From contig JAFDZV010000033.1 of assembly GCA_018266795.1 (NCBI GenBank), positions 124,001 to 188,000 of the forward strand: DNA of 64,000 nucleotides, read 5' to 3'. Of this stretch, positions 1-64,000 are shown piece after piece. Each line of letters opens with the position of its first letter. The stretch's first letter is position 1. Origin of the DNA: Bacteroidota bacterium. GTDB taxonomy: Bacteria > Bacteroidota > Ignavibacteria > OLB7. The notes under the pieces were generated by a model. That model had not been told where the DNA came from and did no database searches. It saw only the letters and a list, made by a program, of their open reading frames with translations. A program made the translations under genes and the position numbers.

Positions 1-1156
1 CCATCGTGGGCGTGCCGCCCTGATCGATGTTTCCAATCCATTCGATACGCGGTATGCTGGTGGCCGCGAGGTTGAACGTACGCGAGTTGCCGCGATCATC
101 GGCGATTGTCAACTGCGCCCGGCGAACGCCGATTCCGGTTGGATGGAAGATGATCGACGGAGTTGTCGGGAATTCGCTCGAGACCGTGCCGTTATCCGGA
201 TCGATGGAGTAGTCGTTCGCATTCAGTCCGGTGATCGTGGCAGTGTAGTTACGGTCGGAGCAGACCGACTCCAGGCCCATGCTGAACGGCAGCCACGTCG
301 TGGTGGAGAAGTTCTCCGCCTGCTTGTCCGAGAGAAGCACATCGCCATCCAGCATGCCGACGGTTCCACCCTGGCTGAGGTCGCCGGTGAACTCGATCTG
401 GCACGGAACGAACTCGTATACCGTGCCGCCCGGGATCTGCGGGCCGCTCGGGTAGAAGTAATCGTTGACTTCGGTGGTGCTCGTGGAGGCTCCCTCCCAG
501 TCCGGCGACACGCTCAGGAAGTTCGTAGAGCTTGTAGCCATCCCGATCGATGCACCGTTGTTGTTGTAGTTCGGGTTGAGGTAATCGTAGTAGAACTCGA
601 TTCGGTTCGTCCCTTCATACAGGCGCACCTGGAAGCTGCTGTAGTTGAAATCGAAGTAGTCCGTCTCGATGTTCCGATAGCTGATCACCAGGATGCGGTT
701 CGGTGCATCACCGATCACGCCGTAGTCGATAACCCCGTCGAATCCATCGTTGACCACGTCCGGAACGCGCATGTCGTCCCAGTATGCAGCGATGTGCGGC
801 GTGTTGGCAAGAGTGTAGTTGAAACCGCCGCTCCCATCGCAGTCGCCGGACATCGTGGTAAGCTGATTGAGCCAGCAGGGTGAAACAGGAAGCGGGCCGA
901 ACCCGATCAACCCGTTTGAACTTGCCGTGAACTGGGTGTAGGCCTGGCCATCGAACACGAACGAGAATCCGATGCTCTTGGGATCCGAGGTCTCATCATC
1001 GGCACCCGCCGTGAGAAGCGGAGAGGTGAACGGTGGCTCCATCCACTCGCTCTGGCTAACCTGGAAGCCATAATCGGCGAGGCTCGCTCGCATCTCCGAT
1101 GTTGCCATCATCAGCGCTATCATAGCGCCGACGATCAAGAAATAACGCTTTCGCAT
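1..1156 (-). CDS. Secreted beta-rich protein, truncated by window edge
   Basis: An open frame starts at the ATG at 1156 and runs off the left edge after about 385 codons, so only the N-terminal part is present. The start is preceded by an AGGAG about ten bases upstream. The N-terminus (MRKRYFLIVGAMIALMMA) is a signal peptide. The next roughly 220 residues are rich in Tyr, Asn, Phe and Gly, with repeated aromatic stretches typical of a secreted beta-sandwich. The end of the visible part (around residues 290-370) resembles the Ig-like repeats of choice-of-anchor D/SPD-2-type domains, with an FxPTGIG-type turn. The missing C-terminus would show whether it carries a T9SS sorting domain. No enzymatic motif is visible and the function is unknown. 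Confidence 0.75.
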   Translation of the reverse strand, partial: MRKRYFLIVGAMIALMMATSEMRASLADYGFQVSQSEWMEPPFTSPLLTAGADDETSDPKSIGFSFVFDGQAYTQFTASSNGLIGFGPLPVSPCWLNQLTTMSGDCDGSGGFNYTLANTPHIAAYWDDMRVPDVVNDGFDGVIDYGVIGDAPNRILVISYRNIETDYFDFNYSSFQVRLYEGTNRIEFYYDYLNPNYNNNGASIGMATSSTNFLSVSPDWEGASTSTTEVNDYFYPSGPQIPGGTVYEFVPCQIEFTGDLSQGGTVGMLDGDVLLSDKQAENFSTTTWLPFSMGLESVCSDRNYTATITGLNANDYSIDPDNGTVSSEFPTTPSIIFHPTGIGVRRAQLTIADDRGNSRTFNLAATSIPRIEWIGNIDQGGTPTM

Positions 1157-1755
1157 AATGCACGTGCTCCTAATGGGATGGGATGACGGCCGAAACCGTT
1201 GTGCCACCGGTTCCGACATTTCTTTTCGAAGCATAGCAGTCCCCATCGTGGGGGATGCCACAATGCCTGTCCAGCCGGGTTATCGACAAGGATGCTCGCC
1301 GTAGGCGCGGCGTTCACGCAGTGGATACATTTCGCATGCTGGACACAGGCGAAAAGAACTTGTCGCGTAGCTCGGGGTGTTAGTTTTTCAACTGAGCAAT
1401 CGCTTCAAAAACGATCTTACGTAGTTCGTTCCGATTATGAAAGGCCATTATCCACAGATAATGCCCTGTCGGGGAGGACTATGTGAAGAGCCACAACCGT
1501 TGGAACGGCAGCGGCGGGAAGAATTACGAGCGGCCGTGTGTGTGATCAAGCTGGCCACTATCAGATCGTTGGATCCGTTCCGCGCGGGGTGGGGCGCCGG
1601 AACGCAACACACTGACAAATGGGGGGTAATTACATGACCCGATTTCAACGTGAAACATCACATTGAAGACCGGTCGTTTGCAAAAAAGCTTTCAAATATC
1701 GAAATGGAGGAACTCCTGTGCAAGATTCTTCTCATAAGGACTGGGGTAAATCCTC
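1157..1755. other. Intergenic region with DnaA-box palindrome
   Basis: This 600-base gap lies between two minus-strand genes. None of its short open frames looks coding. It is less GC-rich than the flanks and contains a perfect DnaA box inside a palindrome (1446-1463), with two weaker DnaA-box-like sequences nearby (around 1278 and 1320). It should also hold the promoter of the secreted protein to its left. No tRNA or recognisable structured RNA was seen. Confidence 0.5.
1446..1463. promoter_or_regulatory. Palindrome containing a perfect DnaA box
   Basis: CATTATC and GATAATG form perfect 7-base inverted arms around a CACA spacer. The palindrome contains TTATCCACA at 1448-1456, a perfect match to the consensus DnaA box. 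It could be a DnaA-controlled operator or part of a DnaA titration site. With one perfect box, an origin is not supported. Confidence 0.4.
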
Positions 1756-4425
1756 TCAGCGAGCAGCCATGTTCCTCAGTCGTTCGAGTTCGCTCAGGGC
1801 CTGCATTGGAGTAAGGTTGTCCAGGTCGATCGCCTCTATATGAGTACGCAGTTGCTCCAGCATCGGATCGGCGGCGATCTCGAAGAGTGATATCTGCGGC
1901 GTGCGCTCCTCCGGGTGCGAGCGGCGGAGCGAACGGGTCCGGTCGCGAGCGATCCTTCCGCGCGCGGCCGCCTCCGCCAGTCCCTCCTCCGTACCGCCGA
2001 TGGGATTTCCCTCCGATGCGCTCTCGAGCTGCGCCATGATCTCCTTCGCGCGTGCGGTCACCTCCTCGGGGAGTCCGGCCATCTGTGCAACCTGGATTCC
2101 GTAGGAGTGATCGGCCGTTCCCGGGGCCACCTTCCGGAGAAAGATCACCTGATCGTCGTGCTCCCGTACCTCGACCTTATAATTATGGATGCGATCGAAG
2201 CGATCGGCGAGCGCGTTCAACTCGTGATAGTGCGTTGCGAAGAGCGTGCGGGCGCCCAGCACCTCATGAATATATTCGGTCATTGACCAGGCGATCGAGA
2301 TGCCGTCGAATGTGGAGGTGCCGCGGCCAACTTCGTCCAGCAGAACCAGGCTTGCCGGTGTCGCATTGTTCAGGATGTTCGCTGCCTCGTGCATCTCCAC
2401 CAGGAAGGTGCTCTCGCCGGCTGCGATATTGTCGTGGGCGCCCACACGGGTGAAGATCTTGTCCACCAGGCCGATCGTGGCGCGCTCCGCCGGAACGAAG
2501 GAGCCGATCTGGGCCAGCAGGACGATCAATCCCACCTGGCGGAGATAGGACGACTTGCCGGCCATGTTCGGGCCGGTGATGATTGCGATCTGGCGCGTGG
2601 CGGCATCGAGATCCGTCCCGTTCGGTACGTACCGCTCGCCGGGTGGGAGCAGCGTCTCGACAACGGGATGGCGTCCGCCAACGATCTCGAGCCGGGCGGA
2701 CTCCTCGATCGTCGGGCGCCGATAGTCCCGTTCCTGCGCCAGCCGCGCGAACCCTACCAGACAGTCGATCGTGGCCAGCATCTGCGCGTTGCGAAGGATC
2801 GCCTCGCTCCGCTCGGCCGCGAACGCCATCAGCTCCGCGAAGATCTCCCGCTCCAGGGTTGCCAGTTTCTCCTCCGCATGGAGGATCTTCTCCTCGTACT
2901 CCTTCAGCTCCGGCGTGATATATCGCTCGGCATTGGCCAGCGTCTGCCTGCGTATGTAATCGGCCGGTGTGCGGTCGCGGTTCGCGTTCGTGATCTCGAT
3001 ATAGTACCCGAAGACGTTGTTGTACCCCACTTTCAACGAGCTGATGCCGGTGCGCGCACGTTCCCGTTCCTGCATGCTCTCCAGGAAGCTCTTGCCGCTG
3101 GCGCGCAGTTCGCGCAGTTCGTCCAGTTCCTCGGAGAATCCGCTGCGTACGGCTCCTCCGTCCGCCAGGGTTGCCGGAGGTTCATCGGGGAGCGCGCGGC
3201 CAAGGTGCTCCACCAGTTCCTCGAGCGGATTCAACGAACGGGCAAGCCCGGCAAGCGCCTCGGAAGAGGCACGCTCGATCAGTTGAATCGCACGCGGAAG
3301 CCGTGCGATGGTGTCCCGTATCGCGCCGAGATCGCGCGGCGTTGCGCGGCCGGTTGCAACGCGCGCCACCATACGCTCCAGATCGCTCATCTGGCGCAGT
3401 TCCTTCTCCAACTCCGCGGCGATGGAAGGGGCCGCGTGCAGCGCTTCCACCGCGGAGAGCCGCCGCTCGATTGCCGCAAGCTGCTTGAGCGGATGAACCA
3501 GCCATCGCTTCAACAGCCGCCCGCCCATCGGAGTGGATGTGCGATCGATTACCGCCACCAGCGAGCCGGCCCTTCCGCCGTCGCGCGACGAATAGATGAT
3601 CTCCAGATTCCGCTTCGTGGCCGGGTCCAGCGCGATATAGTCTCCATACGCATACCGTGTCACCCGCCGTATATGGGCAAGGCGTGCGCGCTGCGTCTCC
3701 ATCAGATAGTGCATCGCCGCACCGGCCGCGACGATCGCCAGATGCTCGTCCTCCAGACCGAATCCCTTCAGCGACTGTGTGCCGAAGTGCTCGCGAAGCC
3801 GCCCCTCGGCGTAGTCTCGATCGAAGATCCATTCCTCGAGCTTCGTTATCCGGGGTTCGGAACTGATGCGCCTGCGTCCTACGAGATCTTTCTGCGCTCG
3901 GCTGATGATGATCTCCGCAGGGCCGATCGTCTCCAGCGTCTCGTCCACCTCCGCCTCCGGCATCTGCGCGGTCTGGAACTCGCCGGTCGAGATGTCGCAG
4001 AAGGCGATCCCCGCCATGCCCCGCTCCACGTAGAGCGCGGCGAGATAGTTGTTGCTGGAGGCGTCGAGCAGTTTCTCGCTCATCGCCACGCCGGGCGTCA
4101 CCACCTCGATCACATCACGCCGGACAATTCCCCGCGCAAGCTTGGGATCCTCCATCTGCTCACAGACGGCAACGCGATATCCGGCGCGAACCAGCTTCGG
4201 GAGATAGTTGTCCAGCTGGTGGTACGGGAAGCCCGCGAGCGGAGTATCCCCCTCGGCGCCGTTGGCGCGTTTGGTGAGGGTGATGCCGCAGACGCGCGAG
4301 GTGATGCCGGCGTCCTCCTCGAACGTTTCGTAGAAGTCGCCCAGCCGGAACAACAGAACAGTATCCGGGTACTTCTCCTTTATCTGATGATACTGCCGCA
4401 TCAACGGCGTACGCTGCTTGGACAT
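1756..4425 (-). CDS. mutS: DNA mismatch repair protein MutS
   Basis: MutS binds mismatches and small loops in newly replicated DNA and recruits MutL in an ATP-dependent way. The 889-residue product is full length. The N-terminal mismatch-reading domain carries the FYE motif (residues ~30-35). The lever/clamp region follows, then the ABC-type ATPase with Walker A GPNMAGKSS near residue 617, Walker B LVLLDEVG near 693, and the FATHYHE motif. The ATG at 4425 is chosen because the protein then begins SKQRTPLMRQYHQIK, like other MutS proteins; an upstream in-frame ATG at 4497 lies beyond a probable promoter (4485-4492). No mutL is nearby. Confidence 0.97.
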   Translation of the reverse strand: MSKQRTPLMRQYHQIKEKYPDTVLLFRLGDFYETFEEDAGITSRVCGITLTKRANGAEGDTPLAGFPYHQLDNYLPKLVRAGYRVAVCEQMEDPKLARGIVRRDVIEVVTPGVAMSEKLLDASSNNYLAALYVERGMAGIAFCDISTGEFQTAQMPEAEVDETLETIGPAEIIISRAQKDLVGRRRISSEPRITKLEEWIFDRDYAEGRLREHFGTQSLKGFGLEDEHLAIVAAGAAMHYLMETQRARLAHIRRVTRYAYGDYIALDPATKRNLEIIYSSRDGGRAGSLVAVIDRTSTPMGGRLLKRWLVHPLKQLAAIERRLSAVEALHAAPSIAAELEKELRQMSDLERMVARVATGRATPRDLGAIRDTIARLPRAIQLIERASSEALAGLARSLNPLEELVEHLGRALPDEPPATLADGGAVRSGFSEELDELRELRASGKSFLESMQERERARTGISSLKVGYNNVFGYYIEITNANRDRTPADYIRRQTLANAERYITPELKEYEEKILHAEEKLATLEREIFAELMAFAAERSEAILRNAQMLATIDCLVGFARLAQERDYRRPTIEESARLEIVGGRHPVVETLLPPGERYVPNGTDLDAATRQIAIITGPNMAGKSSYLRQVGLIVLLAQIGSFVPAERATIGLVDKIFTRVGAHDNIAAGESTFLVEMHEAANILNNATPASLVLLDEVGRGTSTFDGISIAWSMTEYIHEVLGARTLFATHYHELNALADRFDRIHNYKVEVREHDDQVIFLRKVAPGTADHSYGIQVAQMAGLPEEVTARAKEIMAQLESASEGNPIGGTEEGLAEAAARGRIARDRTRSLRRSHPEERTPQISLFEIAADPMLEQLRTHIEAIDLDNLTPMQALSELERLRNMAAR

Positions 4426-4484
4426 GAATAGTAGTGCGCTAGATCCGGTGCCTGTGATTACTCGATGTGATTCCCCGAGAGAAT

Positions 4485-4492
4485 CAAAGATA
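4485..4492 (-). promoter_or_regulatory. Bacteroidota-type -7 element upstream of mutS
   Basis: Read on the minus strand this is TATCTTTG, a perfect match to the Bacteroidota -7 consensus TAnnTTTG, 59 bases before the mutS ATG. No convincing -33 element is visible. The assignment is by motif and position only. Confidence 0.4.
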
Positions 4493-4681
4493 CGCACCCG
4501 GGCCGGTTGGCGCGGATGGACGTGCCGCGGCCGGAAAGGACGGCGGCCGGAAAGGGCCGGGCGTCACGTCCGCGCGATCGGAGTGTCACGCGTTCGATGT
4601 TCGTACCGACGGGTTTCGCAGCCGGCGGATATTCCGGCAGCACATCGGCACGATCGAGTACGGGAGACTGGCCGGACAACC

Positions 4682-5295
4682 ATGCGGTACCAGATTCATT
4701 TCATCGCATCGATCGCGATCGCTTCCGCCGTGCATCTGTTCGCCGTCGGGCGCTGCACGCCGATGCCCCCATCGGGGCCGCGATGCGGCATGACCGCACA
4801 TCGACCGGTTGCCGGCCGGGCAGACAGCGACAGCGTCGGCGTTCGGCCGGTTGCAGTCGCTGCGTCCGGGAAACGGCTCCCCGCGCTCGACGCGCACATC
4901 GGTCCGGGAGGAGCCGGCGGCCTGCGGCCGGCCTGGGCGTGCGCCTCTTCGATCGCGTGGCGGCGGAGGCGGGAGTTGGATACGGCCTGTACGTTCTCCC
5001 GGCGCTCTATCCAATCGACAATCTGCGCCGGCACAGCCTGCGGCTGAACATCCAGTGCTGGCCGAACCAGCCGATCATCGCAAGCCTTACCGCAGTCTGC
5101 GCAACGGGGCGCGAAACGCCCGCACAGTACGGCGTTGGAGCGGCGATAGGCTACTGGGGCTGGGGTGTGGGACCGCTGTTCGGGTTTGCCCGGTACGGCC
5201 TCTCGCTCGGCAACGCCCAGGATGCTTCGGGGCATCGAACGCGGAGGGTCGGGCTCAGCCTGGATGCGGGCTTCGGCGTTGTAGTGCTGCGTTGA
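4682..5295 (+). pseudogene. Frameshifted outer-membrane protein gene
   Basis: A frame starting at the ATG at 4682 encodes a signal peptide (MRYQIHFIASIAIASAVHLF) and continues to about 4925 (ALDAHIGPGGAG), then loses protein-like character. From about 4935 another frame takes over and encodes alternating small/aromatic beta-strand sequence (GLGVRLFDRVAAEAGVGYG, then AAIGYWGWGVGPLFGFARYG) down to the TGA at 5293. Joining them needs one added base near 4925-4935, a GC-rich, repetitive stretch (GGCGGCCTGCGGCCGGCC). The joined product would be about 204 residues with beta-barrel character. It could be a sequencing error in this run or a true pseudogene. It diverges from mutS. Confidence 0.5.
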
Positions 5296-5316
5296 TTGTA
5301 CATGTACGCACAGGCA

Positions 5317-5646
5317 TCACCACTCCTTGAATGCAAAGAAGACCGCGCCGAGGATGAAGAGAAAGGAGACGAGATAATTCCACTTCAGCTCTTCGCCGAG
5401 GTACCAGACGGAGAAGAATCCGAAGACGACGAGCGTTATCGCCTCCTGCATGATCTTGAGCTGTGCGGCGGAGAACGTGGCGGCGCCGATTCGGTTTGCG
5501 GGAACCTGGAGTGCGTACTCGAAGAAGGCGATGCCCCAGCTTATCAGGATAACCTCCCACAATGGCGCATCGCGATGCTTCAGATGGCCGTACCACGCGA
5601 ACGTCATGAAGATGTTCGACACAGTGAGCAGAACAACGGTCGTCAT
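5317..5646 (-). CDS. DUF486 family small membrane protein
   Basis: A 109-residue protein with about four hydrophobic helices spanning nearly its whole length. The sequence (NIFMTFAWYGHLKH near the N-terminus, SWGIAFFEYALQVPANRIG in the middle, a final AVFFAFKEW) matches the DUF486 family, which is related to the drug/metabolite transporter superfamily. No transported substrate is established for the family. It is convergent with the frameshifted outer-membrane protein gene, about 20 bases away. Confidence 0.85.
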   Translation of the reverse strand: MTTVVLLTVSNIFMTFAWYGHLKHRDAPLWEVILISWGIAFFEYALQVPANRIGAATFSAAQLKIMQEAITLVVFGFFSVWYLGEELKWNYLVSFLFILGAVFFAFKEW

Positions 5647-6036
5647 CGGTTCTTGAGCGATTCATATCGGGATGATGCGCCTTTCCGATAACCCTGCTGA
5701 GCGTCGCCGCCCGGGAGGTGGCGCAAACCACGGATTCGATCGCGATGATATGAAGATATCGTCCGGCTCCCCGGTTCCGTATTGTTTCAGCAGATGCCGA
5801 TATCCGTTCCTACCTTGCGCATCCGGCGCTCCTTCTGTAAACTTGTACCCTTTGAGCTTCCACCATCATGGACTGCATGGTCCGTGAGGCACTGAAGTTC
5901 CTTCTGCTGCCGGGAGAAGCTGTACAGAGAGACCCGGAGGATTTCCGGGCGTCCCCGATTGTGCGATCGTCGGCACCAAACCGTTGTCCCACCCGGTTGG
6001 GGATCGAGCCGACCAATCTAGCCTACGCGATTCTCT
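5647..6036. other. Intergenic region, no gene seen
   Basis: This 390-base gap lies between the divergent DUF486 gene and the first foldase gene. Nothing protein-like or structured stands out. It presumably contains the promoters of both neighbours, but no perfect TAnnTTTG element was found. Confidence 0.4.
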
Positions 6037-8211
6037 ATGACCCGACAGAACGAATGCTGCCAGCCGGCCGGGCGGTGTACCGCCGTGGTGCGCGCGCTGC
6101 TTTTCGCCACTCTCTTTCTGATTGCAGGCGGTTCCACCCTTCTTGTTGCTCAACCGAAGAAGAAGCAGGTGAAGCCGGCGCCGGCGAATCCTCAGACCGG
6201 CGTCCAGGCCGACGCTCCGGGCGTTTCCTCTGCGACTCTTCTGGAGGTTGGCCGCGAGAAGTTTTCCGTGGCGCAGATCGCCGACGCCTACAAGAGCAAG
6301 GCGAATCGCGGCGGTAAGACGTTCAGCCAGCTTTCTCGCGACAGCGCGCTGGACTTCATAAATCTGTACGCCAACTTTCGTCTGAAAGTACAGGCGGCGT
6401 TGGATGAGGGGATCGACAAGCGGCCCGAGGTGATCGCGGATCTGCGCACCAACCGGATGCAGCTTGCCGTTCCTCCCGCGCCGAACGTTGGCTATCTGCT
6501 GGAGCGCAAGCTGGTTGATCCTGCGATCCAGCGGATCTTCAAGCGCCGCGACGAGGAGCTGCTTCTCTCGGTGATCTATGTGGCGATGCGCCCGAACGAT
6601 CCCGCCGACACACTCCGTGCGTACAACCGCGCCCTCACGATTCTTCAACGTGTGAAGAACGGAGCGGACTTCGCGGAGATGGCGCACGATTCCTCGGACG
6701 ACCCCGCGACGAAGGATGCAGGTGGGCGGCTTCCCTCCTATATCACCGGCGGCCTTATCCTTCCCGTGCTGGAGGATGCCGCCTACGAGACCAGGGCCGG
6801 CACGATCTACCCGGGTCTGGTTCGCGTGCCGGCGGGCTTCGTGGTGTTGAAGGTGCTGGACCGTTCGCCCCGCGTAAAGATCCACGGCGCTCATATCCTT
6901 GTGATGACTCCCGCAAGCGACACCGATCCGAACAGCGATGCCCACAAGAAGGCAGAGGCTGCGCTGAAGCGCATTCGTGCCGGTGAGGATTTCGCGACGG
7001 TGGCCCGCGAGATGTCCGACGACAAGACGAGCGGCGCAAACGGCGGCGACTTCATGAGCTATTACACGCGCTCGCTCGGCTTCGAGGCCCGCAACGCCAA
7101 GCTGGAGCCGGAGATCGAGTCCGCGCTCTATCATCTGAAGGACGGCGAGGTTTCCGATCTGGTCCGCACGCAGAAGTTCGGCTATCATATTCTGAAGCGT
7201 CTGGACAGCAGGAAGATTACGTTCGACGAGGAGAAGGATGCGTTGCGCCAGATCTACAAGCAGCGGCTGATGGGGGATGATCGCACGGTGTTCGTTCATG
7301 GAGTGGTGGATCGTCATGGCCTGAAGATCAACCCGGCAACGTTCGATCAGGTGCTTGCGGCGGTGAATCAGAACGCCACGACTGCCGATACCGCCTGGGC
7401 GGCAGGGATTGGAAACGGCCTGCGCGGCGAGACGATGTTCGAGTACGGCGGTGTGAAGTACAGCGTTGGCGCGTGGATCGACTCCATGCGTGCGCGCCCG
7501 GATCTCCGGGCGGCGGCGCTGAGCCGCAAGGGCGTGCGCGACGCCATCTACACGCTCTTCGAGCAGACGGCCATGATAGACGAGGCCAAGAATCTGGAGC
7601 AGGAGTATCCGGAGTTCGCCTCGCTGATGCAGGAGTTCCGCGACGGTATCCTGATCTTCAACCTCGAGGACGAGATGATCTGGAAGAAGATGAATCAGGG
7701 CTACACGGAGGAGAAGGGGCGCGCGTTCTACGAGGCACACAAGGGGAAGTATCTCACGCAGCCGAAGTATGCCCTCACGGAGATCTTTCTCTACAAGGAT
7801 GACGACGTGAAGCCTGCTTATCAGAAGGCCCTTGCCGGGAGCGTACCGTTCGATACGCTGGCAACGCAGCTCACCGAGCGCGCGGGCTATCGCGAGCGGA
7901 ACGGACATTGGGGATTGAACACCGCGAAGAACTCCGACATCGTTGCGCAGGTGCTGAAGCTGAAGCCGAGCCTGAAGGCCGGTGATATCCTGGAGCCGTT
8001 CTCGTATCAGGGGGGCTGGAGCATCGTGCGCGTGGACAGCATCGAGGCACCGCGCCAGATGACGTTCGACGAGGCGAAGACCGAGGTGCAGGGGGATTTC
8101 GTGGACGATCTGCAGACGCAGCTGACGCACGACTGGGTTTCCCAGTTGCGTGCGAAGTACCATGTCCGTATCGACGAGAAGGTGCTCTCGGCTGCGGTGG
8201 CCGGCAACTAG
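6037..8211 (+). CDS. Periplasmic peptidyl-prolyl isomerase with three parvulin-like modules
   Basis: This is a SurA/PpiD-like foldase predicted to act on outer-membrane or secreted proteins in the periplasm. A hydrophobic stretch near residues 17-38 (VVRALLFATLFLIAGG) is a signal peptide or anchor after a short polar leader. Residues ~170-280 form a degenerate rotamase module. Residues ~281-392 form the clearest one, with HGAHILV, a GGDFMSYY-type segment and FGYHILKR. Residues ~574-675 look like a third module (QPKYALTEIFLYK ... GHWGLN ... GGWSIVRVDS). At 724 residues it is much longer than SurA (about 430). The next gene encodes a second, shorter foldase. The start at 6037 is the first ATG giving a plausible export signal. 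Confidence 0.9.
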   Translation: MTRQNECCQPAGRCTAVVRALLFATLFLIAGGSTLLVAQPKKKQVKPAPANPQTGVQADAPGVSSATLLEVGREKFSVAQIADAYKSKANRGGKTFSQLSRDSALDFINLYANFRLKVQAALDEGIDKRPEVIADLRTNRMQLAVPPAPNVGYLLERKLVDPAIQRIFKRRDEELLLSVIYVAMRPNDPADTLRAYNRALTILQRVKNGADFAEMAHDSSDDPATKDAGGRLPSYITGGLILPVLEDAAYETRAGTIYPGLVRVPAGFVVLKVLDRSPRVKIHGAHILVMTPASDTDPNSDAHKKAEAALKRIRAGEDFATVAREMSDDKTSGANGGDFMSYYTRSLGFEARNAKLEPEIESALYHLKDGEVSDLVRTQKFGYHILKRLDSRKITFDEEKDALRQIYKQRLMGDDRTVFVHGVVDRHGLKINPATFDQVLAAVNQNATTADTAWAAGIGNGLRGETMFEYGGVKYSVGAWIDSMRARPDLRAAALSRKGVRDAIYTLFEQTAMIDEAKNLEQEYPEFASLMQEFRDGILIFNLEDEMIWKKMNQGYTEEKGRAFYEAHKGKYLTQPKYALTEIFLYKDDDVKPAYQKALAGSVPFDTLATQLTERAGYRERNGHWGLNTAKNSDIVAQVLKLKPSLKAGDILEPFSYQGGWSIVRVDSIEAPRQMTFDEAKTEVQGDFVDDLQTQLTHDWVSQLRAKYHVRIDEKVLSAAVAGN

Positions 8212-8239
8212 CCCGGGAGCGTACGGAGCGAAGAAGATC

Positions 8240-8271
8240 AAGGGGAAGCGTCCGCTTGGGCGCTTCCCCTT
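8240..8271 (+). terminator. Hairpin between the two foldase genes
   Basis: AAGGGGAAGCG and CGCTTCCCCTT are perfect 11-bp arms around a 10-base loop, 28 bases after the upstream stop codon. There is only a weak T tract, so it may be a leaky terminator or an mRNA-stability stem between the two PPIase genes. Confidence 0.6.
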
Positions 8272-8460
8272 CTGCCGATTATGCGGCGATTGTCGTTCGG
8301 TTGCCGAAGCCGCCCGGTGCCCGTGCAGGAACCATTCTCCGGTGCGGCGCCCTCCCTGCACAGCGGCTCCGGGGGGCTTCCGTTGGGAGCCCAAATCACT
8401 ATTTTACGTGGCGGAAACGTCCACTCATGGCGTCCGTACCGGGCGCGTACGTTGCGTGCG

Positions 8461-9819
8461 ATGCGTTCCATCGTCTTCACGAGTATGAATCTCAGACTCT
8501 CATCCCGTTCGGCACGACTGTGTGCTCTGGTAGTTCTGTGCAGCGCTCCGGCGATCGCACAGCCTGTTGCCCCGGCTGGTCCGGGAGGGAATCGTGAATT
8601 GATCGATGGCGTTGCCGCTGTCGTGGGCAACGACGTTATCCTCGTGAGCGATGTGTTGCAGCAGGCCGCGTTGTATGCGCGGCAGAATCGGAGCGGGGAT
8701 CCGAAGGATCCCAAGCTGCAGCGCGACGTGCTCAACGCGTTGATCGATGAGAAGCTTGTGCTGACGCGCGCCAAGGAGGACAGCATCGTCGTGACGGACG
8801 AGGAGCTGAATCGCGCGGTGGACTATCAGGTGCAGCGCATCCTGAGCCAGTTCGGCGGCTCCGCCGAGAATGCGGAGAAGGCCTATGGAATGTCGATGGA
8901 CAGGATCCGGCAGGAGTCGCGCGAGATACTGCGCCAGCAGTTTCTGGTGGAGCGCGTGCGGCAGAAACGTTTTGCCGATCTGAAGCCCAGCGAGGCGGAC
9001 ATCCAGCAGTTCTATCGCACGTACAAGGATTCGCTTCCGCAGGTGCCGGAGCAGGTGGAGTTGCAGAGCATCGTGATGCTTGCCAAGCCGAGTGCCGAGG
9101 CGAAGAGCGCGACGCTGGCGCTGGCGCATTCCATCATCGACTCGCTGAAGGCCGGCGGTGACTTCGCATCGTTCGCACGCCGTTATTCGGGTGATCCCGG
9201 TTCGGCACAGAACGGCGGCGACCTCGGGTTCGTGGAGAAGGGAAAGTTCGTTCCCGAGTTCGAGAATGCCGTGAAGCATCTCGGCGTCAACGATATCAGC
9301 GATCCGGTGGAATCGCCCTACGGCATCCACATCATCCAGTTGCTCGATCGCAAGGGGGAGTCCACCCATACACGGCATATCCTGCTCCGCATTCAGCAGA
9401 GCGGCTCGGAGCGTGATTCGCTTCTTGCGCGCCTGAAGGATCTGAAGCGCCGTGCGCTGGCCGGCGAGGACTTCGCGCAGCTTGCCACGAAGTACAGTGA
9501 GGACGAGGAGACGAAGGAACTGGGAGGTTCGCTCGGCAAGCTTCCACTGGATCAGATCCCGGCCGATACCAAGGGGAAGATCGCCGACCTGAAGGACGGG
9601 GATATCACGGATCCGATTCCTGCTGCTGTGTCCGCCACGCAATCGGGCTATCAGATTATCCGCATCGCGCACCGCATCGCGCCGCATCCGCTCGATCCGG
9701 AGCAGGACCGGGCCCAATTGGAGCGCCTTGCCGCACTCTATAAGCAGAATCAGGAGTATACGAAGTGGGTGGCCGATCTTCGTACGGAGATATATTGGGA
9801 GATCAAGACCACCTTCTGA
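8461..9819 (+). CDS. surA: SurA-like periplasmic peptidyl-prolyl isomerase
   Basis: A SurA-type chaperone/foldase of about 452 residues, the usual SurA length. It has a signal peptide (hydrophobic ARLCALVVLCSAPAIA), then the SurA N-terminal domain with the characteristic VAAVVGNDVILVSDV. Two parvulin modules follow, at roughly residues 190-300 (GGDLGFVEKGKFVPEFE) and 301-400 (RHILLRI ... GGSLGKLP). The family assists folding and delivery of outer-membrane proteins. The ATG at 8485 would give a shorter n-region (MNLRLSSRSARLC) and is an equally plausible start. The arrangement of two tandem foldases then M16 peptidases suggests an envelope protein quality-control cluster, which is inference from context. 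Confidence 0.92.
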   Translation: MRSIVFTSMNLRLSSRSARLCALVVLCSAPAIAQPVAPAGPGGNRELIDGVAAVVGNDVILVSDVLQQAALYARQNRSGDPKDPKLQRDVLNALIDEKLVLTRAKEDSIVVTDEELNRAVDYQVQRILSQFGGSAENAEKAYGMSMDRIRQESREILRQQFLVERVRQKRFADLKPSEADIQQFYRTYKDSLPQVPEQVELQSIVMLAKPSAEAKSATLALAHSIIDSLKAGGDFASFARRYSGDPGSAQNGGDLGFVEKGKFVPEFENAVKHLGVNDISDPVESPYGIHIIQLLDRKGESTHTRHILLRIQQSGSERDSLLARLKDLKRRALAGEDFAQLATKYSEDEETKELGGSLGKLPLDQIPADTKGKIADLKDGDITDPIPAAVSATQSGYQIIRIAHRIAPHPLDPEQDRAQLERLAALYKQNQEYTKWVADLRTEIYWEIKTTF

Positions 9820-9897
9820 GGGTTCCAATCGAGCCCGGCCCAGCTTCGGCCGCCAGTGCCGGGTGCCGGGAACTTTACTTCAATGCTCGTTCGATGA

Positions 9898-11196
9898 ATG
9901 TTCGATGAATTACGACAGGGTGGGGAGCGATCTTCCTCCGTGCCGATTACGGCGGGGATAGACTTCGAGCGCTTCACCCACGCCAATGGTCTCGAGATTA
10001 TCCTGCATCGGGATTGCAGGGCGCCGATCGTGCATGTGATGGTGTGGTACCATGTGGGATCGAAGGATGAAACTCCGGACCGCACGGGGCTGGCGCATCT
10101 GTTCGAACACATGATGTTCCAGGGATCGCAGAATGTCGGCAAGACCCAGCACTTCACCTACGTTCAGGGGGTGGGCGGCTCGCTGAATGCTACCACAGGC
10201 CAGGATCGCACGAATTACTTCCAGACGGTGCCGCGCGAATATCTTGGAATGGCGCTCTGGCTGGAGGCGGACCGGATGCGTTCGCTGAAGGTGACGATGG
10301 AGAACTTCGAGAATCAGCGTTCGGTTGTCAAGGAGGAGCGGCGGCAGCGCTACGACAATGCGCCGTACGGCCTGTGGTACATGACGTTGCTGGAGATGCT
10401 CTTCGGCGGAACGCCGTACGGCTGGAGTCCGATTGGCGACATGGCGCATCTTGATGCTGCACCGCTGGATGCCATTCAGGAGTTTCACCGGCTGTATTAC
10501 GTTCCGAACAATGCCACGCTGGTTGTATGCGGCGACTTCGATCGGGAGGAAGCCTTGAGCCTGATCGATGAGCAGTTCGGCGGGATGCCGAAGGGGCTGC
10601 CCGTCGGGCGGCCGTCGTGTGCTGTTGAGGCTCCGGGTGTTCAGCGCCGCCGCGAAATTACCGCCAGCGTTCCGTTCCCTGCGGTCTATCTCGGATTTCA
10701 CAGCGTGCCGATTGCCGCCGGCGACGCGCATGCGTTGAACGTGCTGGCGCTGGTGCTCAATCGAGGCCGCTCCAGCCGCCTGCAGCGTGCGATGGTGTAC
10801 GGCACGCAGACCGCGCAAAGCGTTGCCGCGTTCAATGTGGACATGGAGTCCGCCGGTCTGTTCATCGTGCTGGCCACGGCCACTGAGGATTCCACTGCGG
10901 ACCGGTTGGAGGAGGAGCTGTGGGGTGTCGTCGAGGATGTTCGCGCCAACGGTGTGCGGGAGCGTGAGGTTGAGGCGGCATTGAATCACGTCCGAACCTC
11001 GTTTGTCACCTCGCTCTGCCGGCTGCACGGCATCGCCGATGCCCTCGCCTACTATCAGGTGCTCTGCGGCGATGCCGGGCGCATCAACACGCTGCTGGAC
11101 GAGTTCAACGCCGTTACCGCAGCCGATGTGGAGCGTGTGGCGCGTACGTATCTGCTGCGCGATCGCGCGGCGGTGCTGCACTATCTTCCGGGGTGA
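9898..11196 (+). CDS. M16 family zinc peptidase (active type)
   Basis: A pitrilysin/insulinase-superfamily (M16) peptidase of 432 residues. The inverted zinc motif is intact: HLFEH at residues 67-71, with the third ligand Glu at about 147 in VVKEERRQ. The C-terminal half has the second M16 fold, including GRSSRLQRAMV. No signal peptide is visible, so it is probably cytoplasmic. It is the first of three consecutive M16 genes. A tandem 11-base repeat (GTTCGATGAAT twice) surrounds the start codon. A GTG at 9940, giving MPITAGIDFERF, is an alternative start. Confidence 0.92.
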   Translation: MFDELRQGGERSSSVPITAGIDFERFTHANGLEIILHRDCRAPIVHVMVWYHVGSKDETPDRTGLAHLFEHMMFQGSQNVGKTQHFTYVQGVGGSLNATTGQDRTNYFQTVPREYLGMALWLEADRMRSLKVTMENFENQRSVVKEERRQRYDNAPYGLWYMTLLEMLFGGTPYGWSPIGDMAHLDAAPLDAIQEFHRLYYVPNNATLVVCGDFDREEALSLIDEQFGGMPKGLPVGRPSCAVEAPGVQRRREITASVPFPAVYLGFHSVPIAAGDAHALNVLALVLNRGRSSRLQRAMVYGTQTAQSVAAFNVDMESAGLFIVLATATEDSTADRLEEELWGVVEDVRANGVREREVEAALNHVRTSFVTSLCRLHGIADALAYYQVLCGDAGRINTLLDEFNAVTAADVERVARTYLLRDRAAVLHYLPG

Positions 11197-11392
11197 AGCA
11201 GCAGCATTGCCGGGCAACCGGTCCGCGCGCTCGATATCTCGCGGCCGGCCGTGACGACAAACCGATATCGACGCCGTACGTTGCGAATGCGACGCCGGCA
11301 CGAGTTCAACAACAGTTCCCATGGACGCAGGTAGCCGAGCCAGGCCCGGAGGCCATGTTGTGCCGATGGTGGGGAACTCTAATCAGGACGCG

Positions 11393-12709
11393 ATGACGTT
11401 TTCCGAGGCACGAACTGCAGCCCAGCCCGGCGGCGTGCATGCCACGTACCAGGGCGCCGATGCATACCAGGAATTCATGCTTGGCAACGGGCTTCGAGTG
11501 CTGCTGCATCAGGACCGGAGCACGCCGATCGTCACGATCAACGTGCTGTATCACGTTGGCTCGAAGGACGAGCAGCGGGGAGGGACCGGTTTTGCGCATC
11601 TGTTCGAGCACCTGATGTTCGACGGCTCGAAGAACGTGGACCGCGGCGGCTACGATCGCTACTGCACCTCCGTTGGAGGAGACAACAACGCGTTCACGAG
11701 CAGTGACATCACCGATTACTACATCACGCTTCCCGGCGACCAGCTTGCGCTGGGGCTGTGGCTGGAGTCCGACCGGATGGCGGAGTTCGCGATCCGCGAG
11801 GTATCGCTCCAGACGCAGAAGAATGTGGTGATCGAGGAGAAGCGTCAGAACATCGACGATGTTCCCTACGGCGACGCCATGGTGGCGATGCGGGAGATGG
11901 CCTACGACCCGCAGCATCCGTACAGCTGGGACACGATCGGCTCCATGGAGGACATCGTTGCGGCGCGCATGGAGGATGTGCGTGCGTTCTATCTGCGATA
12001 CTATGTTCCTTCCAACGCAACGCTCGTGGTGGCCGGCAACTTCGATCCGGACGAGACGTGCGAGTTGGTGGAGCAATACTTCGGGCCGATTCCCGCCGGC
12101 GGAGCGATCGAGCCGCCGGCGCCGGCGCCGGCTCTGCATCGCCGGGGGATGCGCCGCGTGATGTCCAGTTCCATCGTGCCGTTCAATGCGGTCTTCCTCG
12201 GATATCATGCTCCCTCCATCTACAGTGAGGATGTGCCGGCCCTGGAGCTGCTTGCGGCCGTGCTTACCGATGGCGAAAGCTCGCGCCTGTATCAGGCACT
12301 GGAGTACACGCAGCAGATCGCCTCGGAGGCGGAGTGCTTCCTGGACGATGGGGAGCTGGGGACGCTGGTCTACATCTACGCGGTCGGGCAGGAGACGAAC
12401 ATCTCCGCGAAGCGTCTGGAGAAGGCTCTGCGTGCCGAGGTGGAGCGTCTGGTGCGCGACGGTGTCGGCGAGCGCGAGCTCGAGAAGGTGAAGCATCGGA
12501 AGGTGACGCGCATCGTGCATGCGCTTCAATCGGTGTCCAACCGTGCGGAGCGTCTCGCGTACTTCACGGCGCTCTTCCGGCGTCCGGAGCTTGCATTCCA
12601 TGAGGCGGACCTGTATGCCGCAGTGACGCGCGAGGATCTGGTGCGGGTTGCGCGAACGTATCTGCTGGAGCAGGAGCCGAATGTGATCGAGTACGTCCGC
12701 TCGAAGTGA
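11393..12709 (+). CDS. M16 family zinc peptidase (active type), second copy
   Basis: This 438-residue M16 peptidase is a paralogue of the preceding gene, sharing the LYHVGSKDE and HLFEHLMF blocks. The zinc site is intact: HLFEH at residues 69-73, downstream Glu in VVIEEKRQN. The C-terminal half carries DGESSRLYQAL, where the conserved Arg-Tyr region of M16 proteins sits. The ATG at 11393 is preceded by AGGA seven bases upstream; earlier ATGs (11321, 11366) would add a leader with no homology. M16B enzymes often work as a catalytic plus a non-catalytic subunit, and the next gene has the features of the latter. Confidence 0.92.
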   Translation: MTFSEARTAAQPGGVHATYQGADAYQEFMLGNGLRVLLHQDRSTPIVTINVLYHVGSKDEQRGGTGFAHLFEHLMFDGSKNVDRGGYDRYCTSVGGDNNAFTSSDITDYYITLPGDQLALGLWLESDRMAEFAIREVSLQTQKNVVIEEKRQNIDDVPYGDAMVAMREMAYDPQHPYSWDTIGSMEDIVAARMEDVRAFYLRYYVPSNATLVVAGNFDPDETCELVEQYFGPIPAGGAIEPPAPAPALHRRGMRRVMSSSIVPFNAVFLGYHAPSIYSEDVPALELLAAVLTDGESSRLYQALEYTQQIASEAECFLDDGELGTLVYIYAVGQETNISAKRLEKALRAEVERLVRDGVGERELEKVKHRKVTRIVHALQSVSNRAERLAYFTALFRRPELAFHEADLYAAVTREDLVRVARTYLLEQEPNVIEYVRSK

Positions 12710-12727
12710 TCCGCGAACACCGATGCA

Positions 12728-14140
12728 ATGCGATCCCATCCCCTCCGAACATCGACAATCAATAAATCGTTTCCTGTGCAATCAATCGATCGCTCCACTC
12801 CGCCGAAGCCCGGCAAGCCCAGCCTGATCACATTTCCGGCGTTCGCTCGCGAAGTGTTGAAGAACGGCATCCCGGTCTACATCGTGGAAAATCACTCGCA
12901 GCCCTATGTCTCGCTGCAGCTCGTTGCACGCAGCGGGGCAAGCCGCGACGGCGAGTTCGCCGGGCTTGCCGAGTTCGCGAGCAATCTGCTGCTGAGCGGC
13001 GCCGGCGGGCGCAATGCGCAGCAGCTTGCCGAGGAGATCGATTATCTCGGCGCAACGCTCGATGCAAGCGCGGGGCGCGATGAAACCACAGTGGGCCTTG
13101 GCGTGCTGGCAACATTTCTGCCGCAGGCTCTGGAGTTGATGGCCGATGTGGTGTTGCGGCCGACGTTTCCGGCAGACGAGGTGCAGCGGGAGCGGAAGCA
13201 ATCGATCGCGGCGTTGAAGCAGAACCGCTCCGATCCCGCCTACCTGGCATCCGTGCAGTTCCGCCGTGAGCTGTACGGCAGCGGACCGTACGGCACCGAG
13301 GTGGACGGCACGGAGGAGTCGCTGCGCCGCATCACGCGCGATGAATGTCTTCGCTTTCACGCCACGCATTTCGTTGCCGGCAACGTCTTCTTCGTGGCGG
13401 CCGGCGACGTGGTTCCCGGCGAGTTCGTTCGCCTGCTGAATCACAGCTTCGGCGAGTGGAACGGCGAGGCTCCTCAGCCCCGGGCGTTCGAGTTGCCGGC
13501 GGGGCGCGAATCGAAACGTCTGGTAGTGGTCGATCGTCCCGGCTCGGTGCAGTCCGCCATGCGCGTAGGATCCATCGCGCTGGAGCGCCGGCACCCGGAC
13601 TATATTCCGCTGATCACCATCAACACACTCTTCGGTGGTTATTTCAACAGCCGGATCAACAACAACCTGCGCGAGCGCAACGGCTATACGTACGGTGCGC
13701 GTTCCGGCGTGGATGCGTTGAAGAACCCCGGAGCCTTTTCCATCGCCGTCTCCGTGGGGACCGCCGTTACCGCCGCTGCGCTGGGAGAGATCTTCAGCGA
13801 GCTGGAGGCCATCATACACGAAGCGGTGACCGAGGAGGAGTTGACGATGGTGAAGAACTTCATCGTCGGCTCGCAGGCGTTGCAGACGGAGACACCGGGA
13901 CAGGTGGCGAGCTTCGTTCGCGCCATTGCGTTGTACGACCTGCCGGACGATTACTACCGCCGCTTCCCGGACATGGTTCGTGCGATCGGCCGCGAGGAAT
14001 TGCTGACGATTGCACGGCGATACATGAACCCCGACCACATGGTGGCGGTGATAGCGGGTGATGCCTCGGTAATCAGCGGCGAGCTGGAACGCTTCGGGCC
14101 TGTGCGCGTTGTGAACGACAGGGGGATCGCACGCACATGA
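12728..14140 (+). CDS. M16 family protein lacking the zinc motif
   Basis: A 470-residue M16-fold protein whose HxxEH position reads LAEFA (in GLAEFASNLLLSG), so it cannot bind zinc in the normal way. It keeps the C-terminal features expected of the partner subunit, including NNNLRERNGYTYGAR with the conserved Arg and Tyr. It starts 18 bases after the preceding active M16 gene. By analogy with two-component M16B peptidases, it probably pairs with one of the upstream active proteins. The start at 12728 leaves about 35 non-conserved residues before the fold. Confidence 0.9.
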   Translation: MRSHPLRTSTINKSFPVQSIDRSTPPKPGKPSLITFPAFAREVLKNGIPVYIVENHSQPYVSLQLVARSGASRDGEFAGLAEFASNLLLSGAGGRNAQQLAEEIDYLGATLDASAGRDETTVGLGVLATFLPQALELMADVVLRPTFPADEVQRERKQSIAALKQNRSDPAYLASVQFRRELYGSGPYGTEVDGTEESLRRITRDECLRFHATHFVAGNVFFVAAGDVVPGEFVRLLNHSFGEWNGEAPQPRAFELPAGRESKRLVVVDRPGSVQSAMRVGSIALERRHPDYIPLITINTLFGGYFNSRINNNLRERNGYTYGARSGVDALKNPGAFSIAVSVGTAVTAAALGEIFSELEAIIHEAVTEEELTMVKNFIVGSQALQTETPGQVASFVRAIALYDLPDDYYRRFPDMVRAIGREELLTIARRYMNPDHMVAVIAGDASVISGELERFGPVRVVNDRGIART

Positions 14141-14147
14141 CAACTCA

Positions 14148-15038
14148 GTGGTAGAGCCGTCGCCCGATACCGTTCCGTCGCGTCTTCGGTGGATGCATTC
14201 GCCGATCGTCTTTACGCTGGCCTCCTTCGCCGTGATTGCTGTATCGTACTTCAAGCTGCCATCGTTGATCGTGTTGATCAACGGCGGGCCGTTGAAGCCC
14301 GAAGCGGCCCGGCTGGTCTTCTGCCTCGCGCAACTGGCCACGATGCTGCCGCTTACCCTGCTGATGGCGCGTTTCCAGCCGCTGCCGTTTACCGAACTGT
14401 TCCGGCTGCGGCCCGTCGCGCCCCTCACCTGCCTTCTGACCATCGTTGCAACGTTCGCCCTGCTCATGATGATCTCCGGCTATCTCGTGGCGCAGGAGGT
14501 ATATCTGATTCCCGACTCGTGGCGTGCGGCATACGATGCGACGCAGACCAGAACCATCGGGCTATACAGATTCATGCTCGGCTGGAACACCGTTCCGGAG
14601 CTTCTCCTCTCGCTGCTGTTCGGCGCGGTGATACCGCCGGTATGCGAGGAGCTGCTGTTCCGCGGGCTTCTGCAGCGAAGTCTGGAACGCAGCCTTGCGC
14701 CGATTGCCTCCATTGCGATCGCGGCGATCGTTTTCGCGGCCGTGCATCTGCAGCCGCAGAACGCGGTTGCGATTGCCGGGCTGGGACTGTTTCACGGCTT
14801 CCTGGCATGGCGTACGCGGAGCATCGTTCCCGCAATGATTGCACACGCCACGGTAAACGGCACGGTGATCGCGGTGATGTATGTGGGCGCCACGCGCGGG
14901 CACCTGATTCATACGGCGACGCGCGAGGGATTCATCGCCTCGCTTCCGCTGCTGGCCTGCTCTCTTCTTCTCTTCGCGTTCATGGTGATCTGGATCAACC
15001 GTCGCCATTCGAACGCATCTCCGACTCCCGCACTATGA
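14148..15038 (+). CDS. CPBP family intramembrane metalloprotease
   Basis: A 296-residue membrane protein with about seven to eight hydrophobic helices. It has the signature motifs of the CPBP (CAAX protease and bacteriocin-processing, Abi) family: EELLFR in CEELLFRGLL, a His in FAAVHLQ, the FHGFLAWR segment and the HATVNG motif. Members are glutamate-type or metal-dependent intramembrane proteases with varied roles. The start is a GTG at 14148, seven bases after the M16 stop; an ATG at 14193 (MHSPIVFTLASF) is an alternative. Its stop overlaps the start of the next gene (ATGA), indicating co-transcription. Confidence 0.9.
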   Translation: MVEPSPDTVPSRLRWMHSPIVFTLASFAVIAVSYFKLPSLIVLINGGPLKPEAARLVFCLAQLATMLPLTLLMARFQPLPFTELFRLRPVAPLTCLLTIVATFALLMMISGYLVAQEVYLIPDSWRAAYDATQTRTIGLYRFMLGWNTVPELLLSLLFGAVIPPVCEELLFRGLLQRSLERSLAPIASIAIAAIVFAAVHLQPQNAVAIAGLGLFHGFLAWRTRSIVPAMIAHATVNGTVIAVMYVGATRGHLIHTATREGFIASLPLLACSLLLFAFMVIWINRRHSNASPTPAL

Positions 15039-16222
15039 TCGATACAGCACAGGAGTATCCTGTTGTCACGCTCAGGCCGCGCGAAGAGCGGCGCCTCCGC
15101 TACGGCCACACCTGGGTGTTCAGCAACGAGATCGCATCGATTGCGCCCCAGGCTGATCCCGGCGCGCAGGTGGTTGTACGTGCATCGCACGGAATGCCGC
15201 TGGGTACGGGGATCTACAATCCGCACTCTCTCATCGCGGTGCGCGTTACAAGCCGCGGCACGGAGCCGTTGGATCGCGAGTGGTTCGCCACACGTCTGCG
15301 CCGTGCGCTTCGCCTTCGCGAGACGCTCTATCCCGGCCAGCGAACCTATCGCCTGCTTCACTCGGAGGCGGACGGGGTTCCCGGTGTGATCGTCGATCGC
15401 TTCGAAGGCGTGTTCACGGTGCAGATCGCAGCGCTCGGCATGGAGATGCGCCGCGAGATGCTGTACGATGCGTTGATGGAGATCGAAGGGGTGGCGGGCA
15501 TCGTGGAACGAAACGATCATGCGCTCCGCGCTCTCGAAGGCCTTCCCTCACGCGTGGGCATCGTGCGCGGCACGGCCGATCCGCAGATCGTGACCGACGG
15601 CCTGCTGCGGTACAACGTTGATCCGCTCGGCGGGCAGAAGACGGGATTCTATCTGGATCAGCGCGAGAACCGGCTTGCGATGCGGCGATACATGCGTGAT
15701 GCACGCGTGCTGGATCTGTTCAGCAACAATGGCGGGTTTGCGCTTCACGCCCGGCATGCCGGTGCGCGCGATGTGATCGCGGTGGACAGCTCGGCAGCAG
15801 CCATCGCGGAGATCCACACCAACAGCAGTCTGAACAACCTCTCCGGCATCGAAACGCGAACGGCCGATGTGTTCGCGGAGCTGGCGGCGTTGCGCTCGCA
15901 GCACGAACGCTTCGATGTGGCCATTGCGGACCCGCCGCCGTTCGCGCGCTCCAAGAAGAACGTGGCGGCGGCGCGGAAGAAGTACGTGGAGCTGTTCAGC
16001 GGCACGCTTTCCGTGCTCGCGCCGGGTGGCACCGTCTTCTGGGCCACCTGCTCGCACCACATCACGCGCGAGACATTCATGGAGATGATTCGCGAATCGC
16101 TGGCGCGCGCGCGGCGCGACGGCGTGATCCTGGAGGAGCGCGGAGCGGCGCCGGACCATCCGGTGCATCCATCGATGCCGGAGACGGCGTATCTGCATGG
16201 GGCGATCCTGAGTGTGGAGTAG
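15035..16222 (+). CDS. RlmI-like class I SAM-dependent rRNA methyltransferase
   Basis: A 395-residue protein of the RlmI/RlmK family that methylates cytosine C5 in 23S rRNA. The N-terminal PUA-like domain (RRLRYGHTWVFSNEI, residues ~15-30) is followed by an EEHD-like linker (HSEADGVPGVIVDRF). The Rossmann methyltransferase then follows with the SAM motif VLDLFSNNGGFALHA and the DPPPFARSKK catalytic loop, and a WATCSHH block near the end. The ATG at 15035 overlaps the TGA of the CPBP gene. Family assignment is secure; the exact target nucleotide is not shown. Confidence 0.92.
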   Translation: MIDTAQEYPVVTLRPREERRLRYGHTWVFSNEIASIAPQADPGAQVVVRASHGMPLGTGIYNPHSLIAVRVTSRGTEPLDREWFATRLRRALRLRETLYPGQRTYRLLHSEADGVPGVIVDRFEGVFTVQIAALGMEMRREMLYDALMEIEGVAGIVERNDHALRALEGLPSRVGIVRGTADPQIVTDGLLRYNVDPLGGQKTGFYLDQRENRLAMRRYMRDARVLDLFSNNGGFALHARHAGARDVIAVDSSAAAIAEIHTNSSLNNLSGIETRTADVFAELAALRSQHERFDVAIADPPPFARSKKNVAAARKKYVELFSGTLSVLAPGGTVFWATCSHHITRETFMEMIRESLARARRDGVILEERGAAPDHPVHPSMPETAYLHGAILSVE

Positions 16223-16284
16223 CCGCGATGCGGCTGCGATACGCTCTCGCCGTAATCCAATCCCGCAATTCGCCAACGGCCGCT

Positions 16285-18900
16285 CTATCCCCTCTCGAAC
16301 CGCCGCACGAAGTAGGTCTTCACGATCTGCGTCAGCACAACGTAGCAGATCATCATCGCCGCGAGAAAGAGCCAGTAGAGCCCCGGAAGCGGTACGAATC
16401 CGAGCGGGCCGGCGAGCGGCGAGAACGGGAGCAGGGCGCCGATCACCACGATCAATATGGATGTGATCGTCAACTGAAGGCTTGCGCGGCTTTCGATGAA
16501 CGGAACCTTGTTGGTGCGTATCACGTGGATGATCAGCGTCTGCGTGAAGACCGATTCAACGAACCACCCGGTATGGAACAGCTTCTCGTTGTGCCAGCAG
16601 TCGAACACGTAGAGCATGATGAAGAAGGTTGCATAGTCGAAGATGGAGCTGATCGGCCCGATGGCGAGGATGAAGCGCCGCAGATCGCTGATGGCCCACT
16701 TGCGAGGCACGCGCAGCCAGTCCGCGTCCACACTGTCCGTGGGAATGGTGGTCTGCGAGAAATCGTAGAGAAGGTTGTTGGTGAGCACCTGCACTGGGAG
16801 CATGGGAACGAACGGCAGGAAGATGCTGGCGCCAACCAGGCTGAACATGTTGCCGAAGTTGGAGCTGGCGGCCATCCGGATGTACTTGACCACGTTGCCG
16901 AACACGCGGCGCCCTTCCATCACCCCCTCGTGCAGCACCAGCAGACTCTGTTCCAGCAGGATGATGTCGGACGATTCCCGGGCGATGTCCGCGGCACCGT
17001 TCACGGAGATCCCCACATCGCTTGCCTTCAGTGCCGGAGCATCGTTGATGCCGTCCCCCATGAATCCCACCACGTGATCGTGCCCCTGCAATGCCTTGAT
17101 CACGCGCTGCTTGTGTGAAGGGGAGAGCTTCGCGAAGATGGTGGTCGCCTCCACGCGCCCGGCCAGATCCTCATCGCTCATCCGCTCCAGCTCCGCGCCC
17201 AGCAGCACGCCGTCCACGGTCAGGTTCACCTGGTTGCAGATGGTGCGCGTGACGATGTCGTTGTCGCCGGTGAGGATCTTCACCGCAACCTTGCTCGCGC
17301 GCAGTTCCTCCAGCGCCTGCCGGGCCGTCTCCTTCGGCGGATCGAGAAATGCCAGGAAGCCGGTGAGGATCATGTCGGACTCGTCGGCCACGGAGTAGTC
17401 GTCGGTATCGGCGCTCACCTCCTTGCGTGCCAGCGCCACCACGCGAAAGCCCTGTTCGCTGAGATCGTGAATCAGCCTGTCGCACATCGGATAGTGATGC
17501 GCACCATCCAGCGGGAGCATCTCGCCGTTCACCATGATGCGATTGCACTTGGCCATCACCTCCTCCACGGCTCCCTTGCAGATCAAGGTGCGCACGCCGT
17601 CGCGGTTTGCGATCACGACGGAGAGCCTGCGGCGTTCGAAGTCGAACGGCATCTCGTCGATCTTCACGTACCCTTCGGCGTTCACAAGCGTCTGCTCGAG
17701 CTGCGCGCGCTCCAGGATGGCAACGTCCATCGTGTTCTTCAGGCCGGTCTCGAAGAAGCTGTTGAGATAGGCATCGTGCAGAATCTCCTCGTGATCGTTT
17801 CCTTGAACGTCCACATGCTTCACCAGTTCGATCTTCCCCTGCGTCAGCGTACCGGTCTTGTCCGTGCAGAGCACATCCATCGCGCCGAGGTTCTGGATGG
17901 AGTTGAGCCGCTTTACGATCACCTTCCGCCTGGACATGGCGATCGCTCCCTTCGAGAGATTGACCGTGACGATCATCGGAAGCATTTCCGGGGTGAGCCC
18001 CACGGCAACGGCGAGCGCGAAGAGGAATGCCTCCACCCATGCGCCGCGGCTCAATCCGTTCAACAGGAAGACCAGCGGCACCAGAATCATCATGAACCGG
18101 ATGATGAGCCAGGTGAACTTGTTGATGCCGCTGTCGAAGCTGGTGGTGGAGCGCTCGCCGGAGATGCTGTGCGCGAGCGAGCCGAAGAACGTCTGCGATC
18201 CGGTGAGGAGCGCCACGGCCTTGGCGGAGCCGGTCTGTACGCTCGAACCCTGGAAGCAGAGCATCGGCAGTTCGAACTCCTCGTCCTGATCGGCGGAGGC
18301 CGTGCCGGGGTTCTTCGCAACCGGGAGCGACTCCCCGGTGAGCGTGGACTGGTCCACGTGGAGATCGTGCGCATCGATCAGCCGCATGTCTGCCGGAACG
18401 ATGTCGCCGGCTGCGAGGATCACGACATCTCCGGGTACGATTTCGCGGGCGGGAATCTCAGCCTCCACGTTGTCGCGCATCACGGTGGCGTGAACCCCGA
18501 CGATCGTCTTCAACTTCTCGGCCGCCTTGTCCGAGCGCATCTCCTGAACGAAGCGGAGCACAACGCCCAGCAGCACCATCACGCCGATCATGACGGTGCC
18601 GCGCACGTCCCCGGTGAAGTAGGAGACGATGCCGAGAATCGTCAGAAGGATCACCAGCGGGTTGCGCACGTTGTCCAGCAGGCGCATCCACACGGAGCGG
18701 CGTTCGCCGGTATCGATCTCGTTGAAGCCGTAGCGCGCAAGGCGTTGGCGCGCCTGTTCGGTCGTGAGGCCGGCGGAGCGTGTGCCGAGCGAATCGAACA
18801 GGGCATTGATGTCTGTCCGCGCGTTGTTCAGCAGCGCTGCCGAGCGTTCCGCGTCCGTGCTGCCGGCCGGCCCCGGACGTGTTGATGCCGTGTTGTTCAT
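16285..18900 (-). CDS. mgtA: Magnesium-translocating P-type ATPase (MgtA/MgtB type)
   Basis: A P3B-type ATPase that imports Mg2+ using ATP. Of 871 residues, the hallmarks are the actuator TGES, the phosphorylation site CTDKTGTLT, the hinge GDGINDAP, and the MgtA-type membrane motif GLTPEMLPMIVT in the fourth transmembrane segment. The long C-terminal block of helices ends in FVRRFERG. The start at 18900 (MNNTAS) gives the usual MgtA N-terminus; upstream in-frame codons lie in non-coding sequence. It is divergent from serS, with a possible -7 element at 18949-18956. Family members are usually induced by low Mg2+, but no leader RNA could be recognised here. Confidence 0.95.
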   Translation of the reverse strand: MNNTASTRPGPAGSTDAERSAALLNNARTDINALFDSLGTRSAGLTTEQARQRLARYGFNEIDTGERRSVWMRLLDNVRNPLVILLTILGIVSYFTGDVRGTVMIGVMVLLGVVLRFVQEMRSDKAAEKLKTIVGVHATVMRDNVEAEIPAREIVPGDVVILAAGDIVPADMRLIDAHDLHVDQSTLTGESLPVAKNPGTASADQDEEFELPMLCFQGSSVQTGSAKAVALLTGSQTFFGSLAHSISGERSTTSFDSGINKFTWLIIRFMMILVPLVFLLNGLSRGAWVEAFLFALAVAVGLTPEMLPMIVTVNLSKGAIAMSRRKVIVKRLNSIQNLGAMDVLCTDKTGTLTQGKIELVKHVDVQGNDHEEILHDAYLNSFFETGLKNTMDVAILERAQLEQTLVNAEGYVKIDEMPFDFERRRLSVVIANRDGVRTLICKGAVEEVMAKCNRIMVNGEMLPLDGAHHYPMCDRLIHDLSEQGFRVVALARKEVSADTDDYSVADESDMILTGFLAFLDPPKETARQALEELRASKVAVKILTGDNDIVTRTICNQVNLTVDGVLLGAELERMSDEDLAGRVEATTIFAKLSPSHKQRVIKALQGHDHVVGFMGDGINDAPALKASDVGISVNGAADIARESSDIILLEQSLLVLHEGVMEGRRVFGNVVKYIRMAASSNFGNMFSLVGASIFLPFVPMLPVQVLTNNLLYDFSQTTIPTDSVDADWLRVPRKWAISDLRRFILAIGPISSIFDYATFFIMLYVFDCWHNEKLFHTGWFVESVFTQTLIIHVIRTNKVPFIESRASLQLTITSILIVVIGALLPFSPLAGPLGFVPLPGLYWLFLAAMMICYVVLTQIVKTYFVRRFERG

Positions 18901-18948
18901 CGGGGGAATTCCACTCCTGCTGGACGATATGCGTGAGCGAGGGGTGTG

Positions 18949-18956
18949 CCAATATA
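18949..18956 (-). promoter_or_regulatory. Possible -7 element upstream of mgtA
   Basis: Read on the minus strand this is TATATTGG, one mismatch from TAnnTTTG, about 48 bases before the mgtA ATG. The motif is short, so support is weak. Confidence 0.25.
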
Positions 18957-19178
18957 TGCGGGCATGGAGTGTTTCCCCTCTCCCGCCGCCGCGGGCCGTG
19001 CAGCGGGTTGCGCTGGTCGCCGGCGTCGCAGCCGGCTGATTCACCATGCCGCCTCCGCACCTGCGGGCCGGTTGCCGGGCGTCGCTACGCATCCCGCGTG
19101 CATTGCGACGCGGGACTGCCGGGTCCGCAACTCCCGGCATCTCAATAAATCGTCACGCGTCACTCCGGCGCTTACGAC

Positions 19179-19186
19179 TATATTCG
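19179..19186 (+). promoter_or_regulatory. Possible -7 element upstream of serS
   Basis: TATATTCG is one mismatch from the TAnnTTTG consensus and ends 35 bases before the serS ATG, about the same spacing as the perfect element before the M3 peptidase gene. Confidence 0.3.
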
Positions 19187-19221
19187 GCACTTCAATCACT
19201 GTTGCATCAGGGATCACGACA

Positions 19222-20511
19222 ATGCTGGACATCCGATTCATCCGAGAGAATCTCGATCGCGTCAGGGAGAACATCGCGTATCGCGGCGTGAAGAATGCAG
19301 ATCCCGATCTCGTTGTCGAGATCTACAATCGCCGCGTAAGCCTTCTGCAGGCGCTGGAGCGGCTGCGCGCCGAGCGGAACGAGACCGCGCAGAAGATGAA
19401 GGGGAAGCTGGAGCCGGAGGAGCGCCAGGTTCTCATCGAACGCGGCCGTGTGCTGAAGGAGGAGATCGCCGGGCTTGAGGCGGAAGTGGACCGGCTGGCG
19501 CAGGAGCTGGAGGCATTGGCGCGCCACATCCCCAACATGACGCATCCGGCAGTTCCCGGCGGCGGCGAGGATGAAGGGACCGTGCTTCAGCATGTCGGCG
19601 AGCCGCGCGTCTTCGACTTCGAACCGAAGGATCATCTCGCCATCGGCACCGATCTGCGCCTGCTGGACTTCGACACTGCCGCCGAGGTTACCGGCCAGAA
19701 GTTCTACTACCTCCTCAACGAAGGCGCGCTGCTGGAGATGGCGCTGATCAACTTCGCAATGGCCAAGCTCGTTGCGCGCGGCTTCACTCCCTACCTCACA
19801 CCGGACCTCGCACGCACAACGGTGCTGGAGGCGATCGGCTTCGACCCGCGGGGGGAGTCCACGCAGGTATACACCGTGGCCGGCACCGATCTCTGCCTGG
19901 TTGGAACGGCGGAGATAACGCTGGGCGGTCTGCTGAAGGACCGGATACTCCGGAAGGAGGATCTGCCGGTTCGTCTCGTCGGCTTCAGCCACTGCTTTCG
20001 CACGGAGGCCGGCTCGCACGGGGCGTTCGCGAAGGGGCTCTATCGCGTGCATCAGTTCAGCAAGGTGGAGATGTTCGCCTTCACGACGCCGGAGGAGAGC
20101 GAGAAGATGCACGAGGAGATGCGCGACATCGAGATCGAGATCTTCACGGAGCTGGGGCTTCCCTTCCGTGTTGTGGATATCGCGGCCGGAGACCTTGGTG
20201 CGCCTGCCTATCGCAAGTTCGATCTGGAGGCATGGATGCCGTCGCGCGGCGGATACGGCGAGGTGACAAGCACGAGCAACTGCACGGACTTTCAGAGCCG
20301 CAGGCTCGCGATCCGCTATCGCGATGAGGAGAACCAGACCCGTCTGGTGCACACGCTGAACGGCACGGCGGTGGCGGTACCGCGGGCGATCGTTGCGATC
20401 CTGGAGAACAATCAGCAGGCCGACGGAACGGTTGTTGTTCCGGCGGTGCTGCGTCCGTTCATGGGGGGGCAGGAAGTGATCGGCCGCGAGAAGAGCTGGG
20501 AGAAGCGGTAG
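19222..20511 (+). CDS. serS: Serine--tRNA ligase
   Basis: A class II aminoacyl-tRNA synthetase that charges tRNA-Ser. The 429-residue protein begins with the standard MLDIRFIRENLDRV, then the antiparallel coiled-coil tRNA-binding arm (residues ~27-100). The catalytic core has class II motif 2 (FRTEAGSHG) and motif 3 (GTAVAVPRAIVAILENN). The length is normal. The ATG at 19222 fits the family N-terminus; a longer in-frame extension upstream is not conserved. Confidence 0.97.
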   Translation: MLDIRFIRENLDRVRENIAYRGVKNADPDLVVEIYNRRVSLLQALERLRAERNETAQKMKGKLEPEERQVLIERGRVLKEEIAGLEAEVDRLAQELEALARHIPNMTHPAVPGGGEDEGTVLQHVGEPRVFDFEPKDHLAIGTDLRLLDFDTAAEVTGQKFYYLLNEGALLEMALINFAMAKLVARGFTPYLTPDLARTTVLEAIGFDPRGESTQVYTVAGTDLCLVGTAEITLGGLLKDRILRKEDLPVRLVGFSHCFRTEAGSHGAFAKGLYRVHQFSKVEMFAFTTPEESEKMHEEMRDIEIEIFTELGLPFRVVDIAAGDLGAPAYRKFDLEAWMPSRGGYGEVTSTSNCTDFQSRRLAIRYRDEENQTRLVHTLNGTAVAVPRAIVAILENNQQADGTVVVPAVLRPFMGGQEVIGREKSWEKR

Positions 20512-20563
20512 AGTTCCTGCCGAAAAGATCTCGCACGTTATCAACGGCCGTTCGTAACCACGA

Positions 20564-20615
20564 GCCTGGTTCTTTGTACGCCCACCTTTGGCTCGCTGAG
20601 AGTTCTTGATCAGTT
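20564..20615 (+). repeat. Dispersed ~50-bp repeat, copy A
   Basis: This sequence starts GCCTGGTTCTTTGTACGC and continues through a GGCTCGC-type core to GAGAGTTCTTGATCAG. It is clearly similar to 31677-31728 and to the reverse strand of 33662-33713. It lies in the roughly 425-base gap after serS; the rest of that gap shows no gene or structure. Confidence 0.75.
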
Positions 20616-20936
20616 TCAGAAAGAGTCGATTCGCGGGCACTGGTGAGAAGAATGCCGGGGTTCGCTGTTTCACATGCAGTTGCCTCCACCGGAGGTGCGA
20701 ACTGTCTGTGAACCCATGAGAGGAATTGCGTTCGGCCTGAACCACTACTTCGTACACGTCGACATTCTCGAGGAACGTTCAACGGTACCGTGCGGGAGAT
20801 CCGCATTGCCGCAGGCACCGGCCAGGAGCGCGCCCCAGTGGCGAGGCCGGATGCGGCAACGGTGCCGGCTGCCGTGGTGTGCGATTCTTCCCGTGTGCGT
20901 GCGCAGATGGAACGAACCAATCCTCCGGGCCGGACC

Positions 20937-22604
20937 ATGCAGCACGAACCGAACACCGGCGGCGCCACGCTGATGGCGCGCTTTCGCAACCACCCGCTTG
21001 CGATCCTGCTTCTTCTGTACGCGGCCTATGCCGCAGGATATATCTATCGTACAAGCTTCGTGGTGAACGGCAGGCGGTACTTCTGTCTGTTCGACGACGC
21101 CATGATCTCCATGCGATACGCGGCACACCTGGCCGGCGGCCGGGGGCTGGTCTGGAATGCCGGCGGGGAGCGGGTGGAGGGGATCACCAATCCGCTCTGG
21201 ACAATGATGATGGCGGCATGCCATCTGCTTCCCGTTGAACCGCGGTTCATGAGCCTGGTTGTGCAGCTTGTCGGCGTGCTGCTGCTGACGGCAAACCTTG
21301 TTGCCGTCTGGCGTATCGCGCAACTGCTCTCCAACGGCTCGCGCACGGCCGGCATCGCGGCCGTGGTGTTGACGGCGTTCTATCTGCCGCTCAACACCTG
21401 GGGGTTGCAGGGGATGGAGGTGAGCGCGCTGGCGCTGCTGGTGACGCTTGCCATGGAGCACGCGCTGCGTGCACTGCACGACATTCGTTTCACCACCGTA
21501 CCGATCGTACTGCTCGGCATTGCCACGATGATCCGTCTGGATGCCGCCGTGCCGTTCGTGCTGATGACGATCTATCTCGCCTGGAACGACGTGGTGCATC
21601 GCCGCCGCTACCTGCGCACGGGGCTCTTTGTGCTGGCATGCTGGGTGGCGCTTCAGACCGGGCTTCGCTGGTGGTACTACGGCGAACTGCTTCCCAACAC
21701 CTACTATCTGAAGATGACCGGCGTGCCGCTGCTGGTGCGGGTAACGCGCGGTGCGTACACGCTTGCGAAATTCATCGTGACGATGAATCCCTTGCTGGCC
21801 GCTGCCCCGGTATTGCTGGCGTTGAAGCGCCGCGACTATCGTTTCTGGCTGCCGCTGCTGCTGGTTGCGGCGCAGATGTGTTACAGCGTCTACGTGGGGG
21901 GTGATGCATGGGAGTGGTGGGGCGGAAGCAATCGCTACATATCGATCGCCATGCCGGGGTTCATGATTGCCCTGGCGCTTACGCTGGTTCGGATCGCCGA
22001 GAGATTGAAGCGCTGGATCGCGGAGGCCGGCATCGGGATGGAGCGGCTGAACCGGGCCGTGACTCCGGCTCTGGTAACAACGGTTGTTCTCATGCTGAAC
22101 AGCATCCATGGGCATCAGGCGCTGGGAGAGATGTTCCTGCTTGCGCCGCCGCTGCATCATGCGGACAACGTACTGAACGTGGAACGTGCGGAGCTGCTTG
22201 CGCGGGTTACCACGAGCGATGTTGTAATCGCAACCTGCACCGCCGGAACGCTCCCATATTTCCTGGACAGGCCGATGGTCGATATCCTGGGCAAGAACGA
22301 CAAGACGGTGGCGCGCGAGACGGCGCATCTGGACTCGGGGCTCCAGCGGTTCATCCGCGTCACGCCCGGGCATCAGAAGTGGGACTACTCCCACTCGATC
22401 GGAGAGCTTCATCCCGATATCGTTGTGGATCTCTGGGGCGACGGCGGCGATGCGGAGATGTATCTGCGCGGGGAATATCTCACGGTGCGCGTCTGCGGGC
22501 TGGATCTGCATGTGCGCCGGAACTCCCCTCGCATCTGCTGGGCGCTGGTGCGTCCCGTGACAATGGAGCGCGGCTACGTGCTTGCGGCGGGTGCGGAGCA
22601 TTGA
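20937..22604 (+). CDS. GT-C type membrane glycosyltransferase
   Basis: A 555-residue polytopic membrane protein. Shortly after the first helix it has an extracytoplasmic Asp-Asp motif in LFDDAMISMRYAAHL, then GRGLVWNAGGERVEGITNP, typical of GT-C glycosyltransferases that use lipid-linked sugar donors. About ten to twelve helices follow, and the last ~150 residues form a soluble domain. The acceptor and sugar are unknown, and there are no polysaccharide or lipid A genes next to it. Alternative in-frame starts are ATGs at 20907 and 20973; 20937 is chosen as a compromise just before the charged n-region and first helix. Confidence 0.8.
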   Translation: MQHEPNTGGATLMARFRNHPLAILLLLYAAYAAGYIYRTSFVVNGRRYFCLFDDAMISMRYAAHLAGGRGLVWNAGGERVEGITNPLWTMMMAACHLLPVEPRFMSLVVQLVGVLLLTANLVAVWRIAQLLSNGSRTAGIAAVVLTAFYLPLNTWGLQGMEVSALALLVTLAMEHALRALHDIRFTTVPIVLLGIATMIRLDAAVPFVLMTIYLAWNDVVHRRRYLRTGLFVLACWVALQTGLRWWYYGELLPNTYYLKMTGVPLLVRVTRGAYTLAKFIVTMNPLLAAAPVLLALKRRDYRFWLPLLLVAAQMCYSVYVGGDAWEWWGGSNRYISIAMPGFMIALALTLVRIAERLKRWIAEAGIGMERLNRAVTPALVTTVVLMLNSIHGHQALGEMFLLAPPLHHADNVLNVERAELLARVTTSDVVIATCTAGTLPYFLDRPMVDILGKNDKTVARETAHLDSGLQRFIRVTPGHQKWDYSHSIGELHPDIVVDLWGDGGDAEMYLRGEYLTVRVCGLDLHVRRNSPRICWALVRPVTMERGYVLAAGAEH

Positions 22605-22605
22605 C

Positions 22606-22625
22606 GGCCCGGCGCCGGCCGGGCC
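22606..22625. terminator. Hairpin between convergent genes
   Basis: GGCCCGG and CCGGGCC form a perfect 7-bp stem around a 6-base loop, immediately after the glycosyltransferase stop and 21 bases before the convergent ComB-like gene ends. There is no T tract, so it is only a possible bidirectional terminator. Confidence 0.35.
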
Positions 22626-22646
22626 CGCAGGCGGAGCTTGCACGGC

Positions 22647-23429
22647 CTACATGCGCTGCGCCACGATCCAACCGTCGCGCATCACGGCGGCCGTGTTGTA
22701 CAGGTTCAGGCGGGAGGCATGTTCAACATCGGCACCGAAGCCGCGTGCCGCCAGCTCCCGCCCGCTTCCGCACTCGCGGATGATGCGCGGGAGATCGTTG
22801 CGCGTGGCACCGAAGGCGGCGGCGCACGTTTCTGCCTCCGGTGAGCGCGAGCAATCGATCGCCGCGATGATGGCGCCGGCCGCAAGGTAGTCCTCGATGG
22901 CGAACCGAAGCGTCCCATCCTCGCCGGCCGCGGGCCAGCGCTCGCCGCAGGCAAGCACCGTGATTGTTCCGTGGCCGTTCGCCGCATCCGTTGCCGCCCG
23001 TGCAACGGCGCCGGCATTCACCAGACCACCAACGAACAGAGCCGGAACGCTTGCAGCGTAGCGGCTGCAGGTTGCGCCGTTCGGCGAGGCGAGCACGGCG
23101 CGTACTCCCTCCAAAGCGCCGAGCCAGGAGAGAGGCGAGAGCGAAAAACGTCCGCGTTCCGGAACGTCGGCGCGGTGCACGGCCGGCTCCGCGCGAAGCA
23201 TCGACGCAAGTTCCCCGGCGCTTTCGCCATCGGCACAGGGGTGGATCGCCGCGCCGTGATGAACTCCCGTTGCAACTGCCGTGGAGAAGCTCAGCACATC
23301 CACCACAATCAGGATGTCACCGGCTGCTGCTGCGCGGCGTGCGCCATCGCGGCCCCAGTCCAGGCGGCATGGGAACCCCTCCTGCAGATGCGCCGGATTC
23401 GCCTGGGCCGGATGATTGTTGCTCTGCAT
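22647..23429 (-). CDS. ComB-like 2-phosphosulfolactate phosphatase family protein
   Basis: A 260-residue protein matching the ComB family, with the metal-site block GDILIVVDVLSFSTAVATG near residue 38, the ASPNGATC motif in the middle, and ACGERWP followed by DGTLRFAIEDYLAAGAI. In methanogens ComB removes phosphate from 2-phosphosulfolactate in coenzyme M synthesis. In bacteria the role is often unclear, and no partner sulfolactate gene is present here. The ATG at 23429 is used because the frame upstream of it runs through a tandem repeat array. The upstream neighbour on this strand is the Ca2+ ATPase gene. Confidence 0.85.
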   Translation of the reverse strand: MQSNNHPAQANPAHLQEGFPCRLDWGRDGARRAAAAGDILIVVDVLSFSTAVATGVHHGAAIHPCADGESAGELASMLRAEPAVHRADVPERGRFSLSPLSWLGALEGVRAVLASPNGATCSRYAASVPALFVGGLVNAGAVARAATDAANGHGTITVLACGERWPAAGEDGTLRFAIEDYLAAGAIIAAIDCSRSPEAETCAAAFGATRNDLPRIIRECGSGRELAARGFGADVEHASRLNLYNTAAVMRDGWIVAQRM

Positions 23430-23445
23430 CGTCACGGGGATATTG

Positions 23446-23613
23446 AGTCCTGGTTCTTCGTACGCTCGGCTGTGCCTCGCTTTGGTCCTTGGTTCTTTGT
23501 ACGCTCGGCTGTGCCTCGCTTTGGTTCTTGGTCCTTGGTTCTTTGTACGCTCGGCCGAGCCTCGCTTTGGTGCTTGGAGCCAAGCACCAAGCCCCAAGCA
23601 CAAAGGCCCAAGC
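23446..23613. repeat. Tandem array of the dispersed repeat, copy B
   Basis: Three successive units share TTGGTTCTTTGTACGCTCGG and CCTCGCTTTGGT (first unit 23449-23486, second from 23487, third from about 23531). They are followed by a run of CCAAGC-type repeats. The third unit ends in a near loop-less hairpin at 23567-23590. The array lies exactly between the comB-like gene and the ATPase gene, both on the minus strand. It encodes only a low-complexity Lys/Arg/Thr peptide if translated and is not a gene. Confidence 0.85.
23567..23590. repeat. Perfect inverted repeat at end of tandem array
   Basis: TTGGTGCTTGG and CCAAGCACCAA form an 11-bp perfect inverted repeat separated by only AG. It could fold in RNA or extrude in DNA. 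It lies 25 bases downstream of the ATPase stop codon and could act as a processing or termination stem for that transcript. Confidence 0.6.
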
Positions 23614-23614
23614 A

Positions 23615-26395
23615 CTAACGCTTCACCATTCCCCCATGCCGTGCCCTGGTTGCGTCGAATGCGCGGCCGGCCCACTTCCGCAGTTCCACCAGAAGAATCA
23701 GTGAGAGGCTGGCTCCCACGCAGATGAGCCATTCGCGGGCGGGAAGCGATGCGGTTTTCAATAGAGGATGCATGAACGGCAGCTCCACCGCGGCAACCTG
23801 CAGCAGAATGGCGAGCGTGGTTACCATGAGGAGCGGGATGTTGCTCGTGAGCCCTATCTGGAAGAGCGAGTGATGAATTGCGCGGGAGTTGTGCACGTTC
23901 CAGATCTGGAAGAGCGCCATGGTGGTGAACGCGGCCGTACGCGCAACGGTCATCACGGGTTCTGGGATGTTCTCCGAGAAGAGGTTGAAGCCATGGTGGT
24001 TCAGCACGGTCTCGAACACATAGAGTGTTCCGAACATCATCACCAGGCCCGCGCCGATGATTCGCTCCGCCATCTGCCAGTTCAACAGGCCCTCGTTCCG
24101 CCCGCGGGGCGGTTCCATCATGATATCGCCGTGCTCCTTCTCGTATGCCAGCGGAATGGTGCTGGTGCCGTCGGTGACCAGGTTGATCCAGAGCAGCTGC
24201 ACCGCGATCACGGGGAGCGGGAAGCCCAGGATCACCGTGGCGCTGAGCGTGAGTACGCCTGCCATCGACGTGCAGAGCACGTAGAGGACCATGTGCTGCA
24301 GGTTGCGGAACATCACGCGCCCGTAGCGGATTGCGGAGACGATTGTAGCGAAGTTATCGTCCTGCACGATCATCGCCGAGGCCTCCTTCGCCACATCGGT
24401 GCCGCTTCCCATCGCCACACCGATGTCCGCCTGCTTGAGTGCCGGGGCATCGTTCACGCCGTCGCCGGTCATCGCAACCACGTGTCCGTGCGACTGCATC
24501 TGCCGTACGATGCGGAGCTTGTGCTCCGGAGCAACGCGCGCATAGACGTCGGTGCGTTCCACGGCATCCGCAAGGTCGTCCTCGCTCATCGCCTGCAGCC
24601 GGTCGCCGGTAATCACCCGTGCCGGACGCGAGCCGTTGAGTCCCAGTTGATCGGCGATCGATGCGGCCGTGGCTGCGTGATCGCCCGTGATCATCACAAC
24701 CTTGATCCCGGCTTCGCGGGCGTTCATGACGGCGGTGCGCGCCTCGTCGCGCGGAGGGTCCTCGATTCCCTGCAGGCCGGCGAACGTGTATCCGGCAGGC
24801 GCTGCCGGATCGGCGGTCCGGGAGTCGTCAAGAGGCCGGAACGCAGTCGCGATCACGCGAAGTCCGTGGCGGGAAAGCTCCAGCGCGCGTTCCTCGATCC
24901 ACGCCGTGTCCAGCGGACAGACGCCCGCGGCGCGCACTTCGCTGGCGCACATCTCCAGGATCCGTTCCAGCGATCCCTTCGCCAGCATGAACGTTCCCTC
25001 GGCGCCTGCGATTCGTGATACCATGTACATCCGTTCGGACTCGAACGGGAGATCGATGGAGCTTGTCCACGCATCGGCCTCGGCTTCGAGCAGGCCACCC
25101 TTCTCTGCAGCGACGATCATTGCACCCTCGGTCGGATCGCCAACGAGTTCGCGCTCCCCCTTCTCGTTCCGCACGAACGATGACTCCGTGCAGAACAGTC
25201 CCACCCGGAGCGTCCAGGCCAGCGGCTCGAGCGCCGGGGCGTCTGCCTCCGCGCCGCTCTCGTCGGTGATTGTGCCAACGGGATCGAATCCACCGCCGGT
25301 AAGCGAATAGAGGCTGTTGTCGGCCGCAATCATCACCGTGGTCATCTGATTGCGCGTAAGCGTCCCGGTCTTGTCGGAGCAGACGATGGTGGTGGAGCCG
25401 AGGGTCTCGACGGCGTTCATCTTCCTGACGATCGCGTTGCGCCGCGCCATCTGGTAGACGCCGATGGAGAGGGCCACGGTGACGGCGATCGGGAGGCCTT
25501 CCGGAATGGCGGAGACGGCGAGCCCGATCGCAGTGAGAAGCATCTGCGTTGCGTTGTATTCGCGCAGCATGCCGAGACCGAAGATCACCGTAATCGTAAC
25601 GGCGATCGCGATTGCCATTACCTTCCCGAACTTCGCCAGCCGCTCCTGCAGCGGCGATACCGTCTCCGCCGCCTCGGCGATCCCCCTGGTGATCTTTCCG
25701 ATCTCCGACGTATCCCCTACGCCTGTCACCAGACCATGGGCGCGACCCTTGCGAACCGTTGTGCCGGCGTACGCCATCGTCACGCGGTCGCCCAGCGGTG
25801 TTGCGTGTTCGAGCCGGGCGTCCGCATTCTTCAGAGCCGGCATCGGCTCGCCGGTGAGCATGGACTCGTCGATCGTGAGCTCGATTGCGTCGATGAGCCG
25901 GACATCGGCCGGGACGCGGACGCCGCTTTCAAGCATCACGATGTCGCCGGTTACCAGCTCCTCGGCCGGGATGGTTCGCTGCTCGCCGTTGCGGGTTACG
26001 CGTGCGGTAGGAGCAGTGAGGCTCTTGACGGCATTGAGCCGTTCGTTCGCGCGCTGTTCCTGAACGTAGCCAATGATTGCGTTGAATGTCACCACCACGA
26101 AGATCGTGATGGCCTCGGAGATATCGGAGACTACGGAGGTGAGAACGGCTGCACCGAGGAGGATGAAGATCAGCGGATTGTTGAACTGCTCCAGGAGGAG
26201 AACCAGCCGGGACGTTCGCTTCGCCTCCGGGAGCCGGTTGGCGCCGAAGCGTTCGCGCATCCGGGCCGCCGCCTCGGTTGTAAGGCCGCGGGCCGGATCG
26301 ATATCGAGATCCTTCAGAAGGTCCTCGGGCCGCGACGCGTGTGCCGTCACGTGGATGGGGGAGGCCGTGGACGTGGGATCCGTTGGCTGAATCAT
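23615..26395 (-). CDS. Calcium-type (P2A) cation-transporting ATPase
   Basis: A 926-residue P2-type ATPase of the PacL/SERCA class, expected to export Ca2+. It has the N-terminal cation ATPase domain, the actuator LTGEP, and the membrane motif SAIPEGLPIAVT in the fourth transmembrane segment typical of Ca2+ pumps. The phosphorylation site is CSDKTGTLT, the nucleotide-binding segment is FMLAKGSLERIL, and the hinge is TGDGVNDAPALKQADIG. The sixth segment reads LLWINLVTDG. Ca2+ selectivity is inferred from these membrane motifs; other divalent ions or Na+ cannot be excluded. The stop lies two bases from the tandem repeat array. Confidence 0.93.
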   Translation of the reverse strand: MIQPTDPTSTASPIHVTAHASRPEDLLKDLDIDPARGLTTEAAARMRERFGANRLPEAKRTSRLVLLLEQFNNPLIFILLGAAVLTSVVSDISEAITIFVVVTFNAIIGYVQEQRANERLNAVKSLTAPTARVTRNGEQRTIPAEELVTGDIVMLESGVRVPADVRLIDAIELTIDESMLTGEPMPALKNADARLEHATPLGDRVTMAYAGTTVRKGRAHGLVTGVGDTSEIGKITRGIAEAAETVSPLQERLAKFGKVMAIAIAVTITVIFGLGMLREYNATQMLLTAIGLAVSAIPEGLPIAVTVALSIGVYQMARRNAIVRKMNAVETLGSTTIVCSDKTGTLTRNQMTTVMIAADNSLYSLTGGGFDPVGTITDESGAEADAPALEPLAWTLRVGLFCTESSFVRNEKGERELVGDPTEGAMIVAAEKGGLLEAEADAWTSSIDLPFESERMYMVSRIAGAEGTFMLAKGSLERILEMCASEVRAAGVCPLDTAWIEERALELSRHGLRVIATAFRPLDDSRTADPAAPAGYTFAGLQGIEDPPRDEARTAVMNAREAGIKVVMITGDHAATAASIADQLGLNGSRPARVITGDRLQAMSEDDLADAVERTDVYARVAPEHKLRIVRQMQSHGHVVAMTGDGVNDAPALKQADIGVAMGSGTDVAKEASAMIVQDDNFATIVSAIRYGRVMFRNLQHMVLYVLCTSMAGVLTLSATVILGFPLPVIAVQLLWINLVTDGTSTIPLAYEKEHGDIMMEPPRGRNEGLLNWQMAERIIGAGLVMMFGTLYVFETVLNHHGFNLFSENIPEPVMTVARTAAFTTMALFQIWNVHNSRAIHHSLFQIGLTSNIPLLMVTTLAILLQVAAVELPFMHPLLKTASLPAREWLICVGASLSLILLVELRKWAGRAFDATRARHGGMVKR

Positions 26396-26543
26396 GGATT
26401 TCTACAAATCGTGGGCCGATTTCGCAGCAGCCGCCGCTGCCGGCGCAGGAACTCCGTATGATACCGGTTCCCGGCCAATATCCCTCTCTGCATCGATATG
26501 CTTCGGACGCGGATTTTCACCAACGTGAAGCGGCACCATTTCC

Positions 26544-26551
26544 TATATTTG
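26544..26551 (+). promoter_or_regulatory. Bacteroidota-type -7 element upstream of M3 peptidase
   Basis: TATATTTG is a perfect TAnnTTTG match ending 36 bases before the ATG at 26588. A TTTT run at 26514-26517 is too far upstream to be a standard -33 element, so only the -7 part is supported. Confidence 0.45.
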
Positions 26552-26587
26552 ACGATTGACCTGTCGCAACAATAACTCATACAGCAA

Positions 26588-28300
26588 ATGCAGTATAAGC
26601 ACTATCCGAATCGGCCGGAGAAGTTGGAAGCCGACTATGCTCGCGAAGAGTACAAGCGGCTGATCGATCGAATCGATGCGGCTGAGGCATCGGAATCATC
26701 CGCCGAGTGGGTGCGGTTGTTCGCCGATTGGAATGCACTGAAGTCATACATCAACGCCGAGGGAAGCCGTATCAGCTTCGCGCAGAGCCGGGACATGAGC
26801 GATCCGGTGCGTGAAGAAGCGGATCGCTACTACCGCGAGGAAGTGACTCCGGTTGCGGATGAAGGAAGTTCGCGCATGGTGAACGCTCTGTTGAAGAGCC
26901 GCCATCGCGCCGCTGTTGCCGAGCGTTTCGGCGGTCACCTGGTGCGCGTGCTCGAGACCACGGTGGAGCCGCTGGCGCCGGTGAATTCCGATTTGCGCGT
27001 GAAGGTGAGCGATCTCGTGAATCGCTACGAGAAGACGGTTGCCTCCGGCGAGGTGACGATCAACGGCAGGCAGGTAACGCTTGCCGTTGCACGGAACATG
27101 CAGAGTTCCGAGGATGCGGATACCCGTCGCCAGGCATTCGAGGCCTATCGCACATGGTTCCTGGATCATCGGACGGAGCTGGGGGAGATCTACGACGCGA
27201 TGGTGAAGCTCCGCGACCAGATGGGGCGGAACCTCGGGCACGAGAACTACGTTCCGCTCGGATATCTGGCCATGGGGCGCACCGATTACGGTGCGGCCGA
27301 GGCAGCGAAGTTTCGTGACAGCGTCCGGCGTTACGCCGTACCGCTTCAGAAGAAGCTGTACGAACAGCAGGCCGCGCGTCTTGGCATGCAGACGCTGCGG
27401 CCGTGGGATTCCGCGTACGATCCGGCCCTTACGCTTCCGGCCGGCGTGGCTCCCGTGGAGACCCAGCTCGAAAAGGCACAGCGGGTGTTCGACCAGCTGT
27501 CCCCCGATCTCGCCGGCCACTTTACCCGGATGCGCCAGGAGGGGCTGATCGATCTCGAAAACCGGAAGGGGAAGCAGGCGGGCGCCTACTGCACGTCGTT
27601 CAGCGACGAAGGGCGGGTGGCGATCTTCTGCAATTCCACCGGTGACCAGGAGGATGTGGGGACGCTGATGCATGAGATGGGGCATGCCTTCCAGGGATGG
27701 GAGAGCCAGCCGATCGAGTCCGTGGATCTTCAGTGGCCAACGTCGGATGCCTGCGAGATTCACTCCATGGGAATGGAGTATCTGAGCATGCGATTCATGT
27801 CGGAGTTCTTCACCGCCGAACATGCCGAGAAGTTCCGCCGTCACCGGTGGAAGGATGCCGTGGAACTGCTCTGCTACATCTGTATCGTGGACGAGTACCA
27901 GCACTGGGTGTACGAGCATGCCGATGCCACGATGGATGAGCGCGATGCTGCGTGGGATCGCATCTGGGACGTGTACAAGGATGGCCTGGACTTCAACGGT
28001 GTGGAGGCGTACAAGCATGCACGCTGGTATGCGCAGGGGCACATCTTTGCGTCGCCGTTCTACTATATCGACTACGCGATTGCCGAGACGGGCGCAATGC
28101 AGCTGGCGCTGATCGACGCGGACGACCATGCAAAGGCGTTGGATATCTACCTCAATCTCTGCCGCATCGGCGGAACGATGAGCGTGTTGAATATCTTCAA
28201 GACCGCCGGTCTCCGTTCGCCGTTCGATCCGGAGGTGATGCGCGATCTGATGGCGCATGCGGCCCGGGAGCTCGGGATCGAGGAATCCGTGGTAGCGTAA
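26588..28300 (+). CDS. M3 family oligoendopeptidase
   Basis: A 570-residue zinc metallopeptidase of the M3 (oligoendopeptidase F/thimet) family. It has an all-helical N-terminal half, then the catalytic HEMGHAFQ motif near residue 361 with the downstream Glu region SDACEIHSMGMEYLS. No signal peptide is visible, so it probably acts in the cytoplasm on short peptides. It is monocistronic, with its own -7 element and a terminator hairpin downstream at 28455-28485. Confidence 0.93.
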   Translation: MQYKHYPNRPEKLEADYAREEYKRLIDRIDAAEASESSAEWVRLFADWNALKSYINAEGSRISFAQSRDMSDPVREEADRYYREEVTPVADEGSSRMVNALLKSRHRAAVAERFGGHLVRVLETTVEPLAPVNSDLRVKVSDLVNRYEKTVASGEVTINGRQVTLAVARNMQSSEDADTRRQAFEAYRTWFLDHRTELGEIYDAMVKLRDQMGRNLGHENYVPLGYLAMGRTDYGAAEAAKFRDSVRRYAVPLQKKLYEQQAARLGMQTLRPWDSAYDPALTLPAGVAPVETQLEKAQRVFDQLSPDLAGHFTRMRQEGLIDLENRKGKQAGAYCTSFSDEGRVAIFCNSTGDQEDVGTLMHEMGHAFQGWESQPIESVDLQWPTSDACEIHSMGMEYLSMRFMSEFFTAEHAEKFRRHRWKDAVELLCYICIVDEYQHWVYEHADATMDERDAAWDRIWDVYKDGLDFNGVEAYKHARWYAQGHIFASPFYYIDYAIAETGAMQLALIDADDHAKALDIYLNLCRIGGTMSVLNIFKTAGLRSPFDPEVMRDLMAHAARELGIEESVVA

Positions 28301-28454
28301 GGGACCGATTCCCCCGGCAGACATGCGCGGATGCGCGGCACCAGGGGAGCCCTTCGTAACCGAGGCCGATGACGCCGGTAGGTCGCGATCGGCTGCAGCT
28401 GATAACGTATGATGTGTCGTAGAGGTGCCTCTGCGACACCATGCGATGAGTTCG

Positions 28455-28485
28455 AACGGGGATTCCGCGTTGTGGGATCCCCGTT
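28455..28485. terminator. Bidirectional hairpin between M3 peptidase and response regulator
   Basis: AACGGGGAT and ATCCCCGTT are perfect 9-bp arms around a 13-base loop, followed by TCG TT on the plus strand. It sits between convergent genes and could end both transcripts. Confidence 0.6.
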
Positions 28486-28527
28486 TCGTTCATGTCGCCG
28501 GCTGCGTTTCCATCATAGCCCAATGCA

Positions 28528-29277
28528 TCAACCGCCCAGCATCCGCTTTACGTCGCGCACGCGCCGCCGCGCCGCGGGCAGTTCCGTGCCGTCATCCAGC
28601 CTGATCAGGTGGCGGCCGGCGAACCACGGAACGATCTCCTTCACGGCCGATGCGTTCACGATATGCGAACGATGCGCGCGAATGAACATGCGCGGGTCAA
28701 GCCGCGCCTCGATCTCATCCAGCGTGAACTCGATCAGGTGCGCTCCGCCGGCCGTGTGTGCGTACACCAGCTTGTTGCGTGCCTCGATCCAGCGAACCTG
28801 ATCCAGCGGTACAACGCGCAGCCTGCGGCCTGCGCGAACAACGAGCCGCGCAAGCGGTGCGGTGCTTCGTTCCCGCATCATCTCATCGATTCCCTCTGCT
28901 CCGCTGCGCCGCGCCTGTTCATCGTGCAGCCGGGCGAGCGCCATGTTCAACCGGCCAAGGCGAACCGGTTTGGTAAGGTAGTCCAGCGCGTGCACCTCGA
29001 ATGCGCGGATGGCGAATTGATCGTAGGCCGTGACGAAGACGATCCGAGGGCGCGGGATTCCAATCAATTCCACCACGTCGAACCCATCGAGCATCGGCAT
29101 CTGAATATCCAGGAACACCACATCCGGCTTCAACTCATCGATCGCCGCAACGGCATCGGAACCGTTGCCGCACTCGGCGATCACGTCGATCGTGCCGTCC
29201 GCTTCGGCCAGCAGCAGCCGGAAACGCTCGCGTGCAAGCGGCTCATCGTCCACGATGATTGCTCGAAGTGTCTGCAT
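28528..29277 (-). CDS. LytTR-type response regulator
   Basis: A 249-residue response regulator. The N-terminal receiver domain has the acidic pair VDDEP, the phosphoacceptor in VVFLDIQMP, and the conserved Thr/Ala (FVTAYDQFA) and Lys (YLTKPV). The C-terminal LytTR DNA-binding domain (residues ~140-249) contains WIEARNKLV and FIRAHRSHIVN. It lies 58 bases downstream of the cognate sensor kinase gene on the same strand. The target genes are not identifiable from sequence. Confidence 0.94.
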   Translation of the reverse strand: MQTLRAIIVDDEPLARERFRLLLAEADGTIDVIAECGNGSDAVAAIDELKPDVVFLDIQMPMLDGFDVVELIGIPRPRIVFVTAYDQFAIRAFEVHALDYLTKPVRLGRLNMALARLHDEQARRSGAEGIDEMMRERSTAPLARLVVRAGRRLRVVPLDQVRWIEARNKLVYAHTAGGAHLIEFTLDEIEARLDPRMFIRAHRSHIVNASAVKEIVPWFAGRHLIRLDDGTELPAARRRVRDVKRMLGG

Positions 29278-29335
29278 GAACCTTCATGTTTGGTTGCACC
29301 GCAGTGTTCCGCATCCGGCGCGTCCGGAAGCTTCT

Positions 29336-30388
29336 CTACGCTGCGGGCTCGTGGCCCTTCTGCCCGGTGATGTCGAGCGGGAAGACGATGGCGATGCCGT
29401 TCGGCAGCAGCTCCAGCGCGGCCGCCGCGCCGAACTGATGCAGCAGACGATCGCGAACATTGGCCAGCCCGGTTCCTCTGGCAAGCAGTTCCTCCAATCG
29501 TTTCCCCGCGAAGCCCGGGCCGGTGTCCGTGATGTGCAGGTGCACGACGCCGCCGGCGCTGGCCGCCGTGATATCGATGCGGCACGTTCCTTCAGTCCGC
29601 TCGGCTCCATGCTTCACCGCGTTCTCCACGAGCGGCTGCAGCAGCAGGCTCGGGACGCGCGCGGCACGCAGGTGCTCCGGCACATTCAGGGATATAACCA
29701 TGCGCTCCCCGAAACGCGCTCGCTCGATTGCAAGGTACAGTTCGAGCGATGCCATCTCCTCGGCAAGCGTGACGGTTGGATGCTCCGACGCGCGAAGGCT
29801 GTATCGGAACAGGTCAGCGAGGGATTCGGTGAGCTGCTCCGCCTCCATCGGGCGAATGCGGATCAATGCGGCGATGGAGTTGAGTGAGTTGAAGAGAAAG
29901 TGCGGGTTGATCTGCGCGCGCAGCGCACGGAGTTGTGCCGTGAGCGCCGCCTGCTCCGCCGTGCGGGCGCGGGTATAGAATGCCTCCAGATAGCGCGAGC
30001 CGTGGCCGACCAGCGATGCGCAGATCGCCAGAAGCCCGATCGTGATCAGGTTCCATCGATTGTAGAGATAGGGGAAGTTGAAAATCAGCCGCAGCAGATA
30101 CGTTGCGAGTGCGAAGGAGAGAACCAGCACCACGGTGTGAATCGCAACGCGTATCGCCACGTCGCGCCGGGTGCGCATCGGAACGAATCGTTCGGCCAGC
30201 ATGCCGGCGCCGTGCTGGGTGCTCGCCATGACGACGAGATAGATGCCGCTCACCACCAGACTCCAGAACAGATTCTCCCACCGCAGCCTGTCGCTGAACA
30301 GAACGAAGGCCACGAGCCCGATGACGATCGTGTAGAGCGCAACATTCACGATCGAACGAAGTGATATGCGTGGTCCAGTTCCTGCCAT
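29336..30388 (-). CDS. LytS-like sensor histidine kinase
   Basis: A 350-residue membrane histidine kinase of the His_kinase (LytS/YehU) class. Four hydrophobic segments in the first ~130 residues form an unclassified membrane sensor region. The phosphoacceptor motif NPHFLFNSLN follows a short coiled coil, then the ATPase domain has the N box LVENAVKHG and glycine boxes DTGPGF and GTGLANVRDRL. It is upstream of and on the same strand as the LytTR regulator. The start at 30388 (MAGTGPRISLRS) places the first helix at the usual distance; further upstream codons are not protein-like. Confidence 0.93.
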   Translation of the reverse strand: MAGTGPRISLRSIVNVALYTIVIGLVAFVLFSDRLRWENLFWSLVVSGIYLVVMASTQHGAGMLAERFVPMRTRRDVAIRVAIHTVVLVLSFALATYLLRLIFNFPYLYNRWNLITIGLLAICASLVGHGSRYLEAFYTRARTAEQAALTAQLRALRAQINPHFLFNSLNSIAALIRIRPMEAEQLTESLADLFRYSLRASEHPTVTLAEEMASLELYLAIERARFGERMVISLNVPEHLRAARVPSLLLQPLVENAVKHGAERTEGTCRIDITAASAGGVVHLHITDTGPGFAGKRLEELLARGTGLANVRDRLLHQFGAAAALELLPNGIAIVFPLDITGQKGHEPAA

Positions 30389-30717
30389 GTCTGTTGCATT
30401 CCGGCGAACGCCGGTCTCCGCCGTCCGTTCGCATCCGATCGTTGCCCTATGTCCGTGAGATGGTTCCGCAGAGGGATGACTCCGCGCAGAGGATGCCTTA
30501 CCAGCCGCCAACCGAAACCGCATGCAATATATCGTTCCGCCCCCGTGCTCTTCCCCGGGCGCCATGCCGTTCATCCCCTGCCGGAGACCGTTCGTCCGGA
30601 CTCCGTGCCGCCGGTCCGTAATGCCGTTGCCGGCAGATAGATGGGCGATAGGTTCGTGCCGAAATCAGCGAGGCGCAGGAGCCTCACATTCGAAACGATC
30701 AGGAGGGTTCAATCACG

Positions 30718-31479
30718 ATGAATGCGACCATGACACGGACGTTTATCACCGCATGCGCCGCCGCATGCTTCGCGATCTCGGCACATCCAACGATACATGC
30801 CCAGGGGACGGATCTGGTTCCACACCCGTCACCCGATGGTATTGCCGTTGCCGCACAGCAGGCGAAGGGTCTGCTGGGGCCGGATGCGGAGTTGGTGTTT
30901 ATCGGAGCGGTGGGGCACGCTATGTACGATGTGGGTGGCGGTACCACCGTGCTGCTGGAGGCCGATCTCGCAACCGGTACCTCCACTGCGTGGGTGTATG
31001 CGTTCTACTCGCCATCGAAGAATGAACGGACGATGCTTGCGGCCGTGGACATTCCGGGGCTCGGCTATCAGGCCATGCCCGCCTCGTCCCCGATCCCCAT
31101 CCCCGATATCACGCAGGCAGTGGAGACCTCGCTTCCATACTCGAGCAGTGCTGCGATGGTGGGACGCCTCGCGGCAGACTCCGTGTATCGGCGGTATCGG
31201 TCGGAGTACCCGGGCGTGTTCCCTCAGGCGCTGGCGTATCGTCCGTTCTCCGCCGCGGACTCCGCGCTCCTTCCAACGTGGTTTCCCCGCAATGCGCCGG
31301 TCTGGATAACGCGCTTCACCGGCGTCGGCGATTCGGCGATGGTCTGCTATGTCTCGGGAGGAAGCGGTGCCACATGGTGTGCGCGCGGCGCGGTTGCCTC
31401 GGCGCCGGCCGGCTCCTCACGTCGGCCGGACAGGCTGAACCTCTCCTCGACGGGGGAGAGGCGGCCTGGAGGGCATTGA
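30718..31479 (+). CDS. Secreted protein of unknown function
   Basis: A 253-residue protein with a signal peptide (MTRTFITACAAACFAISAHPTIHA). It has an unusually good Shine-Dalgarno sequence (AGGAGGG) about 11 bases before the ATG. The mature part is rich in Ser, Ala, Pro and Tyr with several predicted beta strands (ELVFIGAVGHAMYDV, AWVYAFYS) and no motif I recognise. The last ~20 residues are Arg/Gly-rich and overlap a small palindrome (CCTCTCC ... GGAGAGG, 31441-31462), so the true C-terminus or stop may have been altered. No gene lies close by on the same strand. Confidence 0.7.
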   Translation: MNATMTRTFITACAAACFAISAHPTIHAQGTDLVPHPSPDGIAVAAQQAKGLLGPDAELVFIGAVGHAMYDVGGGTTVLLEADLATGTSTAWVYAFYSPSKNERTMLAAVDIPGLGYQAMPASSPIPIPDITQAVETSLPYSSSAAMVGRLAADSVYRRYRSEYPGVFPQALAYRPFSAADSALLPTWFPRNAPVWITRFTGVGDSAMVCYVSGGSGATWCARGAVASAPAGSSRRPDRLNLSSTGERRPGGH

Positions 31480-31802
31480 GATCGAAGGGGGCCCGTCGTT
31501 GAACAGGGGGGATTGTGCAGGCCGGATGAGTATCGGGGAGGTTGGTGTGTTCACACTCCGCGGCATATCGTACGGCGATACGTCCCGCGTTGTGCGATCC
31601 GGTTCGCCGGCGATGGAGCCTGGAGTTCCCAACAAGGGGTTGGCCACGTTATCGGCACTGCTTCCGGCAGGGGGGAGCCTGGTTCTTTGTACGCTCGCCT
31701 GCGGCTCGCCGAGAGTTCCTGGTGGGTTGCAGGAACAGGCCGAACGGAAGGGGACAGTGCCCTTCCCGTTTCTGAAGTGCAATCCGGTGTTGACGGGAAC
31801 CG
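31480..31802. other. Intergenic region carrying repeat copy C
   Basis: A 323-base region between convergent genes. It contains one copy of the dispersed repeat (31677-31728). I see no coding sequence or RNA gene in the remainder. Confidence 0.5.
31677..31728 (+). repeat. Dispersed ~50-bp repeat, copy C
   Basis: The sequence starts GCCTGGTTCTTTGTACGCTC and continues GCCTGCGGCTCGCCGAGAG then TTCCTGGTGGG. It is nearly identical in its first 40 bases to the reverse complement of copy D (33662-33713) and similar to copy A. Confidence 0.8.
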
Positions 31803-32126
31803 TTACCGCGAACTGCGTTTCTTCGGAGCACTTCGCGCCGCGCGCGGAGTGGCCGTGGATCGTGTCGGTGCCGGCCGCGACGGCGACGGGCGCGAGGGGC
31901 CGGGGAGCGCGGCCTCCGCGTTGTTGGCGCGGCGCGCAAGCCAGATGCCGACGCCGATGCAGATTGCCGTGAGCAACAGGCTTTCCAGCGCGCGAACGAT
32001 GTCCCTGTTGAGAAAGGAGATGATCGTGCCCAACGCAAAGAAGATCGCAAAGGCATAGAGACCGTTCGCCCAGCACCCCGCGCGTCTGATGCGTTCCGGG
32101 ATCGAGTTGTCGTTTGTTCGTGCCAC
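31803..32126 (-). CDS. Small membrane protein with two helices
   Basis: A 107-residue protein starting at a GTG (32126). Two hydrophobic segments, GLYAFAIFFALGTIISFL and SLLLTAICIGVGIWLA, are followed by a Pro/Ser/Arg/Lys-rich cytoplasmic-type tail. No family is recognised. It lies just upstream (higher coordinates) of the intergenic repeat copy C and immediately downstream of the SpoIIE-type phosphatase on the same strand, so the two may be co-transcribed. Confidence 0.6.
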   Translation of the reverse strand: MARTNDNSIPERIRRAGCWANGLYAFAIFFALGTIISFLNRDIVRALESLLLTAICIGVGIWLARRANNAEAALPGPSRPSPSRPAPTRSTATPRAARSAPKKRSSR

Positions 32127-32187
32127 TGTTGAGCCGGGATCGTTTGGGGAATGATCAGCGAGAGGGGGGAAGATAGTTCAATTCGGG

Positions 32188-33441
32188 CTAGACTCTCCGG
32201 ATCACCACCAGAGTAATGTCGTCATGCGGTTCGGCGGTTCCCACGAAGTCGCTCAGGCGCTGCATGATGGATGCGCGCGTCTGGAGCGCCGTCAGCCGCA
32301 TCGATGCCGCGATACGGAGCGTTTCGATTGTCCGTTCGTCACCGAACGGTTCGCCGGACGGGTCGGTTGCCTCCGTGAGGCCGTCGGAATAGAGGAGTGC
32401 GATGTCGCCGGGTTCCATCACGAATGGGGCCGGCTCGATGGCGGCTCCTGCAAGCGAGCCATGGGTAAGTCCGAGCGCCATGCCGCGGGGGCGGCATACC
32501 TCCACGCTGTCCGACGCCGAACGATAGAGCAGCAGAGGGTTGTGTCCGGCGCGATAGAAGGCGCAGCGATCGTCGAAATCGATCGTGATCATTCCAAGCG
32601 TAATGAAGCTCTTCCTGTCCAGCCGGATCGTGAGCGTATCGTTGAGCCCGGTGAAGAACTCGAGCGGGGAGGAGACGTGGATCGAGAGTGCCTGCGCCAT
32701 TCCCTGGAACTTTGCCATGAGCAGTGCGGCGGGCACTCCCTTGCCCGCCGCATCGGCAACCAGAATTCCCTTGGTGCCGTCGGCGAGCGAAACGTAGTCG
32801 TAGTAATCGCCGCCGATCTCCACGGCCGGTTCCGTGGTGCCGCTGATATCGAAGCCGGGAAGTACAAGGTCGTCAGCCGGCAGCAGGCTGCGCTGAACGT
32901 TGCGAGCGGCCTGAAACTCCGCCGTGAGCTGGTTCTGTTCCCGAAGAAGGGTGCTGCGCTGTGCGTAGTGGCTGCGGATGAGTTCGAAGAGGAAGATCGC
33001 TGCGCCGATGCCGATGGCAACGAGCCCGTTCCCAACAGGGATGGAGTCCGTGATACTTTGCGGCATGACGAACCGATCGCCCAGAATCAGGCCGAGGGCG
33101 AGGAAGGCGAACATGGAGCCGAGGATGCCGCTGGCGCCCCAGGCGAGCACCAGGGTCAGCGTGCGCACCACTCCCTTCTGTATGCGTGAGACCGCCCACC
33201 AGCTGATATGGGCCAGCGAGCCGATGGAGGTACAGAAGAGCATGCCGATGACAATCGTCTCCAGTGGATGCTCCAGCGAGCCGGTGACCACCAGTTGTGC
33301 GACGATGCTGAAGACGATGGCGATGCCGTTGCCGATGAGCAGCGACTTCCACATCGGCATGCGCTTTTCCTCTCCCGCACGCGGGCGCGACCGGCGGAGA
33401 AGGGAACGGCGTTGCTCCGGCTGTGCCTTGGTTGCTGTCAT
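32188..33441 (-). CDS. Membrane-anchored SpoIIE/PP2C-type phosphatase
   Basis: A 417-residue PPM-type Ser/Thr phosphatase. About four hydrophobic helices (residues ~30-160) are followed by a short coiled coil, then the SpoIIE catalytic domain with the metal-binding GGDYYDYV, VADAAGKGVPAALLMAKF, and the terminal DDITLVVIRR. Family members typically dephosphorylate anti-sigma-factor antagonists; no such partner is encoded next to it. The membrane part suggests it senses an envelope or membrane cue. Confidence 0.92.
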   Translation of the reverse strand: MTATKAQPEQRRSLLRRSRPRAGEEKRMPMWKSLLIGNGIAIVFSIVAQLVVTGSLEHPLETIVIGMLFCTSIGSLAHISWWAVSRIQKGVVRTLTLVLAWGASGILGSMFAFLALGLILGDRFVMPQSITDSIPVGNGLVAIGIGAAIFLFELIRSHYAQRSTLLREQNQLTAEFQAARNVQRSLLPADDLVLPGFDISGTTEPAVEIGGDYYDYVSLADGTKGILVADAAGKGVPAALLMAKFQGMAQALSIHVSSPLEFFTGLNDTLTIRLDRKSFITLGMITIDFDDRCAFYRAGHNPLLLYRSASDSVEVCRPRGMALGLTHGSLAGAAIEPAPFVMEPGDIALLYSDGLTEATDPSGEPFGDERTIETLRIAASMRLTALQTRASIMQRLSDFVGTAEPHDDITLVVIRRV

Positions 33442-33661
33442 TGAATGCTGAAGATGTTCCCCCGGGAGATGCCGATGCGGGGATCTGTAGGCGTAATTTG
33501 CATGATCGCCGAGAATTATCGCGACTGATTACCTGCTTGGAGTGCCTGTCTACAGTCGCCGCAAAGCCGGCAGGCAAGCTGTTGCCATCCGGTCTTGTGG
33601 GGAACTCCTAGCGTTCCCGACGCGACCGGGATGTTGTTCTGATGTGCTCAATGTGTTCCGT

Positions 33662-33713
33662 CAACTGACCAAGAACTCTCGGCGAGCCGAAGGCGAGCGT
33701 ACAAAGAACCATG
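33662..33713 (-). repeat. Dispersed ~50-bp repeat, copy D
   Basis: Read on the minus strand this is a full copy beginning ATGGTTCTTTGTACGCTCGC, then CTTCGGCTCGCCGAGAG and TTCTTGGTCAGTT. It is the closest partner of copy C and is in opposite orientation to it. Confidence 0.8.
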
Positions 33714-33771
33714 CCCGTTGTTGTGAATAACCGCTGATGGTGTGCGAGGCCGTTTTGTTGGGAACCCTTCG

Positions 33772-33779
33772 TATCGTTG
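33772..33779 (+). promoter_or_regulatory. Possible -7 element abutting the NFACT gene start
   Basis: TATCGTTG, one mismatch from TAnnTTTG, ends only four bases before the ATG at 33784. If it is used, the mRNA would be leaderless or nearly so. Confidence 0.2.
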
Positions 33780-33783
33780 CATC

Positions 33784-35451
33784 ATGATTCGCCATTATCT
33801 CACGTTCGCACGTCAGGCAGCCTCGCTGGACGCAGCGCTTCGCGGGTGGACGCTTGCGGAGTGCTGGTCGCAGGAGAAGAACATGGTTGTGCTCCGGTTC
33901 ATCCGGGGGCGCGACTCCGTGTTCGCGGAACTGGCATTCGATCCGCAGCTTGGCTACGGGCTGATGCGCGAAGAGATGCATCGCGCGCGCCGCAATACCA
34001 TCGATTTCTTTCCTGCATTGATCGGCGTGCAGCTCTCCTCGGTGAGCATCGATGAGAGTGAGCGGGTAATCCGCCTGCATTTCGTTGACGGGCATACGCT
34101 TGCCTGTTTCTTCTTCGGCGGCGGCGGCGGCAATGTGCTGCTGTTGCGAGGTGGTGAGACGGTGGGTTCCTTTCGCCGGTACGACGGCGAGTACGATCGA
34201 ATTCTGAAGGATGCGGAGGAGACGGAGCCGCCGTCGATGAACGAGATCGTGACGGCGCTTCGTGCATCGGAAGACGCTCCTCTCCGTGCGCTGATGCATG
34301 CGGTGCCGAATCTGGGGCGGAGGCTTGCAGCCGAGGCGCTGGATCGTGCAGGACTTGCCGATGCATCGATGCGCCTGCATCTGCGGGAGCCGGCTGAACT
34401 GGAGCGCCTCCTGGAAACGGTGGACACGCTCTGGACTGCGTGCGAGGCAAGCAGCACGTGTACGCTCTACGTTACCGGGAGCGACGTGATCTTCGCGTTG
34501 ATTCCGCTCGAGGCCGTTGCGCATGAGGCGGTACGAACCGAGACGTTCAACGAGATCGGCGATGCCGTGCGTGCGTGGCGCTCCGCGTGGCATGGAGTGC
34601 ATGCGGTTGCGGCGTTGCGCGAGCGTATCGCCAAGCGTCTTGCAGCGGAGATCGCCCGCATGGAGCGCTCGCTCGCCAACCGCATGGATGCGCCGGCGCA
34701 CGTTGCGCGCGCCGAGGAGTGGGAACGTTCCGGCAAGCTGTTGATGGCGCATCTGCATGACATACCGAAGGGAGAGGAGCGGGTTCGCCTGGTGGGATGG
34801 GAAGGGGAGGAGCACGAGGTGGTGATGAACCCGAAGCTGTCGCCGGTGGAGAATGCGGAACGCTATTTTCGTCGTGCTCGCGGGGCTCGCGACGCGGCTG
34901 CGCGCTCCGTTGCGGGCATCGAGAAGAATCGCGCGGCGTTGGAGCGCGTGCGTGTGCTGGCTGCGAAGGCTGCCGTTGCCGCTACGAACGCAGAGCTGGA
35001 GAAGATCGAAGCAACCAATCGTGATCTGTTTACCATGACTGCAGAGACGAAGGCGCCGGGATCGGCGGAACGTTTCCGCCGCTTCGAAGTGGCCGGAGGT
35101 GTCGAGGTGTATGCCGGAAAGAACGCGGCGAACAACGACGAGCTGACCGTGCGCTTCGCGAGGCCGAACGACTACTGGCTTCATGCGCGCGGCACGTCGG
35201 GCTCGCATGTTGTTCTGCGCTGGAACGACACGAAGACGAAGCCTTCCAAGGAGGCACTGCGTGCGGCTGCATCGATTGCCGCGTACTACTCCGGCGCGCG
35301 CGGCGCCAAGATGGTGCCGGTGGCCTACACGCTGAAGAAGCACGTGCGCAAACCGCGCGGAGCGGCGCCGGGCGCCGTGGTAATGGAGCGCGAGGATGTG
35401 ATCATGGCGGAGCCGAAGCTGCCGCAGGGGAGCGGCGATGACGGGCAGTAG
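33784..35451 (+). CDS. RqcH/NFACT family ribosome rescue protein
   Basis: A 555-residue NFACT-family protein (Rqc2/RqcH; older name fibronectin-binding protein). In bacteria RqcH binds obstructed large ribosomal subunits and adds C-terminal alanine tails. The N-terminal NFACT-N domain (residues ~1-200), a helical coiled-coil region with charged MERSLANR and VENAERYFRRAR segments (~270-420), and the C-terminal NFACT-R domain containing NDYWLHARGTSGSHVVL (~460-475) are all present. The start at 33784 (MIRHYLTFARQAAS) fits. Whether it makes tails was not assessed residue by residue. Confidence 0.88.
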   Translation: MIRHYLTFARQAASLDAALRGWTLAECWSQEKNMVVLRFIRGRDSVFAELAFDPQLGYGLMREEMHRARRNTIDFFPALIGVQLSSVSIDESERVIRLHFVDGHTLACFFFGGGGGNVLLLRGGETVGSFRRYDGEYDRILKDAEETEPPSMNEIVTALRASEDAPLRALMHAVPNLGRRLAAEALDRAGLADASMRLHLREPAELERLLETVDTLWTACEASSTCTLYVTGSDVIFALIPLEAVAHEAVRTETFNEIGDAVRAWRSAWHGVHAVAALRERIAKRLAAEIARMERSLANRMDAPAHVARAEEWERSGKLLMAHLHDIPKGEERVRLVGWEGEEHEVVMNPKLSPVENAERYFRRARGARDAAARSVAGIEKNRAALERVRVLAAKAAVAATNAELEKIEATNRDLFTMTAETKAPGSAERFRRFEVAGGVEVYAGKNAANNDELTVRFARPNDYWLHARGTSGSHVVLRWNDTKTKPSKEALRAAASIAAYYSGARGAKMVPVAYTLKKHVRKPRGAAPGAVVMEREDVIMAEPKLPQGSGDDGQ

Positions 35452-35457
35452 GCGGTG

Positions 35458-35513
35458 GTCGGTTGTCAATGGCCAGTAGTCTCTCTTCTTGCAACTGACC
35501 ATTGACGACTGAC
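35458..35513. terminator. Imperfect inverted repeat between convergent genes
   Basis: Arms 35458-35477 and 35494-35513 pair over 20 positions with one mismatch and two G-U wobbles, around a 16-base CT-rich loop, directly between the convergent NFACT and AroE-like genes. It probably terminates transcription from both sides. Its CAACTGACCA segment also occurs at the edge of repeat copy D. Confidence 0.5.
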
Positions 35514-35521
35514 GGACTACT

Positions 35522-36388
35522 TCACTCCCGCTCGTTCGTCTCGAGCAGCGTGCGAATCTCCTCCTGCGGAAACTCCGAACGTGTGAGGAGCTCGTAGGCC
35601 TCCTGCACCTGCGCAAGCAGAACTTCGACGCCGCTGATCGTGGTGGCGCCTGCCGTCGAGGCATCGCGCAGGAAGCGGGTGATGGCCGGGCTGAAGTTCG
35701 TATCCAGAACGATCTGCCGATTGTGGAAGATGTCCGGGATGGTGATCGGCGTTTCGTCCACATTCGGATAGGAGCCGAGCGGAGTGGCGTTCACGATCAG
35801 CCGGGCTTCGGCCAGCAGCTGCGCGATATCCGGCGGGAACAGCTCCTGCGCCTCGATCACGGTGCTGGTCTTGGTTCCGCTCAGCAACTGCTTCAACACC
35901 TGTGCCTGCTGCGGTGTGCGATTGGCTATGGTCACGTGCTTCACGCGGAAGTGGCGCACCACGGCGAATGCGGCGGAGCGCGCCATGGCACCGCCGCCAA
36001 GAATCACCGCGCTGCCGTGGGCAAAGGAATCCTTGTACGGCTCCAGTTGTGCGATCACGGCCCGTGCCTCCGTGTTGTGCCCGGTGGCGTGATCGTCATC
36101 GAAGGTGATCGCGTTGATCACGTTGGCGCCGTGCGCCTCGTCCGAGAGATAATCCACCAGACCCATCGCGGAACTGCGCAGCCGTCCGTCCAGGTAGACA
36201 CCGCTTGCGCCGAGCGTGCGCAGCGCGCCGTACGGCGTGGCCACGTCGCGCACCGGGGCGTCGACGATCAACGGGGCGATGTCCGCACCGCTGATTGCAC
36301 ACGCCGCGGAGAACATCTGATGAATCAGATTCTCTCCAACGGGATGGGTGAGGATGCCGACAAGCTGCGTTGAATGTGTTGTTTGCAT
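35522..36388 (-). CDS. Shikimate dehydrogenase-like protein with altered active site
   Basis: A 288-residue protein with the two-domain AroE fold. The NADP-binding half is normal: GGGAMARSAAFAVV, then ANRTPQQ (the NRT signature), LIVNATPLG and a C-terminal GVEVLLAQVQEAYEL. The substrate half departs from the family. The SxSP motif is replaced by HPVGEN (residues 15-20). The catalytic Lys position in NVTxPxK is Arg69 (GVYLDGRLR). The catalytic Asp in NTD is Glu107 (GHNTEARA). It is therefore unlikely to be a standard shikimate dehydrogenase. The start at 36388 gives the family N-terminus; no aromatic-pathway genes are nearby. Confidence 0.85.
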   Translation of the reverse strand: MQTTHSTQLVGILTHPVGENLIHQMFSAACAISGADIAPLIVDAPVRDVATPYGALRTLGASGVYLDGRLRSSAMGLVDYLSDEAHGANVINAITFDDDHATGHNTEARAVIAQLEPYKDSFAHGSAVILGGGAMARSAAFAVVRHFRVKHVTIANRTPQQAQVLKQLLSGTKTSTVIEAQELFPPDIAQLLAEARLIVNATPLGSYPNVDETPITIPDIFHNRQIVLDTNFSPAITRFLRDASTAGATTISGVEVLLAQVQEAYELLTRSEFPQEEIRTLLETNERE

Positions 36389-36625
36389 AAGAGAGAAGTG
36401 TCCTGTGCCTGGCGCGCGTTCAGGTGCTGTGCAGCGCGGGTTCGCAAATGCTCCGCAAATATATGAGAGTGCCTGAACGAAGCGAATGTGTGATGGGAGA
36501 CGGCGAGAGATATAGTGTCTGCATCGGAACGAGGCATCGTTGCGCTTCCTGCACGGCAATCCCTGCGGTTCATTGCGCCGGGGAGTGTGCGGGTGGATAT
36601 GGGCGCCGCAGGACCATGTCTGCGC

Positions 36626-37087
36626 CTAGCGATCCATCATGGTCAGAACATCCCCGGCGGTGATGCGGTAGCGCGAGGTGCTTTTCGGCAGGAAGACGAT
36701 GGACGTGCCGAAGCGGGTTCGCGACGCAAGATGTACCCGGATTGCTGCGCCGAACACCGAGCCCTCGTTGGTGACGTGGTTGATCTGCTCGAACGGGATG
36801 CGGATCTCGCTCAGGTAGTTGCCGACCAGCAGTGCATCGTGTGTGATCCGAACACGTTTCACGAGCGGCAGGGCGAAGAGCGATACGCCGGTTCCTATCC
36901 CGAGGGCTATGAGAATCGCCCAGGCATCCTCAGGATGGCTGGAATAGTATCCGTTGTGATCGGGAGCGCCGGCAACGGCGTAGAACAATCCAAAGAACAT
37001 CAGTCCGAACAGGAACGGCTGCACAAGGGCGGCGATACTTCGCAGACCTGTAAGCGCGGTCGGCTCCGAATGGAAGTCCGTGCCCAT
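36626..37087 (-). CDS. Membrane protein with PH-like domain
   Basis: A 153-residue protein with two hydrophobic helices (FLFGLMFFGLFYAVA near residues 25-40, and WAILIALGIGTGVSLFAL), then a C-terminal stretch of alternating beta strands (HDALLVGNYLSEIRIPFEQINHV). This resembles bacterial membrane-tethered PH (bPH2/YcxB-like) proteins. The precise family is uncertain. It starts seven bases after gltX ends and should be co-transcribed with it. Confidence 0.75.
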   Translation of the reverse strand: MGTDFHSEPTALTGLRSIAALVQPFLFGLMFFGLFYAVAGAPDHNGYYSSHPEDAWAILIALGIGTGVSLFALPLVKRVRITHDALLVGNYLSEIRIPFEQINHVTNEGSVFGAAIRVHLASRTRFGTSIVFLPKSTSRYRITAGDVLTMMDR

Positions 37088-37094
37088 GGTACAA

Positions 37095-38543
37095 TCAGCG
37101 CTGTGCGTAGGCGCGGAGCCTCGTCAACGACTCCGTGCGGCCAAGCACTTCCATGGTTTCGAACATACCTGCGCCAACGCGCTTGCCGGTGATCGAGAGG
37201 CGCATCGGGTGGATCAGCTTGCCGGCCGAGATGCCGAGCGATTCCGCATGGGCGCGCACAACGCCGTCGATCTTCTCGGTGATCCAGTTTGCTTCATCCA
37301 GAGTCTCCAGACGATCGGCAAGCTCCAGCATCTGACCCGCCGTCTCCGGCTTCCAATGCTTGGCGGCGTACTCTTCGTCGAAGTTCTTCACCGGCCCGAA
37401 CATGTAGTCCGCAAAGAGGGGGATGTCTTTCACGAAGTGGATGCGTTCCTTCACCAGGTTCACCACCTTCGCCGCGTATGCCGGATCCACGCCGTTGAAT
37501 CCTGCCTGCTCCATGAAGGGCTGCATGTCCGCGGCAAGCCGCTCAACGGGAAGCTCGCGCAGATACATGCCGTTCATCCAATTGAGCTTCTCGATATCGA
37601 AGATGGCGCCGGCCTTGTTCACCTTTGCCAGATCGAACATCGAAATCATCTCCTCCATCGGGAAGATCTCCCGATCGGCGGTCGGGTTCCAACCGAGAAG
37701 CGCAACGAAGTTCACCAGCGCCTCCGGGAGGAAGCCCTTCTCCTTGTAATCGCTCACGGCAACATCGCCGTCGCGTTTGGAGAGCTTCTTGCGTTCCGGG
37801 CTGAGCAGCAGCGGCAGGTGTGCGAACTGCGGCCTGTCCCATCCGAATGCATCGTAGAGGATCACGTGCTTCGGCAGCGAGGGGAGCCATTCCTCTCCGC
37901 GGATCACATGTGTGATCTCCATGAGATGATCATCGACGATGTTGGCGAGATGGTAGGTGGGGAAGCCGTCGGACTTCAGGAGGATCTGATCGTCGATGGT
38001 GCGGTTGGCGAACACGCTCTCGCCCCGCACGATGTCGCTGGTGCGGGTCTCGCCCGTGAGCGGCACGAAGAGGCGGATCACGCGGTCCGTGCCGGACTCC
38101 AGCAATCTCTTCGTCTCCTCCTCGCCCAGAGTGAACTGGTTGCGCATGGAGCTGCGGTCGTACTTGGGTGCGATGCCGGCCTGCTGCTGCCGCTCGCGCA
38201 TGCGCTCCAGTTCCTCCGCGGTGTCGAACGCGTAATAGGCGGTGCCGCGTTCGATGAGGAACTGCGCGTGCTCGCGGTAGATGGCAGTGCGTTCGGACTG
38301 GCGGTACGGGCCGTACGCTCCTCCAACGTGCGGGCCTTCATCGAACTCGATCCCGGCCCACGCGAACATTTCCAGAATGTTCTGCTCGGCGCCTTCGACG
38401 AAACGGACCTGATCGGTATCCTCGATTCGCAGGATGCAGGCGCCACCCATGTGGCGTGCGAAGAGGTAGTTGTACAGGCCTGACCGCAGGCTTCCCACGT
38501 GAAGCATGCCGGTTGGCGAAGGAGCGAAGCGAACGCGAACCAT
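37095..38543 (-). CDS. gltX: Glutamate--tRNA ligase
   Basis: A class I synthetase that charges tRNA-Glu (and tRNA-Gln in organisms using the transamidation route). The 482-residue protein has the HIGH-equivalent HVGS in PSPTGMLHVGSLRSG, the KMSKS-equivalent KLSKRDG, and a C-terminal helical anticodon-binding domain. The length is normal. The start at 38543 (MVRVRFAPSPTG) is the classical N-terminus. It lies downstream of tRNA-His with a terminator in between, so it probably has its own promoter. Confidence 0.97.
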   Translation of the reverse strand: MVRVRFAPSPTGMLHVGSLRSGLYNYLFARHMGGACILRIEDTDQVRFVEGAEQNILEMFAWAGIEFDEGPHVGGAYGPYRQSERTAIYREHAQFLIERGTAYYAFDTAEELERMRERQQQAGIAPKYDRSSMRNQFTLGEEETKRLLESGTDRVIRLFVPLTGETRTSDIVRGESVFANRTIDDQILLKSDGFPTYHLANIVDDHLMEITHVIRGEEWLPSLPKHVILYDAFGWDRPQFAHLPLLLSPERKKLSKRDGDVAVSDYKEKGFLPEALVNFVALLGWNPTADREIFPMEEMISMFDLAKVNKAGAIFDIEKLNWMNGMYLRELPVERLAADMQPFMEQAGFNGVDPAYAAKVVNLVKERIHFVKDIPLFADYMFGPVKNFDEEYAAKHWKPETAGQMLELADRLETLDEANWITEKIDGVVRAHAESLGISAGKLIHPMRLSITGKRVGAGMFETMEVLGRTESLTRLRAYAQR

Positions 38544-38593
38544 GGAGCAGTGCGTAAAGTGAACGTTGAAACAGGTACAACGGGAGTCCACAA

Positions 38594-38631
38594 CAAAAAA
38601 AGCGCAGACCCGACCATCGTCGCGCTGCGCT
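38594..38631 (-). terminator. Intrinsic terminator after tRNA-His
   Basis: On the minus strand AGCGCAG and CTGCGCT form a 7-bp stem, with an inner CGAC/GTCG helix, followed directly by a T7 tract. It lies 12 bases beyond the tRNA 3' end and should end the tRNA transcript before gltX. Confidence 0.8.
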
Positions 38632-38642
38632 ACTGGACTATG

Positions 38643-38717
38643 GGCGAGTGATGGGATTTGAACCCACGACCTTCTGAGCCACAATCAGACGCTCTAACCA
38701 ACTGAGCTACACCCGCC
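38643..38717 (-). tRNA. tRNA-His (GTG)
   Basis: The 75-nt sequence folds as a standard cloverleaf: acceptor GCGGGTG pairing with CACTCGC, T8-A9, a D-arm with AGTTGG, anticodon loop TTGTGGC (anticodon GTG, His), and T-arm GTGGG TTCAAAT CCCAT. The extra G at position -1, opposite C73, is present as expected for tRNA-His. The 3' CCA is not encoded. Confidence 0.97.
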
Positions 38718-38814
38718 ATTTGGTGTGCAGGGAGACAAACTTATTCTTTTCCGAAGGTCTGGGCAATCTCAGATTGTAAAATTGTACGCGGGAACGGCGC
38801 AGGGCCCGGGGGGG

Positions 38815-39828
38815 CTATGTTGCTGCCGTTGCGATGTTGAAATAGGCGAGTAGTGTGGCCATGTCTGCCGCGGCCAGCGCGATGGGGCCGGCGGCTACGT
38901 GCGGATCGCGCTTCAGAAGGCGAAGGAGCATCGGCATCAGAAGGCCGATTGCCGCGGCGCACGTAACGCCTGCCGCGATGCCGCCCGCCAACGTTACAAC
39001 AACGCCGGCATGCCCGGTCCAGAACCAGGCGACTGCCGCAACCAGGGCTGCGGTTGCGCCGCCAAGCAGCAGGCCGGTTCCAACTTCGGTGCGAAGGCGT
39101 GAGAGAAGTTCGGGGAAGCCCGGCCTGCGGCCGTGAAGGAGGGTGAGCGAGATGCTCACCGATTGAATGCCGACGCTCTCGCTCAGCGCAAGGACGACCG
39201 GGATGAAGAGAGCAAGCGCAACAACGCGTTCCATGTGGGGGGCAAACAGGCCGGAGAGGAATGCTGCCCCAACGCCGCCGGCGACGTTGCAGAGGAGCCA
39301 TGGGAAGCGGCTTCTGAAGGCGCCGAATGCCGACCGGCGCTCCGTTGCGGCCAGGTGAACGCCGATCAACTGGAACAGATCGTCCGCACGACGGCTCTGT
39401 TCGATGGCGCCGAGTTCGCTGGTGTAGAGCTCCACGTCCACAACGCCGAGCAGCACGCCATCCGGGCTCACGACCGGCAGGGCAAGCAGGTGATGCCGGG
39501 CGAAAAGCCTGAATGCATCGGCAAGGGTTGCGGTCTGTGGAAGAGCGATCACATCGGCAATCAGGATCTCGCTCACGCAGGCATCGGGCGGGCTGAGAAG
39601 CAGCCGCCGCGTGGGGACCACGCCGCACAGCCTTCCAGCCTGGTCCGTGACGTAGAGATAGATGATGCGCCCGGATGGTGGATCGGCGCGGATGCCGGCA
39701 AGTGCCTGGCCAACGGTGTCGCCCACGTGAAGGCGTGCGATGTCGGTGCGCAGGTGGCCTGCGATGCTCTCTGTTGCGTGTAGTGTTGCGTCTGTGCGCG
39801 TTGCCTGTTCGGTTGGTTGCGATGCCAT
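38815..39828 (-). CDS. MgtE-like Mg2+ transporter lacking the N domain
   Basis: A 337-residue protein with a CBS-domain pair (residues ~25-150, with IIYLYVTDQAGRLCGVV and LLALPVVSPDGVLLGVV), then an MgtE-type five-helix membrane domain. The membrane part keeps the family order: FPWLLCNVAGG, FIPVVLALSESVGIQS (GNxGxQ region) and DPHVAAGPIALAAADMATLLAYF at the end. Classical MgtE (about 450 residues) begins with a helical N domain that is absent here. Mg2+ is the likely substrate, although GN is replaced by SE in the usually conserved GNxGxQ. The start at 39828 (MASQPTEQ) has a GGGGGAAG sequence upstream. Confidence 0.85.
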   Translation of the reverse strand: MASQPTEQATRTDATLHATESIAGHLRTDIARLHVGDTVGQALAGIRADPPSGRIIYLYVTDQAGRLCGVVPTRRLLLSPPDACVSEILIADVIALPQTATLADAFRLFARHHLLALPVVSPDGVLLGVVDVELYTSELGAIEQSRRADDLFQLIGVHLAATERRSAFGAFRSRFPWLLCNVAGGVGAAFLSGLFAPHMERVVALALFIPVVLALSESVGIQSVSISLTLLHGRRPGFPELLSRLRTEVGTGLLLGGATAALVAAVAWFWTGHAGVVVTLAGGIAAGVTCAAAIGLLMPMLLRLLKRDPHVAAGPIALAAADMATLLAYFNIATAAT

Positions 39829-39868
39829 GGCTCTTCCCCCCGGGGTGATTGTGGGATGGAGCCGAAGG

Positions 39869-41035
39869 TTACGGATTCTTCTTCGATTTATCGGGGAGCC
39901 AGTGCGCGCCGAACGATGCCCGAATGCCCACGAAGTACTGCTTCCAGTCCGCATCCGCGAGCACGGACGTGCGGGGCACGGATGCGAACACTTCGAAGCT
40001 CAACGCGATCGGCTGCACCTGCAGGTTCCATCCGATGGCGAACTCCCATGCGGTGCGGAGGCGGTTCAATCCATCGAAGGTTCTCTTGTTGATCAAGGTG
40101 GCGGTATCGCTGCCGTTGCCGTAGCGGATCTCGTCCTTGGCATCGGCGATCTGCGAGTACTGCGTTCCCTTGCTGGAGACGGCGTAGGCGGCGGATATCC
40201 CGCCGTACACGTAGTAGTACGATCCCAGCGCCATCGCCTCGTTGTCGATGAAGCCGCCGTAGACGGGGATCACCAGGCCGATGGAGCCGAGGAGCGAATA
40301 CTGTTTCAGGTGGATCACACCAACTTCCTTGAACGGCTGCATGGCGCCGCCGATAGTGAGGAAGCTTCGGGATGTATCGTTGGAGAAGAGCATCCCTTCA
40401 CTCACCTGAAGTCCCGATTGCAGGCGCACGACAGCCGGCATGGGAAGGTTGTAGAGGAACGTCAGCATGTACTCGGAGTAGTCCGTAGCCGGATAGCCAT
40501 CGCTTTCTTCATCCTGCGAGTTGGGCTTCAGGATCTTCCGCTCGCTGCTGCTGGTGAACGGGTTGGCCTGGGTGAACGGTTCGGTTGTGGGCGCGAATGC
40601 CCTGGAGCGGATGTTCGGCGCAACGTCGTACGCGTCGGCAAGGAAGAAGGTGCCGCCGTATTCGAGTGTGTAGCCGGTGTAGGCCTGCGGGAACCAGCCG
40701 GTGGAGACGTGGCCGAAGATGTCGTCATCCAGTTTGAAGCGTTCCGGATTGGCGCCGTAATCGTCCCAGGTGCTGTCGGCCTCGTCCTGCGCGTGCGCGC
40801 AGGTGGCGCATGCTGCAAGCCCGATGCAAACGAGCAGCAGAGTAATCGCTCCCGGCAAGACCGGGCGCCGTTCTGTTCTGCTCGGCGTTCCCCGTACCCG
40901 ACGAAGAATTACGGCAAGCTGCGGGCGGGTGTACGAAGAACCAGGCTCCTGGCAGTGAACCGGCTCCGTTAGCGTGATCGGCCGTTCGGCCGGAACCCCA
41001 AGAGGTCTGCGTGTATATGTTCTGGCGTTCATCAT
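39869..41035 (-). CDS. Predicted outer-membrane protein, start uncertain
   Basis: A protein whose last ~330 residues have Tyr/Gly/Phe-rich beta-strand sequence (FAYAVSS-type repeats, YYYVYGGISAAYAV, EFAIGWNLQVQPIALSFEVFA) and end in a C-terminal strand typical of an outer-membrane barrel. A signal peptide (LPGAITLLLVCIGLAACATCAHAQ) precedes it. The only in-frame ATGs, at 41035 and 41032, overlap the stop of the upstream gene (ATGA) and would add about 55 residues before the signal peptide. That extension runs through a copy of the dispersed repeat (40895-40945). A TTG at 40858 immediately before the hydrophobic core is the alternative. The function is unknown. Confidence 0.75.
   Translation of the reverse strand: MMNARTYTRRPLGVPAERPITLTEPVHCQEPGSSYTRPQLAVILRRVRGTPSRTERRPVLPGAITLLLVCIGLAACATCAHAQDEADSTWDDYGANPERFKLDDDIFGHVSTGWFPQAYTGYTLEYGGTFFLADAYDVAPNIRSRAFAPTTEPFTQANPFTSSSERKILKPNSQDEESDGYPATDYSEYMLTFLYNLPMPAVVRLQSGLQVSEGMLFSNDTSRSFLTIGGAMQPFKEVGVIHLKQYSLLGSIGLVIPVYGGFIDNEAMALGSYYYVYGGISAAYAVSSKGTQYSQIADAKDEIRYGNGSDTATLINKRTFDGLNRLRTAWEFAIGWNLQVQPIALSFEVFASVPRTSVLADADWKQYFVGIRASFGAHWLPDKSKKNP
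40895..40945 (-). repeat. Divergent repeat copy E inside an apparent N-terminus
   Basis: Read on the minus strand it begins AGCCTGGTTCTTCGTACACC and continues CGCCCGCAGCTTGCCG then TTCTTCGTCGG, aligning over about 50 bases with copies A, C and D but with more substitutions. It falls inside the first part of the longest frame of the outer-membrane protein gene. Confidence 0.6.
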
Positions 41036-41778
41036 CGTAGTATGTGCATCACTTTGTCGGCCGAACCGGAGTTGGTGACCAGGCGCACAAGGTAGGCGCC
41101 GCTTGGGAGTGTGAGAGGGGGCGTGTAAACGTAGGTATGCGGGCCGATCGGCTGATCGCCCAGTTGGGCCACGTAGATCTCCTTGCCCAGGAGATCGAAG
41201 AAGTGAAAGCTTACGTCCGAGCGCTTGTCGATCCGGTAGGCCCACGTGGTGGAGCCGTTGTAGGGAACGGGGTTCGGGTAGTTCTGTTCCAGGATTGCAA
41301 AGCGCACGTATGGCAGTGGCGGGCCGATGGATCGGGTTATCACCACGCCCATGCCGGCCGGGAAGGAGTCGCTTCCAACGGTGATGTTGCGAAGGGTGAT
41401 CACGCAGACGGAATCGGACCCGGCCAGTGCCTCCCCTTCGAGGGAGACGAGGGTATCTCCCGCCGTGCCGGCTGCTCCTCGATTGATGGTGAGGCCGATC
41501 CGATAGATGGAGTCCTTCACCTGCTTCATCTCCACGCTCACGATGGAATCGCCGGCTGGTGCGATGAAGCGAATGGGAAAGAACACGGTGGGATTGGAGA
41601 GCTGCATGGTTGCTGCGAAGGAGACCGATCCGGGGCGCGGAATGGTGGGGGCATGCACTACAACACGCAACTGCTTACCCACGAGCCCGAACGCCGTATC
41701 GATTGCGAACTGCGCCCGTGCCCGGCCCGCTATCGCGAACAGAAGGAGGAACGCAAGGCAGAATGAGGAACGAGTCAT
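41032..41778 (-). CDS. Secreted protein with T9SS sorting domain
   Basis: A 248-residue exported protein. A signal peptide (SFCLAFLLLFAIAGRARA) is followed by a beta-sandwich that resembles a cohesin/Ig-like domain (SVSFAATMQLSNPTVF). The last ~80 residues form a type A T9SS C-terminal sorting domain, with LEQNYPNPVPYNGSTTWAY, LLGKEIYVAQLG and GAYLVRLVTNSG. T9SS cargo crosses the outer membrane and is attached to or released from the surface. The start codon of the next gene overlaps this stop. Confidence 0.88.
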   Translation of the reverse strand: MTRSSFCLAFLLLFAIAGRARAQFAIDTAFGLVGKQLRVVVHAPTIPRPGSVSFAATMQLSNPTVFFPIRFIAPAGDSIVSVEMKQVKDSIYRIGLTINRGAAGTAGDTLVSLEGEALAGSDSVCVITLRNITVGSDSFPAGMGVVITRSIGPPLPYVRFAILEQNYPNPVPYNGSTTWAYRIDKRSDVSFHFFDLLGKEIYVAQLGDQPIGPHTYVYTPPLTLPSGAYLVRLVTNSGSADKVMHILR

Positions 41779-41860
41779 CGATGAGTGTCGGTTGTTCGTC
41801 GGTAGAATGTTGACATCGTATTCTGATAGTGGGCATACACGTGCCGCGAAGGCCGGCGAT

Positions 41861-43408
41861 CTATTTGCTGCGCGACACGATAACGAATTCGGTCCGGCGA
41901 TTCTTCCGGCGGTTCTCCTCGGAATCGTTCGGAACGAGGGGGCGGGTTTTGCCGAAGCCTTTCACGGATAAACGACCCGCATCGATCCCCATCGCAACGA
42001 GCGCGTTGGCAACGGCCTGGGCGCGATCCTGCGAGAGCTTCATGTTGTAGTCATCGCCACCGCGATCGTCCGTGTGCCCTCTGATCTCCAGCTTGATGTC
42101 CGGGTTGGAACGGAGTGCATCGGCCACTTCGCGGATACGCGGCATCGATCCGCTGCTGATGACGGCCTTGTCGTAATCGAACTCGATTCCCACGAGCGCA
42201 ATGGAGCCAACGGGATCGTACGGCATGAAGAGCGATCGATCGTAGAGTCCGCTGGCGGCGAGTCTGCATCCGACTTCCGCGAGCGTGAGGAAGGCCGTTG
42301 CGGTATGAATCCCCTTGCAGAGGGGCGGATGATAGGTGATGCGATAGTAGTTGCTCAACCCGCGATAGATGTCTGCGAAGACATACGGGAACTCTTTATT
42401 GGAGTAGATGCGGTACATGCGGCCTCCGGTGTAGACCGCCATGTTGCGCATTACCTCCTCGTTGGCTTCGCCATAGGCCACGGTGTAGAGCGTCACTTTC
42501 TTTTCACGGGCGATGCGATGCACCGCGTCCACGGCCGCATGCGAGTTGCCGTCCATGCCGTCGGTGAAGAGAATCACGGCGCGGCGGTGCGTGGGAGGAG
42601 CCTTGGCCACTTCGTTGATGCCAACGATGGCCGCATCGTAGAGGGCCGTGCCGCCGCCGCCGGGCGGTTCAAGGTTCTCGATCTGGAACTCGTGCCTGAA
42701 GCGGGAGGAGTCACCGGTAAGAGGTACATCCACTTCGCAGGCGCTGCCAAACTTCACAGCGGTAATCTGGTCGCCCTGCTTGATGATCCTGAGCGTACGG
42801 CTTACGGCGGTGCGAAGGCGGCGCACCTTTTCATCGCCCATGGAGCCCGATTGGTCCAGCACGAAGGCGATGGCATACGGCTCACGACGGTCCTCACGAA
42901 CTTCGGTGACGGAGAAGCTGTCTATCGTGGTGCGCTCACCCGAACAGGAATCCACGAGGGTGCTCCAGTAATCTCTCCATGTGCCGGGGCCGTTGAAGTA
43001 GGGGGGAGCGAGGCCCATGACGAATCGGCCGGATGTATCGTAGACGAACGCGCGGAGCTCCACCTGATCCGGGTAGCGACTGTCGTCGACGGCGCGGATG
43101 TCCATCAGTAGCGGACCACTGGCCGAGCCGGCCTCGGAGCCCGTCTCTGTGCCGGATGACCGCGAATCGATCGTGCCGCCGCTGTGCGTAATGCCTGCGG
43201 AGTCACGAGGCGGCGTGGCGGACCTTGCGCCGCTGCTCTTCATGGCCTTGATCACCTGATCGTAGGGGATGGTGGAGGTCATGTAGACCGGCTTGTAGTC
43301 CTTCGGAGGAGTAACTTCGCGCGCGATGTTGATGACATGCTGTGGACAGCCGGCGAGGCCGACCGCCAGGAGCAGGATGGAAGCTGCGGCAATGAGACGC
43401 TGAGCCAC
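41861..43408 (-). CDS. VWA-OmpA lipoprotein (paralogue 1)
   Basis: A 515-residue lipoprotein. A GTG start at 43408, with GGGGAGA upstream, gives a signal ending in the lipobox LAGC. After a linker with KPVYMTSTIPY, a von Willebrand factor A domain has an intact metal-ion site (DQSGSM, then TALYDAA and FTDGMDG). A C-terminal OmpA peptidoglycan-binding domain (GIEFDYDKAVI, GHTDDRGGDDYN, NRRTEFVI) follows. It would attach to the outer membrane or peptidoglycan and display an adhesion-type domain. A longer frame to 43504 lacks an export signal. The paralogue is at 51915-53333. No partner genes are obvious. Confidence 0.9.
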   Translation of the reverse strand: MAQRLIAAASILLLAVGLAGCPQHVINIAREVTPPKDYKPVYMTSTIPYDQVIKAMKSSGARSATPPRDSAGITHSGGTIDSRSSGTETGSEAGSASGPLLMDIRAVDDSRYPDQVELRAFVYDTSGRFVMGLAPPYFNGPGTWRDYWSTLVDSCSGERTTIDSFSVTEVREDRREPYAIAFVLDQSGSMGDEKVRRLRTAVSRTLRIIKQGDQITAVKFGSACEVDVPLTGDSSRFRHEFQIENLEPPGGGGTALYDAAIVGINEVAKAPPTHRRAVILFTDGMDGNSHAAVDAVHRIAREKKVTLYTVAYGEANEEVMRNMAVYTGGRMYRIYSNKEFPYVFADIYRGLSNYYRITYHPPLCKGIHTATAFLTLAEVGCRLAASGLYDRSLFMPYDPVGSIALVGIEFDYDKAVISSGSMPRIREVADALRSNPDIKLEIRGHTDDRGGDDYNMKLSQDRAQAVANALVAMGIDAGRLSVKGFGKTRPLVPNDSEENRRKNRRTEFVIVSRSK

Positions 43409-43799
43409 GGAGTTTCTCCCCGAAGTAATCGGTAGACGGATACGTTGCGAATGGGCTATGGATTCTGCGCGTGGGAGCAGGTTTAACGCAGAAGGGATGG
43501 CCAAGCCAGCTTCAACGTGTCGGAAGATAACGAGTTGCGGACGCGCCGCACATTACTGTGTGACAGGAGTCTCCCAATGTGTGACCTGATGCGCACATCG
43601 AAGAAAGTGAGGAGCGGGCGGCGGGTATATTTTAGTATACGAATGAATATTGTAGGTTGGGACTGGTGGATGGTCATCTTCCATACCATTCCTTCGTTGG
43701 GAGCCGTGTCGGCAGGGGGGCCGTTCCTCACTCCGTTGGGAGGGGATACCTTGCCGTGCGTCTGTTGAGAACCATGTTGGCGGCGGATACCTTGCAGTA
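43409..43799. other. Divergent intergenic region, lower GC
   Basis: Nearly 400 bases between the VWA-OmpA gene and fic. It contains an AT-rich stretch with TATATTTT (43626-43633), and an 11-base direct repeat GGATACCTTGC at about 43745 and 43785 just before fic. No coding sequence is visible. Confidence 0.4.
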
Positions 43800-45188
43800 A
43801 TGGGAAGTGAGCGAGTCATAGAGCGGATCGATGCACTGAGGGCTGAAATCGACAGCCTTCGTCCGTTGGAGTCCGATCTGGAAGGGCGGATCCTGCAGAA
43901 GTTCCGCCTGGACTGGAACTACCATTCGAGCAATATCGAGGGGAACAGCCTCACGTTCGGCGAGACGAAGACATTCCTTCTACATGGGCTTACGGCACAG
44001 GGGAAGCCGTTGCGTGACCATCTCGAGATTCGCGGGCACAATGAGGCGATCGATGCGCTCGGCGATATCGTTGCGGGCGAGCGGGAGCTCACGGAGCATG
44101 TCATCAAGTCGCTGCACCAGATCATTCTGGGCGAGGCATATACGATACCTGCCCGGACGCCCGACGGCCATCCAACGGAACGGGTCGTAACGCCCGGGCG
44201 CTACAAGCTGGGGCCGAACCATGTTCGGACGGTGACAGGCGAAGTGTTCTATTTCGCACCTCCGGAGAAAACGTCGGAGGAGATGGAGGCACTGCTTGTC
44301 TGGTACCGGGATGCCGAGGCTGCGGGTGTGATGCATCCGGTGGCGATCTGCGCGCGCCTGCATTATGGTTTCATCCGGATTCATCCATTCGACGACGGCA
44401 ACGGACGGATCGCCCGTATCCTGATGAATCTGGTTCTCATGAAGCATGGGTACCCGCCCGCGATTGTTCGCACGGAGGAGAAGGAGGAGTACTATAGCGC
44501 GCTGCGCCAGGCCGACGGCGGAAACGTGGAGGCGTTCATCGCATATGTGGGGCGGCAGCTGTGGAGGTCGTGCGATATTTACCTGCGCGCCGCACGCGGA
44601 GACGAGGTGGAGGATGAGGCCGATATCGACAGGAAGATCGCGCTCTTCAAGGCGCGAGCGGTTCGCGAGCCGGAGTTCCGGTTCGGGCTGTATTGGACGC
44701 AGGCCACCAGCGACGACTTCTATGACTCGGTGCTGTTTCCCATCATCGAGTATGTGCTGGCGAAGCTTTCGAAGTTCGACGACCTCTTTGCAGTGAGGCA
44801 GGACGATGCAATCGTCATGATAGGTCCGGAGGAGATTGCGCTTGGAGCGATACCGCTGCCCGGATCGCGCACGTTGAGCATGCTGTATGCCGCATACAAC
44901 GCCGATCCGGAATATCCCGGCCCCGGAAGCGCGGCGACCGCGATCACGGCTGTGGTGTGCTGGCGCGGGTACCGCTATTCCGGGATCGGTACGTTCGATA
45001 TCGACGCGGGGCTTCGCTTCGTTCTCGGCGACGACGGGTTCGAGCTGCTTGCATATCCATCCGATATTCTTCTGCTGGAGAAACGATACGCCTCCACGAT
45101 CCTCGCCGAGGAGTTGCGCAGGGTTGCAAGCCGCTGCGTGGACGATGTGATCGCGGCGATCACGCTCCGTATCGAAAGCAATGGATAG
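43800..45188 (+). CDS. Fic family protein (AMPylation), class II
   Basis: A 462-residue Fic-domain protein. The active-site motif is intact (HPFDDGNGR, His at residue 195). The inhibitory helix motif [S/T]xxxE[G/N] is upstream as SSNIEGN (residues 43-49), making it a self-inhibited class II Fic. Such proteins transfer AMP or related groups to target hydroxyls. The roughly 200-residue C-terminal region after the Fic domain is not recognised. It is an isolated gene with no antitoxin-like partner. Confidence 0.93.
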   Translation: MGSERVIERIDALRAEIDSLRPLESDLEGRILQKFRLDWNYHSSNIEGNSLTFGETKTFLLHGLTAQGKPLRDHLEIRGHNEAIDALGDIVAGERELTEHVIKSLHQIILGEAYTIPARTPDGHPTERVVTPGRYKLGPNHVRTVTGEVFYFAPPEKTSEEMEALLVWYRDAEAAGVMHPVAICARLHYGFIRIHPFDDGNGRIARILMNLVLMKHGYPPAIVRTEEKEEYYSALRQADGGNVEAFIAYVGRQLWRSCDIYLRAARGDEVEDEADIDRKIALFKARAVREPEFRFGLYWTQATSDDFYDSVLFPIIEYVLAKLSKFDDLFAVRQDDAIVMIGPEEIALGAIPLPGSRTLSMLYAAYNADPEYPGPGSAATAITAVVCWRGYRYSGIGTFDIDAGLRFVLGDDGFELLAYPSDILLLEKRYASTILAEELRRVASRCVDDVIAAITLRIESNG

Positions 45189-45253
45189 CCGAACGCGGGC
45201 GGGTGCAGGTAACGAGGCTGCACATGCTTCCACGGAACAGTGTGCACTATACT

Positions 45254-45292
45254 GAACGGCAAAGGCCGGCATTGCGCCGGCCTTTGCCGTTC
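45254..45292. terminator. Strong bidirectional terminator, fic/lysS
   Basis: GAACGGCAAAGGCCGGC and its exact complement form a perfect 17-bp stem around a 5-base loop (ATTGC), between the convergent fic and lysS genes. Both ends lead into T- or A-rich sequence. Confidence 0.9.
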
Positions 45293-45324
45293 ATAGAGTA
45301 TTCACCATGGCAGAAGCGAGTGCG

Positions 45325-46869
45325 CTAGGCCTGCTCCCCCTCCTCGTGCGCAGCGGCATGAGCACGACGTTCGTCCGGGCGCATCATCGGGAAGAAGATG
45401 ACGTCGCGAATGGAGTCCTGGCCCGTGAGAAGCATGGTGAGACGGTCGATGCCAAGCCCCATGCCCGTACATGGAGGCATGCCAACTTCGAGGGCATGGA
45501 GAAAGTCCTCGTCGATCAGCATGGCTTCATCATCGCCCGCCTCGCGAAGCCTGGCCTGCTCCTGAAAGCGGCGGCGTTGATCGCGCGGATCGTTCAGTTC
45601 GCTGAAGGCCGGCGCCATCTCCTGACCTTTGATGATGAGCTCCCATGCCTCAACCAGTCCCGGTTTTGTGCGATGGCGCTTTGCCAGCGGCACCATCTCC
45701 TCTGGATAGTCCATGACGAACGTGGGCTGGATCACGTTGGGCTGAACGCAGGTGCTGAAGAGTTCGTCGATCACCCTGGCCACACCCATGGTGCCGTCCG
45801 TGTGAATGCCTTTTTCGCGAGCCAGGGCGCGCAGCGCGTCCAGATCCATTCCCTCGATGTCGCGGCCGGTGTGCTCGCTGATAAGCTGATGCATCGTGGC
45901 GCGACGATAGGGGGGTGTAAAGTCGATCTCGACACCATCACCCGCTGTCACCACCAACGAGCCGTTCACCGCCTTCACGGTCTCCGCCAGCATCTGCTCC
46001 ACGAGCTCCGCCATCCAGTTGTAGTCGTTGTACGCAACATAGAGCTCGAGCATGGTGAACTCAGGGTTGTGGGTACGGTCCATCCCTTCGTTGCGGAAGT
46101 TCTTGCCAAGCTCGTAGACGCCGTTGAAGCCGCCAACCATCAGACGCTTCAGATTCAGCTCCAATGAGATGCGGAGGAAGAGCGGAATATTGAGGGCGTT
46201 GAGATGGGTTGCGAACGGCCGTGCGGCGGCGCCGCCGTACATGGAGTGAAGCACCGGGGTTTCCACTTCCAGGTAACCGCGCTCGTCCAGGAAGCGGCGG
46301 ATGGTGGAGATGATGCGCGCGCGCTTGCGGAAGGTTTCGCGGATCTCGGGATTGACGGCGAGATCGATGTACCGCTGGCGATAGCGGAGTTCCTTGTCCG
46401 TGAACTGATCGTGAAGTACCTGGTTCCCATCGGCGTCGGTTTCCATCTTCGGCACCGGAAGCGTGGTAAGGCACTTGGTCAGGAGCATCATGAACTTCGC
46501 GTGCAGCGTCACCTCGCCGGTTCGCGTGCGAAACATGAAGCCGGTTACGCCGATGATGTCGCCGATGTCGTACAGGCGAAGGTGTTCGTAGTTTTCGAGG
46601 TCATCCCGCTTGAGATAGATCTGCAGGCGGGAGACGTCGTCCTGAAGATGGATGAAGCTCGCCTTTCCCATTTTGCGGATCGCGACGATGCGTCCTGCGA
46701 TTCCCACGGTCTGCTCTGGTGCGTCGTCCACAAAACCATCCCGGGCTTCGGCCGTGGTGTGGGTGCGGTTGAAGGAATAGGGGTATGCAACCACCCCCTC
46801 GCCCTCGAGATGCTCCAGCTCCTCGAATCGGCGCGCTATCTGATCGTTGTCGAAAACTTGCATTGTCAT
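45325..46869 (-). CDS. lysS: Lysine--tRNA ligase, class II
   Basis: A class II synthetase of 514 residues, normal for LysRS. The N-terminal OB-fold anticodon-binding domain includes VGIAGRIVAIRKMGKASFIHL. The catalytic core has motif 2 in FRNEGMDRTHNPEFTMLE and motif 3 in GMGLGIDRLTMLLT. The C-terminus is extended by a Glu/Ala/His-rich tail (DERRAHAAAHEEGEQA). The start is at 46869 (MTMQVFDND). It is a single gene, convergent with fic. Confidence 0.97.
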   Translation of the reverse strand: MTMQVFDNDQIARRFEELEHLEGEGVVAYPYSFNRTHTTAEARDGFVDDAPEQTVGIAGRIVAIRKMGKASFIHLQDDVSRLQIYLKRDDLENYEHLRLYDIGDIIGVTGFMFRTRTGEVTLHAKFMMLLTKCLTTLPVPKMETDADGNQVLHDQFTDKELRYRQRYIDLAVNPEIRETFRKRARIISTIRRFLDERGYLEVETPVLHSMYGGAAARPFATHLNALNIPLFLRISLELNLKRLMVGGFNGVYELGKNFRNEGMDRTHNPEFTMLELYVAYNDYNWMAELVEQMLAETVKAVNGSLVVTAGDGVEIDFTPPYRRATMHQLISEHTGRDIEGMDLDALRALAREKGIHTDGTMGVARVIDELFSTCVQPNVIQPTFVMDYPEEMVPLAKRHRTKPGLVEAWELIIKGQEMAPAFSELNDPRDQRRRFQEQARLREAGDDEAMLIDEDFLHALEVGMPPCTGMGLGIDRLTMLLTGQDSIRDVIFFPMMRPDERRAHAAAHEEGEQA

Positions 46870-47165
46870 GAACGGGATAGTAGGCTAACGTTGCGCAGGA
46901 ACTGCTCGTTGATACGGTTGTATGGTCGGGATCCGAAGCAATGTGTACGGGCTGCTCCCCTCCGGCATCGGCTTGAGACGCGGGGCACAAATGTACGCAT
47001 TGACCGGAAGTACATGGTAGTTTTTCCGGTGCACGTTTATCTTGTCGCCGATCGTGGTGATGGACGACGATGAAGCCGCCATCCCACGTACCGTGACTAT
47101 CTTCCATCGAAAACAACTCTCCCGTACAGCACAATCGTGCGACATCATAACGGAGCACTATCGTC

Positions 47166-48845
47166 GTGAAACACTCTCGTACCCTCTACTTGCTTCTGCT
47201 CCTCGGAGCCGTCCTGTTCTGCGCGCGGCCGCTTCATGCTCAGGGATCGTTCGACGTTCGTGTTGTGCATCTGATGCCCGGCGCTCCCAATGTGGATATC
47301 TACCTGAACAATGTTCCCACCGCGACGATCACGGATCTGGCGTACGAGTATACCTCGCCGCTGGTAACGCGCCTTCCGGTGGACAACGGGACGCTCAATA
47401 TGAAGGCGGGCCCCGCCGGCGGAGGCATCGGCACCGCCATCGTGAGCCAGGATTTTCCCGTCGTCACCTCCACGGAGTATTCCGCCGTGGTCTACCCAAG
47501 CGGCGCCCTGCCGAAGGTGATCATGCTGGCGCGTCCGAAGAGCCAGGTGCCCGGACCCGGCAAGGCGTTGGTGCGCGTGCTCAACATCTCGAGCCTCTCA
47601 TCCGGTGCGATCGACGTCTATCTGGACTCACTCGCCGGCACGCCGATCGCAAGCGGGCTTGCAGGCGAGAACGTTTCGTCGTTTGTCAGTGTGACGGGGG
47701 AGCCGAAGAATCTGTACATCACGCAGGCCGGCTCGACGGCGGCGCTTGCCACGTTCACGGTGCCGCTGACGGTTTCAGGGCGTATGACGCTGATTGTGAC
47801 TGGAGGCGCTCCGAGCCAGTTGAAGGTGTATGCGCTCAGTGGTGAGAATATCGATGGCTACAAGCTGCCGGTTCTGCAGGGACTTCAGGGGGGGATGCAG
47901 TCGTCGTTGCGTGTGGTTCATGCCTGGTACCAGCCGAAGCTTCAGGGGACGGGCGTTCAACCTCTCGATGTGTATGTGGACAACGGTTCGCAGCCTCGAT
48001 TCCCGAATCTTCGCTATCGCACGGCATCGGCGAAGTATGGCCCATTGACGGCGGACAGCGCGGTGGTGCGCTTCGCGCCGATCAATGAGGGGGTGGCAAG
48101 CGCAGTGTTCACAGGGACGGTGCAGTTCCATCGGGACTCCGACTATGTGATGATCCTTACGAAGACGAAGGAGGGAGCCGCGGCCGCGCTCACGCTGGGA
48201 TCACCAACGGGTGTGCCGGGGAACAAGACGGACTCGTTGTTCATACGCGCCGCGTTCGTAACGGATTTCAACAGCGATGTCCTGATCCGGATCCGTCCGG
48301 ACAATGCTCCCCCGATCGAGATTCCACAGCTTGCTTTCCTGACCGCTTCGGACTGGTATATCATCCCTCGCGGGCATTTCGTGGTGGAGGCTTACAAGCC
48401 GAACGAGGGGACTCCGTTCTATCAGAAGGAGAGTGACGGGGACTTCTCGACGACCTATCTGACGGTGATCGTACTTGGAAGTGAGAAGACGTTCGAGCTG
48501 GACATCCTGAACGAGATGCTTCCGGTACAGCAGGTGTTCGATCCGGCGAGCGGCGTGCCGGCAACACCGGATGCCACCGCCTCGAACCTCGGGCTGGCCT
48601 GCACTCCCAATCCCTGCTCCGCGCATGCCGCAATCGGCTTCAATGTTCGGACAGGCGGCAATGTGACGATGACGCTGCACGACGGCCTTGGCCGTACGGT
48701 GGCGACGCTCGTCAACGAAACGATGACGGCGGGGGAGCATACGGTGGATGTGGATGCCGCCAGCCTTCCAACCGGTGTCTACTACTATTCGCTGCACGCA
48801 GCCGACGGACTGCACGGCACCGGGCGTCTGGAAGTTGTTCGATAG
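47166..48845 (+). CDS. Secreted DUF4397 protein with T9SS sorting domain
   Basis: A 559-residue exported protein. The GTG start at 47166 gives a clear signal peptide (RTLYLLLLLGAVLFCARPLHA). The body has two or three DUF4397-type repeats, each beginning like RVVHLMPGAPNVDIYLNN, RVLNISSLSSGAIDVYLD and RVVHAWYQP. DUF4397 domains are beta-sandwich surface modules. The last ~90 residues are a T9SS sorting domain (LACTPNPCSAHAAIGFNV, GLGRTVATLVN, GVYYYSLHAADG). It is likely displayed or released at the cell surface. A terminator hairpin follows at 48868-48918. Confidence 0.9.
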   Translation: MKHSRTLYLLLLLGAVLFCARPLHAQGSFDVRVVHLMPGAPNVDIYLNNVPTATITDLAYEYTSPLVTRLPVDNGTLNMKAGPAGGGIGTAIVSQDFPVVTSTEYSAVVYPSGALPKVIMLARPKSQVPGPGKALVRVLNISSLSSGAIDVYLDSLAGTPIASGLAGENVSSFVSVTGEPKNLYITQAGSTAALATFTVPLTVSGRMTLIVTGGAPSQLKVYALSGENIDGYKLPVLQGLQGGMQSSLRVVHAWYQPKLQGTGVQPLDVYVDNGSQPRFPNLRYRTASAKYGPLTADSAVVRFAPINEGVASAVFTGTVQFHRDSDYVMILTKTKEGAAAALTLGSPTGVPGNKTDSLFIRAAFVTDFNSDVLIRIRPDNAPPIEIPQLAFLTASDWYIIPRGHFVVEAYKPNEGTPFYQKESDGDFSTTYLTVIVLGSEKTFELDILNEMLPVQQVFDPASGVPATPDATASNLGLACTPNPCSAHAAIGFNVRTGGNVTMTLHDGLGRTVATLVNETMTAGEHTVDVDAASLPTGVYYYSLHAADGLHGTGRLEVVR

Positions 48846-48867
48846 TAGGTCACGGCGTGATTCGCAG

Positions 48868-48918
48868 AAGGTTCCGGTACTCGCTGTTGTGTGCAACATG
48901 GAGCGATGCCGGAACCTT
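48868..48918 (+). terminator. Terminator-like hairpin after DUF4397 gene
   Basis: AAGGTTCCGG and CCGGAACCTT form a perfect 10-bp outer stem, with an inner TGTTG/CAACA helix, starting 23 bases after the stop codon and followed by TTGTC. Confidence 0.65.
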
Positions 48919-49005
48919 TGTCATGTAGGCCGGTGCCCCTCCTGCCGTACCCGCACCAGGCCTGCGCACAAGCCGCGAACATTCAACCGAAGGAACTGAC
49001 CGGGA

Positions 49006-49746
49006 ATGAAGAAGCAATTGAAGGCGAAGCAGACGGCCTGGCTTCGCGAGATACGAGACGCGCTCCAGATGCTCGTGGATCCGGTGTATCGCGAAGGGAT
49101 TGGACGTATCGTACCAACAACGAGCAACATACTGGGGGTTCGCGTTCCGGCGATTCGCGAGCTGGTGAAGGAGTTCGCAGCCCGGCACGACGATCTGGAT
49201 CTCGACGCGGCGTGCGAGTTGATGGATGCCGCAGCCGCGCAGAGAGGGCGTGAGGAGATTCTGTTCGCCACGTTCCTGCTTGCGCGCTTCCGTCGCCGGT
49301 TCGTGAAGGAGGATGCGCTTCGTGAAATGTGGCGGCGCATCGATGCCTGGGTCGAGTCGGTGGACAACTGGGAGACGTGCGATCAGTTGGCTACGAATAT
49401 CGCCGCACCGGTTGTTGCCGCGCAGATCGATCTGGTAGGGGAACTGGTTGCATGGGCCGGCTCCGGGAATGCCTGGCGCCGGCGTTTCGCGGTGGTGACT
49501 ACGGCGGGGCTGAATCAGAAGGGAAGGCGCTTTCCCGCAGAGACGCTGCGTGTGTGCGAGGCGTTGATGAACGATCCGGACTCGATGGTGCAGAAGGCTG
49601 TTGGTTGGGCGATTCGCGAGGCGACGCAGGCGGATGAGGGGCTTGCCGCTCAGTTCCTGTTGCGGTGGAAGGGGAGGGCGGTGCCGAGGATCATGCGTGA
49701 GGGGAGCGAGAAGCTCTCCGACAAGAATCGCGTGTTGCTGAAGTAG
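49006..49746 (+). CDS. AlkD-like DNA alkylation repair protein
   Basis: A 246-residue all-helical protein of the AlkD/HEAT-like DNA glycosylase family, which excises alkylated bases such as 3- and 7-methylpurines without base flipping. Recognisable parts are the N-terminal VRVPAIRELVKEF, VDNWETCDQLATN in the middle, NAWRRRFAVVTTAGL, and QKAVGWAIREAT near the end. The length is normal. It is a single gene ended by a strong hairpin at 49842-49890. Confidence 0.9.
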   Translation: MKKQLKAKQTAWLREIRDALQMLVDPVYREGIGRIVPTTSNILGVRVPAIRELVKEFAARHDDLDLDAACELMDAAAAQRGREEILFATFLLARFRRRFVKEDALREMWRRIDAWVESVDNWETCDQLATNIAAPVVAAQIDLVGELVAWAGSGNAWRRRFAVVTTAGLNQKGRRFPAETLRVCEALMNDPDSMVQKAVGWAIREATQADEGLAAQFLLRWKGRAVPRIMREGSEKLSDKNRVLLK

Positions 49747-49841
49747 AGCCGCGGCGGCAGCGGGCTCCGCGTTCGCAGACGGCCGGCGCGGCCGGCATCG
49801 TGGAGGCGGCGGCCTGAGGAGGCGAAGTCATCCATCCGGAA

Positions 49842-49890
49842 CGAAACGAGTGCGGGGACGATTCATGGAATCGTCCCCGCACTCGTTTCG
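49842..49890. terminator. 23-bp perfect hairpin, alkD/sucC
   Basis: CGAAACGAGTGCGGGGACGA-TTC pairs exactly with its complement over 23 bp around an ATG triloop. It sits between the convergent alkD-like and sucC genes and should terminate both. Confidence 0.9.
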
Positions 49891-49903
49891 GCGTCGGGAT
49901 CTG

Positions 49904-51406
49904 CTAGAAGTCGTCATCATCGTCATTCAGCACATCCTCGATGTCGTCATCGAGATCTTCCTCGTCGAACTCGGAGATGTCCATCGAGTCCGGATCCTCG
50001 ACGGCGTCGAAGTCGAACTCTTCCTCCTCCTCTTCTTCGCCTTCCTCCTCTCCCTCCAGCGTTTCGTCGTCATCATCGTCGTCTTCGTCGCGCGGCGGGA
50101 TCGCCATTGAGGCGAATGCCATCGAGGCGTTGATAACGGCAGCGCCGCCATCTTCATCGGCTGTGATTCCGCTGAGGGCCTCGGTCACCTTCTCGGCGGC
50201 CTCGGCAAGCGTGGCTGCAACGGAGAAGTGGAGCGGGGAGCTGAGCAGGATCTGACGGGCCTCTTCGGCGTTGGTACCGTCGAGGCGGACGATCACGGGT
50301 ACATGTACTTCAACTGTTTGCATGGCCTGAATGATGCCGTTAGCTACACGATCACAGCGGACGATGCCGCCGAAGATATTGATCAATACCGCTTTGACAT
50401 TGGGGTCGCTCATCATAACCTTGAACGCCGCAGCCACGCGCTCAACGCTGGCGCCGCCGCCCACATCGAGGAAGTTGGCAGGCTCGCCGCCGGCAAGCTT
50501 GATGATATCCATCGTCGCCATGGCCAGTCCGGCGCCGTTGACCATGCAGCCAACGTTGCCATCCAGCTTGATGTAGTTGAGATTGTTCTTGCCTGCCTCC
50601 ACTTCCAGCGGATCCTCCTCCGATTCATCGCGCATTGCGGCGATGTCCGCATGGCGGTAGAGCGCGTTGTCGTCGATGGAGACCTTTGCATCAACGGCAA
50701 TGATGTCGCCATCGGTTGTAAGCGCAAGCGGGTTCACCTCGATGAGCGCTGCGTCGATGGCAATATATGCCTTGTAGAGCGCATTGATGAAGGTGATGAA
50801 GCTCTTGTGGGCCTTGCCGCTGAGGCCCAGGCCGAAGGCGAGGCGGCGCGCCTGGAAGCCCTCGAGGCCAAGGCCGGGCTCCACATATTCGCGCACGATC
50901 TTCTCCGGCATCTCCTCCGCCACCTTCTCGATCTCTACGCCCCCCTCGGTGGAGGCCATGATGATGTTCTTGCCGCTTGCGCGATCGAGCAGAATGGAGC
51001 AATAGAACTCCTTCTCGATGTCGACGCCGTTGGCGATGAGGAGGCGGTTGACCACCTTCCCCTCGGCGCCGGTCTGAATCGTGACCAGGCGATTGCCGAG
51101 CATGCGGATGGCGATCTCGTATACTTCGTGCAGCGGGTTGCTCTCATCGGTGGGGACAACCTTCACACCGCGCAGTTCCTTGTCGTTGTAGACAACAGGC
51201 TCGCCACCGATGATGTCGTGAATGATTCCCTTGCCGCGCCCACCTGCATGGATCTGCGACTTGACGATCAGGAGAGTTGCTCCCTCGTCGATCATGTGAT
51301 GCGCGGCTTCAACGGCCTGCTCCGGCGTGAACGCAACACGCCCGGATTGCACCGGCACACCGTAACTGCCGAGCAGTTCCTTGGCTTGATGCTCGTGGAT
51401 GTTCAT
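49904..51406 (-). CDS. sucC: Succinyl-CoA ligase beta subunit with acidic tail
   Basis: The beta subunit of succinyl-CoA synthetase in the TCA cycle, which with SucD interconverts succinyl-CoA and succinate with nucleotide phosphorylation. Residues 1 to ~410 form a complete subunit: N-terminal [15 protein letters not shown]-grasp segment [27 protein letters not shown] and the usual end region. About 90 more residues follow, and in the last 61 residues 41 are Asp or Glu, so the protein is 500 residues instead of about 390. sucD is not adjacent. A -7 element lies 196 bases upstream (51602-51609). Confidence 0.94.
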
Positions 51407-51601
51407 CTGAATGCTGCTTCTATTGATCTTTGAAGTTGTTTGAAAGCGCAGGGGATGCAGTGTCGCGACGGTGAAAATACACCTCGAACAACAGCGCGGC
51501 CAAGGCCGGTATCTCACATCGCATTCGTTATGCGCCAGGCCGTTCGTTACGAACGTGGGGCGGCATCGGCTTGCGCGGGGTTGGTCCGATTGGCAAGCGG
51601 A

Positions 51602-51609
51602 CAAAGATA
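51602..51609 (-). promoter_or_regulatory. Bacteroidota-type -7 element upstream of sucC
   Basis: On the minus strand this is TATCTTTG, identical to the element upstream of mutS. It would give a leader of about 190 bases for sucC. Confidence 0.4.
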
Positions 51610-51901
51610 GTAAAACTTACCGCGGTCGTGTATGCAAGCGGCATGATGCAAAGGTGTAACACGTTCTTGCCCGCACAGCCGGCGGGATGGTCCCGCCCAC
51701 GTACGGCGCCGTTCCCCTCGGCGTTCACGCACGCCATCCGGGGGGACCGGATTGCCGGCGTGATGCCTACCCCGCGATTGCCTTGCGCGCCCGCGCACGA
51801 TGTTACGAACATTGCCATGCCGCGTTCTTCACGGAGGACGTACGCGGGGTCCGGTACTATCGATTGTGGTTTCGCATCTGGGGCATCTCTCCGCTTGCTC
51901 G

Positions 51902-51909
51902 TATCTTTC
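51902..51909 (+). promoter_or_regulatory. Possible -7 element abutting VWA-OmpA start
   Basis: TATCTTTC, one mismatch from TAnnTTTG, ends five bases before the ATG at 51915. If it is used, the mRNA would be leaderless. Confidence 0.2.
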
Positions 51910-51914
51910 GCAAC

Positions 51915-53333
51915 ATGAATCAACGCAAAGTTCTCGGGATCGTTATTCTGGTGCTCCTCACGGCGGCAGGCTGCCGCTCGTTCAAGGAGTCCGTCAAACC
52001 GCTGATCACCTACACACCGCCGCCCGGTTACAAGCCGCCGATCTACATGACCGGGACGAAGACGATCGACGAGGCCGATCCCTCCACGATGATCGCGGAG
52101 GTGTGGCGTGTCAACTCCGATCCGTATCCGGATTCGATCCAGCTGTATGTGCGCGTGTACGACTCCGCGGGAAAGCTGATCACGAATCTCGCCCCCCCCT
52201 ACTACAAGGGAACCGATGACTATCGAAAGATCTGGAGCGGGCTTACCGAGCAGATCGGCGATGACGGGAAGCCGGTGGGGATTGACCGATACACCGTCCG
52301 TGAGTTCAGCGATCAGGATGGGATTCCGTATGAACTGGGCCTGGTGCTGGACTACTCCGGCACGATGGAATCCAACATCGATGTGCTGGAGAATGCCGCC
52401 GGTGCGTTCGTGAAGCTGAAGCGTCCGCAGGACCGCATCGCGATCGTGAAGTTCGACCGCACGCCGCAACTGGCGTCGCCGCTGACCAGTTCGCAGAGTG
52501 ACCTGATGGCGCAGTTCAATGGCTCGGGGCTGAAGGGGTACGGCGGCTATACGGCGCTCTACAGCGGCGCACAGATGGGAGCCGAGCAGGTGGCCGCTGC
52601 ACCGCAGGATCATCCGCGCGCGGTGGTGATGTTGACGGACGGGGAGGACAACGCCAGTTCGATTCGTGCATCCGATCTCTACAAGTACTGCAGCGAGAAT
52701 CGGATCCCGGTGTTCACGGTTGCCTTCGGAGCGGTGAACGCCGATGTGCTGAAGGATATCTCCACCTTCACCGGCGGCCGCTTCTATCAGACGTATACGG
52801 CCGATGAGCTGAAGAATGCGTTCGAGGATATCTACCGGAGCCTGCGCAATTACTATATGGTGACATACCGGCCAGTGGATGTGGCGGGCAAGCACATAGC
52901 CCGGCTCACGCTGAACCCTCCACGCTCGCAGCGGCAGCTCGCAGCCACGGCCGTCTACAATGCGCTCACCGGGCAGATTGCGCACCGGGACACGATCGAG
53001 TTTCGCGATACGGTCTTCTTCGAGTACAACAAGTCCGTGCTCAGCCCGCAGTCGCAGAAGGCAATCGGGGCGGTGGCGGATCTGATGAAGACCTCGCCGC
53101 GACTGAAGATCGAGGTGCAGGGGCACACGGACTCCCGCGGCACCGAGGAGTACAACCAGAAGCTCTCCGATGCTCGTGCCAATGCGGTGCGCGATGCGAT
53201 CATCGCGATGGGGATCGACCCGAAGCGGGTGCGGGCACGTGGCTTCGGGATGTCGCAGCCGGTGGCGAACAACGATACGGATGAAGGCCGGCAGCGCAAC
53301 AGGCGCACCATGTTCATCGTGCTGGCCAGGTAG
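51915..53333 (+). CDS. VWA-OmpA lipoprotein (paralogue 2)
   Basis: A 472-residue lipoprotein with signal sequence and lipobox (GIVILVLLTAAGC). The layout matches the minus-strand paralogue at 41861-43408: a KPPIYMTGTK linker, a VWA domain (metal site DYSGTM, so Thr replaces the third Ser, then TALYSGA and LTDGEDN), and a C-terminal OmpA domain (FEYNKSVLS, GHTDSRGTEEYNQKL, NRRTMFIVLAR). The linker shared with the paralogue (P-Y-K-P-x-Y-M-T) supports a common origin. It probably links the outer membrane to peptidoglycan. Confidence 0.92.
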   Translation: MNQRKVLGIVILVLLTAAGCRSFKESVKPLITYTPPPGYKPPIYMTGTKTIDEADPSTMIAEVWRVNSDPYPDSIQLYVRVYDSAGKLITNLAPPYYKGTDDYRKIWSGLTEQIGDDGKPVGIDRYTVREFSDQDGIPYELGLVLDYSGTMESNIDVLENAAGAFVKLKRPQDRIAIVKFDRTPQLASPLTSSQSDLMAQFNGSGLKGYGGYTALYSGAQMGAEQVAAAPQDHPRAVVMLTDGEDNASSIRASDLYKYCSENRIPVFTVAFGAVNADVLKDISTFTGGRFYQTYTADELKNAFEDIYRSLRNYYMVTYRPVDVAGKHIARLTLNPPRSQRQLAATAVYNALTGQIAHRDTIEFRDTVFFEYNKSVLSPQSQKAIGAVADLMKTSPRLKIEVQGHTDSRGTEEYNQKLSDARANAVRDAIIAMGIDPKRVRARGFGMSQPVANNDTDEGRQRNRRTMFIVLAR

Positions 53334-53334
53334 G

Positions 53335-53460
53335 TTTTGGAGCTTGGTACTTGGAGCTTGGTACTTGGAGCTTGGTGTATCGTACATGCTGCCAAGAGCT
53401 AAGTCCCAAGAGCTTGGTGTATCGTACATGCTGCCAAGAGCTAAGTCCCAAGAACTAAGC
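53335..53460. repeat. GCTTGG-rich repeat array with a 42-bp tandem duplication
   Basis: Starting three bases after the VWA-OmpA stop, AGCTTGGTACTTGG is repeated, followed by two perfect 42-bp copies (53369-53410 and 53411-53452) each containing a CCAAGAGCT block. The sequence style resembles the CCAAGC-rich tail of the tandem array at 23571-23613. It lies between two convergent genes. Confidence 0.85.
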
Positions 53461-53475
53461 CTCAAGCACTATCCC

Positions 53476-54450
53476 TTACCACATCGTCTGCCAGTTTGTG
53501 GCACGGATGCCGACCGCGAAGAGCCTGGCCGCCGTGGTGAACGGATCGATGGCTCCGTCGCGCTGCCATTCCCCGCGTGCAAAGACGGTGAAGGCTCCGG
53601 CACGTGGATTGAAGAGGTCCAATCCCAGTTCCACGAACGGGACCGCTGTTTCGATCTGAAGATTTCTCCACCTTCCGCCAAGATCGGTGCCACTTCCGAA
53701 GAGGCTCAGCATGCTGCCGGCGCTCAGGTGCAGGCCGTACCGAGCGTCGTGCGGTCGGGCGTCGATGCGCGCCGTCAGGTTCAGGGCATCGGCAAGTGTG
53801 TACATGTTCCTGCCGGTGCGCTCCGCCTCCTGCGGATGACGTTCGTCGTAGAGATGGAGGAAGGCGTCGTTGCGTGCGGCCGCGCTTGCGAACAACTGCA
53901 CGGGACCGTCGGCAACGAGGCGCGGGCGGAGGAGAAGACGCGTTGTGAGCCCGCTGTAGATCAGCGTGTATTGTTCGATCCGGTTCGAGTAGAGGTACGG
54001 CTCCAGGTTGTCCACATCGTGTTTGCAGCGATGCATGTAGCCGAACTGGAACGCCGCATCGTGGTTCAGGCGCACCGAGGCGAGAATGCCTTCCTCCCAG
54101 AAGATGGCGCGCGGGTTGAAGCCGATGTCGCTGGCGGCGTCTGCCACCATCTCCATGGTTCCCATCATTCCGATGCTCCAGGTTGAATCCCACCGCGCGA
54201 ATTCGATGAAGCCTCCGGACTTCGCATTCCATCGGTGATGTGCTCCGCTGCCGTTGCTGTAGCGCGAGAACTCGCCGTAGAGCTGCATGGCATTCAGCCA
54301 GGCAAACCCGTTGGTGTCGGCGGCGTGATTGCCCAGCGGGTCGAGCACCACGGCGCGATCGGGCAGGTTCTGCGCGGCCGCATCGCGTGCGCATGCCGCG
54401 AATGCGGTTGCGAGCAGGAGAGCACGAAGAAGGGGTACCGGGAATTTCAT
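53476..54450 (-). CDS. Predicted outer-membrane beta-barrel protein
   Basis: A 324-residue protein with a signal peptide (VPLLRALLLATAFAACARDAAA) and a body of alternating short beta strands rich in Tyr, Phe and Arg (GFIEFARWDSTWSIGMMGTME, AFQFGYMHRCKHDV, YGLHLSAGSMLSLFG). It ends in an aromatic residue (NWQTMW), as outer-membrane barrels usually do. No family was recognised. The start at 54450 gives the clean signal peptide. Confidence 0.8.
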   Translation of the reverse strand: MKFPVPLLRALLLATAFAACARDAAAQNLPDRAVVLDPLGNHAADTNGFAWLNAMQLYGEFSRYSNGSGAHHRWNAKSGGFIEFARWDSTWSIGMMGTMEMVADAASDIGFNPRAIFWEEGILASVRLNHDAAFQFGYMHRCKHDVDNLEPYLYSNRIEQYTLIYSGLTTRLLLRPRLVADGPVQLFASAAARNDAFLHLYDERHPQEAERTGRNMYTLADALNLTARIDARPHDARYGLHLSAGSMLSLFGSGTDLGGRWRNLQIETAVPFVELGLDLFNPRAGAFTVFARGEWQRDGAIDPFTTAARLFAVGIRATNWQTMW

Positions 54451-54881
54451 GAGGAGCCGGTGCAGTCGAAGTGCAACATGGGCGAGTTGTGATGCTGAAG
54501 ATAGCGAGGTGGAGCGATGGCACCGGCATTGCCGGACAGGTGGGCCGGCGTTTGGACGGGCCGGATCACTCGCAACCGCTCATCCAACTGTCGGCCGGAG
54601 TCTGTAGTCCCTGGTGTTCTTCAGCCGCCGCAATTCTTGCCGGAGCCATATAGGGAACAGGAGCAACCGATGTGCGACGTGCCCGCATGGTTGGAATCGT
54701 GATCGGAAGAAGTCTGTGAGTGATGAAAGCGAAGCGGCCGTCCTGCCTGTGAAGCATGGACGGCCGAATACCGGAGCCGGCGGGCCTTCGGCCGCCGAAC
54801 GGCGGGAGTCTTGGAGTTCCCGACATTCGGCGCTGCAGGGCCCGCAGGCAAACGGGTGCAGTCCGGCTTTGACCGGAACTG
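54451..54881. other. Intergenic region with terminator-like hairpins
   Basis: A 431-base region between two minus-strand barrel genes. CGGCCGTCC and GGACGGCCG (54735-54766) form a 9-bp stem that probably terminates the upstream alginate-export-type gene. A second GC-rich hairpin (CGGCGG/CCGCCG) follows at about 54780. No gene is seen. Confidence 0.45.
54735..54766 (-). terminator. Probable terminator of alginate-export-type gene
   Basis: A 9-bp perfect GC-rich stem with a 14-base loop about 115 bases after the stop codon at 54882. There is no clear T tract, so confidence is moderate. Confidence 0.4.
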
Positions 54882-56135
54882 TCAGAAGGAGACGGTCATC
54901 ATGCCGAATCCCCACGTGAGGGTCTTCCGGCCAGGCAGCAGATACCGGTCTGGATCACCATCGAGCACGGCGAATCCGGCAGTGAAGTTGAACGCCTTCA
55001 CCGGCGTATAGTTGATCGTCAGGTCCAGTTCCTTGCCGATCGCCTTGGAGGTAGTGGAGGGAAGGTTGGCGAAGATCTCCTTCGGATCGCTCATCGTGGA
55101 GAGGAGATGCAGGTCCGCACCGATGCGCGTGTTAGCCCACGGGATAACGGAGATTTGCACGAAGGGATCGCTGAGCCCGAGATCCTGGCGCTGCGTTGTG
55201 TTGTCCACCACATCCAGGTGGCCATAGAAGCGATGGTTTGTGCCGTAGAGGGTGTTGAAGGCGCCGAAGCCGTTGGGATCGTTGGCCTTCAGGCCGGAGA
55301 GCATGTCGAAGCCGAGACCGATGCGCAGGTTCGCGGCGCTCTTCAGCGTGTAGCCGGCACGAAGCCCGACCAGAGATGCCGCAATGGTCCTGTCCGGTGC
55401 GCCCTTGCGGATGTGCATGCCGAACTGGTATGCGCCGTCGACCTCGAAATCGAGATCGTTCACGGAGCCGTTCACATACGCTCCGGCGGTGTGCCGGTTG
55501 TCGCGCGTGGTATCGTTGCCGGGGGAGTCGAAGATGTAGAACAGCTGCGCGTTCGTCGTTCCCTTCTCCGGCTTCCACGTGCCCCACAGGCCGGAGAGGA
55601 TGGCATCACGATGATAGTCCGGTGTGTTCGGATAGCGTGCAAGCGCCGCGCCGAACGCATCCACGCGGATGTCGCCGCTGGTAACCGAAGCCATTGCGCC
55701 ATCGAACGACTGCCCGGTGTTGTTCCAGTCGCTGCGGCCAAGGAGGCGTTCGTTTGCATAGCTGATCACCTGGCGGCCGAGTTTCAGGCTGATCGACGTT
55801 CCGGCGATATCCTTCACCTCGATGTTTCCCTGGCGCAGATCGAAGTCCGGAGAGCCGGTATTGAACGTGGTCTTCGTCTGGCCGAATGTGCGGGAGTCCT
55901 GAACTTCGACCGTGGCGGTAAGCCACTCGTTGATGGTTGCCGTGGCTGCAAGTCTGGTACGAAGGTAGTGGTAGACGTCTACGTGCGGGTTTGCGCCTGA
56001 CGAGCGGTTGTCCGCCTCGCTGCGCTCGCGTACCTGCCCGCTGAACGTGACCGTCTGGGCTGCAAGCGGTAGTGCCGCCATGAAACACGCAATCTGTAGT
56101 GCGATTCGTGTGGCACGAAGCTGCCGTGAGAGCAT
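54882..56135 (-). CDS. Alginate-export family outer-membrane porin
   Basis: A 417-residue outer-membrane beta-barrel of the alginate_exp (AlgE-like) family, used broadly as a channel for sugars and other organic anions. A signal peptide (TRIALQIACFMAALPLAA) is followed by family-typical segments: VTFSGQVRERSEADNR, YHYLRTRLAATATINEW, then ISLKLGRQVISYANERLLG with DWNNTGQSFDGA. It ends in an aromatic strand (WGFGMMTVSF). It is divergent from modA. There are no alginate synthesis genes nearby, so its substrate is unknown. Confidence 0.88.
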   Translation of the reverse strand: MLSRQLRATRIALQIACFMAALPLAAQTVTFSGQVRERSEADNRSSGANPHVDVYHYLRTRLAATATINEWLTATVEVQDSRTFGQTKTTFNTGSPDFDLRQGNIEVKDIAGTSISLKLGRQVISYANERLLGRSDWNNTGQSFDGAMASVTSGDIRVDAFGAALARYPNTPDYHRDAILSGLWGTWKPEKGTTNAQLFYIFDSPGNDTTRDNRHTAGAYVNGSVNDLDFEVDGAYQFGMHIRKGAPDRTIAASLVGLRAGYTLKSAANLRIGLGFDMLSGLKANDPNGFGAFNTLYGTNHRFYGHLDVVDNTTQRQDLGLSDPFVQISVIPWANTRIGADLHLLSTMSDPKEIFANLPSTTSKAIGKELDLTINYTPVKAFNFTAGFAVLDGDPDRYLLPGRKTLTWGFGMMTVSF

Positions 56136-56461
56136 TGGGGCTCCATTGGGATATTGGTGAACTGGGTGCCGGCATCACTGCCTGCGCAGTACGGCGCAGG
56201 CTCCCCTGGAACGCATGGAGTAGGGTTTACCGGCGCGAAAGTAACACAGAGGTAATGATTTCATAACATTCCGGTGATGTGAAAGCCGTGGCGGGTGTCG
56301 TGTTGCGATATATGGCCTGCGCATACGAGCAAGGCCGGTACGGTGCTCGGCCGCGTGGCTGCACGCCGCAGGCCCGAAAATTCTGGTGGCACGCAATGAA
56401 CAGGGGCTGTAGCTTCGGGGATTCCCGTGCAAACCGTTTACTCAACCAAATCCCATTCCTC
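56136..56461. other. Divergent porin-modA intergenic region
   Basis: A 326-base region with an AT-rich stretch and the near palindrome TTTCATAACATTCCGGTGATGTGAAA (56258-56283). I could not match this to a known ModE, Pho or other operator by eye. No gene is seen. Confidence 0.4.
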
Positions 56462-57256
56462 ATGAGCAGAGTACGCTATCTGATTGCGCTGGCATCGGTT
56501 ACCGCCGTTCTTCTTGGAGCCTGTTCGCAATCCGCCTACGAGGGGAGTGCCGGGCAGGTACGCAAGGAAATGATTGTCTATGCCGCCGCCTCGCTCAAGG
56601 ATGCGTTCACCGAACTTGGCAAGGAGGTGGAGAAGCAGGACTCCACCGTGAAGGTGACGTTCAGTTTCGGCGCATCGAATCTGCTGGAGCGCCAGATCGA
56701 ACAGGGGGCGCCCGCCGACGTGTTCGCCTCCGCTGCCATGGACGTGATGGACAGCGCGCAGGCGAAGGGAACGTTGGTGGAGGGAACCCGCCGTGTGTTC
56801 GCCGGCAACTCGCTGGTGGTGATTGCGCCGAAGGGGAGTACGCCGATTGCATCGCTGGACGCCATTGCCGATGCACGCTACAAGCATGTTGCGGTTGCCT
56901 CCCCGGGCGTTCCCGTGCGGAAGTATGCCGAGGAGGCATTGCGCAAGCAGGGGGTGTGGGATCGCATCACGGACCGGATGGTCTTCGGAGAAAATGTGCG
57001 GCAGGTGGTGGACTACGTTGCCTCCGGCTCCGCCGATATCGGCCTTGTCTACTCGACCGACGCGCAACAGTTCAAGGGGCAGGTCGTGACTGTGCTGACC
57101 GTGGACCAGGCGCTCTACAAGCCGGTGACCTATCCGGTGGCGGTTATCAAGAGCGGCCGCAATCGTGCCGGAGCCGATACGTTCATGCGCGTGCTGGCAA
57201 GTCCGCGCGGCACGGAGATCCTTCATAACTACGGATTCCCCATGCCGGGGCATTGA
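56462..57256 (+). CDS. modA: Molybdate ABC transporter substrate-binding lipoprotein (ModA)
   Basis: A 264-residue lipoprotein of the ModA/WtpA family. The lipobox LLGAC follows a short signal, then IVYAAASLKDAFTEL, FSFGASNLLERQIEQGAPADVFASA, and conserved Tyr/Ser segments (ADIGLVYSTDAQ). It would bind molybdate or tungstate and pass it to a ModBC permease. No modB or modC is in this window; the neighbours are a porin and a TonB receptor. A terminator follows at 57312-57337. The start at 56462 gives the proper lipoprotein signal. Confidence 0.9.
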   Translation: MSRVRYLIALASVTAVLLGACSQSAYEGSAGQVRKEMIVYAAASLKDAFTELGKEVEKQDSTVKVTFSFGASNLLERQIEQGAPADVFASAAMDVMDSAQAKGTLVEGTRRVFAGNSLVVIAPKGSTPIASLDAIADARYKHVAVASPGVPVRKYAEEALRKQGVWDRITDRMVFGENVRQVVDYVASGSADIGLVYSTDAQQFKGQVVTVLTVDQALYKPVTYPVAVIKSGRNRAGADTFMRVLASPRGTEILHNYGFPMPGH

Positions 57257-57311
57257 GCTCATCGTCGGTTGCAACCGCGGTCGAGCGACTACGGACCGGT
57301 AACCAAACAGC

Positions 57312-57337
57312 AAGGCCCGGCACGGATGCCGGGCCTT
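57312..57337 (+). terminator. Intrinsic terminator after modA
   Basis: AAGGCCCGGCA and TGCCGGGCCTT form a perfect 11-bp stem with a CGGA loop, followed by TT, 55 bases after modA. It also lies just past the end of the convergent TonB-receptor gene and may serve both. Confidence 0.85.
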
Positions 57338-57401
57338 TTCGTTCATCTGGATCTGGTGCCGCTCAGGCGGCCTCCAACCCTCGCTCGAGTGCCTGCCGAC
57401 T

Positions 57402-59921
57402 CTACAGTCCTGCCTCGACGCGAATCGAAAGCATGCGGGGGACGCCGAAGTGCGTGCCGCCGAACGAGGACTCGAACTTGTACAAGTATGGCGTATCGAG
57501 CACGTTGATCGCGGTGAGCGTGAGGCGGGCGTTGGCGCCGGTGAGCGCGCGCAGATCGATGCCGGCGGCGAGATCGAACGTGACGTGCGGCGCCCCGGAC
57601 TTGTCCGGCGAGCCGGGCATGTCGGACGTCAGCGAGAGGAGGTCGATCACGTTATCGGAATAGCCGCGGCGACGGAGCTCCATGCGCGACTGGTCGGCAT
57701 CCAGGCCGTTGCCGTTCTTGTCCGTGAGATCGAACGGCAGGCCGGAATCGAAGCGGCCGCCGAGCGTGGCGAAGATGCCGTACGGCGCCTGGTAGCTGAT
57801 CTCCATCGCAGCCGTTGCAAGCTGGTTGTGCTCCGTGTTGAACGCATCCTCCCCGGCGAACGGATGCGAGTAGTTCTTTCCCTCCTCGCCAAGGATCAGG
57901 CCGGCCGCAACGGGTGAACTGCCGTCATCCGGCTTCAGCCCTCTTGCCGTGCCGGCAGCCACCGAAAGGAATCCCGAGAAGTGATTCCAGTCGCGCATGG
58001 CAAGACGAAGTTCGCCTCCGGCAACGAGACCCTGCTTCAGGTTCACCGGGAAGATGATGCCGGAGTTGCCCAGCTCCACCTTCACGATGAAGTTGTCAAT
58101 CATCTTCCCATAGCCCGAGACATCGAGCGTCAGATTGTCGCTCAGGCGGTAGCTTGCTCCCACCTCGAGATTGTGCGAGGTCTCGCTCTGCACACTGGTT
58201 GGCGTTGTTCCCTGCTCCTCCGCTGTAAGGATGCGTGCCTCGTTGGAGCTTGAGACCAGCACGTTCTCCACCGGAGCCTGCATCATGATGCGGTTGTAGC
58301 TGCCGAAGAGAACCAGATCGTCGTTCAGCGCATAGTTCACGCCAAGCCGCGGCGAGATGCCGCTCTCCCGCTGAAGCAGATCGAACACGTCGTAGCGAAC
58401 GCCAACGTTCACCGTCCAGCGATCCCAGGCAATCTGGTCCTGCGCATAGGCGAAGAAGCTGGTGCCGGTCTGCGAACGGTCCACGAGGAACGGATGCCCG
58501 CCCTGCGTGATATCGTACGGGCGATAGCGAAGGTCGCCGCCGGAGCTGTCCGGGTTCGAGAGGCTGGGATTGGTGACCGCAAAGGTGAAGAACTCACTGA
58601 GCGGATAGGATTCGCCGCCAACGCCCGCCTTGACGTTGTGCTGCAGGTTCATCCAGGCGGTGCGTGCGGAGTACTCCGCCTGTGCTCCGCGCACATCGTT
58701 GGTGCGTTTCCCGCCGATGAAGAACTTCTCGTTCTCGGCAACTGCCTGAATGGAGTCCGCGGCGGACGAGATTCTGGAAAGCCCGCCGCTGGTGAACTCC
58801 GCCGTGGCGTGCCGTGTATATCCGAGAACACTCACCAATGCGTTCTCCCCCAGCTCCAGATTGAGGCGTGCTCCCAGCAGATAGTCGTTCATATCCTGCT
58901 GCTGATCCTGCGACGGCGTGCGCACCGTCATGTTCGGAACCTGATAAAGCGTGTGATTGTACCCGCCCAGCAGATCGATGTCGAAGCCCGATGCAGGTAC
59001 GATATCGAACTTGCCGAAGAAATGTCCGGCATCTCCCTTGTCGTGAATCGGATCGCCCGACGTGATCGGGTCCAGATACCGGTCGGAGTGGCTCAGCGAG
59101 CCGGCCAGGTACACGCCGCCCAAGCCGCCGATGTTGCCGCCACACTCCAGGCCGGCCTCGCGCGTCGAGAACGAGCCCGCCGATCCGCTGGCGCCGATGA
59201 AGAAGGGGCGGTCGAAACCGGACTTGGTGGTGATCGCCATCACGGCGCTCGTGGCACGGCCGTACTCGGCGTTCAACCCGCCGGTCTGCACGTCCACCGT
59301 CTTGATCAGATTTGCGCTGAACAGGCTGGAGTAGACGCGGGTCATGTTGGCGGTAACGGGGATGCCGTCGATGATGTACTGCAACTGCGCATCCTCGCCG
59401 CGCACATGCAGGCGGCCATCCTCGTCCGGAACCACGCCGGGAGTGGAGAGGAGCACGGCCTCGATCCCCTTTTCGCCGGATGCCTTTGGGAGGGCTGCGA
59501 TATCGGCGGTGGTGTAGAACGTATGCGCGCCGGTCTTGATGCGGTCCAGCGGATCGCGCTCCGCCGAAACCGTCACCTCGCGTCCCGATACGCGCCGAAT
59601 CGAGTCGATGGTAACCGAAACCGGGATGCCGGAGGATACCACGACATGTTGTTCGGCAAGCACCGTAGTGTCCAGCACCAGACGCAGAATGTAGCGTGCA
59701 AACGGAACGTCCTGCAGTTGAAATGTGCCGCTGGCGTCGGGATGGGTTTCCTGCACAACCGAGCGGGAGGTTGTCTCCAGCAGCAGTATGCGGGCGGCCT
59801 TCTGGCCGGCCGGCAGCTTCTCGCGAATGGTGCCGGAGATCGAGCTAACCGAGTGCTGCGCCAGCGCCGCGGAAGAGGAGAGCACCAGGATGAGTGCAAC
59901 GAGGTGACATGATCGGATCAT
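57402..59921 (-). CDS. TonB-dependent outer-membrane receptor
   Basis: An 839-residue receptor. After the signal peptide (LVALILVLSSSAALA) comes a carboxypeptidase-regulatory-like beta-sandwich (SGTIREKLPAGQKAARI, residues ~25-105). The plug (residues ~115-225) has VLLSTPGVVPDEDGRLHVRG and QYIIDGIPV. The large barrel ends in the aromatic-type strand GVPRMLSIRVEAGL. No SusD partner or ligand-specific gene lies next to it, so the substrate is unknown. It is divergent from the alkA-like gene. Confidence 0.93.
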   Translation of the reverse strand: MIRSCHLVALILVLSSSAALAQHSVSSISGTIREKLPAGQKAARILLLETTSRSVVQETHPDASGTFQLQDVPFARYILRLVLDTTVLAEQHVVVSSGIPVSVTIDSIRRVSGREVTVSAERDPLDRIKTGAHTFYTTADIAALPKASGEKGIEAVLLSTPGVVPDEDGRLHVRGEDAQLQYIIDGIPVTANMTRVYSSLFSANLIKTVDVQTGGLNAEYGRATSAVMAITTKSGFDRPFFIGASGSAGSFSTREAGLECGGNIGGLGGVYLAGSLSHSDRYLDPITSGDPIHDKGDAGHFFGKFDIVPASGFDIDLLGGYNHTLYQVPNMTVRTPSQDQQQDMNDYLLGARLNLELGENALVSVLGYTRHATAEFTSGGLSRISSAADSIQAVAENEKFFIGGKRTNDVRGAQAEYSARTAWMNLQHNVKAGVGGESYPLSEFFTFAVTNPSLSNPDSSGGDLRYRPYDITQGGHPFLVDRSQTGTSFFAYAQDQIAWDRWTVNVGVRYDVFDLLQRESGISPRLGVNYALNDDLVLFGSYNRIMMQAPVENVLVSSSNEARILTAEEQGTTPTSVQSETSHNLEVGASYRLSDNLTLDVSGYGKMIDNFIVKVELGNSGIIFPVNLKQGLVAGGELRLAMRDWNHFSGFLSVAAGTARGLKPDDGSSPVAAGLILGEEGKNYSHPFAGEDAFNTEHNQLATAAMEISYQAPYGIFATLGGRFDSGLPFDLTDKNGNGLDADQSRMELRRRGYSDNVIDLLSLTSDMPGSPDKSGAPHVTFDLAAGIDLRALTGANARLTLTAINVLDTPYLYKFESSFGGTHFGVPRMLSIRVEAGL

Positions 59922-60041
59922 GGGGCAGACATCTGAATGAATGAGTCAGGGATGAGGGAGATGAAATGTACAAAGAGGCCGGCTCAACGGCCAGCCAAAC
60001 TTCCTTCGCGCTCCGCGTTGTGCCACGCAGGTGCGGAGGCG

Positions 60042-60049
60042 TAGGTTTG
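60042..60049 (+). promoter_or_regulatory. Possible promoter of alkA-like gene
   Basis: TAGGTTTG fits TAnnTTTG perfectly, with a TTG 21 bases upstream (60018-60020) that could be the -33 element. It ends 28 bases before the ATG. Confidence 0.4.
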
Positions 60050-60077
60050 ATGAATCGTTCACGCAGGAGAAGAAGGA

Positions 60078-60731
60078 ATGGCGAATATCGCAGGTACCAG
60101 AATGAGCCGGAAACGTCGGCTGGAACTGTTTCAGGAGGAGGTGACAAAGGGAACCCGCCTGCTTTCGCGCCGCGATCCGTTGATCCGTCCGCTGGTGCGC
60201 GAGCATGGCCTTCCGACATTCAAGCCGCACGATGACTATTTCGATACGCTGGTGGATTCCGTGATCAGCCAGCAGATCAGCGGCGCGGCGGCGGCAAGCA
60301 TTCTGCGCAAACTGCGCGCTGTGCTTGGCGGGCGTTTCGATCCCGGGACGATCATGCAGGTTCCGGACGAACTGATTCGCGGGGCCGGGGTATCGCCTCA
60401 GAAGCTGGGCTATCTCCGGTCGCTGGCCGAGCACGTGGTTGACGGCCGCCTGCAGCTGAAGCGCATCGCCGACCTGCCGGATGAAGAAGTGATAACGGAG
60501 CTGATCGATGTAAAGGGGATCGGTATCTGGACCGTCCACATGTTCATGATCTTCTCGCTCGGCCGGCTGGATGTTCTTCCAACGGGGGATCTGGGGGTGA
60601 AGCGCGGCGTGCAGAATCTGTACGGATATCCGGTGCTTCCAACTCCGAAGGAGGTGGAGGAGGTTGCCGGGCGAAATGGCTGGGCGCCGTACCGCTCCAT
60701 CGCCTCCTGGTACATGTGGCGTGCCGCCTGA
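60078..60731 (+). CDS. DNA-3-methyladenine glycosylase II (AlkA type)
   Basis: A 217-residue HhH-GPD DNA glycosylase that removes alkylated purines. The helix-hairpin-helix is VKGIGIWTVHMF, and the catalytic Asp is in LPTGDLGVKRGV. The N-terminal segment with DTLVDSVISQQIS is the family core. It lacks the N-terminal TBP-like domain of E. coli AlkA, as many AlkA/MAG-type enzymes do. An AGGAG lies upstream of the start. Confidence 0.93.
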   Translation: MANIAGTRMSRKRRLELFQEEVTKGTRLLSRRDPLIRPLVREHGLPTFKPHDDYFDTLVDSVISQQISGAAAASILRKLRAVLGGRFDPGTIMQVPDELIRGAGVSPQKLGYLRSLAEHVVDGRLQLKRIADLPDEEVITELIDVKGIGIWTVHMFMIFSLGRLDVLPTGDLGVKRGVQNLYGYPVLPTPKEVEEVAGRNGWAPYRSIASWYMWRAA

Positions 60732-61019
60732 CAGAGGGTTGAACAACGTCATCGGCCGTGCCGGCCTTCACGGGTGTTGTCGCGGGGCTCCGCGATCTCC
60801 ATTCGGAGAAAGGAGCCTGGGTGCAACTCGGCCCAACGTGCGGGGATGGAACCGCCGCAGACCGTGGCATCGGCGATGCCGCGTTTGTTTCACGAGGCGA
60901 ACTCATACTATCTTCACCCTATCATGGATGATCCATTATCTGCAGGGCGCCTTCGGGCGCCTCGTGCTTCCGGTTATCGAAGTCCGTCCCACACATCCGG
61001 GGAGGCGTGAGCTTCACGC

Positions 61020-62387
61020 ATGGATGATCCGATACTCGGCATAATCGTTACCGTGCTGCTCGTGGCGGCCAATGCGTTCTTCGTCGCGGCGGAGTTCGCA
61101 ATCGTGAAGGTGCGATCATCGCAGATTGAACTGCGGGCGCAGTCAGGGGAGCGGGCGGCCAAGATGGCACAGCGGCTGATCACACACCTGGACGAATATC
61201 TCTCCGCCACACAGCTCGGCATCACACTCGCCTCCCTCGGCCTCGGTTGGGTTGGTGAACCGATCGTTTCGAAACTGCTCATCGGCACCATGCACCTGGT
61301 GGGCATTGCTCCGAACGACGAGCTGGCGCACCGGATTGCGCTCCCCGTGGCATTCGTGGTGATCACAGCGCTTCACATCATCTTCGGCGAACTTGCGCCG
61401 AAGTCCTTCGCCATTCAGCGCTCCGAGGGAACATCGCTTGCGATCGCGTTTCCGTTGCGCGGATTCTACATCCTGTTCCGTCCGGCGATCATGTTCCTCA
61501 ACTGGGTTGCCACCGCGGTGCTGAAGACCGTTGGGCTTCAGACCGCGAGCGAAGCGGATCATTATCATTCCGGCGAGGAACTTCGTCTGCTGCTCGAGCA
61601 GGGGCTGGAGGGGGGAACGATCGAGGAGGCGGAGCACGAGCTGATCGAGAACGTCTTCGAGTTCGGCGATACGATCGTGAAGGAAGTGATGGTGCCGCGC
61701 ACGGCGATCGTTGCGCTGGACATCTCGAAGCCGTCGTCCGAACTCGTCAAGTTCGTCGTGGAGGAAGGATACACGCGCATGCCGGTCTATTCCGGCTCCA
61801 TCGATCATATCATCGGCGTGGTGTATTCGAAGGACTTCATCACGCTGCTCGAGCATCAGAACCTGATCATTCTGCAGGACGTGCTCCGTCCTGCGTACTT
61901 CGTTCCGGAAACGAAGCTGATCTCCGAACTTCTCCGGGAGTTTCAACGGAACAAGGTTCAAATTGCGATCGTGGTGGATGAATTCGGCGGCACGGCCGGG
62001 CTGGTGACGATGGAGGACATCCTGGAGGAACTGGTTGGCGAGATTCAGGACGAATACGATGAGGAGCCTGCCGAGGTGGAGCGCGTGGAAGATGGCTGCT
62101 ACATCGTGGACGCCTCGATGTCGATACCGGATCTCAACGATGCCATCGAAGGGTTCGCGCTGCCGGAGGGGGATGACTACACAACCGTCGGCGGCCTGGT
62201 GAACAAGTGGTTCGGCCGGATACCGAGCGCGAACGAGTCGCTCGAGCGCGACTCCGTGCGCATGACGGTGCTGAAGACGGCCGATCGTAGGATCATCCAG
62301 GTGAAGCTGGAGGATCTGAATCGCAATCAGCCGGACAACGGCCTCAATGCCTTTGCCGACGAGGATGCGGTGGAGAGCGGCGAGTAG
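61020..62387 (+). CDS. CNNM/CorC-type membrane protein with CBS domains
   Basis: A 455-residue hemolysin C-like protein. An N-terminal CNNM (DUF21) membrane domain has a helix VTVLLVAANAFFVAAEFAIV and several more hydrophobic segments. A CBS pair follows (VPRTAIVALDI, GYTRMPVYSGSIDHIIGVV, then FGGTAGLVTMEDILEELVGEI), with a C-terminal CorC_HlyC transporter-associated domain (GDDYTTVGGLVNKWFGRIP). Relatives are linked to Mg2+ or Co2+ handling. Only about 290 bases separate it from the alkA-like gene, with no clear promoter. It is possibly co-transcribed with that gene. Confidence 0.92.
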   Translation: MDDPILGIIVTVLLVAANAFFVAAEFAIVKVRSSQIELRAQSGERAAKMAQRLITHLDEYLSATQLGITLASLGLGWVGEPIVSKLLIGTMHLVGIAPNDELAHRIALPVAFVVITALHIIFGELAPKSFAIQRSEGTSLAIAFPLRGFYILFRPAIMFLNWVATAVLKTVGLQTASEADHYHSGEELRLLLEQGLEGGTIEEAEHELIENVFEFGDTIVKEVMVPRTAIVALDISKPSSELVKFVVEEGYTRMPVYSGSIDHIIGVVYSKDFITLLEHQNLIILQDVLRPAYFVPETKLISELLREFQRNKVQIAIVVDEFGGTAGLVTMEDILEELVGEIQDEYDEEPAEVERVEDGCYIVDASMSIPDLNDAIEGFALPEGDDYTTVGGLVNKWFGRIPSANESLERDSVRMTVLKTADRRIIQVKLEDLNRNQPDNGLNAFADEDAVESGE

Positions 62388-62397
62388 AATACCTCAA

Positions 62398-62444
62398 CGG
62401 GCATGCCATCACGGGAATCGAACTTCGCTTCGCGCCGATGCCCG
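62398..62444 (+). terminator. Weak hairpin between the CNNM gene and metG
   Basis: CGGGCAT and ATGCCCG form a 7-bp stem separated by 33 bases, 11 bases after the upstream stop. The long loop makes termination uncertain. Confidence 0.25.
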
Positions 62445-62518
62445 ATCGCGGCGAGCATCCGCCGCATGCATGGTGCACGACCCTGCGGCCTCTCATCAAC
62501 TGACTACCGATAACGGAC

Positions 62519-64000
62519 TTGACTGCTGCATCTAGCTTTCGGCGTACTCTGGTGACGAGCGCGCTTCCGTACGCCAACGGATATATCCATCTCGGACATG
62601 TTGCGGGCGCGTATCTGCCGGCCGACATGTACACGCGGTTCCTGCGTTCCTCGGGGGAGGAGGTGATCCATGTTTCCGGCTCCGACGAGCACGGCGTGGC
62701 GATTCTCATCTCCGCCAACGAGGAGAAGGTGACGCCGCAGGAGATCGTGGACAAGTATCACACGGCGAACGAGGAGGCGTTCCGCGGCCTGGGGATCGCG
62801 TTCGATATCTTCGGCCGCACAACCTGGCCGGAGCATCATGCAACCGCGCGCGAGTTCTTTCTGGCCCTGCATGCCGGCGGCTATCTCTCCGAGAAGGAGG
62901 AGGAACAGTTCTTCGATCCCGAGGCGAACATGTTCCTGCCGGACCGATTCGTGGAGGGAACGTGCCCGGTATGCGGTTACGAGGGGGCGCGCGGCGACCA
63001 GTGCGACAACTGCTCCTCCACCTACAATCAGACCGAGCTGAAGAATCCGGTCAGCAAGATCAGCGGGATGACGCCGGAGCTTCGCACGACACGGCACTTC
63101 TATTTCAAGCTCGGGGACTTCCAGCAGCGTCTGGATGCCTATGTGGATTCGCACGAGAGCGACTGGCGCGATCATGTGTTGCAGCAGTCGCGGAGCTGGC
63201 TGAAGCAGGGGCTGGGCGACCGTGCGATCACACGCGATCTGAGCTGGGGCATCGACGTTCCGCTCCCGGGGTACGAGGGGAAGAAGCTCTACGTCTGGTT
63301 CGATGCGCCGTTCGGTTACATCACCAACACGAAGGTGCTCGCAGCTCGCAGCGGTGCGCCCGACGACTGGCGCCGCTGGTGGACCGATCCCGCGACGCGC
63401 TATGTGGCGTTCATCGGCAAGGACAACATCTGGTTCCACACGCTGATGTTTCCCGCCATGCTGATGGGATACAACGACCGCGGCGGCGATGCCTATGTGA
63501 TCCCGGACAACGTTCCGGCCTGCAACTTCCTGAACCTGGAGTCCGCGAAGTTCTCGAAGTCCAAGAAGTGGGGGATCGATCTGCGTGAATATCTGGCGGA
63601 GTTCCCAGCCGATCCGCTTCGCTACGTGCTGGCGGCGAACATGCCGGAGAACAAGGATGCCGACTTCACGTGGCGCGAGTATCAGGCTCGCGTGAACAAC
63701 GAGCTGGCCGACATCTACGGCAACTTCGTGAATCGCACGTTGCAGTTTGCCGGGCGCTATTTCGAGGGGAGCGTGCCGGTGCTGGTTGCCGCCGCCGGGA
63801 AGGAGAACGAGGTGAAGGCGCTTCTGGTTGAGGATCTCCGGCGCGCCGCACTTCTCGATGCCGCGAGCGATGTGATCGTTGGGGAGTTGGAGCCCAAGTA
63901 CCTGAAGTACTTCACGCGCAACGATCTGGCGATGCTGGTGGAGCTTGCGCGGGCGCCGCATCGGGTCGGCTTGCTGTATCGTGCGTTCCGTTTCCGCGAG
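62519..64000 (+). CDS. metG: Methionine--tRNA ligase, truncated by window edge
   Basis: A class I synthetase that charges tRNA-Met. The visible 494 codons cover the catalytic core: the HIGH motif in YANGYIHLGH, a four-cysteine zinc knuckle (CPVCGYEG ... CDNC), the KMSKS equivalent KFSKSKKWG, and the beginning of the helical anticodon-binding domain. The frame is open to the window edge. A TTG at 62519 gives the usual short leader before LVTSALPYANG; the GTG at 62552 would start directly at TSALPYANG. The C-terminus lies outside the window. Confidence 0.93.
   Translation, partial: MTAASSFRRTLVTSALPYANGYIHLGHVAGAYLPADMYTRFLRSSGEEVIHVSGSDEHGVAILISANEEKVTPQEIVDKYHTANEEAFRGLGIAFDIFGRTTWPEHHATAREFFLALHAGGYLSEKEEEQFFDPEANMFLPDRFVEGTCPVCGYEGARGDQCDNCSSTYNQTELKNPVSKISGMTPELRTTRHFYFKLGDFQQRLDAYVDSHESDWRDHVLQQSRSWLKQGLGDRAITRDLSWGIDVPLPGYEGKKLYVWFDAPFGYITNTKVLAARSGAPDDWRRWWTDPATRYVAFIGKDNIWFHTLMFPAMLMGYNDRGGDAYVIPDNVPACNFLNLESAKFSKSKKWGIDLREYLAEFPADPLRYVLAANMPENKDADFTWREYQARVNNELADIYGNFVNRTLQFAGRYFEGSVPVLVAAAGKENEVKALLVEDLRRAALLDAASDVIVGELEPKYLKYFTRNDLAMLVELARAPHRVGLLYRAFRFRE

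Follow-up and report, generated by a model that had tools for sequence, protein, structure and literature searches.

The closest described counterpart of the enzyme discussed here is the bacterial ADP-forming succinyl-CoA synthetase (SCS) SucCD, and both subunits match its solved structures (PDB 6mgg and 1jkj) over their catalytic parts. Among the non-mitochondrial full-length SCS chains listed, which are crystallised constructs, the beta subunit has 385-397 aa and the alpha subunit 286-297 aa. These solved chains are too short to hold the long tails of both subunits here, which are charged and have low predicted order. A second comparison is with the single-chain relatives, ATP-citrate lyase and the ADP-forming acyl-CoA ligases, which have homologous domains. 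Some of these relatives hold the alpha-like and beta-like parts in one chain. The link in the single-chain relatives is covalent, whereas the one considered below for SucC and SucD would, if real, be electrostatic. For the tails themselves the likeness is to prothymosin alpha and linker histone H1.0, which form a complex of very high affinity in which each remains disordered (PMC7661507). There, as here, a disordered polyacid faces a positively charged disordered protein. The difference is that the present case involves tails on two subunits already joined through folded domains, and the binding between these tails is putative. Charged SucC or SucD tails are undescribed in the titles and abstract openings of the open-access papers among the matches listed, and no enzyme of this kind appears in the titles and abstract openings listed for the general literature on acidic tails.

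The sucC gene lies at 49904-51406 on the minus strand of the window, which is the whole 64,000-nucleotide stretch of DNA that was analysed. Its start codon is at 51406, its stop codon is at 49904-49906 and its translation has 500 aa. The product is a complete SCS beta subunit up to about residue 413. Two Pfam domains, ATP-grasp_2 (residues 2-228) and Ligase_CoA (288-407), both reach the ends of their profiles. NCBIfam sucCoAbeta covers residues 1-410 with 470.5 bits (cut-off 375.55) and PRK00696 (NF001913) covers residues 1-411 with 533.7 bits (cut-off 370). A profile search found this SucC as the sole ATP-grasp_2 match in the genome, and judged by its core it is an ordinary member of its enzyme family. 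The original prediction placed the end of the complete subunit at about residue 410 and gave the extra length as about 90 residues. The extension past residue 413 has 87, a 26-residue linker followed by a 61-residue tail (Table 1).

Table 1. Features of the sucC gene, its product and the region 3' of it (window coordinates).
Feature	Coordinates	Strand	Evidence
SucC catalytic core, residues 1-413 (ATP-grasp and CoA-ligase)	50168..51406	-	Pfam, NCBIfam, 6mgg_B/1jkj_B; mostly well ordered in AlphaFold2
SucC linker, residues 414-439, Ala/Met stretch common to the host family in altered form	50090..50167	-	Five-species alignment
SucC polyacidic tail, residues 440-500, D/E 41/61	49907..50089	-	Composition, pLDDT <50, shuffle tests
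Most alike-looking tail end, residues 470-500	49907..49999	-	By eye in the alignment, 4/5 species
Perfect 23-bp hairpin, terminator-like, without T-run	49842..49890	-	RNA fold

The composition of the tail is extreme. A recount gave the same 41 Asp or Glu among the last 61 residues as had been reported, and six D in a row and seven E in a row are likewise present. At a base rate of 10% the binomial probability of such a count is 7e-27. The Asp and Glu codons of the window tail are mixed (GAC/GAT/GAG/GAA = 15/8/11/7), all four are used in the tail in each of the five family genomes, and the tail contains only two tandem repeats, short and weak (scores 38 and 33). Therefore, simple codon-repeat expansion does not explain the tail, and as its origin it is a weak candidate at most. 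The tail on its own has a best Pfam match with an E-value of 0.12 and no match in NCBIfam. Predicted disorder, which the original prediction singled out for checking, is what the AlphaFold2 confidence suggests: the core is mostly well ordered, a helix is predicted to residue 431 and confidence is below 50 for residues 420-500. The AlphaFold2 alignments consisted of 36 and 25 hand-picked sequences.

Perhaps an acidic C-terminus is simply a habit of this proteome? A sample of 267 open reading frames, called greedily without a gene finder from the window and 15 genome stretches (the stretch holding SucD among them on purpose), argues otherwise. SucC has the highest share of Asp and Glu in the last 60 residues, 67%, against a mean of 10%. 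The next most acidic C-terminus has only 23%, and so a proteome-wide habit is unsupported. Besides SucC, the five family genomes contain eight runs of at least eight acidic codons, each at least 51 codons before the end of its frame; one of these frames exits its locus and one is short and doubtful. SucC itself has no run of eight acidic codons in G002, G003 or G004. The tail profile finds no match among other proteins of the family genomes at E-values up to 10. A separate observation is that three of the genomes (L189 in G004, L190 in G003 and L194 in G000) encode a protein of ~630-660 aa with long internal acidic linkers; these separate an N-terminal part from a C-terminal piece that contains FTDSVYGRYL, and both of these parts are similar among the three.

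The acidic tail is present in all five genomes of the host family that were analysed (G000-G004), which represent three genera. Their SucC proteins have 29 to 43 acidic residues among the last 60, and core identities to the window SucC of 77-83%. Because the tail occurs in five separate genomes, a frameshift or assembly error can be rejected, and the earlier view that the extension is real and no frameshift artefact holds. None of the five family genomes has its stop before the tail, the case that the original prediction gave as its refutation; genomes of sister families are tailless. Outside the family the picture is different. When the five-tail profile was searched against 391 sampled genomes of the host class (E <=0.001) there were five matches, all in the host family. 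SucC C-termini were read for 25 genomes that belong to the class but not to the family (a count that leaves out 11 further searched genomes, one of them without a SucC match) and for 80 named-record loci, and none has more than 12 acidic residues among its final 60. Seventeen further SucC proteins with frames of at least 438 aa, taken from among the phylum matches listed, have between 4 and 10 acidic residues among their final 40. These 17 end 70-78 residues after NIFGG, and their extra length lies upstream.

A tree of 57 SucC cores places the host family in one clade (support 100/100). Its sister clade consists of four rows from three families, all tailless (support 100/99). The simplest history for this distribution would be a single gain of the tail on the stem of the host family; a loss in the sister clade would be the less simple alternative. 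The family has probably acquired the tail a single time and retained it since.

Is the tail maintained by selection? Codon comparison of the closest pair, G003/G004, gives dN/dS values of 0.04 for the core, 0.17 for the whole extension and 0.12 for its acidic part, and on this basis the tail seems to be under purifying selection. For G000/G001 the values are 0.095 (core) and 0.145 (extension), with synonymous sites near saturation. For the other family pairs the dS of the core either exceeds 1.3 or is saturated; extension dN/dS, where estimable, is 0.21 to 0.30. Shuffle tests address the sequence of the tail as distinct from its composition. In all six pairings of G000, G001, G003 and G004 the acidic parts outscore every one of 1000 shuffles, and the pattern EDPxxM....FDEEELDDD is common to the ends of these four tails in the alignment. 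The tail of G002 behaves differently. Its scores against the other four are reached by 403, 32, 418 and 422 of 1000 shuffles; it keeps the charge and composition without clear sequence likeness. The last residue of SucC is Phe in four family species and Ile in the fifth.

The partner subunit supplies the next clue. There is one SucD match in the genome, on a different contig from sucC (G000:C5, L214:15983-17005), and it contains GRRMGHAGAIISGG, with the active-site stretch GHAGA. From the distances to the contig ends, sucC and sucD are at least about 86 kb apart in the source genome. In three class genomes that consist of one contig (G037, G028 and G033) the two genes are 0.9-1.7 Mb apart along it. 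The C-terminus of SucD is rich in Lys, Ala and Pro in all five family species, and the net charge of this tail lies between +9 and +15. The corresponding SucC tails have net charges of -32 to -51, which leaves an excess of 17 to 36 units on the beta side. SucD residues 299-341 have an AlphaFold2 pLDDT below 50 nearly throughout. By eye, the composition of the SucD tails resembles histone H1. In shuffle tests the likeness of the SucD tails is reached by 0/1000 for G003/G004, by 1/1000 for G001/G002 and by 38 to 672 for the other pairs; these tails are alike mostly in composition and less in sequence.

The basic tail of SucD has a wider distribution than the acidic tail of SucC. Counted as present where SucD has 20 or more extra residues that together carry a net charge of +5 or higher, it occurs in 29 of 33 class genomes and in none of 18 genomes from elsewhere. 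The counts cover the 51 genomes for which the searches returned SucD loci, out of a larger number searched; the 18 from other classes are best-scoring loci and represent only five families, one of which supplies 11. Within the class the exceptions are G081, with four residues, and three of the four f2-family genomes read, whose tails have 13 to 16. Basic SucD tails also occur in sister families whose SucC has no tail (G037, G019 and G009), which means that the SucD tail needs no partner tail. Seemingly, the basic tail of SucD arose at about class level, before the acidic tail of SucC.

Some other basic C-termini were encountered. In the sample of 267 frames, that of SucD is the second most Lys-rich. 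The first belongs to a small frame (L220:6174-6698, G000:C6) with a long C-terminal AAKKAPAKK repeat and a composition like that of histone H1. The E1 component of 2-oxoglutarate dehydrogenase was considered as a basic partner and set aside: its frame has no Lys-rich C-terminus in the four family genomes read, out of five. As an observation in its own right, the E1 frame (L265 in G000:C18, and L262-L264) runs to ~1250-1300 aa and has an N-terminal linker rich in Pro and Ala, which suggests a fused type.

What might an acidic tail on one subunit and a basic tail on the other do? The reading we favour, tentatively and as something possible rather than probable, is that the disordered polyacidic tail of SucC contacts the disordered Lys-rich tail of SucD in a fuzzy polyelectrolyte clasp with a putative role in assembly. 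Such a clasp would raise the effective affinity between alpha and beta subunits that are the products of distant genes. It might also, or instead, neutralise a sticky basic SucD tail. The two tails share with a clasp of the prothymosin alpha/H1 type their opposite charge and their disorder, the latter predicted from pLDDT below 50 only. With ~70 and ~43 disordered residues, the tails could span many nanometres by chain length, which makes it unlikely that geometry would keep them from meeting inside a single heterodimer. The original prediction suggested, among other roles, that the tail may tether partner enzymes. This comes closest to the evidence because SucD, the partner subunit, has an oppositely charged tail, a feature that the original prediction could not draw on. 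Some observations speak against the clasp. The basic tail is unpaired through much of the class, the charges are unequal and four of the acidic tails are alike in sequence, and it is for these reasons that the clasp is proposed with no more confidence than this. A variant is that alpha and beta tails also pair between molecules, so that this Krebs-cycle enzyme would form a salt-sensitive, self-coacervating condensate in which the excess acid recruits basic clients. We consider this improbable.

The sequence likeness of the four tails goes beyond composition, and this suggests a specific partner beyond charge. Perhaps, then, the end EDPxxM....FDEEELDDD is a recruitment peptide that docks another protein, such as a dehydrogenase, a kinase or a regulator, with the acidic stretch serving as a spacer. 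The shuffle scores and the C-terminal Phe (Ile in the fifth species) are consistent with this. However, G002 retains only the composition, and the few candidates examined included no partner with a matching feature, so that docking of this kind seems rather unlikely. An excess of negative charge on the SucC tails, SucD tails that look H1-like and the occurrence of basic SucD tails in sister families without an acidic tail would all be expected if the acidic tail were a shield that covers a sticky SucD tail and blocks its binding to DNA, RNA or polyphosphate, with no role in assembly. Against this, nucleic-acid binding by the SucD tail is itself putative, and a basic SucD tail occurs in 24 genomes from elsewhere in the class, and the tail profile, run on the class sample, matched the host family alone. 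An effect of shielding alone is therefore unlikely in our estimate.

The remaining explanations are less likely. The extension could be a disordered appendage that the enzyme tolerates and whose effect goes no further than general solubility, as its higher dN/dS (~4x that of the core in G003/G004 and 1.5x in G000/G001) and the divergent tail of G002 might suggest. Nevertheless, dN/dS is well below 1 wherever it is estimable, and the tail is kept in five of five genomes though core identities to the window are just 77-83%, which makes mere tolerance improbable. SCS uses Mg-nucleotide, and 41 carboxylates within 61 residues might bind or buffer Mg2+ or Ca2+ with low affinity and so regulate the Mg-ADP-dependent enzyme. 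Simple buffering would leave the resemblance in sequence among four tails unexplained, and regular expressions found no EF-hand loop or GGxGxD (RTX) repeat in any of the five. The specific Ca2+ binding once suggested for the tail is left unsupported by this, and regulation through low-affinity metal binding or buffering is very improbable. Finally, the C-terminal peptide of the single-stranded DNA-binding protein SSB has acidic residues and then x-Pro-Phe as its very end, and four of the five SucC tails end in Phe near acidic residues, as if in mimicry of it. The Pro-Phe tip is missing from all five, whereas G002 and G003 each have an SSB with the end DDLPF. These are two of the nine family SSB matches; five end otherwise and one is cut by a contig end, a count of ends that leaves out the SSB of G000 (L253). 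Mimicry of the SSB peptide can hardly be credited.

The region 3' of sucC contains a hairpin (Table 1) that begins 13 bases beyond the stop codon and is also 3' of a converging open reading frame (49006-49746). The 91-nt stretch folded around it has a minimum free energy of -51 kcal/mol (z -7.2). A clean terminator had been claimed to follow the stop. The hairpin is indeed perfect, but a scan downstream of sucC for a hairpin with a T-run found none, and so that description is partly right. Of the open reading frames that were compared to those of the window, none next to sucC is common to all five family genomes. By eye, 45325-46869 encodes a lysyl-tRNA synthetase, which is near sucC in G000, G001 and G002. 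The 559-aa frame at 47166-48845 on the plus strand has a C-terminal region that resembles, again by eye, a sorting domain of type IX secretion.

An enzyme of wide occurrence, with no such tails in its solved relatives, has here gained oppositely charged and apparently disordered ones. This seemingly happened on two subunits in two steps, with the basic tail of alpha appearing at about class level and the acidic tail of beta following on the stem of the family. If the proposed clasp is true, this family would be a natural experiment on the evolution of disordered electrostatic pairing atop a folded interface.
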